This document shows positions 1 to 64,000 of a stretch of 64,000 nt of DNA, in pieces. Source of the DNA: an uncultured beta proteobacterium (lineage in GTDB: Bacteria; Pseudomonadota; Gammaproteobacteria; Burkholderiales; Burkholderiaceae_C). A program made the position numbers and the translations under genes. The notes beneath the pieces were generated by a model. That model saw only the letters and a program-made list of their open reading frames with translations, did no database searches and had not been told where the DNA came from. Every line of letters begins with the position of its first letter. The first letter of the stretch is position 1. The stretch covers positions 62,001-126,000 of the forward strand of contig CAISLN010000040.1 in assembly GCA_903886275.1 (NCBI GenBank). Direction: 5' to 3'.

Positions 1-121
1 ATCGACATTGCTGACCGTGATGCCGGTGATGGCTTTTTCCGCGATAAACATCAGCACGCGGCGCGGGTTGGGGGCGCGGTGGGCGCTCAGGAGTTGCATG
101 GTTTGTCTCGTCCGGTTTTCT

Positions 122-970
122 TCAAGCTGCCTGCGCAGCGCGCAACTGATCGCGTGTGGCAAGGGCTGCCGCGCGTGCGGCCTGCGCGAAGTCTGCACCG
201 CTGGAGGCGTAGAGCACGGCGCGCGAAGAGTTGACCACAATGGGTGCGATGGTTTCGCCATTCGCTGCACGGTAGCCGGCCTTGACGGTGGCCACCGCGT
301 CACCGCCCTGCGCGCCCACACCGGGAATCAACAGCGGCACCGTGGGGGCCAGGGCACGCACCCGCTCAATCTCGGCCGGACGGGTCGCGCCCACCACCAG
401 CCCAAGCTGTCCGTTCAGGTTCCAAGGACCCTGCACCAGGCTGGCAATGTGCTCGAACAGCGTGGGCTGTCCGGGCAGATCGGCCAGGCGCTGGTTTTGC
501 AAATCGTCACCGCCAGGGTTGGAGGTGCGGCACAGCAGAAAGGCGCCCTTGCCGTGGTATTTCAGGTAGGGCTGCACCGAGTCAAAACCCATAAAGGGCG
601 AGAGCGTCACGCAGTCGGCGCCATAGCGCTCAAAGGCCTCCAGTGCGTACTGCTCGGCGGTGCTGCCGATGTCGCCGCGCTTGGCATCCAGAATGATGGG
701 CACCAGAGGCGCGGTGCGGCGCATGTGTTCCATCAGGCGCTCCAATTGGCCTTCCGCACCATGGGCGGCGAAGTAGGCAATTTGCGGCTTGAAGGCAATC
801 ACCAGGTCGGCCGTGGCATCGACAATGGCCGCGCAGAAGTCATAAATCTTGCTGGCATCGCCCTTCATGGCAGCGGGAAATTTACCCGGCTCCGGGTCCA
901 GGCCCACACACAAAAGAGAGCCGTTGGCGCGCTCGGCATGGCGCAATTGTTCGATAAAGGTCATGTTCAT
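122..970 (-). CDS. pyrF: orotidine 5'-phosphate decarboxylase
   Basis: 282 aa [16 protein letters not shown] and [27 protein letters not shown] motifs typical of class 2 OMP decarboxylase. Confidence 0.95.
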
Positions 971-1947
971 TTTTCAATCGTGGTGGCGGCCAGGCACAGG
1001 TCGGCCCAGGCCTTGGCCTTGTCGGCGCCGTTGCGCATCAAGAGCGCGGGGGGATAAGTAACAACCACCGGTGTGCCTTGGTAGCTGTGCACGCTGCCAC
1101 GCAGTTTGCCCAGCGGCAGGGAGGCGAGTTCGGGATTCGCCGCCAGCAGTACCTGGTTGGCAAAGCGGCCCATGGACAGAATCATGCGCGGCTGCACCAG
1201 CGCGATTTCACGCTGCAAATGGCTAGCGCATTGGGCCAGCTCGGCTGGCTGCGGCACCGCACCTTGGGCCGGGCGGCACTTCAGCACGTTGCTGACATAG
1301 GCGCGCGCAGCAGCCCTTGTCGCGCTGCCAGACACAGGTGCCAACAGGGCCGGGTCGGGGTTGGCACGCTGCAGACCCAGGGCGCGCAGCATGTTGTGCA
1401 GCAGCACACCGGCCTGCCCTGAAAACGGCACGCCGGTGCGGTCCTCTTCCTCGTCCGGCGGATCGCCCACCACCATCCAGTCACAGCGGCCCACCTCCTG
1501 TGGCACCAACAGCGTCGTGTGGCTGCGCCCACCGCACAGGGCGCAGGCCTGGCAATTGCGCACGCTGTCGGCCAACACGCTCCAGTCCGAAGAAGACTCG
1601 GGGGCAAGTGCCGCAGCAGACCCGGCATCGGCTTCTGGGCCGGCGCCTGTGGGAAGCTCGCCGCGCCCGGCGGGTGGCGCTTGGTGGTTAGCGGCCTTCC
1701 CAGCCAATGCATCGGCGGCGGCCTGTCCCGCAGCGACGAAGGTGGAGCGCCGACTGGCGGGCGCCGCAATGGCCGAGGGGGTGACGTTGGGCACTGGCCT
1801 TGCCGAAGGCAAAGCGGCATGGGTTGGAGCAGCACTCTGCGGCGCAGCGGAGCGCTGCCGCACAGCCACGCCGCTTTCGGGTAACCAGACCGACACGCCC
1901 ATTTCCTGCAGCATGGCGCGTTGGCGTCTATCGAGTTCAAGGGCCAT
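967..1947 (-). CDS. uracil-DNA glycosylase, family 4-like
   Basis: 326 aa; [45 protein letters not shown] motifs; low-complexity Ala/Pro N-terminal half. Confidence 0.88.
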
Positions 1948-1962
1948 GGTGGGGACTTTCGT

Positions 1963-2463
1963 TCACAGACGCAGGCTCATGACAATCGCGTCCTCGCGCT
2001 GCCCGCTGCCTGCCGGGTAATAGGCCTTGCGCAGGCCGACGCGGCGGTAGCCCTGGGCTTCGTAAACCTTGATGGCGCGGGCATTGCCCACGCGCACCTC
2101 CAGCCACAGCCACTGTGCGCCAACGCCGCGCGCCCAGATCGTCATCGCCTCCAGCAGCAGGCGCGACCAGCCCTGGCCCTGGAATTCGGGCGCCACGGTG
2201 ATGTTGAGCAGGTGCACCTCGTCCACCCCCTTCATGGCCACAAAGTAGCCCAGCAGCGTGGGTGCCCCGCCAGCAACGTCACAGGGCGCCACCAGCATCT
2301 GGGCCTGGTAGCCGCTGTGCAGCGCGTCCAGAAAATGGGTGTGCGACCAGGGATGGTCATAGGCGCGCTGCTCCACCCGCAGCACCTCGTCCAGGCGATC
2401 GGCCAGCAGCGGCTCGAAGCGCACCTCGGGGCGCGCGCAAGGGGGGTCCAACTGGGCGCTCAT
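1963..2463 (-). CDS. rimI: ribosomal protein alanine N-acetyltransferase
   Basis: GNAT fold ORF (LLNITVAPEFQGQGWSRLLLEAM) directly downstream of tsaB. Confidence 0.88.
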   Translation of the reverse strand: MSAQLDPPCARPEVRFEPLLADRLDEVLRVEQRAYDHPWSHTHFLDALHSGYQAQMLVAPCDVAGGAPTLLGYFVAMKGVDEVHLLNITVAPEFQGQGWSRLLLEAMTIWARGVGAQWLWLEVRVGNARAIKVYEAQGYRRVGLRKAYYPAGSGQREDAIVMSLRL

Positions 2464-3221
2464 GGTGCTGCGGCCCGCGCCGCATCAATGGCGGCGCGCT
2501 CGGCTGCGGCCTTGATGGCTGCGCGCTCGGCCGTGGTCTGGGCCACCTTGTCGCGGATATAGGTGGGCAGTGCCTGCTCGGCCGACACCGCCAAGCCCTG
2601 TGCCAGCAGTTGCGGCGCCAGGCGCAGCAGGGCCGTGGCCAGCGGCAATGCATCCAGTCGCAAGGCTTGCGCAGGCAGGCCGGTCAGGCGCGCGCCATAG
2701 ATAGCAAACACATTGCCCGCCGCCACCTGGGGCAAGGCGCTCGCTGGCAGCGTGAGCGCCTCCGGTCGCAGCAGGTGGGCACCCTGCAGCTCGGTCCAGA
2801 GCGCATCCGCATATTGGAAGGTGGCGCAATAGATTTCGTCCATGCGCGCGTCCAACAGCGCCGTGACCTGTGCGCTGGAGCAGGCTGCGAGCCCGCTGTG
2901 GCGCGCTGCCTCGGCCACCGCCAACAGCGAGTTCACCGGCAGCACCGCCACGCCCGCGCCAAAGGCCAGGCCTTGGGCCACGGCACAGGCGGTGCGCAAA
3001 CCCGTAAAAGAGCCGGGGCCGCAGCCAAAGCAAATGGCATCGAGTTCGCGCAGTTCCATGCCGGACTGGCGCATCAGCTCCAGCACCCCGGCGATCAGGC
3101 CGGCAGAGGCCTTGGCCCCACCCTCGCCCTGCTGCTGCCACAGGCCGGTTGCGGCACCGTCATCGCGCGAGACCGCGATCGACATCCCGTCGGTGCTGGT
3201 GTCAAAGGCCAACAGCTTCAT
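2460..3221 (-). CDS. tsaB: tRNA threonylcarbamoyladenosine biosynthesis protein TsaB
   Basis: MKLLAFDTSTDGMSIAV, CFGCGPGSFTGLRTACAVAQGLAF. Confidence 0.93.
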   Translation of the reverse strand: MKLLAFDTSTDGMSIAVSRDDGAATGLWQQQGEGGAKASAGLIAGVLELMRQSGMELRELDAICFGCGPGSFTGLRTACAVAQGLAFGAGVAVLPVNSLLAVAEAARHSGLAACSSAQVTALLDARMDEIYCATFQYADALWTELQGAHLLRPEALTLPASALPQVAAGNVFAIYGARLTGLPAQALRLDALPLATALLRLAPQLLAQGLAVSAEQALPTYIRDKVAQTTAERAAIKAAAERAAIDAARAAAP

Positions 3222-4237
3222 GGCTTTTTACCCGCCGCTTGGCGCACGCCAAACACAATGCCCAGGGTCACCAGGGTCAGGCCGCACAGCACATTCCAAG
3301 GCAGCGGCTCATCCAGGTAGAGCGCGGCCGACAGGGCCGACAGCCCCGGCACCACTGCGGTCAGCATGGTGGAGCGCACCGGGCCGTAATAGCGGATCAT
3401 CATGTTGAAGGTGATGCCCGAGATCACCACCGAGCCCAGACCCTGCATCAGCATTTGCCACAGCACATCGTGCAGCGGTGCCGTGAACACCCGACCGGGC
3501 AGCACACCCGCCCAGACCAGGGCCAGATAGATGGGCACATAAACCAGAAAGGCAAACACGGTAATGGCAGTGGTGGCCTGCACCGCCTGCAAGGCATGCT
3601 TGCGCACCAGCACGCTGTAGCAGGACCAGGTCAGAGCGGCCAGAATAAACAGCACATCACCGCGCCAGACACCGCCGCCGTCGAGCGCATGCAAGAGGCT
3701 GGCACCGCCCACCAGCAGGTCGCCTGCAACGATGCACAGCAGGCCGATGGCGCGGCTGGCGCCTATGTGCTCGCCCAGCAGCAGCACCGCCAGCAGCGCC
3801 GTCCACAGGGGCAGGCTGCCGGGCATCAGCACCGAGGCATGGGCAGCAGGCGCAAACACAAAACCGCTATAGGCCAGCAGGCTGTAGACCAGGCCGCCAA
3901 AAATTCCGGTCACCACCGTCGTGCGCAGGGGCAGCGGCGACAGGCCCCAGAGCGAACCGGCCGTAGGCAGTTGTCCGGCCTCGCGCTGGCGCGCACGCTG
4001 GGTCTGGGTCAGCCACCAACCCAGGGGCAGGAGCACCAGACCGGCACCCAACAGGCGGGCAAACACCATGTCCACCGGGGCCATGGTGGGCGCGCGCGAC
4101 GGGTCGGCCGAGGCGCGTGCCACCACGATAAAGGCGGTCCAGATCAGCACCGTGACGAGCGCCGCCAGCAGCCCCACAAGCCGGGGAGAAAGGCGCGGCA
4201 GGGCGCCGGGCAAGGTAGCTGTGGAGTGCATGGACAT
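3218..4237 (-). CDS. DMT/EamA family transporter
   Basis: 339 aa, about 10 hydrophobic segments, EamA-like duplicated halves. Confidence 0.82.
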   Translation of the reverse strand: MSMHSTATLPGALPRLSPRLVGLLAALVTVLIWTAFIVVARASADPSRAPTMAPVDMVFARLLGAGLVLLPLGWWLTQTQRARQREAGQLPTAGSLWGLSPLPLRTTVVTGIFGGLVYSLLAYSGFVFAPAAHASVLMPGSLPLWTALLAVLLLGEHIGASRAIGLLCIVAGDLLVGGASLLHALDGGGVWRGDVLFILAALTWSCYSVLVRKHALQAVQATTAITVFAFLVYVPIYLALVWAGVLPGRVFTAPLHDVLWQMLMQGLGSVVISGITFNMMIRYYGPVRSTMLTAVVPGLSALSAALYLDEPLPWNVLCGLTLVTLGIVFGVRQAAGKKP

Positions 4238-4317
4238 GCAGCGATTATCGGGGCAGATGCCGGAGGCGCAGGCCCCGCAAGGTCAGCCCTCAGAGACGGG
4301 CATTGGATAATCCCGCC

Positions 4318-5784
4318 ATGTTGTACCGCCTCCTCTGCACCACTCTATTGATTGCCGCCTGCGGCACTGCCCTGGGCGCCACGCCCTCCTCTCTTGCGCC
4401 GGAACTGGAGGCGGCGCTGGCCCGCGCCAAAATTCCGCGCGACGCGCTGGCCCTGCTGGTGCTGGAGGCCGAGTCCAACAATGCGCCAGCGCGCCTGTCG
4501 CACCGGGCCCAGGTGGCAATGAACCCGGCCTCGGTGATGAAGCTCAGCACCACCTTTGCCGCGCTGGAGCTCTTGGGTCCGGCCTATGTCTGGACCACAC
4601 CGGTGTATGTGGACGGCCCGGTGCAGGGCGGCACCCTCAAGGGCAACGTCTACATCAAGGGCCAGGGCGACCCCAAGCTGGTGCTGGAGCGGCTGTGGCT
4701 GTTGTTGCGCCGCCTGCAGGGCCTGGGCATACGCAGCATTGCCGGTGACATCGTGCTCGACCGCAGCGCCTTTGAGGTGCCCGATGCCGACCCGGCCAGC
4801 TTTGACGGTGAGCCGCTGCGCCCCTACAACGCCGCACCCGACGCCCTCTTGGTCAACTACAAGGCGGTGGTGATGACCTTTACGCCGGACCGCGCCGCCA
4901 ACACCGCGCAGGTGCAGTTCGATCCGCCGCTTTTCGGTGTGCAGATGCAGGCCAGCGTGCCTTTGAGCAATGCCGAATGTGGCGACTACCGCGGCGCGCT
5001 CAAGGCCGATTTTTCGGACACCAATCGCATCCACTTTGGTGGCAGCTTTGCGGCGAGTTGCGGCGAGAAGGTCTGGCCGGTGGCCTATGCCGACCCCCGC
5101 AGCTACGCCACCCGCGCGGTGCAGGGCATGTGGCTGGACATGGGCGGCAAGCTCAGCGGCAGCGCGCGCTATGGCGCTGTGCCGGCTGCGCTGGCGGCGG
5201 GCAAACCGACGCTGGAGGCGACATCCGCACCGCTGGCAGAAATCATCCGCGACATCAACAAGTACAGCAACAACGTCATGGCGCAGCAGCTGTTCCTCAC
5301 CCTGGGGCGGGTTGTTCCGACTGGCAGCGGCGAAACCCCGCCCACTGACGCGGGCCTGATCGCTGGCAGCTTTAGCGCCTCGCGCGGCGTGATGCAACGC
5401 TGGTGGAAAGAGCGTCTGGGCTCTGAAGACATGCCGGTGTGGGAAAACGGCTCCGGCCTTTCGCGCCAGGAACGCATCAGCGCAAGGGGACTGGCGCGCC
5501 TGCTGCAACTGGCCTGGCGCTCCCCCTCCATGCCCGAGCTGATGAGCTCGCTGCCCATCAGCGGAGTGGACGGCACACTCAGGCGCTTCAAGTCCGGATC
5601 GGTGGGCAGCGCCCATTTGAAGACCGGCTCGCTCAGCAATGTGCTGGCCCGCGCCGGTTTTGTCGATGGCGCCAGCGGCAAGCGCTATGTGCTTGTCGCC
5701 CTGATCAACCACGCCAATGCCAACACCGAAGCCGGGCGCGCGGTGATGGAGACGCTGGTGGACTGGACGGTGCGGGACAACTGA
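4318..5784 (+). CDS. dacB: D-alanyl-D-alanine carboxypeptidase/endopeptidase (PBP4 type)
   Basis: Signal peptide; NPASVMKLSTTFAAL (SxxK), NNVMAQQLF, LKTGSLSNVLARAGFV (KTG). ORF opens at 4303; start at 4318 preferred. Confidence 0.92.
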   Translation: MLYRLLCTTLLIAACGTALGATPSSLAPELEAALARAKIPRDALALLVLEAESNNAPARLSHRAQVAMNPASVMKLSTTFAALELLGPAYVWTTPVYVDGPVQGGTLKGNVYIKGQGDPKLVLERLWLLLRRLQGLGIRSIAGDIVLDRSAFEVPDADPASFDGEPLRPYNAAPDALLVNYKAVVMTFTPDRAANTAQVQFDPPLFGVQMQASVPLSNAECGDYRGALKADFSDTNRIHFGGSFAASCGEKVWPVAYADPRSYATRAVQGMWLDMGGKLSGSARYGAVPAALAAGKPTLEATSAPLAEIIRDINKYSNNVMAQQLFLTLGRVVPTGSGETPPTDAGLIAGSFSASRGVMQRWWKERLGSEDMPVWENGSGLSRQERISARGLARLLQLAWRSPSMPELMSSLPISGVDGTLRRFKSGSVGSAHLKTGSLSNVLARAGFVDGASGKRYVLVALINHANANTEAGRAVMETLVDWTVRDN

Positions 5785-5799
5785 TCAAGCCGCTGGGCC

Positions 5800-5818
5800 A
5801 GCCCCAAGCGTGGGGGCT
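5800..5818. terminator. possible short terminator hairpin between convergent dacB and tsaC
   Basis: agcccc-aagcgtg-ggggct inverted repeat; no strong T tract. Confidence 0.35.
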
Positions 5819-5825
5819 CTTATCT

Positions 5826-6899
5826 TCAAGCGGCAGCGCGCTGCAGGCGGTCGCGCACACCATCCCAGGCCACGCCGTCGGGCGGGGTTTCTACCCAGAT
5901 CAGTTGGACGCGCAAGGCGTCGAGTTCGCGCAACACCGAGAACAGCTCGTGCGCCGTCACGGCCGCATCAGAAGGCATGCGGCGCAGCTCGATCTGGCGC
6001 GCAGCGGTCTTGAGCGGCACGCGCGAATAGATGGCAAGGGTCTTGCCCGGCACCGCGCTTTTATCCACATCGGTGCCCAACAGATCCAGCGCCTGTTGCA
6101 GCGCCTTGGCATCCATCAGGCGCACCGTGGCGTTGGGCGCGTAATGCGACTCCAGCGTACCGGAGGCGCGCGGCGCCTCTTGACCCTGAACCACCAGCTC
6201 TTGCGGCGAAATCAGCGCGCGACCGCAGGCAGCGGCCACCTGTTCGCTGCTGATGGCTCCGGGGCGCAACAGCACCGGCGCGCCACGGGTGCAGTCGATG
6301 ATGGTGGACTCAATGCCCACCTCGCAGGGGCCGCCATCCAGCACCAGCAGATCGGGTGTGTCGGCAAACTCCTGTGCCACATGCTGGGCGGTGGTCGGGC
6401 TGATGCGGCCAAAGCGATTGGCACTGGGCGCGGCCACGCCCCAGACCTCCGCCTCACCCTCCTTGGGCTGGCGCAACGCTGCCAGCACCGCTTGTGCCAC
6501 CGGGTGTGCCGGGCAACGCAGACCTATCGTGTTCTGACCACCGGCAGCCACCGCGCCCACGCCCTCGCGGCGCGGCAGGATCAAGGTGAGCGGCCCCGGC
6601 CAGAAGGCCGACATCAGCTGCTGGGCAAAGGATGGCACACGGCCGGCGTAATGCGCCACACCCGACATGCCGCCGTCAAAGGCGGCCACATGCACGATCA
6701 GCGGATGGTCGGCGGGCCTGCCCTTGGCTGCAAAAATAGCAGCCACGGCGCTGGCGTTGTCGGCGTCGGCACCCAGGCCGTACACAGTCTCGGTGGGCAG
6801 ACCGACCAAGCGGCCAGCGCGTAGGGCCTGAGCGGCCGCGGCTATCGCCTCGGGCGCGAACTCCATACCATCGGCGAACACATAGGCGGACACGATCAT
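5826..6899 (-). CDS. L-threonylcarbamoyladenylate synthase (Sua5/YciO/YrdC)
   Basis: GRLVGLPTETVYGLGADADNASAVAAIFAAKGRPADHPLIVHV. Confidence 0.93.
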   Translation of the reverse strand: MIVSAYVFADGMEFAPEAIAAAAQALRAGRLVGLPTETVYGLGADADNASAVAAIFAAKGRPADHPLIVHVAAFDGGMSGVAHYAGRVPSFAQQLMSAFWPGPLTLILPRREGVGAVAAGGQNTIGLRCPAHPVAQAVLAALRQPKEGEAEVWGVAAPSANRFGRISPTTAQHVAQEFADTPDLLVLDGGPCEVGIESTIIDCTRGAPVLLRPGAISSEQVAAACGRALISPQELVVQGQEAPRASGTLESHYAPNATVRLMDAKALQQALDLLGTDVDKSAVPGKTLAIYSRVPLKTAARQIELRRMPSDAAVTAHELFSVLRELDALRVQLIWVETPPDGVAWDGVRDRLQRAAA

Positions 6900-6921
6900 G
6901 GTGTGGCCCTTTCAAAAAAAG

Positions 6922-8157
6922 TCAAAAGGCTTCAATGCCCAGAATCTGCGCTGCTTGCAAAGCGGTGCTGCGCACCTGCTCAATGGTGCTGCCGGTGATG
7001 TTCAGGTGGCCCATCTTGCGCCCCTTGGCAGCGCGCAGCTTGCCGTACAGATGCAGATGCGTGCCCGGCAGGGCCAGCACCGCTTCCCAGGGCGGCACGC
7101 CACCCTCTGGCCAGAGGTCGCCCAGCAGGTTGAGCATGATGGCCGGGCTGTGCTGGCGCGGCTGCACCAGCGGCAGGTTGGCGAGCGTGCGCACCTGCAG
7201 CTCGAACTGCGAGACATCGCAAGCATCCATGCTGTAGTGGCCGCTGTTGTGCGGGCGCGGTGCCATCTCATTGACCACCAGACCACCCAGACCTTGCGCG
7301 GCCGGATGCGATTCATCGAGCACAAAGAACTCCACGCACAGCACGCCGACATAGTTCAGCTCGGCGGCGATGGCCTTGGCAGCGGCAATGGCGCGCGTGG
7401 CCAGTTCTTCCGGCACATTGCCCACGTACACCTCGGTCACGGCCAGAATGCCATCGCGGTGCAGGTTGCGCTGCAGCGGCAGGTTGACGCAGTCACCATT
7501 GGAAGCGCGCGCCACGATCACCGAGCATTCCAATTGCAGCGGCAACATTTTTTCCAGCACGCAGGGGAGTTGCTGCATGTCGCCCCAAGCCTGGGCCAGC
7601 TCGGCACGGGTCGTCACGCGGGCTTGGCCCTTGCCGTCGTAACCCATGCGGGCGGTCTTCAAAATGCCGGGCAATAGACTGGCCCCCACGCTCGCCAGTT
7701 GCTCGGCCGTCTCAATCACGGCGTAGGGCGCGCAGGGCACGCCGCAGCGCACGAAGTGGGCCTTCTCGGCGGCGCGGTCCTGGGCTATGGATACGCAGGC
7801 GGCGGCAGGGAACACAGGGCGGGTCTTGGCCAACTCGGCCAGGGCGAGGGCCGGCACGTTCTCAAACTCGGTGGTGATGGCCTGGGCCACCAGGGCCAGA
7901 CGCTCCAGTCCCGCCGGGTCGGTGTAGCTGGTCTGAATATGGTGGTGGCTGACGCGCCCGGCCGGACTCAGCGGGTCCGGGTCCAGCACGGCGGTAAAGA
8001 AGCCCATGCGCTGCGCGGCATGCGCGAACATGCGCCCGAGCTGGCCACCGCCCATCACACCCAGTGTGATTTCCTTGGATCCACCCAGTGTGATTTCCTT
8101 GGATCCACCCAGTGTGACTTCCTTGGAAGCGCCCAGTTCGTTCAACTCCGCCATCAC
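6922..8157 (-). CDS. purK: 5-(carboxyamino)imidazole ribonucleotide synthase
   Basis: [25 protein letters not shown]-grasp body; overlaps purE by 4 nt. Confidence 0.95.
8058..8129. repeat. 3 x 24-bp in-frame tandem repeat in purK 5' end
   Basis: cacccagtgtgatttccttggatc at 8058-8081 and 8082-8105, third copy with few substitutions at 8106-8129; encodes GGSKEITL-type repeats. Confidence 0.93.
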
Positions 8158-8657
8158 GCGACGTTTCCGGTAATGGGCAGCACCATGTCGGTGGCGACCT
8201 GGGTCTGGTCGCGCCTAAAGGCTTCGAGTTGCAGGCGCAGGTCGCTGTCAAAATTGGCCAGCAGCGCAATCGCAAACAGGGCGGCATTGGCCGCACCCGC
8301 GTTGCCAATGGCGAAGGTGGCCACCGGGATGCCCTTGGGCATTTGCACGATGCTGTGCAGCGAATCGACGCCCTGCAAATGCTTGCTGGCTACCGGCACG
8401 CCCAACACGGGAACGGTGGTCTTGGCGGCCAGCATGCCAGGCAAATGGGCCGCGCCCCCGGCACCGGCAATAATGGCCTTGAGGCCGCGCGCGGCGGCTT
8501 TCTCGGCATAGGCAAACATTTCGTCGGGCATGCGGTGGGCCGAAACCACGCGCGCTTCGAAGCCGATGCCAAACTGTTGGAGAATCTGCACTGCATGTTG
8601 CATGGTGTCCCAGTCGGAGCTGGAACCCATGACGACGCCTACTTGGATGGTTTTCAT
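8154..8657 (-). CDS. purE: N5-carboxyaminoimidazole ribonucleotide mutase
   Basis: [33 protein letters not shown]. Confidence 0.96.
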
Positions 8658-8692
8658 CCCCGAATTTTACGTTTTACCCAGAGCCCGTACCC

Positions 8693-9649
8693 ATGATCAA
8701 CGTCACCATTGAAAACTTCGAGACGGAAGTTGTCGCCGCCTCGCACCAAATCCCCGTGCTGCTGGACTTTTGGGCGCCCTGGTGCGGCCCCTGCAAGGTC
8801 ATAGGCCCGCTGCTGGAAAAGGTTGAGGAGGACTACGGCGGACGCTTCAAGCTGGTGAAGATCGACTCCGACCAGCAACAAGAACTCAGCCAGGCCTTTG
8901 GCATCCGCAGCATCCCGACCTGCGTGTTGATGATCGACGGCAAGCCGGTGGACGGCTTTATGGGTGCCGTGCCCGAGGGCCAGCTCAAGACCTTTTTGGA
9001 CAAGCACCTGCCCGCAGCCGCTGAACTGGAAGCGCTGGAGGAAGTGGACGAGGCACAGGCACTGCTGGAGGCCGGCGACCCGCAGGCTGCGCTGCACAAG
9101 CTGCACTCGGCCGTGACGGCGGACCCGGGCAACGACGACGCGCGCTACGACTATGTGCGCCTGCTGATCGAAAACAACCTGATCGAAGATGCCGCGCAGG
9201 CGCTGGAGCCGGCGCTCAAAGCCATTCCGCGCCAGATCCGCTTTGAGGCGCTGGAGCAGTTTCTGCACGCTATCCAATTCGTCGAAAGCGATGCGCGCGG
9301 CGCCTGGACGCCGGAGCAATTCGATACCCTGCTTGCCGCCAACAAGCGCGACTTTGATACCCGCCTGGCCAAGGCCCGCGTGCTGATGGTGGGCGGCAAC
9401 TGGACCGGCGCCATGGACGAGTTGCTGGAGATCGTCATGCGCGACAAGGCCTGGAACAACGCCGTTCCGCGCAAGACCTTTGTCGCCATTCTGGAGCTGC
9501 TCACTCCGCCGAAGGTCAAGGTGGACCCGGCCGCTGCTGGCAAGACCGCCGGTGGCATCGAGCTCATGGGCAAGGTGGTGGCCGAGCAGGACCCGCAGGC
9601 GCAGTTGGTGGCCACCTACCGGCGCAAGCTGAGCATGGCGCTGAACTGA
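8693..9649 (+). CDS. thioredoxin-TPR protein (YbbN/CnoX-like)
   Basis: Thioredoxin domain WAPWCGPCKVIGP followed by helical TPR-like C-terminal region. Confidence 0.88.
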   Translation: MINVTIENFETEVVAASHQIPVLLDFWAPWCGPCKVIGPLLEKVEEDYGGRFKLVKIDSDQQQELSQAFGIRSIPTCVLMIDGKPVDGFMGAVPEGQLKTFLDKHLPAAAELEALEEVDEAQALLEAGDPQAALHKLHSAVTADPGNDDARYDYVRLLIENNLIEDAAQALEPALKAIPRQIRFEALEQFLHAIQFVESDARGAWTPEQFDTLLAANKRDFDTRLAKARVLMVGGNWTGAMDELLEIVMRDKAWNNAVPRKTFVAILELLTPPKVKVDPAAAGKTAGGIELMGKVVAEQDPQAQLVATYRRKLSMALN

Positions 9650-9661
9650 CTACAAAAAAAT

Positions 9662-9701
9662 AGCGTTCAACGGGCGACCCGCAGGCCACCCGTTGAACGC
9701 T
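9662..9701 (-). terminator. rho-independent terminator of fadL
   Basis: 13-bp perfect stem agcgttcaacggg/cccgttgaacgct; followed on the - strand by a T7 tract (aaaaaaa on + at about 9653-9659). Confidence 0.8.
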
Positions 9702-9750
9702 GCGGGCGGCGCAACCCGAGGGATGCGCCGAGCAGGCTTATCGATATCGC

Positions 9751-11034
9751 TTAAAAGGGCATGGAGTACTGCACGCCGAGCAGCACGGCGTTGCCGGTGT
9801 AGTTGCCACTGACAAGGCCGCGGGCTTTTAGCGTCTGGTCATTGTGGATGCTGGCGTCGGCAAACATCAGATAGGCTAGACCCAGATCCAGTGTCGAACC
9901 ACCGGCAAGCGCCCATTGCGCACCGGCGGAAAGCTGCGTGCGATCACTGTCCGGCAGCGACACCATGCGGGTCGCAGCCCCCTTGACCGGAGTCTGGTCA
10001 AAGGCCAGACCGAACTTCAGCTTCATGTCTGGACGGTACTGGTAGTTGCCACCCACAGCCACGCGCCAGACGTCGCGAAAATCCGTATCCAGGGTCTGTG
10101 CGATGGCACCAGAGTTTCTGACCAGATCGAGCTTGGGAATGCTGCTCCAACCGGTCCAGGAGATATCGCCCAGCAATTGCCATTTGTTATCCAATTGATG
10201 CGTCGCGCTCAGGATTGCGGTATCTGGCAGCTTCAGGCTGGCTTTGGCACCACTGCTTTGTGATCCGTTAAATGTCGCGTTTGGGCCAGTGACCGCGATG
10301 TCACCCGTCATGTCCTGTGTCACGGTTGATCGGTAAGAAACGCCCACCTTGGTAGCGGGCGAAAGGGCAAATAACGCGCCCACATTCCAGCCCCACGCAT
10401 CACCGCTCAATTTGGCCGTCACGGTCGAAGTGGATGTAACCCCGACAGGGAACGGTCCAACAGCCCCGGTGGCAGCCAGCCGCTTGTATTTCGCATCGAT
10501 ATGCTGGTAGCTCACACCGCCACCGATCGACACCGCATCGTTGACGCGGTAGGCAATCGACGGATTAAGGTTGAGGGTCTCCACACTGAAACTGTTGGAC
10601 TGGGCCGAGCCGATCCAGGGGCTGCTGTATTCGGTCTTCAGGCCAAAGGGGGCGCTCAGGCCCACGCCCACATACAGGTCCTTGTTCAGCGCCCAGGACA
10701 GGTAGGCGTTCGGCACTGCGGCCCAACTACCTGCATCACCCCCATTGCCGGCTCCCGTAAATGCACCTGTGCTGGACCCGTTGTCCGAGAATTTGAAGCT
10801 AGGGCCAATCGCCGCCACACCGGCTGAGAATTCGCGCTCCTTCAGCTGCGTCATGCCGGCCGGATTGAAGAAGATGGTGCTGGCGTTTTCCGCCACGGCG
10901 GCAGAGCCGGCATAGCCATTGCCCAGGCCGCTGACGTTTTGCTCCAGCAACTGGAAGCCTGCTGCGCAGGCGTAGCTGGAGAGCATGCCCAGTGAAAGCG
11001 CCGCCACCAGTTTTGTGTACTTTGGTTGAATCAT
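9751..11034 (-). CDS. FadL/OmpP1/TodX family outer membrane transport protein
   Basis: Signal peptide, AGFQLLEQNVSGLGNGYAGSAAVAENASTIFFNPAGMT, C-terminal VQYSMPF beta signal. Confidence 0.92.
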   Translation of the reverse strand: MIQPKYTKLVAALSLGMLSSYACAAGFQLLEQNVSGLGNGYAGSAAVAENASTIFFNPAGMTQLKEREFSAGVAAIGPSFKFSDNGSSTGAFTGAGNGGDAGSWAAVPNAYLSWALNKDLYVGVGLSAPFGLKTEYSSPWIGSAQSNSFSVETLNLNPSIAYRVNDAVSIGGGVSYQHIDAKYKRLAATGAVGPFPVGVTSTSTVTAKLSGDAWGWNVGALFALSPATKVGVSYRSTVTQDMTGDIAVTGPNATFNGSQSSGAKASLKLPDTAILSATHQLDNKWQLLGDISWTGWSSIPKLDLVRNSGAIAQTLDTDFRDVWRVAVGGNYQYRPDMKLKFGLAFDQTPVKGAATRMVSLPDSDRTQLSAGAQWALAGGSTLDLGLAYLMFADASIHNDQTLKARGLVSGNYTGNAVLLGVQYSMPF

Positions 11035-11087
11035 TGTGTCTCCTGCTTGTTAAGGGAATGGGTCCGCTTCATGGCTTGTCTTTCGGT

Positions 11088-11111
11088 CAAATAGTACGAC
11101 CGTGCTATTTG
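11088..11111. promoter_or_regulatory. operator-like imperfect palindrome upstream of fadL-like gene
   Basis: caaatagtacgaccgtgctatttg, 20/24 positions self-complementary. Confidence 0.6.
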
Positions 11112-11329
11112 CACCCATGGATCATGCCTAGCTACGCAAATTTCCAAGAGAGGGTAAACACCGAACGGCGAAATTATTTGCGTGTACCTCCGACCGAAAA
11201 CAACAGCCACTGGACATTTGAACCGCAACTGTGTAACGCACGCCACGCCATGGTGCCCCACAGAAAGTTCGCTCAACAGGTGTAAACCCTCTCGCCTAAC
11301 TGTTTTGTTCCACGCATCATTTACCTATT

Positions 11330-11353
11330 CAAATAGCACGTTCGTTCTTTTTT
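11330..11353. promoter_or_regulatory. second operator-like site upstream of lipase-like gene
   Basis: caaatagcacgttcgttctttttt; shares AAAnAGnACGnnCGTnCTnTTT pattern with 11088-11111. Confidence 0.5.
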
Positions 11354-11376
11354 AAGAATCAATTGGGAGACATCGA

Positions 11377-12885
11377 ATGAAATTTGTGAAATCAACTTGG
11401 ACGGCCGTTGGCGCCTCGCTGCTGCTGGCAGCCTGCGGCGGCGGGGGTGGGGGCAATGCCGGCACCGAAACAGCCAATCCTGCGCGCGGACAACTGGTGC
11501 AAAGCCCGCCCATACGCACGGTCTCGCTAGGTGCCGCTGAATTCTCGGGGCAGTTGCAAGCGGCCGGCGCATCGGGGCAATTGCTGCTTCAACTGGCAAC
11601 CGGTTCTGCCACCGGCACGCTCCCTTGCGGAGTCGATGTGCAACACATCAAATACGGAACCGTGGGCGGCAAGGGTGAGGCCACGCAGGCCTCTGCCGCA
11701 CTGATGGTTCCTACCGGCCCCGGCGCCAATTGCTCTGGCGCTAGGCCCATCGTGCTGCACGCGCACGGCACCGCCGTGGAGCGGCGCTACAACATGGCGG
11801 ACTTTGCCGACACCACCAACCCGGCACACAGTGAGCAAACCCTTGTCGCCTCGCAGTTGGCGGCCAAGGGCTTCATCGTGGTGGCGCCCAACTATGCGGG
11901 CTATGACAGTTCGCCCCTGCCCTACCACCCCTTCTTGGTGGCCGATCAACAGTCCAAGGACATGATAGACGCACTGACCGCAGCCAGGGCGGCGCTTCCC
12001 ACTTTGATAGCGCCGGTGTCCGACAACGGCAAGCTGTTTATCACCGGCATTTCGGAGGGTGGATTTGTCGCCATGGCCACGCTCAAGGCGATGCGCGCGC
12101 TCAACATGACAGTGACCGCGACCGCCCCGTTGGAGCCAGTGAGCGCGGCACTGAACTACGGCGACTACATCATGTCGGGTCACGTCCCCGTAGCGAGCAC
12201 CTTGCTATTGCCCATGCTGCTCAATGGATACCAAAAGACCTACGCCACCCTGTACCGAACTCCCGCCGATTACTACACGTCAACTTACTCAGCCGGCATC
12301 GAAGCCGCCTTTCCCGGCACCTACACCTTCGATACGCTGGTCTCCAGCAATACCGTACCGTTAGCGGCGCTGTTCTCGGGTGGTGCTGCGACCACCCCTG
12401 CGGCGTTTGCGCCCCTCTTTGCAGGCGGCGTGGGTGCAGGCAACCTGATTACCGACTCGGCACGCAATGCCTACCTGGCCGACATAGCGAATGCCACACC
12501 AACACATCCCTTGCGTGCCGCGCTCAAGGCCAACGACATGCTGTCGCTTGGCGTTGACAAGCCCATGTTGCTCTGTGGTGGAGCACAAGACCCGACCGTC
12601 TTCTTTTCGGTGAATGCAGAAGCATCGGCCATTGCCTTGGCTGGCAATCCCTATGTCAGCATTCTGGATCTGGAAAACAGCTATCCCCTGACCAGCGGCA
12701 TGGCCACCGTCACCAAGGCTACAGGTGCAGCCATCACCGCGCTGCAAGCGGGTTTCCAGCAGACAAAGGCTGCGACACAGGCTGCCGCACCTTCGGACCC
12801 ACTGGCCGTGGTCGTGGCCTATCACGGCAAACTAGCGCCCCCGTTCTGCGTCGCCGCGGCAAGCGGCTACTTCGCCAACTTCTAA
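11377..12885 (+). CDS. secreted lipoprotein, alpha/beta hydrolase (lipase/esterase-like)
   Basis: Lipobox LLLAACGGGGGG; nucleophile elbow GISEGG; HAHGT and VAPNYAGYDSS segments. Confidence 0.78.
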   Translation: MKFVKSTWTAVGASLLLAACGGGGGGNAGTETANPARGQLVQSPPIRTVSLGAAEFSGQLQAAGASGQLLLQLATGSATGTLPCGVDVQHIKYGTVGGKGEATQASAALMVPTGPGANCSGARPIVLHAHGTAVERRYNMADFADTTNPAHSEQTLVASQLAAKGFIVVAPNYAGYDSSPLPYHPFLVADQQSKDMIDALTAARAALPTLIAPVSDNGKLFITGISEGGFVAMATLKAMRALNMTVTATAPLEPVSAALNYGDYIMSGHVPVASTLLLPMLLNGYQKTYATLYRTPADYYTSTYSAGIEAAFPGTYTFDTLVSSNTVPLAALFSGGAATTPAAFAPLFAGGVGAGNLITDSARNAYLADIANATPTHPLRAALKANDMLSLGVDKPMLLCGGAQDPTVFFSVNAEASAIALAGNPYVSILDLENSYPLTSGMATVTKATGAAITALQAGFQQTKAATQAAAPSDPLAVVVAYHGKLAPPFCVAAASGYFANF

Positions 12886-12903
12886 TCAGACGGAGTCAGC
12901 AAC

Positions 12904-13602
12904 ATGAAAAACAATTTCTTCTCTCTGTCCACCATCGCAACGGGTGCCCTGCTGGCCACCGGGGCTGCCAGCGCCCAATACACGGTGCAACTGGGCTTTG
13001 CCAATGTGGATCTGGGCGCGAGTGCGAACGCCACCAGCGGACCTTTTCTGCCGGCCAACACCACCAGCCTGAACATGCGGGCACAACAAACACTTTTCTT
13101 CAGCTTTGCGCGTGAGATCAATGACAACTGGGATGTGCAACTCTCGCTGGGCTATCCGCCCACCCACGATGTCACCCTGAAGGTCCTCATGCCGGGCAAC
13201 TTGCCACCCAGCGCGGCCTCCAAGGACGGGCAGCTGATTGGCACCGTGCGCCAGATTGCGCCCACCCTGTTTGCCAACTACAAGTTTGGCGAGGCATCGG
13301 ATAAGCTGCGTCCCTTTGTGGGCATAGGCATCAACTACACGGCGTTTGACCAGGCCAACTCCACGGCGCTGTTCAACCAATTCAGCGGTGGTACGACGAA
13401 CAACAAACTGAGCGACTCATGGGGCCTGGCCGCGCAGTTGGGTGCCGTCTACAAGCTCGATGGCCCATGGTCGGTGTCGGGTACCTGGTCTAGCGCCGAC
13501 GTCAAATCCACGCTGACCAACAACACCTATGGCGTGGAGCGCAAGACGGACATCCAATTCAACCCTTCCGTGTTCATACTGGCTGTGGGCTACAGTTTCT
13601 AA
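12904..13602 (+). CDS. OmpW family outer membrane protein
   Basis: Signal peptide; NWDVQLSLGYPPTHDVTLK, RPFVGIGINYTAF, C-terminal VGYSF. Confidence 0.9.
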   Translation: MKNNFFSLSTIATGALLATGAASAQYTVQLGFANVDLGASANATSGPFLPANTTSLNMRAQQTLFFSFAREINDNWDVQLSLGYPPTHDVTLKVLMPGNLPPSAASKDGQLIGTVRQIAPTLFANYKFGEASDKLRPFVGIGINYTAFDQANSTALFNQFSGGTTNNKLSDSWGLAAQLGAVYKLDGPWSVSGTWSSADVKSTLTNNTYGVERKTDIQFNPSVFILAVGYSF

Positions 13603-13620
13603 GCCCTCAGACCCCACAGA

Positions 13621-13648
13621 AAAAAGGGCCACGCGAGTGGCCCTTTTT
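13621..13648. terminator. bidirectional terminator between ompW-like gene and purC
   Basis: aaaaagggccac-gcga-gtggcccttttt. Confidence 0.9.
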
Positions 13649-13666
13649 CGTGGGAACAAAAACCGC

Positions 13667-14572
13667 TCAGGCCGTCAGTCGCTGCAAGGCTTCTTGGTAC
13701 TTGGCGGCGGTCTTGGCGATCACCGCATCGGGCACACGCGGGGCCGGTGGGGTCTTGCTCCAGGGCTTGCCGTCCACCTGGGCCTGCTCCAGCCAGTCGC
13801 GCACAAACTGCTTGTCGTAGCTCGGCGGGTTGGTGCCCTCTTGGTAACTCTCTTGCGGCCAGAAGCGCGAGGAGTCGGGTGTGAGCACCTCGTCCATCAG
13901 CGTGAGCGTGCCGTCCTGGTCCAGACCGAACTCAAACTTGGTGTCGGCAATGATGATGCCCTTCTGTAGCGCGAACGCGGCAGCGGTCTGGTAGATGCGG
14001 ATACTGAGGTCGCGAATTTGCGTGGCCAACTCCAGCCCTATCATCTCCACGGTTTGCTCGAAGGTGATGTTCTCGTCATGGTCGCCCACAGCCGCCTTGG
14101 CCGCTGGCGTGTAGATCGGCTCGGGCAGCTTGGAGGCGTTCTTCAAACCGGCGGGGAGCTTCACGCCGCAGACCGCACCGTTCTCCTGGTATTCCTTCCA
14201 ACCGCTACCGGCCAGGTAACCGCGCACCACGGCCTCCACCGGCAAGGGCTTGAGGCGCTTGACCAGCATGGAGCGGCCTGTGACCTGCGCCACCTCAGAC
14301 GGCAGCACCACGCTCTCGGGCGCGTCACCGGTGAGGTGGTTGGGGCAAATGTTGGCGCCGTTGGGGCCGAGCTTCTCGAACCAGAACAGGGCCATTTGCG
14401 TCAGCAACACACCCTTGCCGGGAATGGGCTCGCCCATGATGACGTCGAAGGCCGAGAGGCGGTCGCTCGCCACCATCAGAATGCGGTCGTCGCCCACCGC
14501 GTAGTTGTCGCGCACCTTGCCACGGGCAAGCAGGGGCAGGGAAAGGGAAGAGGTGTGTACTACAGCGGTCAT
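13667..14572 (-). CDS. purC: phosphoribosylaminoimidazole-succinocarboxamide synthase
   Basis: [33 protein letters not shown]. Confidence 0.96.
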
Positions 14573-14586
14573 GGCATCCTGAAAGT

Positions 14587-14621
14587 AAAAAGGCCCGCCG
14601 CCCCGTCAGGGTGGCAGGCCT
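14587..14621 (-). terminator. terminator or leader hairpin between fba and purC
   Basis: aggcccgccgccccgtcagggtggcaggcct stem-loop followed on - strand by T5. Confidence 0.6.
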
Positions 14622-14650
14622 GCGATTATCGCAAAGCGTGGGAGCCTAAG

Positions 14651-15715
14651 TTACTGCACCACTTGTTTGAGTTCACCCTTGGCGTAGCGCGCAGCCACCA
14701 CCGACAGGCTGTCGCCCTTGATCTTGCTGCCCTGGCCTTCGCAACCGAACTCGACATAGCGCTGCTTGCAAATGCCCATGGCGGCTTCGCGGGCGGGCTT
14801 GAGCCAGTCGCGGGCGTCGAACTTTTCGGGGTTCTCGAACAGGAACTTGCGCACGGCGGCGGTCATGGCCAGGCGGATGTCGGTGTCGATGTTGATCTTG
14901 CGCACGCCGAATTGAATAGCCTTCTGGATTTCTTCGACCGGCACGCCGTAGGTCTCTTTCATCTTGCCGCCGTACTGGTTGATGATGGCCAGCAGGTCTT
15001 GCGGCACGCTGGAAGAGCCGTGCATCACCAAGTGGGTGTTGGGCAGGCGCTTGTGGATCTCCATCACCCGGTCAATCGCCAGGATGTCGCCCGTGGGCTT
15101 GCGCGTGAACTTGTAGGCGCCGTGACTGGTGCCGATGGCAATGGCCAGCGCATCGAGCTGGGTGCGCTGCACGAATTCGGCGGCCTGCTCGGGGTTGGTG
15201 AGCATTTGCTCGCGGGTCATGGTGGCGTCGGTGCCGTGGCCGTCTTCCTTGTCGCCCTTCATGGTCTCCAGGCTGCCCAGGCAACCGAGTTCGCCTTCGA
15301 CGGTCACGCCGGTGGCGTGCGCCATGGCGACCACCTTGGAGGTGACTGCAACGTTGTATTCAAAGCTGGCAATCGTCTTGCCGTCGCCCTCCAGGCTTCC
15401 ATCCATCATCACCGAGCTAAAGCCCAGGTTGATGGCGCCTTGGCAGATCTCGGGACTTTGGCCATGGTCCTGGTGCATGACCAAAGGGATGTGGGGATAG
15501 GCTTCAACAGCGGCCTGGATCAGGTGCTTGATAAAGGCTTCACCTGCGTATTTGCGAGCGCCGGCGCTGGCCTGCAAAATAACGGGTGCACCGACCGCGT
15601 CGGCCGCGGCCATTACGGCCTGCACCTGCTCCAGATTGTTGACGTTGAAAGCTGGTATGCCGTAGCCGTTGACTGCTGCATGGTCCAGCAGTTCGCGCAT
15701 GGAAACGAGTGCCAT
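14651..15715 (-). CDS. fba: class II fructose-bisphosphate aldolase
   Basis: [46 protein letters not shown]. Confidence 0.95.
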
Positions 15716-15866
15716 TGTTAACCCCTGAAAGTTGAAAATTGAGCGCGGCCACTTCTTGTAACCGCTCGGTAACTTTTACCGTGGGCGGATTCTACCGCCG
15801 CACTCCTTTTTGCCACAGCGATGCTTTCCAGCCATCTGCACTAGGTCAACAAAGCGCTTCGCCGAA

Positions 15867-17318
15867 TCACTGCACGCGGCAAATCTTCAACATATTGGTG
15901 CCGCCCGGTGCGCCCATGGGCTCGCCACAGGTGATGGCATAGACATCGCCGCTTTGCACAATGCCACGTTCCTTGAGGTGGGCCTCGGCCTGTTGCAAGG
16001 CGGTGTCGCGGTCGGCACTGGTGTCGATATACAAGGGCAGCACATTGCGGTACAGGGCCATCTTGCGTTGCGAGGCCACCTTGGAGGTGAGCGCGTAAAT
16101 CGGCACGCGAATCAGGTGGCGGCTCATCCACAGGGCGGTGGAGCCGCTATCGGTCATCGCCACAATCGCCTTGGCACCCAGGTGGTGGGCGGTAAACAGT
16201 GCCCCCATGGCAATGGTCTGGTCAATGCGATCGAAGGTCTTGCCGCTGAAGTCGGCCTCGAGCTCAAAGTTTTCTTCGCGCTCTGCGGTGTGGCAGATAT
16301 TGGCCATCTCAATAATGGTTTCCAGCGGGTACTTACCGGCGGCGGTTTCGGCCGACAGCATCACCGCGTCGGTGCCGTCGAGCACGGCATTGGCCACATC
16401 GCTGACCTCGGCACGGGTGGGCACCGGGTTGGTGATCATGGACTCCATCATCTGGGTGGCGGTAATCACCACACGGTCGTGTTCGCGGGCCAGCTTGATC
16501 ATGCGTTTTTGCAAACCGGGCACCAGGGCGTTGCCCACCTCGACGGCCAGGTCGCCGCGCGCAACCATGATGCCGTCACTGGCAAGCAGGATTTCCAGCA
16601 GGCGGGGAATCGCTTCGGCGCGCTCGATCTTGGCAATCAGGCCGGGCTTGTGGCCGTACTCATGGGCCGCCACGTTGCAGAGTTGGCGCGCCATTTCCAT
16701 GTCGGTGGCGTTCTTGGGAAAGCTCACTGCCACATAGTCGGCCTGAAAGCTCATGGCGGTACGGATGTCGTCCATGTCCTTGGCGGTCAGGGCCGGTGCA
16801 GTCAGACCGCCGCCCTGTTTGTTGATGCCCTTGTTGTTGGACAACTCGCCGCCGAGCTTGACGGTGGTGTGCACCTGCTCGCCACGCACCGCATCGACCG
16901 TGATCACAATCAGGCCATCGTTGAGCAGCAGCACATCGCCGGCTTTCACCTCGCGCGGCAGCTCCTTGTAATCGAGACCCACGGCATCAATGTCGCCCAG
17001 CTCCACGCGCTGCGCATCCAGGATGAACTTCTGCCCCGGCTCCAAAAACACCTTGCCCTCAGCGAACTTGCCGACGCGGATCTTGGGGCCCTGCAGGTCG
17101 GCCATGATGGCCACTTCGCGCCCCGCACGCTTGGCAGCCTCGCGCACCAGACGGGCGCGGTCGATATGGTCCTGCGCCTTGCCGTGACTGAAGTTCAGGC
17201 GCACTACATTGACGCCGGCGCGAATCATCTGCTCCAGCAAGACAGGGTCGCTGGAAGCGGGCCCAAGGGTGGCAACAATTTTGGTGGCGCGGCGTGTCAT
17301 GGTGACGGTCTCCTTCAA
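15867..17318 (-). CDS. pyk: pyruvate kinase
   Basis: TKIVATLGPASSDP, VRLNFSHG, MVARGDLAVEVG, ATQMMESMI. Confidence 0.96.
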   Translation of the reverse strand: MKETVTMTRRATKIVATLGPASSDPVLLEQMIRAGVNVVRLNFSHGKAQDHIDRARLVREAAKRAGREVAIMADLQGPKIRVGKFAEGKVFLEPGQKFILDAQRVELGDIDAVGLDYKELPREVKAGDVLLLNDGLIVITVDAVRGEQVHTTVKLGGELSNNKGINKQGGGLTAPALTAKDMDDIRTAMSFQADYVAVSFPKNATDMEMARQLCNVAAHEYGHKPGLIAKIERAEAIPRLLEILLASDGIMVARGDLAVEVGNALVPGLQKRMIKLAREHDRVVITATQMMESMITNPVPTRAEVSDVANAVLDGTDAVMLSAETAAGKYPLETIIEMANICHTAEREENFELEADFSGKTFDRIDQTIAMGALFTAHHLGAKAIVAMTDSGSTALWMSRHLIRVPIYALTSKVASQRKMALYRNVLPLYIDTSADRDTALQQAEAHLKERGIVQSGDVYAITCGEPMGAPGGTNMLKICRVQ

Positions 17319-17493
17319 TGAATGTGGTGATTCTCACACGGAAGGCGCGCGCGCGCGGTTACAAGCTTGCATCAACATGGCGCACACCATGCGACAATAA
17401 AAGAACACTCTCATACCCGATGCCCCCTTTTGCAACCACGTCACTCTCAGGCGGCCATCCTTTGCTGCGGCGTTTGCTTGCGCGTTCGTCGGG

Positions 17494-18474
17494 TTGCGGG
17501 GCAACGCGATGATGGACATCGTGACGCCGGTGACCGATTTACTGGACAGTACGCATGGCAAACCCAAACTGTTGGTGGTGGACGACCAGCCCATCAACAT
17601 CCAGGTCATGTACCGCTGTTTTGCCGGCGACTACCAGGTTTTCATGGCCACCAATGGCGAACAGGCACTCGCCATCGCCAAGAACAATCCCCCAGACCTG
17701 ATACTGCTGGATGTGGTGATGCCGGGTCTGGATGGTTTTGAGGTCTGCAAGCGTCTCAAGACCGATGCAAGCACCAGCCACATACCGGTTATTTTTGTCA
17801 CCGCCCACACCGACCCGGCGCAGGAGACCCATGGTTTGAACCTGGGTGCGGTGGACTTCATCGCCAAGCCTGTGAATCCGGACGTGGTGCGGGCCCGCGT
17901 CAAGACCCACTTAACGCTGAAGTTCCAGTCGGACCTGTTGCGCAAGCTGGTCTTTCTGGATGGCCTGACCGGCGTCTTCAACCGCCGTTACTTTGACCAA
18001 CAGATCACCACCGAGTGGGGCCGAGCCTCGCGCAACAATGCCCCGCTGGCGCTGATCCTTTTGGACGTGGATTTCTTCAAGTTGTTTAACGACCGTTATG
18101 GCCACCAGGCGGGCGACGACGCGCTGCGCATGGTGGCGCAATCGATCAAGGCCTGCCTGCGCCGCCCGGCCGATCTGGTGGCGCGTTACGGTGGTGAAGA
18201 GTTCGCCTGTATTTTGCCGGAGACCTCGCACGAGGATGCCTTGCTGATTGCCCACGAACTGGAGCGCAAGGTGCGAGAACTGGCATTGCCCCACACCACT
18301 TCATCGGTTGATGGTGTGCTCACCATCAGTATCGGCCTGGCCACGCGGTCGGCCGATGGCGATGGCGAGGCCGACGTAAACGCCCTGATCGGCCTGGCCG
18401 ACAACATGTTGTACGAAGCCAAGCGCAACGGACGCGGCTGCGTCTGCGGCGCGGTACTGGCCAAGGTCGCCTAA
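17494..18474 (+). CDS. response regulator with GGDEF domain (diguanylate cyclase)
   Basis: REC domain LLVVDDQPINIQV..DLILLDVVMPGLDGFEV; GGEEF active site; upstream RPAD fits an RxxD I-site. Confidence 0.93.
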   Translation: MRGNAMMDIVTPVTDLLDSTHGKPKLLVVDDQPINIQVMYRCFAGDYQVFMATNGEQALAIAKNNPPDLILLDVVMPGLDGFEVCKRLKTDASTSHIPVIFVTAHTDPAQETHGLNLGAVDFIAKPVNPDVVRARVKTHLTLKFQSDLLRKLVFLDGLTGVFNRRYFDQQITTEWGRASRNNAPLALILLDVDFFKLFNDRYGHQAGDDALRMVAQSIKACLRRPADLVARYGGEEFACILPETSHEDALLIAHELERKVRELALPHTTSSVDGVLTISIGLATRSADGDGEADVNALIGLADNMLYEAKRNGRGCVCGAVLAKVA

Positions 18475-18541
18475 CTTTCGCAGCCACGCACTACGCGCAG
18501 CGTGGGGGCCATGTTTTGCCGCCGTGCTGACCCGTATTTGA

Positions 18542-19588
18542 TCAGGCGCGCGAATCGAACTGCAAAATCGCCCGGGCGATCTGCTCCAGGGGCAGTATCT
18601 CGTCCACCGCCTGCAGCTTGATGGCCTCCATGGGCATGCCAAACACCACGCAGCTTGCCTCATTCTGCGCAATCGTGCGGGCGCCGCCGTCGTGCAGGAT
18701 CTTCATGCCGCGCGCGCCATCGTCCCCCATGCCGGTCAGGAGGATCGCCAAGGCATCGCGCCCCGCCACCTCGGCGGCCGACTTGAACAGCACATCCACC
18801 GAAGGCTTGTGGCGGTTGACGGGCGGGCCGTCCAGCACATGCACATGGTATTGGCCCGACACCTTGCGCAACTGCATGTGCAGCCCACCGGGCGCAATCA
18901 GCGCCAACCCGCGCTCAAGGCGGTCGCCGTCCTTGGCCTCGCGCACTTGCATGGCGCACAGTGCGTTCAGGCGCTGGGCAACCATGGCGGTAAATTTTTC
19001 CGGCATGTGCTGGGTGATGGCGATGCCCGGGGCATCGGCCGGCAGGTGGGTCAGCACCAGCTCCAAGGCCTGGATGCCTCCGGTGGAACTGCCGATCACC
19101 ACCGGCTTGTTCATGGCAAAGGCATGCACTTCTGCACGGCCGGGCGCAAGCTTCGCGGCGAACCCTTGCTGCAGGGCCACGCGCGCCCGGGGCCGGGAGC
19201 GCGCTGCGGTCTTGAGGGCCTGAATCATGTCGCGCCGCGAATCGTCCAGGTACTGCTTGAGCCCGAGCTTGGGCTTGGCCATGACGGAGATGGCGCCGGC
19301 CGATAGCGCCTCGATCGCGACCCGGCTGCCCTCGGTGGACAGGGTGGAGCAGATCACCGTGGGAATCGGGTGCGTCGCCATGATCTGGCGCAAAAAGGTC
19401 AAGCCGTCCATGCCCGGCATTTCAATGTCCAGCAGCAGCACGTCGGGCGTGGTTTTGCGGATCGCCTCCATCGCAAGCAGGGGGTTGGGCGCGCTGCCCA
19501 CGAGTTCGATATCGGCGTTGCCGGCCAACATATGGGCCAGCGCCTGGCGCACGATGGCCGAGTCATCGACCACAAATACCTTAACCAC
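18542..19588 (-). CDS. cheB: chemotaxis protein-glutamate methylesterase/deamidase
   Basis: VVKVFVVDDSAIVRQAL, DVLLLDIEMPGMDGLTFL, VVIGSSTGGIQAL. GTG start at 19588 preferred over ORF start 19627; overlaps cheD end. Confidence 0.93.
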   Translation of the reverse strand: MVKVFVVDDSAIVRQALAHMLAGNADIELVGSAPNPLLAMEAIRKTTPDVLLLDIEMPGMDGLTFLRQIMATHPIPTVICSTLSTEGSRVAIEALSAGAISVMAKPKLGLKQYLDDSRRDMIQALKTAARSRPRARVALQQGFAAKLAPGRAEVHAFAMNKPVVIGSSTGGIQALELVLTHLPADAPGIAITQHMPEKFTAMVAQRLNALCAMQVREAKDGDRLERGLALIAPGGLHMQLRKVSGQYHVHVLDGPPVNRHKPSVDVLFKSAAEVAGRDALAILLTGMGDDGARGMKILHDGGARTIAQNEASCVVFGMPMEAIKLQAVDEILPLEQIARAILQFDSRA

Positions 19589-20096
19589 CCTGTGCGCTCC
19601 CGGCTGGCTCTGGCAGCACGGTTTCAACCACCGGCGCTTGGGGCCCCACGGTCCAGCTCACCTTGCGGTAACCGTTGCCGCCCAGACACTGGTCCACGAT
19701 AACCACGCCATGGGCCTGCAGGTAATGCAACACCCAGTCCACATTGTTGGCGCCCACATGCCTTTCCCGAAACAGGTGGGGAAACATATTGCCGCCGCCA
19801 AACACATAGGCCTGGCACATGCGCGGGTTGATGCCCAAGGCCCGCAGCCGGGTAAACATCTCGTGCATGGCCACCACGCCATAGGCCGTGTTGTGGCGGT
19901 TGTCGGCAGGGGGCGTGCCCACATGCACGATATGGCACATGCTCGCCACGGTGCGCCGCGGATCGGTCAGGATGACGGCCACGCAAGAACCCAGCAGGGT
20001 CTTGAACTGCGCACCGGCCAGCCCCAAGCTCACATCACCGGGCATCAGCTCGACCGGGCTGTCAGGCTTGGCGGGCGACTTCATCACAGTTGCCAT
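19581..20096 (-). CDS. cheD: chemotaxis glutamine deamidase
   Basis: LGSCVAVILTDPRRTVASMCHIVH, VFGGGNMFPHLF, lies between cheR and cheB. Confidence 0.9.
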   Translation of the reverse strand: MATVMKSPAKPDSPVELMPGDVSLGLAGAQFKTLLGSCVAVILTDPRRTVASMCHIVHVGTPPADNRHNTAYGVVAMHEMFTRLRALGINPRMCQAYVFGGGNMFPHLFRERHVGANNVDWVLHYLQAHGVVIVDQCLGGNGYRKVSWTVGPQAPVVETVLPEPAGSAQGG

Positions 20097-20097
20097 T

Positions 20098-20913
20098 TCA
20101 GAGCTTTCGAAACGCGCCGGGGATCACGGTTTGCAAGGGGGTCTTGCAAGGCACGCGGCCCTCGGCGGTGCCCAGGAAAAACAGGCCACCGGGCTTGAGC
20201 AACTCCAACACCCGGTCCGCCACATCGACCTTGGTTGCCGGGTCAAAGTAGATCAGTACGTTGCGCAAAAAAATCACATCAAAGGGCCCCAGGCCGTCAA
20301 AGGGTTTGCACAGGTTGAGTTGCCCAAACTGCACGCGCTGGCGGACCTTGTCCTGCAACAGCACCTGGCCATCGCAAGGCCCTTCACCGCGCAGACAGTA
20401 GCGCTTGAGCCGCTCGCTTGTCACGGCGCGCAGACGGTCTTGCGCAAACACCGCCTCCTTGGCGCTGAGCAGCACGCGGTGGCTGATGTCGGTGGCCAGG
20501 ATCGACCAATCCCCACCGATCCGCCCGGCCACCTGCAAGTCGAGCAGCAGCATGGCCGTGCTGTAGGCCTCGTCGCCAAAGGAGCTGGCCGCGCTCCAGA
20601 CCGAGAGCGCCGACTTATTGGCAAAGTGGGGCAGCTCCTGCTCCAGCAAGTCGTAGTGCTTGGGTTCGCGGAAAAAATAGGTCTCGTTGGTGGTGAGCAG
20701 GTCCACCGCCATCTGGAACTCTGCCGCCTGCGATTCGTCTTCCAGCATCGCGACGTAATCGGCAAAGCTGCCAAAGCCCATTTTTTGGATGCGTGGCGCC
20801 AGACGCGAATGGATGAGCGACTTCTTGGACGCGTTGTATGACAGGCCTGCGGCCTCGTACATCAGGTCGGCGATGCGCAAAAATTCCTGGTCGCTGAAGG
20901 CAAAATGGGTCAA
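20098..20913 (-). CDS. cheR: chemotaxis protein methyltransferase
   Basis: TTNETYFFREPKHYDLLEQELP, DVIFLRNVLIYFDPATKVDV. Confidence 0.94.
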   Translation of the reverse strand: MTHFAFSDQEFLRIADLMYEAAGLSYNASKKSLIHSRLAPRIQKMGFGSFADYVAMLEDESQAAEFQMAVDLLTTNETYFFREPKHYDLLEQELPHFANKSALSVWSAASSFGDEAYSTAMLLLDLQVAGRIGGDWSILATDISHRVLLSAKEAVFAQDRLRAVTSERLKRYCLRGEGPCDGQVLLQDKVRQRVQFGQLNLCKPFDGLGPFDVIFLRNVLIYFDPATKVDVADRVLELLKPGGLFFLGTAEGRVPCKTPLQTVIPGAFRKL

Positions 20914-20922
20914 GCAATGCCT

Positions 20923-23439
20923 TTAGTAAGGGTGAAAGTTGTTGCTGTTGTGCATTGCCGCAGGCGTGACCGGCAAGCGCAGGTGCGGTGCCGCTCTGCG
21001 CTGCGGAAAAGCGCCGGCATGCACCGCGCCCGGTGCGGCACCGGTCTGAAAAAAAGCCATACTCTGCTGCAGCTGCTCGGCCTGGCTGGAGAGCTCCTCG
21101 CTGGTGGCCGCCAGCTCCTCGGAGGCCGAGGCGTTTTGCTGCGTGGCCTGGGTAAGCTGGCCCATGGCGCCTCCGATCTGCACGACCGACTCACTCTGCT
21201 CGGTGCTGGCCGCTGCAATTTCCTGCACCAGCTCGGATGTCTGCTGGATGCTGGGCACGATGGCCTCCAGCAGCCGACCGGCTCGCTCCGCCGTAGCCAC
21301 GCTGTTGCCCGCGAGCTCGCCAATTTCCCGGGCTGCCAACTGGCTGCGTTCGGCCAGTTTGCGCACCTCTGCCGCCACCACCGCAAAGCCCTTGCCATGT
21401 TCGCCAGCGCGCGCCGCCTCAATGGCGGCATTCAAGGCCAGCAGGTTGGTCTGGTAGGCGATGTCATCGACGATGCCGATCTTGGAGGCGATCTGCTTCA
21501 TGGCCGTCACCGTCTGGCTGACGGCATTGCCGCCCTCCTGCGCCTCCTTGCTTGCCTTGGTGGCCATGCCACGGGTGGCGCTGGCGTTGTCGCTGTTGTG
21601 CGCAATGGAGGCCGACATGAGCGCAATCGAGGCGGTGGTCTGCTCCACACTGGAGGCCTGCTCGCTGGCGGACTGCGACAGGGCCTGTGCCGTGGCGCTG
21701 ACCTGGGCCGCCGCACCGGTAAGCGCATCGGAGGCCGCACGCACCTCGCCCATCACCTGGGTCAGGTTGTCGGCGGTGCTGTTGGCACTGTTCTTGACCG
21801 CGCCGAAAAGACCATCGTAATCACGCGTGATGCGGTGCGTCAGGTCACCCTGTGCCAGTGCCGCCAGGGCCTGGGCGGTATCGGTCATCACGCCTTCGCT
21901 GGTTTCCAGCAACTGGTTCATGGCCGTGGACAGGCTGGCAAAGAAGCCACTCTTGCCCTGCAGGCTGACGCGCCCGGACAGATCGCCACGCACGGCGGCG
22001 GCCACAAGGGCGAAGACCTCCTGCTCGGCAGCCATGTCATCGCTGCGGTCTATCCAGTGGGTGATGCGGCCCATCGCCACACCGCTCTCGTTGTGCACCG
22101 GACGCGCCAGCAGACGCAGCTTGCGGCCCTGAATTTCCATGTCCACCGTCTCGCCCGAGCGCACCGCCTGGTCAAAGCGGGCGGCATCCTGCGGGCGCTG
22201 AAACAGGGTGCTGAGCTTGTGCCCGTAAAAAGCATCGGCATCGAAACTGGCACCGCCCAAGAGCTTGAGCAGCTCCTTGGCCGGCGGCGTTGCATGCACC
22301 AGTAGCGCCTCGGCGTTGGACACCGTTACGCAGACCGGCAGGCTGTCGAGTGACAGGCGAATGCGCTGGTTGAAGGTGGCCGAGGTCGCCGCGTCTTGCA
22401 AGGATTTTTGCACTAGCGTGATGGCCTCGTTGATGCGCGCCTTGTCGCCCGGCAGGGGCGCCAGAACGGTATCGAGCCGTCCTTGCGCATAGGCGCTGAC
22501 GGTGGCCACCACCTGCAAGGTGTCGTGGATATGGGAATGCACCAGGGTGTTGATGGACTCGCCCATGCTGCGGTAGGCCCCTTCGAGAGCGTTGACCGGC
22601 ATCCGGTAGTCCAGCATGCCCAGGCCGTGCTGGCGTGCCATTTCGGCCTGCTCCTGCTCAAACTGCTGCAAGGTGGCTTGCATCTTGGCCAGCGGTGCCA
22701 GCAACTGCCCCACCTCGCTGCGGTCCACATCAATCACCCTGTCAAGGCGGCCAGACGCCACCTGCTGCGCCACGCCCAAGGCCCTTGCCAGGGGCCGGGT
22801 AATGCTAGAGGTCACCCACCAACCCAGCAGCAGCACTGCCAGCACCGCCAGCGCCACGATCAACAGGGCAGTTTGCAAAATATGGTCGGCCGTGCTGACC
22901 GATTGGTCCACCGCAGCCTGCATCTGTTCGCGCTGGGATTGGACAAAGGGCGCGAGCAGCTTTTGCAAGGATTCGCTGGAAGCGTCAAAGCCGCCCATCA
23001 GCTTGTTGCCGGCCTCCGGGCCGCCCGCTACATAGGCCTGTGCCATGGTCTGCCCGCTGGCAAAGTAAGCGCCGGCGCTGGCCTGTATCGCCCGTATCTG
23101 CTGCGCCGCAGACATCTCACCATTCTGCGTAAAGTGCTGCTCGAACTGGCCCAGTGACAGGTTCAGCGCAGCAAAATTTTCTTGCGCGTTCTTGAAGCCG
23201 TCGTCCAGCCCGTCCTTGCCGCGGGTGGCCGACACATCGGACAGAAACTGCTGGATCTGCACCACGTTCTTGTCCACGCTGGTGGCCAGCAGTGCGTACT
23301 TCATCCCCTCTTGCGACACGCGCACCATGCCCTGCTTGACGCCGCTGAGCTGGCCGCCGAGCCAGAAGGTAAAGGCAATGAAAAACACCAGAGGCAGTGC
23401 AAAGCCCAACAAAATGCGCGATCGGATGGAGAGGTTCAT
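20923..23439 (-). CDS. membrane-bound methyl-accepting chemotaxis protein
   Basis: N-terminal TM, second TM near [28 protein letters not shown], signalling tip [44 protein letters not shown]. Confidence 0.95.
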
Positions 23440-23444
23440 GGGTC

Positions 23445-23948
23445 TCAGGCTTGCTCGGCCAGGATGGCCATTTCGTTGATGTCCAGGGCGCGCTCGGGTG
23501 CCAGTATCACGATAAAGACCGCGCCCACCTTGGCGATACCCTGCACAAAATCGCGCCGTATCGAGGTGCCAAACTGGGGCGGCGGCTCCACCTCCGAATG
23601 TGCGATATCGACGACCTCGCTGACCGAGTCCACCAGCAGACCGAGCTCCACCTTTTCGTCGGCCAAGGTGGCGTCAAAAATGATGATGCAGGTCTTCTTG
23701 CCAAGCTGGGCGCGGGCCCTGCCAAAGCGCGACTGCAGGTCAATGACGGGCAGCACCGCGCCGCGCAGATTGATCACACCGCGCACAAACTCGGGCATCA
23801 GCGGCACCATGGTCATGTGGCCATACTGAATGATTTCGCGCACGCAACGGATGTCCATCGCAAAGACCTCGTCGCCCAGGGAAAACGTCAGGTACTGCAA
23901 GGCAGCGTCCGGCTCCATCGCACGCGTCATTGCGCTCTCGACTTGCAT
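23445..23948 (-). CDS. cheW: chemotaxis coupling protein
   Basis: [38 protein letters not shown]. Confidence 0.93.
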
Positions 23949-23960
23949 GGCGTGAGCGTC

Positions 23961-26039
23961 TCAATAGGGTCTGAAGTTGGAATGCGCACCACCGCGCACA
24001 GCGGTCGGTGGGGCACCCAGACGCGGCGCCATACGGCTGCGCACTTTGGGGACCACGTCATGGCGACTCGGCACGCTGGCTCTGGATCCGCTGCCGGTAT
24101 CAAAGAAGGCCACCGACTGTTGCAGTTGTTCGGCCTGGCCACTCAACTCTTCGCTGGTGGCGGCCAGCTCTTCGGAGGCCGATGCATTTTGCTGCGTGGC
24201 CTTGGAAAGCTGGCCCATGGCGCCACCGATTTGCACCACCGATTCACTCTGCTCGGCGCTGGCCGCCGCAATTTCTTGCACCAACTCGGAGGTCTTCTGG
24301 ATGCTGGGCACGATGGCGTCCAGCAAGCGACCGGCACGCTCTGCCGTGGCCACGCTGTTGCCGGCCAGGTCGCCAATTTCCCGGGCCGCTTGCTGGCTGC
24401 GCTCGGCTAGCTTGCGCACTTCGGCCGCCACCACCGCAAAGCCTTTGCCATGTTCGCCGGCACGCGCCGCTTCAATGGCCGCATTCAAGGCCAGCAGATT
24501 GGTCTGGTAGGCAATGTCGTCCACGATGCCGATCTTGGAGGCAATCTGCTTCATGGCGGTGACGGTCTGGCTGACCGCGCCGCCGCCGTCGCCCGCCTCT
24601 TTGCTGGTCTTGGTGGCCATGCCGTCGGTGACGCGGGCGTTGTCGCTGTTTTGCGCAATCGAGGCCGACATCACATCAATCGATGCCGTGGTCTCCTCCA
24701 CGCTGGCGGCCTGCTCACTGGCGGCCTGCGACAGCGACTGGGCGGTGGCGCTCACCTGGTTGGCAGCACCGGTCAGCGCGTCGGCAGCTCCTCGCACCTC
24801 GTCAATGACTTCTGCCAGCTTCTGGAAACTCGCATTGGCGTCTTCCTTGACCTGGTTAAAGGCACCCTGCATGTCGCGCGTGATGCGCTTGGTGAGCGCG
24901 CCCTCGGCCAGGCCTGAGAACATGGCGGCCATGTCTTGCACAATCGCTCCCAACTTTTCACTGGTGGCATTGGCGTCGCGCTTGAGTTCGCCAAAGGTGC
25001 CCACATAGTCGCGCGTAATGCGCTGACCGAGGTCGCCGTCCGAGAGTCCTCCCATGACGCGTGCGACATCGGAAAAAATCACCGAGGTGGTCTCCACCAG
25101 GCTGTTCACACCGGCGCACAGGGATTCGATGGGCCCACTCAGGCCCTGCAGTGCAATGCGCTGACTCAGGTCACCGGCCTGCGCCGCCGAGGTGACGCGG
25201 TGCGCCTGCTCCACTGCGGTCTTGAGCATATTGGCGGCGCTGACTTCGGCACTGACGTCGGTGGCGATCTTGACGATCTTGACCACGCGTCCCATCTCAT
25301 CCGTCACCGGGGCATACACGGCTTGCAGAAAAACATCCTTGCCCGATTGGGCGACGCGTTTGAAAACTTCGCTCTGCGCCTTGCCCGCGTTCAGATCCGC
25401 CCAGAACTGCGCATAGGACCTTGTATTGACGGTCTCGGGCGCACAAAACATGCGGTGGTGCTTGCCCTTGATGTCGGCCAACTGGTAACCCATGGTCTGG
25501 AGAAAATGGGCGTTGGCATGCAGCACATGGCCGCCCAGATCAAACTCGACGTAGGCGTAAGAGGCATCGATGGCCTTGAGAATGCCGCGCGCATTTTGGC
25601 GCTCGATCTCGGCCTCGGTGATGTCGTAGCGCACGCCCAGGTATTTCATGGGCTTGCCGTTTTCGCCCAGGATGGGCGCAATCACCGCGTCCACGTAGTA
25701 GGGCGTTCCGTCCTTGGCGCGGTTCTTCACCACACCCCGGAAGATGTCACCCCGACCAATGGTGGACCACATTTCCTTGAACACCGCCTTGGGCATGTCG
25801 GGGTGGCGCGTGGTGTTGTGACCGAAGCCAATCAGTTCATTTTTGGGGTACTTGGACACCGCAAGAAACTTGTCGTTCACGTTAAGGATGTCGCCCTTTT
25901 TGTCCGCCTCGGAGACGATGCTGGTGAGGTTCATGATGTCGGTGCGCACCTTGAGCTCGGTTTCGAGTTCGGCGATGCGCCGCTCCATGGCACGGCCACG
26001 AAACAGAAGTCCCCAAAAAGACGATTGATTTTTTTGCAT
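23961..26039 (-). CDS. PAS-containing methyl-accepting chemotaxis protein (Aer-like sensor, no obvious TM)
   Basis: Tandem PAS segments ([31 protein letters not shown]) plus MCP tip; start at 26039 supported by AAAGGAAG upstream; ORF opens at 26075. Confidence 0.92.
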
Positions 26040-26084
26040 GATTCCAACTTCCTTTATTTTTCCAAGCACTGCCAAAAAATTGAA

Positions 26085-28226
26085 TCAGGCAACTGCCGCC
26101 TGATGGACCACGCCGGTGATCAGTTCACCCAAAGAAACCACGTCCAAGATCAGAGCGACCTCGCCGTTGCCCAAAATGCTGGAGCCAGAGATGCCACGCA
26201 GAGTGCGAAACAGCCGCCCCAGCGGTTTGATCACGGTCTGGTTCTGACCCAGCAGCACCTCCACCTCAATGCCGTATGGGCCGCGCGCAGAGTGGACCAC
26301 CACCACGCTGACGCGCGCCGGCAGCTCCGACTCCAGCGCATACAGGGTGCGCAGGCGCACCACCGGCAACACCGCACCGCGCAGCTCCAGGCAGTGGCGC
26401 CCACGTGCATCCACCCGCACATGCTCGCCGCCGGCCTCTATCACCTCCACCACCGACTCCAGCGGCAGCACAAATTTAGACTTGCCCACGCCGACCATGA
26501 AGCCGTCGATGATGGCCAGCGTCAGGGGCAGGCGGATATCGACCTGCAGACCCTGGCCCGACACGCTATTGAGGTGGATGCTGCCGCGCAGCGCCTCGAT
26601 GTTGCTGCGTACCACGTCCATGCCGACACCGCGGCCCGACAGGTTGGTGACCTGCTCGGCGGTCGAGAAGCCGGGCTCGAAGATCAGCATGTGGATGTCG
26701 TCATCGCAGGGGACCACGCCGGCCTCCAACAGACCGCGGTTCCAGGCCCGTTGCAACACGCGCTCACGGTGGATGCCGCGCCCATCGTCTTCGATGCGAA
26801 TCAGGATGGCACCGGTCTCATGGCGTGCGCTCAGGGTCAGCCGCCCGGCCGCTGGCTTGCCGACCGCAAGGCGCTCTTGCGGCGTCTCCAGACCGTGGTC
26901 CAGCGCATTGCGCACCAGGTGCATCAGCGGGTCGGCAATCTTCTCGACCATCGACTTGTCGAGCTCGGACTCACCCCCGACGATTTCAAAATTCACTTCC
27001 TTGCCCAGGCTGGCCGCCGTATCGCGCACCACGCGGCGAAAGCGGCTAAAGGTTTCGCCCACCGGCACCATGCGCAGGCCCAGCGTGCCATTGCGGATCT
27101 CCTCGATCAGACCGTTCATGTGCAGATTGGCTTCGATCAGCGCCTCTTGCTGCGTCTCGCGCGCCAGCAGGGTGGCACCAGCACCGGCAATCACCAACTC
27201 GCCTAGCAGGTTGATGACGGCATCGAGCCGGTCCGCCTGCACCCTTATGTAGCGCTCTTCGGAAGGCGCGGCCTCGCGCAGCTTTTGCGGCTTGCCCAGG
27301 GCACCTGCCTCGGGCGCAACCCCGGCCTGCGACTCCAGCAAGCCGCCCAGTTGGGGCCTATCCGCATCGCGGCTCTCCTGGGTTGGAAGCGCCAGGGCGA
27401 GCTTGTCCTGCGACACCGCGCACACCTCCACCGGCAGGCCGCCCAGGTGCGACGTGTCCGGCATGATGGCGCGCGCCAGTTGCTGGTCCGGCGTTTCGCA
27501 CGCCTCCACATCGAGCTCGCAATCATCCATCACAAAGCTGAAGGCGCCCTCGATGTCCTCGCGGCTGGCCCGGGTCTTGAGCTGCATGAAAAAGGCCAGG
27601 TGGCAGCTTTCCGGATCGAGGTTGACCAAGGGCGGCACGCCGTCCACGCCACAACGCACCGACACCACCTCCCCCATGCCGCCCAAGTAGCGGGCGACGG
27701 ACAAAGGGTCCATGCCGTTGCGAAAGGTGTCCGGACCAAAGCGCGCGGAAATGTTCCAGAGGCCGGCGCTATCGGCCGGCGCTGTGGCGGGTGCATCGGC
27801 GACCGGTGCGGCATTGCTCTCACCGGCATCGGCCAGACCGCGCAACTGCATCACCAGGTCGGCACGCTGGTCTTTTTGCTCGGCGGTATCGGCATCGGCC
27901 GTGGCGACCAGCAACTTGATCTGGTCGTTGCACTGCAGCAGCAGGGTGCTGATGGCGGGCGTGAAGGCCACCACGCCATCGCGCATCTTGTCCAGCAGGG
28001 TCTCCACATGGTGGGTAAAGTCCACCACCCGGTTCAGACCAAAGATGCCGGCCGAGCCCTTGACGGTATGGGCACAGCGAAACAGCGCGTCCAGCAGTTC
28101 GCGGTTGCAGGGCTGCTCTTCGAGCTCGAGCAACAGGATTTCAATGGCTTCGATCTGCTCGGCCGCTTCGCTGACAAAGGCCGGCATGGCCTGCGCGATA
28201 AATTCCCGGTCAGCATCCAGGCTCAT
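26085..28226 (-). CDS. cheA: chemotaxis histidine kinase
   Basis: HPt motif FRCAHTVKGSAGIFG, N box LVRNALDHGLE, GRGVGMDVV; start at 28226 overlaps STAS gene stop (ATGA); ORF opens at 28286. Confidence 0.94.
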   Translation of the reverse strand: MSLDADREFIAQAMPAFVSEAAEQIEAIEILLLELEEQPCNRELLDALFRCAHTVKGSAGIFGLNRVVDFTHHVETLLDKMRDGVVAFTPAISTLLLQCNDQIKLLVATADADTAEQKDQRADLVMQLRGLADAGESNAAPVADAPATAPADSAGLWNISARFGPDTFRNGMDPLSVARYLGGMGEVVSVRCGVDGVPPLVNLDPESCHLAFFMQLKTRASREDIEGAFSFVMDDCELDVEACETPDQQLARAIMPDTSHLGGLPVEVCAVSQDKLALALPTQESRDADRPQLGGLLESQAGVAPEAGALGKPQKLREAAPSEERYIRVQADRLDAVINLLGELVIAGAGATLLARETQQEALIEANLHMNGLIEEIRNGTLGLRMVPVGETFSRFRRVVRDTAASLGKEVNFEIVGGESELDKSMVEKIADPLMHLVRNALDHGLETPQERLAVGKPAAGRLTLSARHETGAILIRIEDDGRGIHRERVLQRAWNRGLLEAGVVPCDDDIHMLIFEPGFSTAEQVTNLSGRGVGMDVVRSNIEALRGSIHLNSVSGQGLQVDIRLPLTLAIIDGFMVGVGKSKFVLPLESVVEVIEAGGEHVRVDARGRHCLELRGAVLPVVRLRTLYALESELPARVSVVVVHSARGPYGIEVEVLLGQNQTVIKPLGRLFRTLRGISGSSILGNGEVALILDVVSLGELITGVVHQAAVA

Positions 28227-28513
28227 GGGGCGCCGACTTCCAAATAGCGCGGGGCCAACCACTGGGTGAGGCCCAGGATGCGGCAAGCGTCTACGAACGC
28301 TGCGCTGGCATCCACCAAACGCCAGGGTGTCTGGCCATGGGACAGGGAGGCCAGCAACTGCAGGCCCGAGCCATCCACCTCGGCCACTTCGCGCGCCGAG
28401 ATTTCCAGATGCTCGCCTCCCTGGGCCCCCTGCACCCAGGCCAGCAGCGCGTCGCGGGTTTCCATCGCGCTGTAAATATTCAGCTCGGACGGCAATTCAA
28501 AGCGTTCACCCAT
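28223..28513 (-). CDS. STAS domain protein of the chemotaxis operon
   Basis: ISAREVAEVDGSGLQLLASL matches the STAS anti-anti-sigma pattern. Confidence 0.85.
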   Translation of the reverse strand: MGERFELPSELNIYSAMETRDALLAWVQGAQGGEHLEISAREVAEVDGSGLQLLASLSHGQTPWRLVDASAAFVDACRILGLTQWLAPRYLEVGAP

Positions 28514-28576
28514 GGTTTCTCCCTTACTGCGTTGCGGGCGCAGCCGACCCGGTTGTTCAAGGCCGAGGCCGACCCT

Positions 28577-28942
28577 TTAGATGCAAAGCTTGGCCACTGC
28601 GTTGAGCAGTTGCGTGGGTGAAAAGGGCTTGACCATCCAGGCCTTGGCGCCGGCCGCCTTGCCCTGCGCCTTCTTCTCTTCCTGGCTTTCGGTGGTGAGC
28701 ATCAGGATGGGCAAAAACTTGTAGGCCGGCAAGGTCTTGGTGGCCTTGACGAACTCGATGCCATTCATGACCGGCATGTTGACGTCGCACACCACCATGT
28801 TGATCGGGCGTCCATCGAGCAGGCTCAGTGCGGCCTGACCATCGCCCGCCTCCAGCACGTCGTAGCCGGCGCCGCTCAGCGCCATCTTGACCACCTGACG
28901 CAAACTTGAAGAATCGTCCACCACCAATATCGTCTTTGCCAT
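28577..28942 (-). CDS. cheY: single-domain response regulator, CheY-like
   Basis: KTILVVDDSSSLRQVVKMAL, VVCDVNMPVMNGIEF, WMVKPFSPTQLL. Confidence 0.93.
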   Translation of the reverse strand: MAKTILVVDDSSSLRQVVKMALSGAGYDVLEAGDGQAALSLLDGRPINMVVCDVNMPVMNGIEFVKATKTLPAYKFLPILMLTTESQEEKKAQGKAAGAKAWMVKPFSPTQLLNAVAKLCI

Positions 28943-28951
28943 TGCAACCTC

Positions 28952-29623
28952 TTAGAAAAATGTTGTTTCCTGATCCTGCCCGCAGGCCTCGCCAGCGACT
29001 CCCGCGTGGCTGGCACGCTGATCGGCCATGGCGTACTGCGTCTCCAGGCGGCTCAGCCAGCTCTGCAGACCGGGGGATTCAGCGCTTCGGCCATCGAGCA
29101 GCGCCTGCAGCCGCTCCATATCGGCTTCGAGCAAGCCCATCATCTGGCTGATGCGGTCCTGGTATTGAAACGCCATATACATGCGCTCCACCTGCTCGGC
29201 AACCACATGGGTTTCCAGTGACAGGGGCTGGCTGAACTGCTCCAAGCGGCCCACCGCATTGCGCACCAGGGACAGCACCGACTCGATGGCCTGTGCGCCG
29301 CCCAGCGGCAACTGGGGATGTTGCAGCAGCGGTGCCATGGCGCGCTCACAGGCTTGCGCCAACCCGGTGGTGCCAACCTGGCCTATGGTTTCGGAAAGTT
29401 GAAGGGACTGTTGCTCTGCCAACTGCACATGCGGACCGATGCTGGCGAAGGCCTGCATCATCTCGGAGACGGCAAGCTCGGACTGGCTGCGCGACGTGGC
29501 CAGGTGGCGCGCCCAGACGGGAACCAACCCGGAGCACAGCGTGACCAGTGGGGGTGCCGCGCAGGCGCTGGCGTCTATGTCTTTGATTGAGGGCATCCCG
29601 TGGGGCGGAGTGTTTTTTGCCAT
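28952..29623 (-). CDS. chemotaxis-associated protein with CheZ-like phosphatase motif
   Basis: All-helical protein; MAFQYQDRISQMMGLLEADMERL resembles the CheZ FQDLTGQ helix; ORF opens at 29647, ATG at 29623 also plausible. Confidence 0.6.
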   Translation of the reverse strand: MAKNTPPHGMPSIKDIDASACAAPPLVTLCSGLVPVWARHLATSRSQSELAVSEMMQAFASIGPHVQLAEQQSLQLSETIGQVGTTGLAQACERAMAPLLQHPQLPLGGAQAIESVLSLVRNAVGRLEQFSQPLSLETHVVAEQVERMYMAFQYQDRISQMMGLLEADMERLQALLDGRSAESPGLQSWLSRLETQYAMADQRASHAGVAGEACGQDQETTFF

Positions 29624-29654
29624 GGTAGCGCCAAAACAGCGGCTCAAAACACAA

Positions 29655-29683
29655 GCGCGGTGGATTTGTGCAATCCACCGCGC
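29655..29683. terminator. hairpin between pgk and the chemotaxis operon
   Basis: gcgcggtggatt-tgtgc-aatccaccgcgc, perfect 12-bp stem, T-rich after it on - strand. Confidence 0.65.
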
Positions 29684-29701
29684 GACCGCCCCAGGCAGCG
29701 C

Positions 29702-30895
29702 TTATTGCGCGGCGCGGCGGCTCAGGATTTCAAAGGCCGGCAGGGTCTTGCCTTCGAGCACTTCGAGGAAGGCGCCGCCACCGGTGGAGATGTAGCCAAT
29801 CTTGTGTTCGATACCGTACTTTGCAATCGCCGCCAGCGTGTCACCGCCGCCGGCAATCGAGAAGGCACTGGACTCGGCAATCGCATGCGCAATGGTCTTG
29901 GTGCCGTTCTCGAACGCAGCAAACTCAAACACGCCTACGGGTCCGTTCCAGACGATGGTGCCGGCCGATTTGAGTTGGTCTGCGAGAAGCTGGGCGGTGA
30001 CCGGTCCAATGTCCAAAATCAGGTCGTCGTCTTCCACCTCGGTGGCGAGCTTGGTGGTGGCGACGGCATCGGCAGAAAAACTCTTGGCGGTGACCACATC
30101 GGTGGGGATGGGCACTGCCGCACCGCGGGCGCGCATGGCCTCGATCACGGCGGTCGCCTCGGCCAGCAGGTCGGGCTCGGCCAGGCTCTTGCCGATCTTC
30201 ATGCCGGCGGCCAGCAAAAAGGTGTTGGCAATGCCGCCGCCCACAATCAATTGGTCCACATTGGCGGCCAGAGCCTTCAAAATGGTCAGCTTGGTAGACA
30301 CCTTGGAGCCCGCAACAATCGCCACCAGCGGGCGCTTAGGCGCCAGCAGGGCCTTGGTGATGGCATCCATTTCGGCCGCCAGCAAAGGGCCGGCACAGGC
30401 GATGGGCGCGAACTCGGCGATGCCGTAGGTGCTGGCCTCGGCGCGGTGGGCGGTGCCAAAGGCATCGTGCACAAAGATGTCGCACAGGGCCGCCATTTTT
30501 TTGGCCAGCTCTTCGTTGTTCTTTTTCTCGCCCTTGTTGACGCGGCAGTTTTCCAGCATCACCAGTTGGCCGGGGACCACGGTCACGCCATCGACCCAGT
30601 CGGCCAGCACAGGGATTTCGCGACCCATCAGCTCGCCCATGCGGCGCGCCACCGGGCTGAGCGAATCTTCGGGTTTGAAGGCGCCTTCCGTGGGGCGGCC
30701 CAGGTGCGAGGTGACCATGACGGCGGCACCGGCCTTGAGGGCCATCTCGATGCAGGGCACGCTGGCACGCACACGCGTGTCTTCGGTGATGTTGCCGGCG
30801 TCGTCTTGCGGCACATTCAGGTCGGCGCGGATGAACACGCGTTTGCCAGCAACTTTGCCTTGGGCGCACAGATCAGAAAAGCGAATAACGTTCAT
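29702..30895 (-). CDS. pgk: phosphoglycerate kinase
   Basis: [56 protein letters not shown]. Confidence 0.96.
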
Positions 30896-30985
30896 GGGGT
30901 CACCTTCGGTTGAGATAAAAACAGTGAGCCGGATTGTAGAAGCCGAAGTGAATCCGGCAACTGATGGCGATCATGCGCAGGCGCG

Positions 30986-31348
30986 CTACCAGCCCAGGCC
31001 TATGTGCAGGGGCAGGTAGACGGCCATGCCGCAGACGATGGCACCCAGCACCACTTGGCCGACTCCACGGCGCGCAAAGAAAAACGCCATCGCGGCCATC
31101 ACGCCATAGAGGCGCGCGTCTTGCAGGCTGCCAATCAGATGGCCCTGGCTCATCACCACCTCAGGCGCAATCACCGCCGAAAGGGCGGCCATGGGCGCGT
31201 ATTGCAGGCCGCGCCTGGCCCAGTCGGGCAGGGTCCACTCGCGGCTGGAGAGAAAGAAAAAACAGCGCGCCAGCACCGAGACGCAGGCCAGCGCCGCAAT
31301 GGTGGCCATATGCTGCCAGTTGACCTCGCCACTGAACATATCGGCCAT
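30986..31348 (-). CDS. AzlD family branched-chain amino acid transport protein
   Basis: Small hydrophobic protein directly after AzlC; start 31348 chosen; ORF opens at 31408. Confidence 0.8.
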   Translation of the reverse strand: MADMFSGEVNWQHMATIAALACVSVLARCFFFLSSREWTLPDWARRGLQYAPMAALSAVIAPEVVMSQGHLIGSLQDARLYGVMAAMAFFFARRGVGQVVLGAIVCGMAVYLPLHIGLGW

Positions 31349-32094
31349 CAGCCCTCTGCCTCGGGCCGCAGGGTCTGGCCCCAGGCGGTCTTTTCCAGCA
31401 GCAGGCACAGGGCCACCGCCGCCGCAATGGCCACCAAAATATTGAGCTTCATGGGCAAGGCAAAGGCTGCCACACCGGCGCAGGCGGCCACGCCACCGGC
31501 CACCCAGCGCAGGCGGCTCGAAGCCAGGGAACAGCCCATGCCCACCAAGGCCAGGATGCCGGCAAAGCCCAGGCCCCAGGTGGTGGGGATGAAGTTGGCC
31601 AGCACCACACCGAGCAGGCTGCTGGCCGTCCAGCTGAACCAGTTGATGCTGCCATTGCCCAGCAGGTAGGCGATTTGCCCAAAGCGCCCTGCCTCATCGG
31701 TGGCGGGTTGCGGGTGGCGCTTGATAAACAGCACATAGGTCAGGTCCCCGGTCAGGTAACCGGTGAGCAGGCGCAGACGCGTCTCTAAGTGCATGACATA
31801 GGCGCGCATGTGGGCGCTGAACACCACAAAGCGCAGGTTGACGCAAAACGCGGTGGCCAAGATCACCCACACCGGTGCCCCGGCTAGCAGCAGCGGAATG
31901 GCCGCGAGTTGGGCACTGCCGGCAAACACGATGGCCGCCATGAACAGAGCCTCCACCGTGCCCATGCCGGACTTGACCATGGCCACGCCGGTCATCAAAC
32001 CCCAGGCGGCAATGCCGGGTGCCACAGCGGCCATCTCAGAAAAGCCTAGGCGAAATTCGGGGTGTCGGATCAGCGTGCGCAAGGTGGCCATCAA
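31348..32094 (-). CDS. AzlC family branched-chain amino acid permease
   Basis: [38 protein letters not shown]. Confidence 0.87.
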
Positions 32095-33110
32095 GGGACA
32101 CCGCTGGCCGACAGCTCAAACTGCATGCCTGCCTGCACCGCAAAGCCACGCAAAAAATCCGCCACGGCCAGGCGCTTGCCGCCGGGGCGTTGCAGTTCTT
32201 GCAGCAGCAGGCTGCCCTCTCCTGTCGCCACAGCAATGCCAGAGGCGTCCACGGCCAGCACCGTTCCCGGTGCCGCAGCGCCAGCCAATGGAGCAGGCGT
32301 GGCGCGCCAGACCTTGATGGTTTCACCGTTGAGCAGGGCGCTGGCGCCGGGGAAGGGATTGAAGGCGCGCACGCGACGGCAGATGGACGCTGCATCAGCG
32401 CTCCAGTGGATGGCTGCCTCTTGCTTTTCGATCTTGTGGGCGTAGCTCACACCTTCAGAGGGCTGCTTGACGGCTTGCAGGCTCTGGCCGGCAGCCAAGG
32501 CCTCCACCACCATGCGCGCACCCAGCTGCGCCACCTTGCCGTGCAGGCTAGCGGTGCTGTCCTCGGGCGCAATCGGCAGGGCCTGTTGCAGCAGCATGTC
32601 GCCGGTGTCGAGGCCCACATCCATTTGCATGATGGTCACACCGGTGTGCGTGTCGCCGGCCTCGATGGCACGGTGAATCGGTGCGGCACCGCGCCAGCGC
32701 GGCAGCAGCGAGCCGTGGATGTTGAGACACCCCAGGCGGGGGCGGCCATCGGTGTGCGGCGCTGCCATCGCATCTAGCAGCCATTGCGGCAGGATCAGTC
32801 CGTAGGCGGCCACCACCATCACATCGGCATCGGCCGCCAAAATGGCTTCGCGTGCGCCCGCCGCATCCAAGGCGTATTTGCCATCAAGCCGCAGCCCTTG
32901 CGGTTGCGCCACCGCCATGCCATGCGCCAGCGCATATTGCTTGACGCTAGAGGCCTGCAGCTTCATGCCGCGCCCGGCCGGCCGGTCCGGCTGGCTCAGC
33001 ACCAGCACTATTTCTGCACCGCTGGCATGGATCTGCTCCAGCGCGACGCGTGCAAACTCCGGCGTGCCGGCGAAGATGACCTTGAGGGGTCGTAAGAGGG
33101 AGGGGCTCAA
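32091..33110 (-). CDS. fmt: methionyl-tRNA formyltransferase
   Basis: [41 protein letters not shown]. Confidence 0.96.
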
Positions 33111-33616
33111 CGCAATTCCTCGCGCTGCAGCTTTTGCATCTTGGTCTTGATGCGGTTGCGCTTGAGCGGCGACAGGTACTCGACGAACACCTTGCCCAGC
33201 AAATGGTCCATCTCATGCTGCACGCAGACAGCCAAAATGCCATCGGCCTTGATCGTGCGGCTGACACCGGTTTCGTCGAGCGCCGTCACATGCACGGCGT
33301 CGTGGCGCATCACATCGTCGTACACGCCGGGCACCGACAGGCAGCCTTCCTCATTGAGGTGGGTGGCCTCGCTCTTCCAGGTGAGCTCCGGATTGATCAG
33401 CACCAGCGGCTGGTCGCGCTCCTCCGAAGTGTCGATGACGATGAGGCGCTCGTGCACATCCACTTGGGTGGCAGCCAGGCCTATGCCCTTGGCCTCGTAC
33501 ATGGTGAACAGCATGTCGGCAACCAGTGTCTGGATGCGCGCATCCACCACCGCCACCGGCTTGGCGACCTTGTACAGCTTGGGATCAGGGTAATAAAGAA
33601 TCGGTAGTAGGGCCAT
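33107..33616 (-). CDS. def: peptide deformylase
   Basis: [40 protein letters not shown]. Confidence 0.96.
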
Positions 33617-33758
33617 GGTGTTGTCAGATAGATGTCGCTATTTTCGCCACTTTTCTTCGCCCGGCTGGAAGGGCTGCGCCAAAAACGTTGCCGACTCAAG
33701 GGCTTGCGGGCAAAATCTTGCACAAACTTCCAAGTCAAACCCGGGACGGCTGCACGAT

Positions 33759-34967
33759 ATGACGATACAAATAATGGCGCAATCCAAAGTGGCACTGGCC
33801 TGCTTCGCGGCAATCGCCGGCGCAACGCTGATCACGCCGCTCTGGGCACAAAGCCTGCCCATCACCAGCGCCCAACATACCACCGCACAAGAAGTCGCCC
33901 GCAAAGGTGTTCCCCTGAGCGAGCTCGCAGCCAACGCCCCAGACCGCTACACCGTCAAAGGCGGCGACACGCTGTGGGGCATCTCCGGTCTGTTCCTCAA
34001 GCGTCCCTGGCGCTGGCCCGAACTCTGGGGCATGAACCTGGAGCACATCAAGAACCCGCACCGTATTTACCCGGGACAGGTTTTGCGCCTAGAGCGCAGC
34101 AACGGCATGGCCACGCTGCGCATCGACGACGGCACCGCCCAAGAGCCCAGCACAGTGCGCCTGTCGCCCAGAAACCGCATCGAGGCACTGGCAGACAACG
34201 CACTGCCCACCCTCAAGCCCAGTGTGATCGAGCCCTTTCTGGCCGAACCCATCATCATCGACGCAGCCGAATTTGCCGCCGCACCGCGCATCGTTTCGGC
34301 CCAGGAAGGCCGGGTGCTGCTCACCCGCGGTGACCGTGCCTACGCAAGAGGCCAGAACGGTGAGCCGCTGCTAGACGACAGGGCGCAGGAAAGGCTGTTT
34401 CGCGTGTTCCAGACGGCCACACCTCTGAAGGACCCTGACACCGGCCTGGTCCTGGGCTATGAAGCGGTCTATGCCGGCAAGGCACTGTTGCGCAGCGGCG
34501 AGACCCGCTCGGAAGAAACCGACGCCCAAGGCAAGCTCAGCACAGCCATTGTTCCTGCCCGCATCGACATCATTAGCGCCAAGGCAGAGATTCGCGTCGG
34601 CGACCGCCTGTTGCCCGAGCCGCCGCGCGAGGTGCGCACCTACACGCCGCACGCGCCAGCGGGTCCGGTGAACGGACGCATTGTGTCGGTGTATGGCAGC
34701 GCCGTTGAAAACGCCGCACAAAACCAAGTGGTGGTCATCAACAAGGGCAAGCTCGACGGTATCGATTCCGGCACCGTGCTGGCCATCCTAAAGAACGGTG
34801 CCCGCGTGATCGACAAGCAAGACGAGACGCGCCCACTGATCAAACTGCCGGACGAACGCAACGGCCTGCTGATGGTGTTTCGCACCTTTGACAAACTGTC
34901 TTACGCGCTGATTCTGGACATCACAGACGGCGTCAGGGTAGGTGATCGATTGACCGCACCACGCTGA
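33759..34967 (+). CDS. LysM peptidoglycan-binding domain protein
   Basis: Signal peptide; DRYTVKGGDTLWGISGLFLKRPWRWPELWGMN; ORF opens at 33615. Confidence 0.88.
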   Translation: MTIQIMAQSKVALACFAAIAGATLITPLWAQSLPITSAQHTTAQEVARKGVPLSELAANAPDRYTVKGGDTLWGISGLFLKRPWRWPELWGMNLEHIKNPHRIYPGQVLRLERSNGMATLRIDDGTAQEPSTVRLSPRNRIEALADNALPTLKPSVIEPFLAEPIIIDAAEFAAAPRIVSAQEGRVLLTRGDRAYARGQNGEPLLDDRAQERLFRVFQTATPLKDPDTGLVLGYEAVYAGKALLRSGETRSEETDAQGKLSTAIVPARIDIISAKAEIRVGDRLLPEPPREVRTYTPHAPAGPVNGRIVSVYGSAVENAAQNQVVVINKGKLDGIDSGTVLAILKNGARVIDKQDETRPLIKLPDERNGLLMVFRTFDKLSYALILDITDGVRVGDRLTAPR

Positions 34968-34993
34968 TTTTGTGCAAAGGGGAGCACAGCGCC

Positions 34994-36142
34994 ATGAACT
35001 GCCAAGAACTCGCCGCCTGGCTGCGACTGCTGCTCACCCCTGGAGTGGGCAACCACAGTGCCCGCAAGTTGCTGGCAAGCTTTGGCCTACCGGGCCATGT
35101 ATTCACCCAAACCGAAGCCACGCTGGCCACCGTCGTCAGCTCCCCACAAGCCCAGGCCCTGCTCAGCGAGCCTACTGAGCTGCAAGCGCAGCTGAACACC
35201 ACGCTGGACTGGCTGCAGGCCGAGCCCGCCTCGCGGCGCATCCTGGTGCTGGGTGACCCGCTGTATCCGCAATGCCTGCTGGCCACCGAAGATCCACCGC
35301 TGCTGCTGTACGCCATGGGCCGGCCAGAGATCTGGAGCCACAACCTGCTCAACGCCTGCACCTGCCTGGCCATAGTCGGCAGCCGCAACCCTAGCCCACA
35401 AGGGGTGGCCAATGCGCGCCAATTTGCGCAGGCGCTGGCACAGAGTGGGCTGTGCATCGTATCGGGCATGGCCCTGGGTGTGGACGGCGCAGCGCACAAG
35501 GGCGCACTCGACGGCGCAGCCCCGGATGCGCTCGCCACGATTGCCGTCGTGGGGACCGGCTTGGACCGGACCTATCCCCGCCAGCACCTGGAACTGGCGC
35601 ATCGGATTACGCAGCGCGGCCTGCTGCTGAGCGAGCTTCCACTCGGAACCGCACCCCTGTCGGCCAATTTTCCACGCCGCAATCGCATTATTTCGGGACT
35701 GTCGCGCGGCACCCTGGTGGTGGAAGCGGCGTTGCAATCAGGCTCGCTGATCACCGCCCGCTTGGCCAGCGAACAGGGACGCGATGTATTTGCCATTCCC
35801 GGCTCCATCCACGCTACCCAGTCGCGCGGTTGCCACGCCCTGATCAAGCAGGGTGCCAAACTGGTCGAGAGCGCGCAGGACGTGCTGGAGGAACTGCAAT
35901 GGTCGGTTGATGCGGCACCCTTTCCAGAGCCGGCCGCAGCGGCATCCGCACCCGCTACCAACACGCCCGCAGAGTCCGCACTATTGCAGGCTCTGGGCTT
36001 TGATGCCGCTGGTCTGGATGCCTTGCAGGCGCGCACCGGTCTGCCGACACCCGAGCTGCAGGCACAACTCATGACCTTGGAATTGCAAGGCCTGGTGGCA
36101 CGCCTTCCCGGCGGACTGTTTCAACGCCAGTCAAAGGCCTGA
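34994..36142 (+). CDS. dprA: DNA processing protein DprA
   Basis: AIVGSRNPSPQG, VSGMALGVDGAAHKGAL, NFPRRNRIISGLSRGTLVVEA; start 34994 preferred over 34970. Confidence 0.94.
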   Translation: MNCQELAAWLRLLLTPGVGNHSARKLLASFGLPGHVFTQTEATLATVVSSPQAQALLSEPTELQAQLNTTLDWLQAEPASRRILVLGDPLYPQCLLATEDPPLLLYAMGRPEIWSHNLLNACTCLAIVGSRNPSPQGVANARQFAQALAQSGLCIVSGMALGVDGAAHKGALDGAAPDALATIAVVGTGLDRTYPRQHLELAHRITQRGLLLSELPLGTAPLSANFPRRNRIISGLSRGTLVVEAALQSGSLITARLASEQGRDVFAIPGSIHATQSRGCHALIKQGAKLVESAQDVLEELQWSVDAAPFPEPAAAASAPATNTPAESALLQALGFDAAGLDALQARTGLPTPELQAQLMTLELQGLVARLPGGLFQRQSKA

Positions 36143-36232
36143 AACGGGCGCATAGCGCACTCTGAAGACAAGAGATAGGGGGGAAGTCCAACCAGGGCGC
36201 GCGGGAGATATATTAAGCGCTATAGTGAACCC

Positions 36233-36700
36233 ATGTTTGAAGTTCTTACCTTTGTATACGAAAACTACGACCCGGGCCAATCGTGCCCAGAGCCTGCGCA
36301 CTTGGAGCGCAAACTCACCGCCTTAGGTTTTGAATCCGACGAAATTGACGAGGCACTGGTCTGGCTCAAAGGATTGGAGGGCGCAGCCCATCCGTCGCCC
36401 CTGAGTCCATGGCTGGTGCAGCCGCAAGCCGACAGCATGCGCATTTACCCGCGCCACGAACAACAACACCTAGGCACGCAAGCGCTGGGCTTTTTAAGCT
36501 TTCTGGAGACTGCCGCCAAGCTGCCGGCGCAACTGCGCGAAGTGGTGATAGAGCGCGCCATGGCCGCACCCGGTGGCCCTGTGTCGCTTGAAGACCTGAA
36601 GATCATTGTGCTGTTGGTTTACTGGCGCTTTGGCCAAGAGCCCGATGCGCTGGTGCTCGATGAACTGTGCGACCACAGCACTGAACGCGTCGCGCACTAA
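36233..36700 (+). CDS. smg: Smg family protein (DUF494)
   Basis: MFEVLTFVYENY, next to dprA. Confidence 0.88.
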   Translation: MFEVLTFVYENYDPGQSCPEPAHLERKLTALGFESDEIDEALVWLKGLEGAAHPSPLSPWLVQPQADSMRIYPRHEQQHLGTQALGFLSFLETAAKLPAQLREVVIERAMAAPGGPVSLEDLKIIVLLVYWRFGQEPDALVLDELCDHSTERVAH

Positions 36701-36750
36701 AAGACATAGCCCCCACGCGCGCCCCATTGCATGGGGGTCTCGGCACAAAG

Positions 36751-39075
36751 TCAGGCCAGCAAGCGCTCGGGATTGGCCTCGATCTTGGCCAATGCGTCGC
36801 GGGTGGCGCGCACGGTGAGCGCTTCTTCTTCTTGCGGCAGCAGCAGACCGGCCTGCAAATAGGCGGCCAGTCGTCCACCCTGGATCAAATAACTGGTTCC
36901 CGTGCTCGAAGCAAACAGGTTCAGATGCTTGCGCTCGCTGCGCCAGGCAAACTGCACCTGCGAAATTTGGCGGCTATGGTCCAGCGTGAACCACGAACCC
37001 AACTGCAACTCGGCGGCCCAGGCCAGCATGGCGGGCGTGGGCTTGGAGCCCCCACCAGACACCACCACGATCGATGAGGCATCAATGCCCAGCATCATTT
37101 CCAGGCTCTCTGAATCCAAGGGCAGGTCGCCCATGGGGTCGTCACTGACAAAGTCTTCCAAGTTGCTCAGGCGCTGCGCCATGGCATCAATCTTGGCCTG
37201 CGGGATGGCCTGGGTCTTGGAGAAGAAGGCATCGGCCAATGTGTCGCTGATAGTCTTGACATGGCCCTCTTGCTCGCTGGGCGCCATGGCCAGCAAGGTC
37301 ATGCCGGTGCGTAGCCTTGCCAGCAGATTGGGCAGGTCCTGGATCACGCGGGCGCGGTCGGCACGGTTGGGCTTGGCACTGGCCGCCCACAACAAATCGG
37401 TTGCGCATTTTTTGAGCGCCTGGGTATCGGCGTGGCGGGCGCCCTTGCGCAGGGCGGACACGGCCAGCACTTCGGCCCAGACCTTGAACAGGAAGTCGCG
37501 AATGTCGTCACGCACCGGCATGTCTTTGAGCATGTCGCGCATCTCTATCGTGTATTGGATGGCCAGGGTTTCCTTTTGCTCCACCTGCTGAGCCACGCTG
37601 ACCACCTTCTTCGTGGCATCCTTTTCAGTCAGGAATCTGGCGAGGAACTTCTGGAACTCGTCGTACACAATCTGGTACACCTTCTTGCCGGTTTCCGGGT
37701 ACTGCTCGATGACCTGAACGATGCGCTTGACCTCGGTCTCCATGGCACCACTTTGCACATCCGTGCCATCAAAGCCCATGACGCAGGAGCCCATGCGGTC
37801 TATGAGCAGGCGCGCCGGGTGCTCAGCCGAACCAAAAAAATCGGCGTCTTCCAGGGCCACACGCAGCACCGGCATCTGCAAGCGTGCAAACCAGACCCGG
37901 ATACCCGTGGGAATACGCTCCTCGGCCAAAATCGCCTGGAACATCAGCGCCACGATTTCGATCGTCGCCTTCTCGCCCTTGGTCTGGGCCTTTTGTTTGA
38001 GTTCGGCGGTCTTCTCGCGCAAGTCACCCGCCACGCGGGCCAGACCAGCGGGGCTGAAGTCCTCGTACAGGGTGCCGCCGGTCGCATAGCGCGCGGCAAC
38101 TACCTGCGGCGAAATTGCATGCGCCAAGGCTGGCGAAGGTTGGCAATGCGTGCCGGCCAAGTCGGTACTGCTGCTGAAGATGCGTTTGAGCTGCCCCAAC
38201 ACGCCCTGCGCACGGCTTCTGGCGCGCGCCAGAGGCGTTGCTGCCGTCAACATGCGGGTCTCTTCGGCGGCCGAATAGCCACGCTCAAGACCGCCACCGG
38301 AGCGCCCACCGCTGTGCGGGGCATCTCCATTGCTGGACAAGGGAATGTCGGGATTGGCGCTGTCGGGTCGAATGCTGTCGGGCCTGTCAGGCCGTGCGAA
38401 CGGGCGCGAAAACATGCTACCCATGCTGCGCGGTGCCTTGACCCGGTCCGTCAAGGCAATGACCGGCAACACCCCCGCCTGTACCAGCGTCTGGTTGGCC
38501 TTGTGATAGGCCTCGTTCAGACGCTGTACCAAAACACGCTGCACGGCGGCACTGACCATGCTCCAGGACTCCGGCGGCATGCCGGCCTTGGGCCACTGCT
38601 CTAGCAGCACCGCAACCAGAACCTCGGGACGCAACAGGTCGCGCACATCGAGGTCTTCGAGCTTTTCGAGGTGTTTGATGCGTACGCGCAGGTCATCGAG
38701 TTCGGTGATCACCTTGTCGTTTACCGCCAGCACCAGGCGCGACGCCAGAATTTTGTTGTCGGCCACCTCGGTACCCACCAGCTCCAAGCCCACCGACTCC
38801 GGCGCCACCGGCATTGTAGACAGCGGCACCAGGCAGTCACGCCACGCCTTGACCGAAAGATCAACCCAGCGTTGTTGTGCCGTCTTGTAGGTGTTCCAGG
38901 CATCGCGGCGCAGTTGCGATTCGCGCGACACCGTGGGCTCAATCACCAACTCGGTCAGGCGCGTCTGCACCGCTTCACTGATGTCGGCCATGGCATCGCA
39001 GACGTCCGTCAAATAGCGCTCACGCAGCGCCGTGCCAAGCTGTATGCGGGGAGCGTGTACGGACGTCGTGACCAT
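36751..39075 (-). CDS. DUF1631 family protein
   Basis: 774 aa; W-F-LDHSRQISQVQFAWRSERKHLNLFASSTGTSYLIQ C-terminal domain. Confidence 0.8.
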   Translation of the reverse strand: MVTTSVHAPRIQLGTALRERYLTDVCDAMADISEAVQTRLTELVIEPTVSRESQLRRDAWNTYKTAQQRWVDLSVKAWRDCLVPLSTMPVAPESVGLELVGTEVADNKILASRLVLAVNDKVITELDDLRVRIKHLEKLEDLDVRDLLRPEVLVAVLLEQWPKAGMPPESWSMVSAAVQRVLVQRLNEAYHKANQTLVQAGVLPVIALTDRVKAPRSMGSMFSRPFARPDRPDSIRPDSANPDIPLSSNGDAPHSGGRSGGGLERGYSAAEETRMLTAATPLARARSRAQGVLGQLKRIFSSSTDLAGTHCQPSPALAHAISPQVVAARYATGGTLYEDFSPAGLARVAGDLREKTAELKQKAQTKGEKATIEIVALMFQAILAEERIPTGIRVWFARLQMPVLRVALEDADFFGSAEHPARLLIDRMGSCVMGFDGTDVQSGAMETEVKRIVQVIEQYPETGKKVYQIVYDEFQKFLARFLTEKDATKKVVSVAQQVEQKETLAIQYTIEMRDMLKDMPVRDDIRDFLFKVWAEVLAVSALRKGARHADTQALKKCATDLLWAASAKPNRADRARVIQDLPNLLARLRTGMTLLAMAPSEQEGHVKTISDTLADAFFSKTQAIPQAKIDAMAQRLSNLEDFVSDDPMGDLPLDSESLEMMLGIDASSIVVVSGGGSKPTPAMLAWAAELQLGSWFTLDHSRQISQVQFAWRSERKHLNLFASSTGTSYLIQGGRLAAYLQAGLLLPQEEEALTVRATRDALAKIEANPERLLA

Positions 39076-39090
39076 AAGAATGACTACATG

Positions 39091-40044
39091 TTAAACGGCC
39101 GCACCTGCATTCGGATCGTTGGGGTCTTCTTCTTTTTTGGTGCCGCCCTTGATCAGGTCTTCGCGCTGGATGCCCAGCCACATGGCGATGGCCGCCGCCA
39201 CAAATACCGACGAATAAATACCAAACAAAATACCAATCGTCAGCGCCAACGCAAAGTAATGCAGCGTGGCACCGCCAAACAGCAGCATGGACAGCACCAT
39301 CAACTGGGTGCAGCCGTGGGTGATGATGGTGCGGCTGATGGTGGAGGTGATGGCGTTGTCGATGATCTCCTGCGTGTTCAACTTGCGGTAACGCCGGAAG
39401 TTCTCGCGGATCCGGTCAAAGATCACCACCGATTCGTTCACCGAATAACCCAGCACCGCCAACACCGCCGCCAGCACGGGGAGCGAAAACTCCCACTGGA
39501 AGAAGGCGAAGAAGCCCAGGATGATGATGACATCGTGCAAATTGGCGATGATGGCCGCCACGGCAAACTTCCACTCGAATCGGATGGCCAAGTACAGCAT
39601 GATGCCGGCCACCACACAGGCCAGGGCCTTGAGGCCATCGGCCGCCAGCTCGTCGCCCACCTGAGGACCCACGAATTCGGTGCGCCGCAGCGTGACAGCG
39701 GGGTCACTGGCCTTCAACGCGGTCAAGACTTTTTCACTCTGCTGGGCCGAGCTATTGCCCTTTTGCACCGGCATGCGGATCAGCACATCCTGTGCCGTAC
39801 CGAAGTTCTGCACCTGCACGTCCCGGATGCCCAGGGCGTCCACGGCGGAGCGTATGGCGTTGAGGTCGGCCGGTTGGGAGTAACTCACCTCCATCAGGGT
39901 GCCGCCGGTGAACTCCACCGACAGGTGCAGTCCGCGCGAGAACAGGAAGAAGACGGCGGCCAGAAAGGTCAGGCCTGAGACTGCATTGAACAGCAAGGCG
40001 TTGCGCATGAACGGAATGTCGCGCCGGATTTTGAAAAATTCCAT
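39091..40044 (-). CDS. secF: protein translocase subunit SecF
   Basis: VEFTGGTLMEV, GYSVNESVVIFDRIRENFRRY. Confidence 0.95.
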   Translation of the reverse strand: MEFFKIRRDIPFMRNALLFNAVSGLTFLAAVFFLFSRGLHLSVEFTGGTLMEVSYSQPADLNAIRSAVDALGIRDVQVQNFGTAQDVLIRMPVQKGNSSAQQSEKVLTALKASDPAVTLRRTEFVGPQVGDELAADGLKALACVVAGIMLYLAIRFEWKFAVAAIIANLHDVIIILGFFAFFQWEFSLPVLAAVLAVLGYSVNESVVIFDRIRENFRRYRKLNTQEIIDNAITSTISRTIITHGCTQLMVLSMLLFGGATLHYFALALTIGILFGIYSSVFVAAAIAMWLGIQREDLIKGGTKKEEDPNDPNAGAAV

Positions 40045-40047
40045 TTG

Positions 40048-41940
40048 TTATTTTCCCTGTTGGCCCGTGGTGATCTGGCCTTCCGACGCTGGGCGCCAGA
40101 CGGTTCCGATCGAAACACTTTTGAGTTTCTTCTGGCGGCCGTACCACAAATTTACCACGCCGCGCGAGAAGAACACGCCGGAGAACATACTGGTCAAAAT
40201 ACCCAGGCAGTGCACCACGGCGAAACCGCGCACCGGCCCCGAGCCAAAGGCCAGCAGGGCCAGGCCGGCAATCAGCGTGGTGACGTTGGAGTCGATGATG
40301 GTGGCCCAGGCGCGGTCATAACCAGCATGGATGGCCGCCTGCGGCGAGGAGCCGTTGCGCAGCTCTTCGCGCACACGCTCGTTGATCAGCACGTTGGCGT
40401 CAATCGCCATACCCAGCACCAGCGCCATGGCCGCCATGCCCGGCAGCGTCAGCGTGGCCTGCAACATGGACAGCACCGCCACCAGCAGCAAGAGATTGAA
40501 GGCCAGGGCCACGCTGGAGATCACACCAAACAGCATGTAGTACATGCACATGAAGGCGGTAACGGCCAGGAAACCCCAGGTCACACTGTTAAAGCCCTTG
40601 GCAATGTTTTCGGCACCCAAGGATGGGCCAATGGTGCGCTCTTCGATGATTTCCATCGGTGCCGCGAGTGAGCCGGCGCGCAACAGCAGGGCCGTGTCGG
40701 CGGCTTCGGTGGTGGTCATGCGGCCAGAAATTTGCACCCTTCCGCCGCCGATTTCGGAGCGGATCACCGGCGCGGTCACGACCTCGCCCTTGCCTTTTTC
40801 AAACAGCAAAATGGCCATGCGCTTGCCAATGCTCTCGCGCGTGACATCGCGGAATATGCGCGAGCCCTTGGCGTCTAGCGTCAGGTGCACGGCAGCCTCT
40901 TGGGTCTGGCTGTCAAAGCCGGGCTGGGCATCGGTCAGGTTGTCGCCGGTCAGAATGACCTGCTTCTTCACGATGACCGCTTGGCCATTGCGCTCCAGGA
41001 AACGCTCGTCGCCAAAGGGCACGGCGCCGGAGCCGCTCTCAGCCGCGCGGGCCTCGGCGCTCTCGTCCACCATGCGGATTTCCAGCGTGGCGGTACGACC
41101 CAAAATGTCCTTGGCCTTGGCCGTATCCTGCACACCGGGGAGTTGCACCACGATGCGGTCCAGACCCTGCTGCTGAATCACCGGCTCGGCCACGCCGAGT
41201 TCGTTGATCCGGTTGTGCAGGGTGGTGATGTTCTGCTTGAGCGCCTGCTCCTGGATCTTGCGTCCGGCCACCGGATTGATGCTGGCTACCAGCTTGAACT
41301 CGGTGCCATCTGCGGATTCGGTGCTGAGCAGTTCGGGGAACTGGTCCTGGATGATGGCCTTGGTCGCCTCCATGGCAGCGCTTTCCTTGAAGCGGACCTC
41401 CACCGTTTGGCCATTGCGGGTAATGCCGCTGTGGCGCACATTCTTTTCGCGCAGCGTGGTGCGTATGTCACCGGCCAGCGACTCGGCGCGCTTGGATAAA
41501 GCCGCCTGCATGTCCACCTGCAGCATGAAGTGCACACCGCCGCGCAGGTCCAGACCCAGGTACATGGGCGAGGCATGCAGGGCAGAAAGCCAGGCCGGCG
41601 AGCGGCTCAGTAAATTCAGCGCCACCACATAGGTCTGCTCGTTGGCGTCTGGGTTCAGCGCCTTCTGGATCGCGTCCTTGGCCTTGAGCTGGACATCGGT
41701 ATTGGAAAAGCGCGCCTTGATAGAGGTGCCATCCAGCGCCAGCGCGTCGGGCGTCAGCCCTGCACTCTTGAGCGCGTCCTCCACCCTTGCCAGGGTGGCG
41801 TTGTCCAGCCGCATGCCGGCCTTGGCCACCGAGATCTGAACCGCCGGGGATTCACCAAACACATTGGGCAGGGCATAAAGCCCGCCCACCAACAGCGCGA
41901 TCAAGAGGATCGCGTACTTCCATACCGGGTAACGGTTCAT
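40048..41940 (-). CDS. secD: protein translocase subunit SecD
   Basis: LGLDLRGGVHFMLQVDM, ALVLGMAIDANVLINERVREEL. Confidence 0.96.
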   Translation of the reverse strand: MNRYPVWKYAILLIALLVGGLYALPNVFGESPAVQISVAKAGMRLDNATLARVEDALKSAGLTPDALALDGTSIKARFSNTDVQLKAKDAIQKALNPDANEQTYVVALNLLSRSPAWLSALHASPMYLGLDLRGGVHFMLQVDMQAALSKRAESLAGDIRTTLREKNVRHSGITRNGQTVEVRFKESAAMEATKAIIQDQFPELLSTESADGTEFKLVASINPVAGRKIQEQALKQNITTLHNRINELGVAEPVIQQQGLDRIVVQLPGVQDTAKAKDILGRTATLEIRMVDESAEARAAESGSGAVPFGDERFLERNGQAVIVKKQVILTGDNLTDAQPGFDSQTQEAAVHLTLDAKGSRIFRDVTRESIGKRMAILLFEKGKGEVVTAPVIRSEIGGGRVQISGRMTTTEAADTALLLRAGSLAAPMEIIEERTIGPSLGAENIAKGFNSVTWGFLAVTAFMCMYYMLFGVISSVALAFNLLLLVAVLSMLQATLTLPGMAAMALVLGMAIDANVLINERVREELRNGSSPQAAIHAGYDRAWATIIDSNVTTLIAGLALLAFGSGPVRGFAVVHCLGILTSMFSGVFFSRGVVNLWYGRQKKLKSVSIGTVWRPASEGQITTGQQGK

Positions 41941-41967
41941 GATCGCGCCAGAGTTTGTGGATCGGAA

Positions 41968-42300
41968 TTACTTGATAGAGCCCTTGGGCAGCACTTGCAC
42001 CACGGCGTTGCGCTGGATTTGCACTTCCACGCCGTTGGCTACTTCCACGCTCAGGCTGTTCTCATTGATCTTGGTGACCTTGCCTAGCATGCCGCCCACG
42101 GTGACCACTTCGTCGCCCTTGGCGATCGCGTCGATCATGGCCTTGGCCTCTTTTTGCTTCTTCATCTGGGGGCGGATCATGACGAAATACAAGACCACAA
42201 ACATCAGCACCAGCGGCAGCATGCTCATCAAGGTGGATTGCAGGTCGCTACCAGCAGCAGCAGCAGGGGCGGTTTGGGCAAAGGCAGAAGAAATGAACAC
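41968..42300 (-). CDS. yajC: preprotein translocase subunit YajC
   Basis: GTG start at 42300 gives (M)FISSAFAQTAP..; YFVMIRPQMKKQKEAKAMID; ORF track opens spuriously at 42648. Confidence 0.92.
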   Translation of the reverse strand: MFISSAFAQTAPAAAAGSDLQSTLMSMLPLVLMFVVLYFVMIRPQMKKQKEAKAMIDAIAKGDEVVTVGGMLGKVTKINENSLSVEVANGVEVQIQRNAVVQVLPKGSIK

Positions 42301-42508
42301 AGGCAAACTCCACAAATAAGGGAAAGGGGACTCGGTCCGCCCTGCACACAGCCCAATCAGGCCGCACCAGGGGGTATTGATCAACCCGGCATTGTAAGGG
42401 GACGGCGTGGCACATCGCCCCAATGGAGCGAAGGGGAACCCCAAGCAAGCAAGGGGCTTGCTGCGGCCGGGCGCAAGGGCTGCCGCCCCACTGGGTGAAG
42501 TCCGCTGC

Positions 42509-45500
42509 TCAGGCCCGCTGCACCTGCGCTTGGTGGTACTTGTCCAGCAACACCGTCCATTGCTGGCGCGCAGCCACCAGATGCCTTGCCTTGACGTGGC
42601 CGAAGCCGCGTATCTGCTCAGGGACCCGGGCAAAGGCGGCAGCGGCATCGCGGTTGGCGAGCTTGAGCGTGGGCAGCATGGCCTCTATCGCTGCGCGGTA
42701 CTCCACTATCAACGCACGCTCGCTGCGACGCTCTTCGCTGCGGCCAAACACATCGAAGGCGCTGCCGCGCAGGAATTTGCATCTGGCCAGCAAGCGCAGG
42801 GCGGTGCCCATCCAGGCGCCAAATCTTTGCTTTTGCAACTCACCCCTGTCATTGCGCTTGGCAAACAGCGGCGGCGCCAGGTGGTAATTGAGTTGGTAGC
42901 CGCCCTCGAACTTGTCCTGCAACCTGGCCGCAAAGTCGGTGTCACTGTGCAGACGGGCCACCTCGTATTCGTCCTTGTAGGCCATCAGCTTGAACAGGTA
43001 ACGGGCCACCGCCTCGCTCAGCGGCAGGGCCTCGCCAGTGCCCAATGCAGCTTCCGCGCTGCGCACCTTTTCAACAAAACCCCGGTACTGGTCGGCATAG
43101 GCTGCGTTCTGGTAGTCCGTCAAAAAACCCACGCGGTGCTGCACCAGCGCATCGAGCGCGGCCTTGCCCGTCTTGGGGCGCGGCGTGAAGGCAATCACCT
43201 GGGACGGCTTCAACAGGCGCTGCACAGCAGCCGGATCGACGGCGGCGCGGCAACCCCAGTCAAAGGCGGTCTTGTTGTTGTCCACCGCCACCGCATTGAG
43301 CTCGATGGCGCGCATCAATGAGGCGCGCTGCAACGGAATCCAGCCCTTTTGCCAGGCATAGCCCAGCATCATCGGGTTGGTATAGATGGCGTCTCCCAGC
43401 ACGTGGACTGCCAGGGCGTCGGCATCAAAGGTTCCGAGCCGATCGGCGCCAACCAGGTTGGCAATGTCGCTCAGGCACTGCTCGCCTGGATTGGCCCAGT
43501 CGGCATTGCGCACAAAGGCGGCGGTCGGTGTGCTGTTCGAATTGAGTGCCACATGGGTGCGTCCACTGCGCATGCGCACCAGGGTTTCCTTGCCCGCCAC
43601 CACGATGGGGTCGCAGCCGATGATGAGGTCGGCGCTGGCCATGCCCACACGCGTGGTGCGAATGCTGTCCTGCGTGGCGCCTATGAGCACATGGCTCCAA
43701 GTGGCACCGCCCTTTTGTGCCAGGCCACCGGCGTCCTGCGTGACGATGCCCAGGCCTTCCAGATGCGCGGCCATGCCCAGCAACTGGCCTATGGTGATAA
43801 CGCCGGTACCACCCACGCCGGCCACCACCATGCCCCAGACGCCGCCTGGCGTATTGGCCAGATCGGGAATCGCTGGCATGGCAGGCATTGGCGCAGACTG
43901 CCCCGGTGCGGCAGTGCCCTTGGGCTTTTTGAGCTTGCCGCCCTCCACCGTCACAAAGCTGGGGCAAAAGCCCTTCAGGCAAGACAGGTCCTTGTTGCAG
44001 CTGCTCTGGTTGATCTGGCGTTTGCGCCCAAGCTCGGTCTCCAGCGGCTCCACGCTGATGCAGTTGCTTTGCACACCACAGTCGCCACAGCCCTCGCAGA
44101 CCAGCTCGTTGATCACGACGCGCCGAGCCGGATCGACCAGTGTGCCGCGCTTGCGCCGACGGCGCTTCTCGGTGGCACAGGTCTGGTCGTAAATGATGAC
44201 GGTGGTGCCCAAGAGGGCGCGGAACTCGCGCTGCACCGCGTCGAGCGTGTCGCGGTGCTGAATGGCGATGCCTTCGGGCAGGCCCTTTACCTGCTCGTAT
44301 TTTTCCGGCTCGTCGGTGACGATGGTGATTTTTTGCGCGCCCTCGGCACGCATGCTTTGCGCGATCTGCACCACGCTGTGGCCCTCGGGCCGCTCGCCCA
44401 CCTGCTGGCCACCGGTCATGGCAACAGCGTCGTTGTACAGAATTTTGTAGGTGATGTTGACGCCCGCAGCGATGCTCTGGCGCACGGCCAACAGACCGCT
44501 GTGAAAGTAGGTGCCGTCGCCCAGATTGGCGAACATGTGTTGGTCATGGCTAAAGGGCTGCTGGCCGACCCAGGGCACGCCCTCGCCGCCCATTTGCGTG
44601 AAGCCCACGGTGTCGCGGTCCATCCAGATGGTCATGAAATGGCAGCCTATGCCGGCCATGGCGCGCGAGCCTTCGGGCACTTTCGTGGAGGTGTTGTGCG
44701 GGCAGCCCGAGCAGAACCAGGGCTGGCGCTCCGGGCCCTTGCCGCTGGTGAGTTCGATGGCATGCATGGCCTGTTCCTTGGCCTGCAGGATGGCGAGCTG
44801 CGCATCGATGCGCGCCGTGGTGTCCGCATCGAGCCCCAGCTTCTTGATGCGCCGGCAAATAGCGCGCGCAATCAGCGCCGGGTTCAGATCCGCATTGGCG
44901 CGCAGCAGCGTGTGCTCGCTCGGGCTGGGCACCGACCACTCGCCACCGGCGCCATAGCGGTCCTCGGTGTCCACCGCGTCAAACTTGCCCAGTACCGTGG
45001 GTCGCACATCGGCGCGCCAGTTGTAGAGTTCTTCTTTGAGCTGGTATTCGATGACCTGGCGCTTCTCCTCCACCACCAAAATTTCCTGCAAGCCGGTGGC
45101 AAATTCACGCGTCAACTGGGCCTCCAAAGGCCAGACCACACCGACCTTGTGCAGGCGAATGCCGATGCGTTGGCAAGTGGCATCGTCCAGCCCCAGGTCG
45201 AGCAGGGCCTGGCGTGTGTCGTTAAAAGCCTTGCCGCTGGCGATGATGCCAAAGCGGTCGTTCTGGCCTTCGATGACGTTGTAGTTGAGGCGGTTGGCGC
45301 GGATATAGGCCAGGGCCGCGTACCACTTAAAGTCAAACAGGCGCGCCTCCTGCTCCAGCGCATGGTCCGGCCAGCGGATATGCAGGCCGCCGCTCGGGAT
45401 GATGAAGTCGGTAGGCGTCTGGATCTGTACGCGATTCGGGTCCACCAGCACGGTGGCGCTGGACTCCACAATTTCCTGAATCGTCTTCATCCCCGCCCAG

Positions 45501-46144
45501 ACGCCGGAGAAGCGGCTCATGGCGAAGGCATGCAGCCCCAGGTCCAGAATCTCCTGCACATTGGACGGGAAGAACACCGGAAAGCCGCAGGCCTTGAAGA
45601 TGTGGTCGCTCTGGTGGGCAGCGGTGCTGCTCTTAGAGATGTGGTCATCGCCGGCCACGGCGATCACGCCACCCCAGGGGGTGGTGCCGGCCATATTGGC
45701 GTGCTTGAACACGTCCGAGCAGCGGTCCACGCCCGGGCCCTTGCCGTACCAGATGCCGAACACACCGTCGTATTTATTCGTGCCGGGGGGTGCGAAACCA
45801 AGCTGCTGTGTGCCCCACAGCGCGGTGGCGGCCAGCTCTTCGTTGACACCGGGCTGAAAGACGATGTGCTGGGCCTTGAGGTGCTTCTCGGCCTTCACCA
45901 GAGCCTGGTCATACCCACCCAGCGGTGAGCCACGGTAGCCGCTGATGAAGCCTGCCGTGTTCTTGCCCAGTTGCGCATCGCGCACACGCTGCAGCATGGG
46001 CAGGCGCACCAGCGCTTGCACGCCGCTCATAAAGGCCGGGCCTTGGGTCAGAGCGTATTTGTCGTCGAGGGTGACGCGGTCCAAGGCTTTGCGCAGGTAC
46101 TCGGGCAGCTCGGTCAGTAGGCGCGGGTCCAGTGGGGCATTCAT
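42509..46144 (-). CDS. indolepyruvate ferredoxin oxidoreductase, alpha/beta fusion
   Basis: 1211 aa; FISGYRGSPLGGYD N-terminus, ferredoxin-like CEGCGDCGVQSNC, GVGGTGVITIGQLLGMAAHLEG. Confidence 0.92.
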   Translation of the reverse strand: MNAPLDPRLLTELPEYLRKALDRVTLDDKYALTQGPAFMSGVQALVRLPMLQRVRDAQLGKNTAGFISGYRGSPLGGYDQALVKAEKHLKAQHIVFQPGVNEELAATALWGTQQLGFAPPGTNKYDGVFGIWYGKGPGVDRCSDVFKHANMAGTTPWGGVIAVAGDDHISKSSTAAHQSDHIFKACGFPVFFPSNVQEILDLGLHAFAMSRFSGVWAGMKTIQEIVESSATVLVDPNRVQIQTPTDFIIPSGGLHIRWPDHALEQEARLFDFKWYAALAYIRANRLNYNVIEGQNDRFGIIASGKAFNDTRQALLDLGLDDATCQRIGIRLHKVGVVWPLEAQLTREFATGLQEILVVEEKRQVIEYQLKEELYNWRADVRPTVLGKFDAVDTEDRYGAGGEWSVPSPSEHTLLRANADLNPALIARAICRRIKKLGLDADTTARIDAQLAILQAKEQAMHAIELTSGKGPERQPWFCSGCPHNTSTKVPEGSRAMAGIGCHFMTIWMDRDTVGFTQMGGEGVPWVGQQPFSHDQHMFANLGDGTYFHSGLLAVRQSIAAGVNITYKILYNDAVAMTGGQQVGERPEGHSVVQIAQSMRAEGAQKITIVTDEPEKYEQVKGLPEGIAIQHRDTLDAVQREFRALLGTTVIIYDQTCATEKRRRRKRGTLVDPARRVVINELVCEGCGDCGVQSNCISVEPLETELGRKRQINQSSCNKDLSCLKGFCPSFVTVEGGKLKKPKGTAAPGQSAPMPAMPAIPDLANTPGGVWGMVVAGVGGTGVITIGQLLGMAAHLEGLGIVTQDAGGLAQKGGATWSHVLIGATQDSIRTTRVGMASADLIIGCDPIVVAGKETLVRMRSGRTHVALNSNSTPTAAFVRNADWANPGEQCLSDIANLVGADRLGTFDADALAVHVLGDAIYTNPMMLGYAWQKGWIPLQRASLMRAIELNAVAVDNNKTAFDWGCRAAVDPAAVQRLLKPSQVIAFTPRPKTGKAALDALVQHRVGFLTDYQNAAYADQYRGFVEKVRSAEAALGTGEALPLSEAVARYLFKLMAYKDEYEVARLHSDTDFAARLQDKFEGGYQLNYHLAPPLFAKRNDRGELQKQRFGAWMGTALRLLARCKFLRGSAFDVFGRSEERRSERALIVEYRAAIEAMLPTLKLANRDAAAAFARVPEQIRGFGHVKARHLVAARQQWTVLLDKYHQAQVQRA

Positions 46145-46331
46145 GGGTGATGTCTCCTGTAGTGGTGCGTCGCCTTGTGGGCAACTCTCGGTGCGGCCCG
46201 GTCCGGGTAGGACGGGGTGCGGCGTGGAGGCAGTGTAGTGCAGACATTGCTTCTGTGTGCACGGGTCTTACCCTTGGAGAGCGGGTGGCATCGGCTGACC
46301 TCTACACACCTTGTGCGTGCCTGTGCATGTC

Positions 46332-46431
46332 GCGCCGCGAGCGGGTATGCCCGTGGCCTCATACTGCGGGTACGCACAAAACGAAGTTTCGGCGCAGCCA
46401 AATCGGCCCCGGGCACACCCGCTCACGTCGC
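46332..46431 (-). repeat. structured repeat copy A
   Basis: Arms 46339-46353 / 46410-46424 (14/15 pairing) extended on both sides; core 46356-46379, rc ttgtgcgtacccgcagtatgaggc. Confidence 0.75.
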
Positions 46432-46534
46432 ATAGTGGCGCGGTTGCTAGTCTGCAGGAATACCGATACCAAGAGCCCTGTCTCTGCCAACGGGTGTTGT
46501 GGTTGTTCCCTTGGCCGACCCAGCCCGCAGGACA

Positions 46535-46610
46535 CAGAGGTGGTGGGTGTCGGGGCCGACGACTTGTGCGTACCCGCAGTAGGAGGCGGCCCCGATACCC
46601 GCCGACTCTG
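46535..46610 (+). repeat. structured repeat copy B
   Basis: Arms 46542-46558 / 46587-46603 (17 pairs incl. two G-T) plus cagag/ctctg extension; core ttgtgcgtacccgcagtaggaggc at 46564-46587. Confidence 0.8.
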
Positions 46611-46636
46611 CACCAGACCGGCAGGCGAAAGCACAG

Positions 46637-47911
46637 TTAAAAGCAGGTGTGAATCGCCCCGGTGACCAAACCGTCATCCTGCGCAATCACCATCCAGCGC
46701 CACTTGTCAAAGGTGGTGCAGGGATGGGAGAGGCCCAGCACCACGCGGTCTCCTACGCAGGGCACCAGACCGGCAGGGTCAAACTGTAGATAGGCGTGCT
46801 GGTCGTTGAGCGCTGTGATGCGCCAGTCCGGCGGCGTGGCGACAACATCTTCCATGCGGCGCACACCGGCGCGGGCCAGACGCTGCGGCATCGGCAGCTC
46901 GATGTCGTAAGAGATGTCGCGCCTGCCGCAGCTGAGGAAGGCCAGGCCGGGCTCGGGCACCGACTGCACCAGGGTCCAGACCTCCAGCGCCGGCAGCAAA
47001 GAACTTTGCAGGCCTTCGCGCTGCTCCAACAACTTGAGGTAGCGCCGGTAATGGCCATGGTCGTGCGTGATGTAGCAGCCCGAGCGCAACACGCCTTCCA
47101 CCGGCTTGGACAGGCCTCCGGTGCGCAGCAGGGGCAGCACCAGATCGAACACCGCCGAGCCGCCGGCTGTGAGCAAAATCGAGTCGGCGGCAAACAGGCC
47201 GCGCGTGTCGCATTGGCGAACCACCGCCAGCACCCGGCGCACCAGGTCCGTGACGGCTGCCACATCGGGGGCGTTGTCACACTGGGCGGCATTGCCTTCG
47301 TAGCACTCCACACCGCACAGGCGCAGGACCGGTGAGACAGCGATGGCCTGGGCCAGCGCCATTGCTTCTTCCTGCGTGCGGCAACCGGTGCGCTTGCCCG
47401 CCACGCCGATCTCCAACAGCACATCAAACGGTGGAAAAGGCGCCTGGGTGGTGGACCATTGCTCGATCAGATGCAGTTGCGCCAGCGAATCGACCAGGAA
47501 CCAGACCTGCAAGTCAGGGTAAGTTTGCAGCAAATAACGCAGCCCCGCCAGATCGACCGGGCTGAGCACTTGGTTGGCAATGATGGCGCGGCGCACCCCG
47601 GCGGCCACGCCTATGCCCAGCTGAAAAATCGTAGCAAAACTCAGGCCCCAGGCGCCAACCTGCAGCTGCATGTGAAACAGCTCGGGCGACATGGTGGTCT
47701 TGCCGTGCGGTGCCAACAGCACGCCCTTGGCGTTGGCATAGTCTTGCATCCAGGCCAGGTTGTGCGCCAGTGCGCTGCGGTTCAGCACCGCCAAGGGATA
47801 GGCCAGATCGTCGGCCAGCAGACTCCACTGTCGCGCCGCTGCGTCCTGCGCCAGCAGCGGTGGTGCAAACAGAGGGAAGCTCTTGCAGGCGGAATTAAAA
47901 ACCGGATTCAT
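46637..47911 (-). CDS. PLP-dependent alanine racemase-fold protein (amino acid deaminase / D-threonine aldolase-like)
   Basis: NRSALAHNLAWMQDYANAKGVLLAPHGKTTMSPELF (PLP-lysine barrel), C-terminal GDRVVLGLSHPCTTFDKW. Confidence 0.85.
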   Translation of the reverse strand: MNPVFNSACKSFPLFAPPLLAQDAAARQWSLLADDLAYPLAVLNRSALAHNLAWMQDYANAKGVLLAPHGKTTMSPELFHMQLQVGAWGLSFATIFQLGIGVAAGVRRAIIANQVLSPVDLAGLRYLLQTYPDLQVWFLVDSLAQLHLIEQWSTTQAPFPPFDVLLEIGVAGKRTGCRTQEEAMALAQAIAVSPVLRLCGVECYEGNAAQCDNAPDVAAVTDLVRRVLAVVRQCDTRGLFAADSILLTAGGSAVFDLVLPLLRTGGLSKPVEGVLRSGCYITHDHGHYRRYLKLLEQREGLQSSLLPALEVWTLVQSVPEPGLAFLSCGRRDISYDIELPMPQRLARAGVRRMEDVVATPPDWRITALNDQHAYLQFDPAGLVPCVGDRVVLGLSHPCTTFDKWRWMVIAQDDGLVTGAIHTCF

Positions 47912-47963
47912 GGGGCCATGCGGCAGTGGTTCCGGCAGGCCCGTGCTGCGCAGCGTCGATCGC

Positions 47964-48923
47964 TTAGCGTTCCAGCACCCGGCGAATGGTGGCGCCGAGT
48001 TCCTCGGCCACGAACTTGGCTACATAGGCGTCGGCACCCACGCTCCTGACGTGGCTCTCGTTGGTGATGCCGGTGAGCGAGGAGTGAATGATCACCGGGA
48101 TACCGCTAAAGCGGGAATCTTGCTTGATGTTGCGCGTGAGCGTAAAGCCGTCCATCTCCGGCATTTCCAGGTCGGTCAACACCAGGGCCACCTTGTCCTT
48201 CACGCTCTTGCCCTGCTGCTTGGCCTCGGCGCTCAGCGCGTCCAGTTTTTCCCAGGCCTCCTTGCCGCTCTTGGTCATGATGAAAGGGATGCTCATGGCC
48301 TTGAGGCCCTGCTCAATCATCAGGCGGGCCACGGCCGAGTCATCCGCCGCCAGCACCACAGCACCCGGCGGAATCGAAGTGGCGGACAGAACCACACCCT
48401 CCGGTACGCTCTGGTGTTGATCGGGAAATACATCGCGCAGGATTTGCTCCACATCCAGCACCTGGGCCAGGCGGGTGTTTTCGGCGTTGCCGTCTAGGCG
48501 GGCGATGCTGGTGACCAGGCCCCCACCGGTGCCCTCGGCAGACAGCACCTGCTTCCACTCCAGGCGCACGATCTCGTTGACCTCTTCCACCGCAAAGGCC
48601 TGGGTGGTGCGGGCAAATTCGGTGACCAACAATATGCCCAGACCCTTGGTGGGATTGCAACCAGTGATCAGGGGCAGGTTGATGACCGGAATCATCTGAC
48701 CGCGAATGTTGGCCACACCCATCACGCTGGGCGGCGCGTTGACCATGGCCGTGATCTCGGGCATGACCATGATCTCGCGCACCTTGAACACATTGATGCC
48801 AAAGAGTTCACGCTTGGTCGTGCCGTTGGCCTCACCCAGGCGAAACAGGAGCAGCTCAAACATGCTCTTGCCGGTCAGGTTGGTGCGCTCGTCGATCTCG
48901 CGCATTGCCGAGTTGCTGTTCAT
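47964..48923 (-). CDS. cheV: chemotaxis protein CheV (CheW-REC)
   Basis: CheW-like domain FGINVFKVREIM.., C-terminal REC domain VVLAADDSAVARLMIEQGL..LVLTDLEMPEMDGFTL; ORF opens at 48962. Confidence 0.92.
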   Translation of the reverse strand: MNSNSAMREIDERTNLTGKSMFELLLFRLGEANGTTKRELFGINVFKVREIMVMPEITAMVNAPPSVMGVANIRGQMIPVINLPLITGCNPTKGLGILLVTEFARTTQAFAVEEVNEIVRLEWKQVLSAEGTGGGLVTSIARLDGNAENTRLAQVLDVEQILRDVFPDQHQSVPEGVVLSATSIPPGAVVLAADDSAVARLMIEQGLKAMSIPFIMTKSGKEAWEKLDALSAEAKQQGKSVKDKVALVLTDLEMPEMDGFTLTRNIKQDSRFSGIPVIIHSSLTGITNESHVRSVGADAYVAKFVAEELGATIRRVLER

Positions 48924-48995
48924 GGTGGTGCTCCTGTTCATACCGCGTAAATCTTCAGACAAATCCTTCGACGGGTCATGGTACCGTGAACTCCG

Positions 48996-50126
48996 CTATT
49001 TTGGCCAGATCACCCACATCTGCAGTGGCTGGCGCAGCCTGCCAGCCAGCTCCTGCGCATCGAAACCCCAGCCGGCAAAATAGTCCGCGCGCACCGCTCC
49101 GGTGATGGCGCTTCCAGTGTCCTGCGCCAGCACCAAGCGTTGCAGCTTGGTCTGTGTTCCGCTGGAGGCCAGCCAGACCGGCGTGCCATAGGGAATGCTG
49201 CCGGGGTCCACCGCAATCGAGCGCCCAGGCGTCAGGGCCACTCCCTGTGCACCCTTGGGGCCAAAGGCGGCGTCCAGATCGGTCAGCGGCTCTTCCTTGA
49301 AGAACACCACGCGCGGATTGCTCCACAGCAGCTCCTGCTGGCGCTGCGGGTTCTGCGCCAGCCAGGCCTTGATGCCGGGCCAGGTGGCGTCCTTGACCAG
49401 CCCCTGGTCCAGCAGCCAGCGGCCCACGCTGCGGTAAGGCTGCTCGTTGGTGCCCGCAAAGGCCACGCGCACCAACTGCGACGTGCCATCGGCCTGGGTC
49501 AGGCGCAGGCGCCCCGAGCCCTGGATTTGCAACACCAGTGCATCCACTGGGTCGGCCACATAGGCAATGGCGCGGCCCAGCAGAGCGGCCTGGGCCTCGG
49601 GCAGGGTTTCCATTTCGCGCCGATTGAACCAGGGCTTGCGCTGTGCCAGGTTGCGCGGCAGCTGGTAAATAGGCACCGTGAACTGCGCCGTGGGCAGGCG
49701 ACTGGCATCCAACTGCGGCTCGAAGTAGCCCGTCAACATGCCCTTGGCATCGCCCTGCTGGCTTTCCACGCGCTGCGGCTGAAAATGCAGGCGCATCCAC
49801 TCGCGCTGCTGCTCACCGGTGGCAATGCTCAGGCGCCGCACATCGCCACAGTAGCTGGCAAACACCGTGCCCGGGCGCTCGCAACTTTTGGTCCAGGCAT
49901 TCCAGGCATCAAACAGGTTGTCTTCCTCAAAACCCGGTAACTCGCTCCAGGCCACGGTGGTCCAGCGCCCCTTGGAAGGGCTGCTGCTAAAAGTTGGTGC
50001 GACCCCCGTCTGGCGGGCCGGAGCGCTCACCGGCGGGACTGAAGGATAAAGAACCGGTGCACTGCCGCAGGCAGCCAGCATTCCTACAATCAGGACCAAA
50101 CACCACCACCGCAAAGATTGCACCAT
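48996..50126 (-). CDS. mltA: membrane-bound lytic murein transglycosylase A
   Basis: Lipoprotein signal VGMLAACGSAP; GMLTGYFEPQLDAS, VDPGSIPYGTPVWL, QDTGSAITGAVRADYFAGWG. Confidence 0.93.
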   Translation of the reverse strand: MVQSLRWWCLVLIVGMLAACGSAPVLYPSVPPVSAPARQTGVAPTFSSSPSKGRWTTVAWSELPGFEEDNLFDAWNAWTKSCERPGTVFASYCGDVRRLSIATGEQQREWMRLHFQPQRVESQQGDAKGMLTGYFEPQLDASRLPTAQFTVPIYQLPRNLAQRKPWFNRREMETLPEAQAALLGRAIAYVADPVDALVLQIQGSGRLRLTQADGTSQLVRVAFAGTNEQPYRSVGRWLLDQGLVKDATWPGIKAWLAQNPQRQQELLWSNPRVVFFKEEPLTDLDAAFGPKGAQGVALTPGRSIAVDPGSIPYGTPVWLASSGTQTKLQRLVLAQDTGSAITGAVRADYFAGWGFDAQELAGRLRQPLQMWVIWPK

Positions 50127-50259
50127 GACACTGCTGTTGCTAGAGGCCCTAGGGGCCGGATTGTTATTTATTGGAATCATTTGGTGGACCATGTTTTGCG
50201 GACGCCCGGATGGCGATCCGCCATCTGCAACGCAGGACAAAGAAGACAAGCGCTCATAA
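50125..50259 (+). CDS. candidate small membrane protein, 44 aa
   Basis: ATG..TAA encodes MTLLLLEALGAGLLFIGIIWWTMFCGRPDGDPPSATQDKEDKRS; one TM helix then charged tail; below the ORF-track length limit. Confidence 0.5.
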   Translation: MTLLLLEALGAGLLFIGIIWWTMFCGRPDGDPPSATQDKEDKRS

Positions 50260-51069
50260 GACCCGGTGCTGCAGGGCCGGCAACTGGCTGCGCCAACGCT
50301 GCAAGGCAAGCGCATCGAGGTCGGCAATCACCACGCCAGGCTCCTGCGCCTGCTCGGCCAGCACCTGGCCCCAGGGATTGATCAGCATGGACTGGCCCCA
50401 GGTCTGGCGACCACCTGCATGCACGCCACCCTGGGCGGCGGCGGCCACATAGGCCAGGTTCTCAATCGCACGGGCCCGCAGCAAGATTTCCCAATGCGCC
50501 TTGCCCGTGGTGTGGGTAAAGGCCGCGGGCACCAGCAGCAGGTCCACCCCAAGGGATGCATAGCTGCGGTAGAGCTCGGCAAAGCGCAGGTCGTAGCAGA
50601 TGCTCATGCCGATCTGCCAACTGTGGCCGTCCTTGGAGGGCAGGGTAAAGCGGGTCGGTGTGTGGCCACGGTCGAGCACACGCGACTCGTCATAGGCCTC
50701 GCGTCCGTTGTCAAAGCGAAACAGGTGGATCTTGTCGTAGCGTGCCACGCACTGGCCTTGGCGGTCGAAGGCCAGCGAGCTGTTGAACACCCGGCCCGCG
50801 CCAGCACCGCTCAAAGGCAGCGTACCTCCCACAAGCCACAGGCCCAGCTCTTGCGCCGTCTGGGCCAAAAACTGTTGGATGGGGCCACTGCCAAAGGGCT
50901 CCTGAATCGCCAACTTGTCGGCGTCTTGCTGGCCGATCAGGCAAAAGTATTCCGGCAGCACAGCCAGTTCGGCACCCTGGTCTGCGGCCTGCTGCAATAG
51001 CCTGCGGGCCTGCTGCAAGTTGTCTTGCAGCACCGCGGTGGAGACCATCTGAATGGCGGCGACTTTCAT
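50254..51069 (-). CDS. carbon-nitrogen hydrolase (nitrilase family)
   Basis: MKVAAIQMVSTAVLQDNLQQA, LAVLPEYFCLIG, YDKIHLFRFDNG, GMSICYDLRFAELYR; ORF opens at 51141. Confidence 0.92.
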   Translation of the reverse strand: MKVAAIQMVSTAVLQDNLQQARRLLQQAADQGAELAVLPEYFCLIGQQDADKLAIQEPFGSGPIQQFLAQTAQELGLWLVGGTLPLSGAGAGRVFNSSLAFDRQGQCVARYDKIHLFRFDNGREAYDESRVLDRGHTPTRFTLPSKDGHSWQIGMSICYDLRFAELYRSYASLGVDLLLVPAAFTHTTGKAHWEILLRARAIENLAYVAAAAQGGVHAGGRQTWGQSMLINPWGQVLAEQAQEPGVVIADLDALALQRWRSQLPALQHRVL

Positions 51070-54000
51070 GGTTTGCTTTCCTTCGTAGCTGGGTTGGCGC
51101 TGGGCTGGTGCTCGACCTTGGTAACGCGCGGGTCTAGCCAAGTACCGTCCACCAGGAACTCCTGGGTGTTGGCCTCCATCAGGGGCTTGCGCAGAATCAC
51201 GTTGGCCAAAAAAGTGGTCAGCCCCACCAGCGGGTTAATGGCCGAGTAGATCAGGGAAGCGCTCGCCACGTTGATCTCGGGAATCACCACCACCTTGAGC
51301 GACTGGGTTTCTCGGGCGATATCGGCCTGACCCTCCATCAGCACGGCGGCGTTCACGCCCTTCATCTGCAGGTTGTTGGTGCGGGCCATGCCTTGCTCTA
51401 TGGCCACATCGCCGCGCACAAAGTCAAAGGCAAAACCGTCGCTGAACACATCGCGAAAATCCAGTGCCAAGCGCCGGGGCAGCGACTGCAGGCTCAGCAC
51501 CCCGAGCAGCTTGGCAATGCCGGGGTCGGCCTTGAGGAACTGGCCGGACTCGATGTTGACATTGAAGCCCCCGCCCATGCTGGCGTAGTCGGGCGAAAAC
51601 GGTGAACCCAACCAAGACACCTGGCCTTCGATCCTGCCCTTGCCCTTGGCAATCACGCCGGGCATTCCCATGCGCTGGAGCAGGTCGCCGGAGTCGGCCA
51701 GCTCCAGCTTGAAGTTCAGCGCCGTGCGCCTACGCTCGCGCGGTGTCATGGGCAAAGCGGCCTGGGCATTGAGGTTCGCCCAGTTGCCACTGGCTGTCAG
51801 CGTGGCCTCGGGCGTGCTGATGTTGAAGCGGTTCAAACGCCACTCGCGCACCGCGTCGCGCCCACCCAATCCCAGGTTCACCGCCTGGATGTCAACCCGG
51901 CCCAACTTTTTGCCGCGCAACTCCATGTCTCCCACCAAAATATCCAGCGCCGGAATGCTGGCGGGTTGCTGCTCCAGCAGGTTTTCGACATCTGCCGCAG
52001 CCGACGGGCCGATCACCAAATGGGCCAGTCGGGCGTAGACGCGCCCGGGCAAGGCCTCGCTGCTCTGGCGGTATTCCACATAGCCATTGAGCTCGCTCGC
52101 ATCGACATTGCCGCGCCACACCAGGCCCTCGCGTGCGCCGCCCAGCAGCAGGTGGTTGAACTTGCGACCCTGCAACAGCAGTTCGTCGGCGCGCAGGGCG
52201 ATGCGGCTGGGCAAATAGCCCGCGACACCGGCCGCCGCATTGCCAACCCCGCCATTGCCGTTGCTGCCGCTTGCCGTCAGCCCCATGCGCGAGGCCACAT
52301 CCAGCCAGGCGTCGCCATCGAGCGGACCGACCCGGATGTTGGCGGCCACGCCCTCTGCCGGCAGCGGCGCCGACTCGTCCGCGCCCAGGCCCACGGCAAT
52401 GGCGCCGCGCAGCACCTGGGGCTCCGTGCCGGAGATATCGCGCACATAGACCACGCTGGCCAACTTGCCCAGATCGAGCTGCAACTGGTCCTGCAGGCGC
52501 GCACCCGGCTGCAGCGAGGCGCGCACCAGGCTGCTCTCCAGGCGCAGCGGCAACACCGCATCGGCCGTCTTGGCAAAGGGGGCAGGAAGGTTCAGTGCCA
52601 GCCCAGCCAGGCTGCTGTTGACCAGCAGTTCCACCACCTCGGAACGCAGCCCCAGCGTGGCACTGTAGGCGGCACTGCCGCTGCTGAATTGCCCCAGCCG
52701 CGCCACCGGCCCCAATTCGCTGGCCTGGCGCAATCCCTCGGCGGTGGCCACGCCCTGCATGCGCAGGCCGCCGGGCGTGCTGCGCGCCAGTGCCGAGTTG
52801 CCAAAGTTCATGGCCCCCTCGATGCGCACATCACCACCGAGGGCACGGGCCGAGGCACCGTTGAGCGAGAAGCCACTCTCGGTAAACGTCAGCACCCCCT
52901 TGGCGCGGCTCAGTCGCGGCACCGCCGGCGCAAACTGAAAGTCGTTGCCGGCAAAGGCGATGCTGCCCAGCACCGTGGTCTTTTCCAAATGGGCCACCGG
53001 AATCGCCAGCTTGAGCCGGATCTCCGCATTGCCCGAGGCCGTGCTGTGCGCCAGCGCATTGCCGATCCAGCCACCTACCGGCGAGCCATTCACAAAGGCC
53101 AGTCCCTCGGCCAGCGGGCCACGGGTCTCTGCCGTCACTGCCACCAGCGGTGCGTCATACAGCTTGCTGATGGCCACTTGGGTGTTGCTAAATTGCAGGG
53201 CGCTGCCGCTAGCCACCAGACCGCGGGCTGCCTTGAACTGCAAGTTGTCCTGATCGATCAGCAGCTCGCCCGCCACCTGCGTGAGCAGCGGCCAGGGCAG
53301 GCTGTCCTTGGGTGTGACCAGGGACGGTGCATAGGCATAGCTGGCGTTGCTGACCTCACCGGCAATGCGGAACTCGCCCTGCTTGGCAGAGGCAAAGGGG
53401 AAGCGCTCCAGATCGCCCTTGACCTTGTAGCTCACCTTGCGGCCCTCGCCGGCCACCAGCGCCTGCCCCAGGTAGTCGCGCGCTTGGCTGTCCATCACCA
53501 GCGGCAGGTAGCGCGGTACGGCCGCCACATTGGCCCGGCTCAGGCTGCCGCTCAGGTCCAGCAGGCCGGGAAAACGCGACTCGGACGAGCCGCCCTTTGG
53601 CACCGCAGCGGTCTGCCATTTGATTTGCGCCTCACCCTGACCATCGGTGTTGGCAAAGCGCAGCCGCCCGGTTTCCACGCTGATGGCGCCGCCGCCGCCT
53701 AGCTTCCACTGCACATCGCCGCTCAGGCTGTCAAAGGCCACCTCGGGTTGCGCAAATACGCCGGGGAAGGTGACGCTGCCGTTTTGCAGAGCCAGGGTGG
53801 CGCGTCCGCCGGCCTGGCTCAGGTCAAAGTCCACCGTTCCACCCCGCAGGCCGGGAATGCCGTAGTGACCCTGGGGCTGCGCGGCCAGCGCCAGTTGCGT
53901 CACATGGCCCTGGGCGGCGAAGCCGATAGGAGAAGCTGCGTCCCCCTGCCAACTCAGGTTCAGTTTCTCGACCATGCCCCGAGCTTCGAGTTTCTGCAGC

Positions 54001-55160
54001 GCGCCGTGCGCGGCCGCATCCAGTGGCAGCCGTTCGGCAATTTCACTGACGGCAGCAAGGTCCAACCGGTCGGCCACCAGCGTGCCCCGGGACGGCTTGC
54101 CAGGCTGCGCGTCCATCAGGCTCAAGCGCACATTGCCACCTGGCCAGTGCAGGCCGTCACGGGTATCGAAGCTCAGGGCTGCGCTGGAATATTCATAGCC
54201 GCCAGTGAGCCTGCGCACCCCGAGGCGGCCGGTAACGCGCGCCAGATCCAGCGGCTCCAGCGTGGGCGAGAGGCTCACCGTGACCATCTGCAGCGCCAGA
54301 TCGGCGGTGGCACCCTGCACCTTGGCATGGTCCACATCGACCCAGGCGCGCAGCGAGCCCGCGCCCTGGCGCAGGTCAAAACCCAGACCGACATAGTTGT
54401 GCAGCTGCGCCAGGTCAATCTGGGTCGCCTGGCCGTATAACTGGCCGCTCCAGTTGCGCCAGTCACCCGCGCGGGTGGAAAAAAGCGGCTGCTGCAATTG
54501 GCCCATCAAGGACAGGCGCGTGCCCCAGCCCGGTGGCGGGTCGGCGTCCAGGCGCAGGCTGTGCTGGCGGTGCCGGTTGCGAATCAGCACATCCACATCG
54601 GCCAGATCCAGAGGTGCCAAGCCGCGCAGCTCGTCGATCCAGCGCACGCGGCCATTACGCACCACCAGCTCGGTCTGGGCAAACACCCAATCGGCCGCAC
54701 CACCGCCGTCGCTGCTGGCCTCGGGCAGCAAAAAACCAGCCACCCAGACGCGGCCATCGGCGCTGCGACGCACCTCCAGCTCGGGCGCAGCAATGTAGAG
54801 CTGCTCAAAGCCCAGACCCAGGGCCGAGCGCACCGACAGTGCGGCCAGCACCGAGGGCAGGCGCAAGGCCTCTCGGCCATTGGCATCGAGCAAGCGCACA
54901 TCGCGCAACTCAATCGAGGGAATCAGCCCGTTGGAGGTGGCCAGAATATCGCCCACCCGCACGGCAATGCCCATACGCTGACTGGCTTCTTGCTCTAGCC
55001 ACGGACGGAACTCGCCGATTCGCGGCACAATCACAAAATGCAAGCCGCCCCAGGCCAAGCACAAGGTGACCCAGGCCGTCGCAAGTATCCACAGGGTCCA
55101 ACGGGCCAGTGCCGCGAGGGTCCTGAGCCGGAGCGTGGGGATGGCCTTCATAGGTGCCAT
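51066..55160 (-). CDS. yhdP: YhdP family AsmA-like protein
   Basis: 1364 aa, N-terminal TM, DUF3971-like body, C-terminal AsmA-like FKADPGIAKLLGVLSLQSLPRRLALDF. Confidence 0.88.
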   Translation of the reverse strand: MAPMKAIPTLRLRTLAALARWTLWILATAWVTLCLAWGGLHFVIVPRIGEFRPWLEQEASQRMGIAVRVGDILATSNGLIPSIELRDVRLLDANGREALRLPSVLAALSVRSALGLGFEQLYIAAPELEVRRSADGRVWVAGFLLPEASSDGGGAADWVFAQTELVVRNGRVRWIDELRGLAPLDLADVDVLIRNRHRQHSLRLDADPPPGWGTRLSLMGQLQQPLFSTRAGDWRNWSGQLYGQATQIDLAQLHNYVGLGFDLRQGAGSLRAWVDVDHAKVQGATADLALQMVTVSLSPTLEPLDLARVTGRLGVRRLTGGYEYSSAALSFDTRDGLHWPGGNVRLSLMDAQPGKPSRGTLVADRLDLAAVSEIAERLPLDAAAHGALQKLEARGMVEKLNLSWQGDAASPIGFAAQGHVTQLALAAQPQGHYGIPGLRGGTVDFDLSQAGGRATLALQNGSVTFPGVFAQPEVAFDSLSGDVQWKLGGGGAISVETGRLRFANTDGQGEAQIKWQTAAVPKGGSSESRFPGLLDLSGSLSRANVAAVPRYLPLVMDSQARDYLGQALVAGEGRKVSYKVKGDLERFPFASAKQGEFRIAGEVSNASYAYAPSLVTPKDSLPWPLLTQVAGELLIDQDNLQFKAARGLVASGSALQFSNTQVAISKLYDAPLVAVTAETRGPLAEGLAFVNGSPVGGWIGNALAHSTASGNAEIRLKLAIPVAHLEKTTVLGSIAFAGNDFQFAPAVPRLSRAKGVLTFTESGFSLNGASARALGGDVRIEGAMNFGNSALARSTPGGLRMQGVATAEGLRQASELGPVARLGQFSSGSAAYSATLGLRSEVVELLVNSSLAGLALNLPAPFAKTADAVLPLRLESSLVRASLQPGARLQDQLQLDLGKLASVVYVRDISGTEPQVLRGAIAVGLGADESAPLPAEGVAANIRVGPLDGDAWLDVASRMGLTASGSNGNGGVGNAAAGVAGYLPSRIALRADELLLQGRKFNHLLLGGAREGLVWRGNVDASELNGYVEYRQSSEALPGRVYARLAHLVIGPSAAADVENLLEQQPASIPALDILVGDMELRGKKLGRVDIQAVNLGLGGRDAVREWRLNRFNISTPEATLTASGNWANLNAQAALPMTPRERRRTALNFKLELADSGDLLQRMGMPGVIAKGKGRIEGQVSWLGSPFSPDYASMGGGFNVNIESGQFLKADPGIAKLLGVLSLQSLPRRLALDFRDVFSDGFAFDFVRGDVAIEQGMARTNNLQMKGVNAAVLMEGQADIARETQSLKVVVIPEINVASASLIYSAINPLVGLTTFLANVILRKPLMEANTQEFLVDGTWLDPRVTKVEHQPSANPATKESKP

Positions 55161-55175
55161 TGATCAGTCTTCACC

Positions 55176-57905
55176 ATGTCAGGAATTATGACCCGCATCC
55201 CAGACGCACTCAGCGCTTTCAACGGGTCCACTTACCCGCGCTTTGCTCAGCGCGTACGCCGCCGTTATGCCGTACAAATGCACCTGCTGCAAGCCGGCGT
55301 TCCCGGGCGCGACGCGATGCAGGCGCTGTTCGACGGCCTGCGCAGCGACGGGCTGGATCTTCCCGGCGCGCTGCGCGCCACCCGCCAGTTGGTGCTGGAG
55401 CGGCTGCTGGCGCTGGACTGCGACCAGGGGCTGGCCCTGGAGCGGGTCACGGCCAGCATGACCGAGCTGGCCGAGTGGGCCTTGGAGCTGGCCTATGCCA
55501 GCAGCCAGCAGGCGCTGCAGGAGACCCATGGCCTGCCGCTGGGCCCGGGCGGTGAGCAGGCCCAGCTGTGCATCATCGGCATGGGCAAGCTCGGTGCGCG
55601 CGAACTCAATGTCTCTAGCGACATCGACCTGATTTACATCTACGACCTCGACGGCGAAACCAGCGGCAGCGCAGAAGGCAGGGGCAAAATTTCCAACCAG
55701 GAATTTTTTGCCAAACAGGTGCGCGCCATCTACGCGCTGATTGGCGACAGCACCGAGCACGGCTTTGTGTTCCGCGTGGACCTGGCGCTGCGCCCCAATG
55801 GCAACTCGGGTCCGGCCGCCGTATCGCTTGCCGCACTGGACGAGTATTTTCAGGTGCAGGGGCGCGAGTGGGAACGCTTTGCCTGGCTCAAAAGCCGGGT
55901 GATTGCGCCGCGCAGTGCCATCAAGAGCGGCTGCGCCCAGAGCCTGCGCGCCGTGGTGCTGCCCTTTGTGTTCAGGCGCTACCTCGACTACAACGTGTTC
56001 GACGCCCTGCGCATCCTGCACCGCCAGATCCGCGAGCATGCCGCCAAGCGCAGTGCCGGCCGGCCCGAACGCGGCAACGACGTCAAGCTCTCGCGCGGGG
56101 GCATACGCGAAATCGAATTCACGGTGCAGCTGCTGCAGGTGGTGCGCGGTGGCCAGTTTCCGGAGCTGCGCACCCGCCCCACGCTGAACGCGTTGCAGCG
56201 CGTGACCAAGGCCGGGCTGATGACGCCGGACGCTGCGCAAAAGCTGGCCCTGGCCTACGGCTTTTTGCGCCAGGTGGAGCACCGCATCCAGTACCTAGAC
56301 GACCAGCAAACCCATGTGCTGCCGACGGTGGACGCCGACCTGCTGTGGATTGCGCAAGCCATGGGCTTTGCCAACACGCACAGCTTTTTGGCCCAGCTCG
56401 ACACCCACCGCGAAGGCGTGGCCCAGGAATTTGACGCCCTGCTGGGCGGCGCCCAACCCGAGTGCAAGGGCTGCAAGGGCAAGGCACCAGCGCCCGACGC
56501 CAGCGACTTTGAGGTGCTGCTGGCCCAGACCCAGGGCAAGTTTCGAGAACGATTGGCCATCTGGCAAAGCCACCCGCGCATCCTGGCGCTGCGCGAGGAG
56601 TCGCGCGTGCGTCTGGGCAAACTGGTCCTGCGCACCGCCCAGTGGGTCAGCGAGGGCCGGGTCACAGAGGACGCGGCCGTGCGCCTGTCCGACTGGATAG
56701 AGCCGCTGTTGCGCCGCGAAAGCTACCTGGCCCTGCTGCTGGAGCGCCCCAATGTGCATGAGCGCTTGCTGCGCCTGCTGGGTGCGGCCAAATGGCCAGC
56801 CCGCTACCTGCTGCTGCACCCTGGCGTGATTGACGAACTGGCCAGCAACGCCATGCTGCAGGAGCGCTTTGACGCCACCGAATTCGAGGCCGAAATGGAG
56901 CACCGCCGCGCTGCCCTGGCCGCTGGCGGCGAGGACGACGACGAGGCGCTCCTCGACCTGCTGCGCCGCGCCCACCATGCCGAGGTGTTTCGTACCCTGG
57001 CACGTGACGTAGAAGGTTGCATCACGGTGGAACAGGTGGCCGATGACCTGAGCGCCCTGGCCGAAAGCATGCTGCGCACCACCACCCGCTGGTGCTGGGA
57101 GCGGCTCAAAAACCGGCATCGCCCGGACCACCGCTTCGGCATCATTGCCTACGGCAAACTGGGCGGCAAGGAGCTGGGCTACGGCAGCGACCTGGACATC
57201 GTGTTTGTTTTTGACGACGAAGACGAGAGCGCCTTCGAGGTCTATGGCGCGCTGATCCGCAAGCTGATCAACTGGCTCACCGTGAAGACCGGCGAGGGCG
57301 ACATCTACGAGATCGACACCGCCCTGCGCCCCAATGGCAACTCCGGCCTTTTGATCACCAGCTTTGCGGCTTATGCCAACTACCAGCAACAGCGCGGCAG
57401 CAATGCCGCCTGGACTTGGGAGCACCAAGCCATGACGCGCGCCCGCTGTGTGCTCGGCGACGCGTCCTTGCAGCAGCGCTTCGAGGCGGTGCGCGAGGCC
57501 GTCATCACCAACCCGCGCGACACCGCGGCCCTGCGCACCGAGATCATGGAGATGCGCGCCAAGCTGAGCAAGGGCAGGCCCGTCAAGGGCGAGCGTTTCG
57601 ATGTGAAGCACAGCCCCGGCGGCATGGTGGACATCGAGTTTGCGGTGCAGTTTCTGGTGCTCTCAAAAAGCCAGGAACACCCTGAGTTGCGCGCCAATGT
57701 GGGCAATATCGCCCTGCTGCAGCGCGCCCAGGTGTGCGGCCTTTTGCCGGGTCACACCGGTGACAACGCCGCCCTGGCTTATCGCACGCTGCGCCAAATT
57801 CAGCACCGCGCCCGACTCAATGAGGAGCCGACGCAGTTGGATGTGGAACAGGTGCAGTTTGAGCGCGCTGCGGGGCTGGCTTTGTGGGCGGCGGTGTTTG
57901 GGTGA
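55176..57905 (+). CDS. glnE: bifunctional glutamate-ammonia adenylyltransferase/deadenylase
   Basis: GMGKLGARELNVSSDIDLIYIYD and GYGSDLDIVFVFDD nucleotidyltransferase repeats. Confidence 0.95.
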   Translation: MSGIMTRIPDALSAFNGSTYPRFAQRVRRRYAVQMHLLQAGVPGRDAMQALFDGLRSDGLDLPGALRATRQLVLERLLALDCDQGLALERVTASMTELAEWALELAYASSQQALQETHGLPLGPGGEQAQLCIIGMGKLGARELNVSSDIDLIYIYDLDGETSGSAEGRGKISNQEFFAKQVRAIYALIGDSTEHGFVFRVDLALRPNGNSGPAAVSLAALDEYFQVQGREWERFAWLKSRVIAPRSAIKSGCAQSLRAVVLPFVFRRYLDYNVFDALRILHRQIREHAAKRSAGRPERGNDVKLSRGGIREIEFTVQLLQVVRGGQFPELRTRPTLNALQRVTKAGLMTPDAAQKLALAYGFLRQVEHRIQYLDDQQTHVLPTVDADLLWIAQAMGFANTHSFLAQLDTHREGVAQEFDALLGGAQPECKGCKGKAPAPDASDFEVLLAQTQGKFRERLAIWQSHPRILALREESRVRLGKLVLRTAQWVSEGRVTEDAAVRLSDWIEPLLRRESYLALLLERPNVHERLLRLLGAAKWPARYLLLHPGVIDELASNAMLQERFDATEFEAEMEHRRAALAAGGEDDDEALLDLLRRAHHAEVFRTLARDVEGCITVEQVADDLSALAESMLRTTTRWCWERLKNRHRPDHRFGIIAYGKLGGKELGYGSDLDIVFVFDDEDESAFEVYGALIRKLINWLTVKTGEGDIYEIDTALRPNGNSGLLITSFAAYANYQQQRGSNAAWTWEHQAMTRARCVLGDASLQQRFEAVREAVITNPRDTAALRTEIMEMRAKLSKGRPVKGERFDVKHSPGGMVDIEFAVQFLVLSKSQEHPELRANVGNIALLQRAQVCGLLPGHTGDNAALAYRTLRQIQHRARLNEEPTQLDVEQVQFERAAGLALWAAVFG

Positions 57906-58253
57906 GGCCAATCGAACGCAACCATTGACAACAATGAGCGGCATGGCCCTCAAATTACTGGCTGTAATCCAGAAGCACGGTCTGAGTGTGCTGGCTTGAG
58001 TCTTGTCTGGCAGCGGTGCAGCGGGAGCGGCCCTTGAGCCACAGAGTGGTCAGCTTCACATTGGCAAACTTAACGACCGCTGCTGAGAAAAGGGCACGTT
58101 TTGGCGAACGACAGCTTTCTCGGGACCAAACCTAATTCTCTCGAATTTTTGCCAAAAACACGAATGGCCGGTTACAGCCCTTTGCTGGCATTACTGCCGC
58201 AGGCAAGGGCAGGTGCCATCTACCGAAAATCCGGCTACCCTAAAAACAAATGC

Positions 58254-58748
58254 TCAGGTGCCCCTGATCCGGTTCACTAACTGCGTGGTCGAGTAACCCG
58301 CCACAAACGGCAGGGCCAGGGCATAGCCGCCCCAGCTTTCGACCAGGGCGGTCTCAGGCAGCTTGGACATGTCGTAGTCGCCACCCTTGACCAGGATGTC
58401 GGGCCGGATCTGGGCAATCAGCGCTTGCGGCGTGTCCTCGTCAAACCAGGTCACCAGACTGACAGATTCCTGCGATGCCATGACGATGGCGCGGTCGGCG
58501 TCCTTGTTCAGGGGGCGGTCATCGCCCTTGCCCAGGCGCTTGACCGAGGCATCGGTGTTGAGCGCCACGATCAGGCTGCCGCCCAGGGCTCTTGCCTGGG
58601 CCAGATAGACCACATGGCCGCGGTGCAGCACATCGAACACGCCGTTGGTAAACACCCAGGGTTTGGGCAGCGCGCGCAGGGCCTCGGTGAGCTGCTCGCG
58701 TGGCAGGATTTTTTGTAAAAAGACGGGGGGGGTGGCTTGGGCTTGCAT
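58254..58748 (-). CDS. rfaE2: D-glycero-beta-D-manno-heptose 1-phosphate adenylyltransferase
   Basis: VFTNGVFDVLHRGHVVYLAQARALGG, LVKGGDY; start 58748 preferred over ORF start 58793. Confidence 0.9.
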   Translation of the reverse strand: MQAQATPPVFLQKILPREQLTEALRALPKPWVFTNGVFDVLHRGHVVYLAQARALGGSLIVALNTDASVKRLGKGDDRPLNKDADRAIVMASQESVSLVTWFDEDTPQALIAQIRPDILVKGGDYDMSKLPETALVESWGGYALALPFVAGYSTTQLVNRIRGT

Positions 58749-58839
58749 GCCTTGGATGCTAGCAGGGCGAATTGAACGGGCATTACGTTCCATTTTTCAA
58801 GCCGAGATCGCATCACCTGGAGGCATAATATTTTTGCCT

Positions 58840-60069
58840 ATGAACCTCATACCGATCGAAATCGACTCCATACGCATTGGATATCCCATGCCTTGTGACC
58901 TGGTCGATGGCAATGGCGTGTTGCTGGCAAAAAAGTCGCTGATCATCCGTTCCAAAGAAGACCTGATCCTCTTTTACAACCGCACTGGCGGACTGTTTGT
59001 GGATGGGCATGACGCGGAGGTCATGCGCAAGGCCTACGTAGACCAGTTGCAAACCATGATGCGCAAAGAAAAGTCCATCGGTGAAATTGCAGAGTCCAAG
59101 CTGCTGGTGGACCGTACCGTCCAACGCAGAGTCGATGCGCCGGGGCGCGTGAACTGGCACGACATGCAACAGCAGGCCCACTATGCACTGCGTGAGCCGC
59201 AGCATGCGTTCTTCCTGGAGCGTCTGGACGCCATTCACCGAAGCCTGATGCAGGAATCGCAGCGCAACCCCGATGGCGCGCTGTTTGCATTGATCCAGCT
59301 TTCGGCCACCGAGACCGCGATGTACAGCGCAACCCATGCCATGCTGGTCAGCATGATGTGCGGCCTGGCCGCGCGCGAGGTGCTGGACTGGCCGGAGTCG
59401 GTGGAAATGCTGCTGCGCAAGGCAGCGCTGACCATGAATCTGTCCATGGCCGAGTTACAGGACCGCTTGGCCGTGCAAAGGCGCCCGCCTGATCCTGTGC
59501 AAAGGACCCATATCGATGAACATGCCCGCCTGTCGAGCGAACTGCTGCAGGCCGTGGGAGTGAACGACCCCCTCTGGCTGGACGCGGTGGCTGCGCACCA
59601 TGCCGTCGAACCCGGCCGGCTGCGCAGCAAGGAACCGGCACAGCGCCTGGCCCGTCTGATCCAGCGTGCCGACATGTTTGCTGCACGTCTGTCGCCGCGC
59701 CTGACACGGCCGGCCGTCTCGCCGGCGTTGGCCATGCAGGCCTGCTACTTTGACGAAGACAAAAACGTCGATGAGGCCGGCGCCGCCATGATCAAGGCAG
59801 TGGGCATTTACCAGCCCGGCTCCTACGTCAAACTGGCCTCGGACGAGGTGGCCGTGGTGGTGCGGCGCAGCGCCAACACCAGTACGCCACGCGTGGCGGT
59901 GGTGCTCAACCGAAGCGGCATGCCGACCATGGAGCATGCCCTGCGCGACACCGCCAACAAGGACTTCCGCGTGGTAGCCAGCGTGCCGCACGCCGAGGTC
60001 AAGGTAAACATCCAACTCGATCGCCTGCTACCCCTGACCCAGCCCACGCCCGCCGACCGCAGCTGGTAG
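58840..60069 (+). CDS. degenerate HD-GYP-like protein
   Basis: N-terminal DUF3391-like segment, central helical HD-type region without HD..HDxGK..GYP; ORF opens at 58645. Confidence 0.65.
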   Translation: MNLIPIEIDSIRIGYPMPCDLVDGNGVLLAKKSLIIRSKEDLILFYNRTGGLFVDGHDAEVMRKAYVDQLQTMMRKEKSIGEIAESKLLVDRTVQRRVDAPGRVNWHDMQQQAHYALREPQHAFFLERLDAIHRSLMQESQRNPDGALFALIQLSATETAMYSATHAMLVSMMCGLAAREVLDWPESVEMLLRKAALTMNLSMAELQDRLAVQRRPPDPVQRTHIDEHARLSSELLQAVGVNDPLWLDAVAAHHAVEPGRLRSKEPAQRLARLIQRADMFAARLSPRLTRPAVSPALAMQACYFDEDKNVDEAGAAMIKAVGIYQPGSYVKLASDEVAVVVRRSANTSTPRVAVVLNRSGMPTMEHALRDTANKDFRVVASVPHAEVKVNIQLDRLLPLTQPTPADRSW

Positions 60070-60232
60070 GCGCCCAGTCCGGCCGCTCACTCGACCCCAG
60101 TCTCGTTCCAAGCATGCCGGCGCCAGGCTCCTGCAGGGGAGACAGCACGCCTGGCGGGCACCTAATCCCCAGCGCTTTGCAGGGTCTCTATACCGCTCAA
60201 CTTGAAAAAATACCGTTCGGTCACAAAATAAC

Positions 60233-60244
60233 TTAAACGTTTAA
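60233..60244. promoter_or_regulatory. perfect 12-bp palindrome TTAAACGTTTAA before the flavoprotein operon
   Basis: ends 5 nt before the ATG at 60250. Confidence 0.4.
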
Positions 60245-60249
60245 ATCCT

Positions 60250-61545
60250 ATGAAAATTGCAATTATTGGTTCCGGTATCGCCGGCTTGGCAGTGGCCCAC
60301 CAGCTGCGCGGGCAAGCCGACTTGACCCTGTTTGAGGCCGGTGGCTACTTCGGCGGTCACACCCATACCGTAGAAGTGACCCTGCCCGGCCCTACGGGGC
60401 CGGTCACGCATGGCGTGGACACTGGCTTTCTGGTCTTCAACGAACGCACCTACCCCAAGCTGATTGCGCTGTTTGCCGAGCTGGGCATTGCCACAGCCAA
60501 GTCCGACATGTCGTTCTCGGTACAGGTGCCAAAGGCCGGTGGCCAGGCACTGGAGTGGAGCGGCTCTTCGCTCAACACCGTGTTTGCCCAGCGCAGCAAC
60601 CTGCTCAACCCGCGTTTTCTGGGCATGCTGCGCGAGGTTCTGCGCTTCAATGCCCTGGCCACCCGCCTGGCCGAAAGTGGCGACTACACCGAGCTGCTGC
60701 AGCCCCTCAGCGGCTTTCTGGCGCAGCACGGCTTTTCCGAAGTGTTCCGCGACTGGTACTTCTTGCCCATGCTGGGTTGCATCTGGAGTTGCCCAACCGA
60801 CCAGATGTTGCAGTTCCCGGTGGCCACCATGATCCGCTTCTGTCACAACCACGGGCTGATCCAGGTGAGCAACCGCCCGCAGTGGTGGACCGTGGCCGGT
60901 GGTGCGCGCAACTACGTAGAGAAAATCGTGGCTGGCATTTCCGACAAGCGCCTGAACACGCCGGTGACCAGCATCCGGCGCGACGCCCATGGCGTGTGGG
61001 TCGGCTCGGGTGGGCGCCAGGAACACTTTGACCAGGTCGTGCTGGCCTGCCACTCGGACCAGGCGTTGCGTCTGCTGTCCGACGCCAGCCCCGCCGAACA
61101 GGCCACGCTGGGCGCCATTCGCTACCAACCCAACCGCGCCGTGCTGCACACCGATACCAGCGTGTTGCCGCGCGCCCGGCGTGCCTGGGCCGCTTGGAAC
61201 TACCAACGCGCGCCGCAAGCAGAGCAGTCGCGGGTCTGCCTGCACTACCTGCTCAACCTGCTGCAGCCCCTGCCCTTCACGCAAAGCGTGGTGGTGTCAC
61301 TCAACCCGCTGCAGGAGATTGCACCCCAGCATGTGCTGGGCAGCTATGACTATGCGCACCCGGTGTTTGACCTGGCAGCTATTGCAGCGCAAAAGCAGGT
61401 GCCTGCCCTGCAGGGCCAGCGTTACACCTATTTCTGTGGCGCCTGGACCGGCTTTGGCTTTCACGAGGACGGCCTGGCCTCGGGGCTGGAGGTGGCAAGG
61501 CGCATACGCTATGACGCGTCCCAAGCGCAGCGGCTGGCCGCATGA
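60250..61545 (+). CDS. FAD-dependent oxidoreductase (COG2907/amine oxidase-like)
   Basis: KIAIIGSGIAGLAVAHQLRGQADLTLFEAGGYFGGHTHTVEV Rossmann/FAD motif. Confidence 0.9.
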   Translation: MKIAIIGSGIAGLAVAHQLRGQADLTLFEAGGYFGGHTHTVEVTLPGPTGPVTHGVDTGFLVFNERTYPKLIALFAELGIATAKSDMSFSVQVPKAGGQALEWSGSSLNTVFAQRSNLLNPRFLGMLREVLRFNALATRLAESGDYTELLQPLSGFLAQHGFSEVFRDWYFLPMLGCIWSCPTDQMLQFPVATMIRFCHNHGLIQVSNRPQWWTVAGGARNYVEKIVAGISDKRLNTPVTSIRRDAHGVWVGSGGRQEHFDQVVLACHSDQALRLLSDASPAEQATLGAIRYQPNRAVLHTDTSVLPRARRAWAAWNYQRAPQAEQSRVCLHYLLNLLQPLPFTQSVVVSLNPLQEIAPQHVLGSYDYAHPVFDLAAIAAQKQVPALQGQRYTYFCGAWTGFGFHEDGLASGLEVARRIRYDASQAQRLAA

Positions 61546-62315
61546 GCGCAGCGCAAGCCGTGGCCCTGATCGGCTTTGGCCAGGTGCGCCACCGCCGCCT
61601 CAAGCCGGTGGGCAACCGCTTTACCTACGGCACTTACTTCCTGATGCTGCCCCTGCGCAGCCTGCAACAAAACGGGCCCGGCGCCCTGGCGCGCAACCGG
61701 CGCGCAATGCTGAGCTTTTATGACAGTGACCATGGCGACGGTCGCGGTCCGGAACAGGGCGGCGCCCTGGCCTGGCTGGACCAGTTGCTGCAGGAGCAGG
61801 GCATTTTGGACGCCACTGGCGAGGTCTGGCTGCATACCTATCCGCGCGTGCTGGGCTTCAGCTTCAAGCCGGTCAGCTTTTGGTACTGCCATGCGGCCGA
61901 CGCCAGCCTGCGCGCTGTGGTGGCCGAGGTCAACAACACCTTTGGTCAGCGCCACTGCTACCTGCTGGACCGCCCCGCCTATGGCCAGGAGCTACGCGCC
62001 GACAAGGTGTTCCATGTGTCGCCGTTTTGTGCCGTAGAGGGCAGCTACCGCTTTCGCCTGATGTTCACACCCGCGCAGGACCGCACCGTGGCCCGCATCG
62101 ACTACGACGACGCCCAAGGCCCGCTCTTGGAGACCAGCGTCAGTGGCCGCCTGGAGCCGCTCACCCAGGCCAGCACCCGCCATGCCCTTTGGCATTACCC
62201 AGCCATGACCTGGAACGTGCTGGCGCGCATCCATTGGCAGGCCTTGAAGCTGTTTTTCAAACGTGCGCCGTTTTTCGGCAAGCCAGCGCTGCCCGCCTCT
62301 TTTGTGACCCGCTAA
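61542..62315 (+). CDS. DUF1365 family protein
   Basis: GFGQVRHRRLKPVGNRFTYGTYFLMLPL, VLGFSFKPVSFWYCHAADASLRAVVAEVNNTFG. Confidence 0.9.
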   Translation: MSAAQAVALIGFGQVRHRRLKPVGNRFTYGTYFLMLPLRSLQQNGPGALARNRRAMLSFYDSDHGDGRGPEQGGALAWLDQLLQEQGILDATGEVWLHTYPRVLGFSFKPVSFWYCHAADASLRAVVAEVNNTFGQRHCYLLDRPAYGQELRADKVFHVSPFCAVEGSYRFRLMFTPAQDRTVARIDYDDAQGPLLETSVSGRLEPLTQASTRHALWHYPAMTWNVLARIHWQALKLFFKRAPFFGKPALPASFVTR

Positions 62316-62327
62316 CGCATTGCCCCT

Positions 62328-63560
62328 ATGAACACCAACACCCTCACGAATACCGCAGGTTTTGTCCTGCCGCGCGGTACACCGGCGCCAGCGCGCACCG
62401 TCTTCAAACTGCTGCAGCGCCTGCGCCATGGCAGCCTGACGATCCAGTTGCCAGACGGTAGCATGCAGCGCTTTGGCGGTGAGGCATTGCCGCACGCAAC
62501 GCTTGCGCTGCACAACTGGAAGGGCTGCGCCGCAGCGCTCAAGTCGGGCGACATCGGCTTTGCCGAAAGCTACATCGCCGGCGACTGGAGCACGCCCAAC
62601 CTGACCGAGCTGCTGCGCGTGTTGGTGAAGAACCGCGCCGAGGTGGATGCGGTGATTTACGGCAGCTGGGCCGGGCGCCTGTTCTACCGCATCAAGCATT
62701 TGCTCCACCGCAACACACGCGCCAACAGCCAGAAAAACATCCACGCCCATTACGACCTGGGCAATGGCTTTTATGGCCTGTGGCTGGACGAGACCATGAA
62801 CTATTCCAGCGCCCTGTTCAACGGCGACAAGGCACAGCCCATGGCGCAAGCGCAGGAGGCCAAGGTGCGCCGCGCCCTGCTTGAGGCGGCCGTGAAGCCG
62901 GGCGACCGGGTGCTGGAAATCGGCTGCGGCTGGGGCGCACTGGCCGAGATGGCCACCACGGAAATGGGTGCCAGCATCACCGGCGTGACGCTGTCCACCG
63001 AGCAACTTGCCTATGCACAAGCGCGCATGCAGCGCCTGGGCGTGGCGCACATGGCGGAGTTGCGGCTGCAGGATTACCGCGACATTGGTGATGCGCCCTT
63101 TGATGCCATCTGCTCGATTGAGATGGTGGAGGCGGTGGGCCGAGAATACTGGCCGACCTACTTTGCAGCGGTGGCCAAGCTGCTCAAGCCGGGTGGACGG
63201 GCCTGCGTGCAAAGCATCGTCATCGACGACGCGCTCTACGAGCGCTACATAGGCTCCACCGACTTTATCCAGCAGTACATCTTCCCCGGTGGCTGCCTGC
63301 CCTGCCCGCGTGTGTTCCGTGAACAAGCAAAGGCCGCAGGTCTGGAGGTGGTGAACAGCCTGGCCTTTGGTGGCGATTACGCCGAGACCCTGCGCCGCTG
63401 GCGCGACCGCTTTTTGGCCCAGCGCAATGCCGTGCTGGCGAACGGTTTTGATGAACGCTTTATGCGCATCTGGGAGTTCTACCTGGCCTATTGCGAAGCC
63501 GCCTTCGACGAAGGCAATACCGATGTCGTGCAGTACACGCTGCGCAAGCCTTTGCTCTGA
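62328..63560 (+). CDS. cyclopropane-fatty-acyl-phospholipid synthase family methyltransferase
   Basis: HYDLGNGFYGLWLDETMNYSSALF, VLEIGCGWGALAEMA, SIEMVEAVG. Confidence 0.93.
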   Translation: MNTNTLTNTAGFVLPRGTPAPARTVFKLLQRLRHGSLTIQLPDGSMQRFGGEALPHATLALHNWKGCAAALKSGDIGFAESYIAGDWSTPNLTELLRVLVKNRAEVDAVIYGSWAGRLFYRIKHLLHRNTRANSQKNIHAHYDLGNGFYGLWLDETMNYSSALFNGDKAQPMAQAQEAKVRRALLEAAVKPGDRVLEIGCGWGALAEMATTEMGASITGVTLSTEQLAYAQARMQRLGVAHMAELRLQDYRDIGDAPFDAICSIEMVEAVGREYWPTYFAAVAKLLKPGGRACVQSIVIDDALYERYIGSTDFIQQYIFPGGCLPCPRVFREQAKAAGLEVVNSLAFGGDYAETLRRWRDRFLAQRNAVLANGFDERFMRIWEFYLAYCEAAFDEGNTDVVQYTLRKPLL

Positions 63561-63565
63561 GCGCC

Positions 63566-64000
63566 ATGCCACAAAGCCCGCACACCGAACGCCTGGGCTC
63601 CACCCGCCGCCAAGCCCTGCATTGGGGTGCAGGATGGGCGCTGGCCGGACTGGCCTTGGCACTGCCAGCCCATGGCGCGGCAGTGCAGGGGTCCACAGCA
63701 CTACCGGCCGAACTGCAAGAAGCGCTGCCAATGGCACAGGCGCTGGGCACGGCCAAGATGCGCTTTTTGGGCCTGGAGATTTACCAGGCCAGGCTGTGGG
63801 TGGGCAGCGGCTTTAACGCCAGCGTCTGGGCGCAATCACCCTTTGCGCTGGAGCTGACCTATGCACGCACCTTGAGCGGCCGGCTGATTGCCGAGCGCTC
63901 GCTCAAAGAGATGCGGCGCCAGGCCAACCTGGATGCGCAGCAGGAGGCTTCCTGGCTGGCGGACATGCTGTTGTCCTTCCCCGATGTGCGGAGCGGCGAC
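63566..64000 (+). CDS. chalcone isomerase-like domain protein, truncated by window end
   Basis: Open frame MPQSPHTERLGSTRRQALHWGAGWALAGLALALPAHG.. FLGLEIYQARLWVGSGF; signal-peptide-like start; no stop before 64000. Confidence 0.7.
   Translation, partial: MPQSPHTERLGSTRRQALHWGAGWALAGLALALPAHGAAVQGSTALPAELQEALPMAQALGTAKMRFLGLEIYQARLWVGSGFNASVWAQSPFALELTYARTLSGRLIAERSLKEMRRQANLDAQQEASWLADMLLSFPDVRSGD

Follow-up and report, generated by a model that had tools for sequence, protein, structure and literature searches.

In the window, that is the 64,000-nt stretch of DNA from an uncultured beta proteobacterium analysed here, two hairpins of opposite orientation lie between two genes. The pair comes after the stop codon of a D-serine dehydratase/racemase-fold gene (46637-47911, - strand) and sits before the start of an indolepyruvate-oxidoreductase-like (IOR) gene (42509-46144, - strand). 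This arrangement raises the question whether the hairpins represent a structured RNA, a cis-regulator of the neighbouring genes or a REP-like mobile palindrome family, the three options offered by a preliminary description of the locus. That description as a whole is partly supported by the present analysis. We consider it probable (about 0.68) that the two hairpins together form a single copy of a REP/REPIN-like element that is dispersed and non-autonomous. It appears REP-like in its mode of working, while membership in the REP family is not demonstrated.

Results

The core TTGTGCGTACCCGCAGTA occurs with 0 mismatches at 46362-46379 (- strand) and 46564-46581 (+ strand), exactly where the preliminary description had placed two matching cores, and chance alone would give 0.02 matches when as many as 3 mismatches are tolerated. 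The strong inverted repeat reported around each core was confirmed, since the core strands, folded as ssDNA with DNA energies, reached z-scores against shuffled sequences of -4.7 (copy A) and -6.5 (copy B); the complementary strands gave -1.6 and -3.9, respectively. The small inner hairpin TGCG-TACC-CGCA is present in both copies. The outer stem is real but had been described too short, its actual length being 25 positions per copy, and its inner part differs between A and B as claimed, although this is not special to these two copies, as the outer stem has almost no fixed sequence throughout the family. The features of the window are:

46324..46430, - strand: copy A, entire nested hairpin (covariance-model match, 58.2 bits, E 1e-7)
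46405..46429, - strand: copy A, outer stem 5' arm (23/25 positions paired)
46334..46358, - strand: copy A, outer stem 3' arm (partner of 46405-46429)
46378..46399, - strand: copy A, 22-nt insertion GGCTGCGCCGAAACTTCGTTTT (minus strand) in the 5' internal loop, after GATTT
46365..46376, - strand: copy A, inner mini-hairpin TGCG-TACC-CGCA
46431..46534, no strand: spacer separating the divergent hairpins A and B
46535..46619, + strand: copy B, entire nested hairpin (covariance-model match, 79.2 bits, E 6e-12)
46536..46560, + strand: copy B, outer stem 5' arm
46585..46609, + strand: copy B, outer stem 3' arm
46561..46584, + strand: copy B, internal loop and inner hairpin GACTT-G-TGCG-TACC-CGCA-G-TAGGA

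A near-identical version of the 22-nt insertion of copy A was found in one other copy of the same genome, on contig C85. There (L112 ~7700-8000; L058:1759) it is carried by the plus copy of a second hairpin pair, and forms two extra mini-hairpins in the loop. The IOR site is lineage-specific, with hairpins in 3 of the 30 genomes read. In genome G018 (L241, L243) cheV lies directly before the IOR gene, at the place where the window genome has the racemase-fold gene and the hairpin pair; this junction was rejected as an empty site because it does not represent a clean excision.

Further copies had been expected, and the window's own genome holds 5 exact cores and 21 matches to the covariance model R1, with many more in relatives. 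In genomes other than the window's, 24 stretches contain an exact core, most of them from Rhodoferax, from Comamonadaceae MAGs and from one Polaromonas MAG. The R1 model matched in 80/100 genomes of the genus, in 37/201 genomes (32 genera) at the family level and in 5/250 genomes at the order level, 3 of these 5 being from the same family, so that the remainder of the order is nearly free of matches. Of the two cases outside the family, one (L157) has the loop GATTT..CATGA and may be a distant member, while this loop is absent from the other (L156/L160). When four genomes were scanned permissively, the matches numbered 67 (G101), 34, 21 and 23, counts that are somewhat high as they include the same hairpin read from the other strand; the richest genome, G101, has up to about 60 copies, and the range among relatives is 0 to about 60. 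Two kinds of match were dismissed as chance occurrences without a stem, namely the exact cores of Methylomonas and Marinobacter (L039, L042) and the relaxed matches L006, L008, L009 and L014-L016. No family match was obtained in the viral contigs, phages and plasmids searched, and no hairpin matched Rfam at the gathering threshold, the sole match being a ZTP riboswitch elsewhere in L193; this riboswitch (genome G428, L193:4316-4445) lies close to a hairpin pair. A description of the family was not found in the literature searched, and it is apparently undescribed.

For 26 copies a gap-free alignment was built, in which outer stem and inner hairpin share one common axis. In this alignment 24 of the 25 outer stem pairs are altered on both sides with 96.2% of all cells still paired, and the covariation score of 0.74 contrasts with 0.16 after shuffling and no more than 0.14 when partners are slid. 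Among 145 copies, pairing amounts to 92-99% over positions 4-25 and falls to background beyond about position 28, position 3 is frequently mismatched, and the sequence information at most positions of the stem is low; positions 26-40, the foot of the hairpin, contain no strongly conserved column (maximum 0.51 bits). A unit thus laid out comprises an outer stem of 25-28 bp of free sequence and a loop of 20-30 nt, in total about 75-80 nt. Constant features are the length of the outer stem and an internal loop GATTT / YATGA flanked by a C-G pair, which by its sequence seems to resemble a tandem sheared G.A motif. The inner hairpin varies in distant copies (TGCG-TACC-CGCA, CTGG-TAC-CCAG, GTGC-TC-GCAC and others), and such "dialects" recur inside one genome. 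The combination of GATTT..YATGA with a stem gave 141 matches and none in twelve loop-shuffled controls, and in the regions inspected, which had been chosen for hairpins, the family accounted for 111 of the 119 long stem-loops. In this hairpin family the sequence changes while the fold of the single strand is kept, a clear natural case of a conserved structure whose sequence can vary freely.

If a fold is needed on one strand only, G.T pairs are tolerated on that strand and A.C mismatches are not. The preliminary description had noted that the odd outer pair of the window copies becomes G-U only on the core strand, which is correct and generalises to the whole family: for copies selected by their core alone, the ratio of G.T to A.C on the core strand is 50:12. 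Hairpins in uvrA showed 29:1 with the core strand antisense to the gene and 12:0 with the core strand sense, and tandem intergenic hairpins 26:2 and 32:8, respectively, all counts being drawn from related copies that are not fully independent. Since the bias is equal when the core strand is antisense, read-through mRNA cannot explain it. Covariation and strand-specific mismatches support the proposal that a single strand, either RNA or ssDNA, is selected for its fold, and the simplest reading is that the fold of the core strand is under selection, most likely as ssDNA; a dedicated transcript for each copy, antisense inside uvrA too, is unlikely. The antisense copies in uvrA, which keep G.T on the non-transcribed strand, provide a built-in test of the folding strand, and the question whether REP-type palindromes are maintained as RNA or as ssDNA becomes directly testable.

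Hairpins are typically paired, and 61 of 66 neighbour pairs less than 500 bp apart are divergent (minus core left, plus core right), with a core-to-core spacing of 108-302 bp. The idea of kissing loops, i.e. a pair-specific match of the inner hairpins, was rejected, as the two hairpins of a pair resemble each other no more than randomly chosen partners from the same genome do. Copies are located mostly 3' of genes, beside many unrelated genes. With genes called by simple ORF length, the 74 intergenic sites comprised 23 convergent, 42 tandem and 9 divergent gene contexts, and the median distance from the hairpin edge to the closest stop codon, on the stop side, was 47.5 nt. In the window's own genome, a double-length UvrA of 2261 aa on contig C15 (L105:10603-17388) contains several in-frame hairpins in three linkers, and in-frame copies also occur in a VgrG-like gene; the same UvrA linkers are occupied in other genera as well (L188, L189, L191, L200). 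The presence of the same element next to numerous unrelated genes as well as within uvrA, strand-specific mismatches that are independent of the direction of transcription and the lack of an Rfam match at the gathering score speak against a locus-specific ncRNA or cis-regulator of the racemase and IOR genes. An intrinsic terminator was likewise rejected, because no T-run directly follows the hairpin: TTTT was present in only 4/190 copies at positions 25-60 after the internal loop, the first ~35 nt past the stem. In the same 190 copies the core strand is A/C-rich from 25 to 150 nt past the hairpin, fading by 200 nt, with A 0.31, C 0.34 and T 0.09 directly after the stem.

Both recent dispersal and long persistence can be seen. 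Genome G412 holds at least 17 copies of a homogeneous ~250-bp version with stems in common and nearly all with a spacing of 154 bp, which occur in both orientations, many in unrelated flanks, and look recently spread. The spacer of these elements (L227-L240) holds its own inverted repeat, GTAGCGCGCTACCGGTAGT ... ACTACCGGTAGCGCGCTAC. At orthologous sites across genera hairpins are retained while stems and inner hairpins are replaced, in a sample skewed towards filled sites because loci were picked for having hairpins. Base-exact empty sites were sought by syntenic comparison, and the orthologous sites were mostly filled with one or two hairpins; neither a base-exact empty site nor a target-site duplication was obtained for the hairpin family. 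An autonomous parent element was rejected, since the ORFs enclosed by two hairpins at a distance of about 1 kb belong to ordinary genes (DKNYY protein, superoxide dismutase, Na/H exchanger and fasciclin protein).

The search for a REP-associated TnpA, suggested in the preliminary description, yielded Y1_Tnp genes, mostly single and RAYT-type, in 93/100 genomes of the genus and in 18 of 20 genomes examined that are rich in hairpins, but not one of the Y1_Tnp loci read (L053 and L054 of the own genome, L125-L153, L271-L295) has a hairpin of the family within a distance of 1.5 kb. Many RAYT-type loci are flanked by GGGGTCAGA palindromes instead. Proximity is the usual criterion for membership in a REPtron, and with no hairpin near the RAYT-type loci read we do not claim such membership. 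A RAYT as adjacent partner is rejected by proximity, and the RAYT-type gene of these genomes does not suggest itself as the partner, while mobilisation at a distance by a RAYT-type enzyme is possible. In L132-L153 and L273-L295, AATTGGGGTCAGATTCCAATT palindromes often flank the RAYT-type gene, and these are candidates for its cognate repeat.

Discussion

A changing sequence with a kept folded shape speaks more for a small mobile palindrome than for a gene-specific RNA switch, and a REP-like palindrome family is the best supported of the three options initially offered. REPs have been reported in uvrA, as dimers of opposite orientation, 3' of genes and with G-T pairs (PMC3733652), and TnpA-REP of E. 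coli requires an unpaired bulge in the REP stem (PMC8266576). The present family shares with REP, BIME and REPIN sequences the dispersed hairpins, divergent dimers, compensated stems and G-T pairs (PMC3733652, PMC8266576, PMC6006769), as well as the position 3' of genes, the in-frame copies in uvrA linkers and an unpaired zone in the stem, which is essential in E. coli REP. However, with about 75-80 nt per hairpin it has about twice the length of a REP (20-40 bp, up to ~65 nt), the GT[AG]G foot is missing (GTAG at 5/193 and GTGG at 6/193 feet), it has a nested inner hairpin and the conserved GATTT/YATGA loop, no examined RAYT gene is near a copy, and copies number tens, not hundreds. A further trait of the TnpA-REP system, strand-specific recognition of the folded ssDNA by the transposase, would agree with the excess of G.T over A.C on one strand, which bears on it indirectly.

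Other dispersed palindromes are less similar. Rickettsia palindromic elements (RPE) are inserted in frame in genes, including excinuclease genes (PMC3733652), and resemble the hairpins in uvrA in this respect, but have another sequence, and their CGTC tag is absent here (13/193), where copies are mostly intergenic and paired. Like the bacterial MITEs ERIC, NEMIS and RUP, the hairpins are non-coding dispersed repeats near genes with strong folds, and the ~250-bp version of G412 falls into the size range of 70-300 bp, but the conserved part is the hairpin loops and not the termini, the stem sequence is free and no parent IS was found. Class 3 TnpA-associated structures are atypical high-copy hairpins near Y1 transposases with a CnGA foot (PMC6006769); CCGA often starts the loop of the present family, yet CnGA is not strictly kept (A for C in 42/145) and no such gene was found adjacent.

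As a REP/REPIN-like element, the core strand would fold during single-stranded phases of the DNA, such as on the lagging strand, in repair or in transcription. A putative trans-acting protein may then read the shape, with the unpaired internal loop as key and the length of the helix as ruler, and could move or copy the element as folded ssDNA, as is thought for TnpA-REP acting on REPs, the two hairpins of a pair presumably being the two ends of the element. Fixed copies would decay slowly and persist at orthologous sites due to their harmless position after stop codons or in protein linkers. Several points stand against the REP/REPIN-like reading: the persistence across genera exceeds what a purely selfish repeat needs, the REP tag is absent, no transposase gene flanked by hairpins was found, RAYT-type genes of the same genomes often having GGGGTCAGA palindromes instead, no target-site duplication or base-exact empty site was demonstrated, and the mismatch counts are drawn from related copies.

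A bolder and less probable reading is that the hairpins, as mobile or replicating ssDNA without a RAYT, form a class of their own that is new, in which a putative protein would read the tandem G.A-like GATTT/YATGA loop and the helix length and leave the stem free, so that inner-hairpin dialects differ between genomes at orthologous sites. Should mobilisation depend on something other than a RAYT, well-sequenced bacteria would still harbour a new enzyme for processing ssDNA that is to be found.

An RNA element at the 3' ends of genes, i.e. an mRNA stabiliser, RNase III site or bidirectional terminator, with a divergent pair working in either direction, would agree with the stable fold, the 47.5 nt to the closest stop codon, the 23 convergent, 42 tandem and 9 divergent contexts and the A/C-rich sequence that follows the hairpin at 25-150 nt on the core strand. 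We consider it unlikely, because the G.T excess is equal with the core strand antisense (29:1 in uvrA), the T-run is missing (TTTT in 4/190) and insertions lie within the uvrA coding sequence. Slightly less probable still is a host-maintained DNA site, an ancient repeat adopted by a DNA-shape-reading protein (nucleoid, gyrase or repair) and selected at fixed places. Orthologous sites filled across genera despite replaced stems and inner hairpins and the dialects recurring within a genome would be expected for such a site, but not a copy number of 0 to about 60 among relatives, an IOR pair in only 3 of the 30 genomes read or the homogeneous, seemingly recently dispersed copies of G412.

Template switching perfects quasi-palindromes and could keep the arms complementary without selection, in agreement with the nearly perfect stems; as the sole cause such neutral repair is most improbable, since it cannot explain the kept mismatched internal loop, which argues strongly against it, nor the constant stem length or the preference for G.T over A.C on one strand. 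Integron attC sites also combine conserved structure, free sequence and strand specificity, but an attC-type or other site-specific ssDNA recombination site is very improbable, as conserved bases are missing at the stem feet, where R boxes would sit, and the hairpins form divergent pairs beside ordinary core genes instead of same-direction arrays.

With this family, taken as REP/REPIN-like, one more lineage joins those in which REP-like insertions have, oddly, turned up in uvrA. In genome G452 (L200:8275, 8407 and 10309) the double-length uvrA was also observed with long hairpins of a quite different loop, GCAAGGAATYGGAGCYTGCGACTGACG, and the family may thus have a second type of loop.
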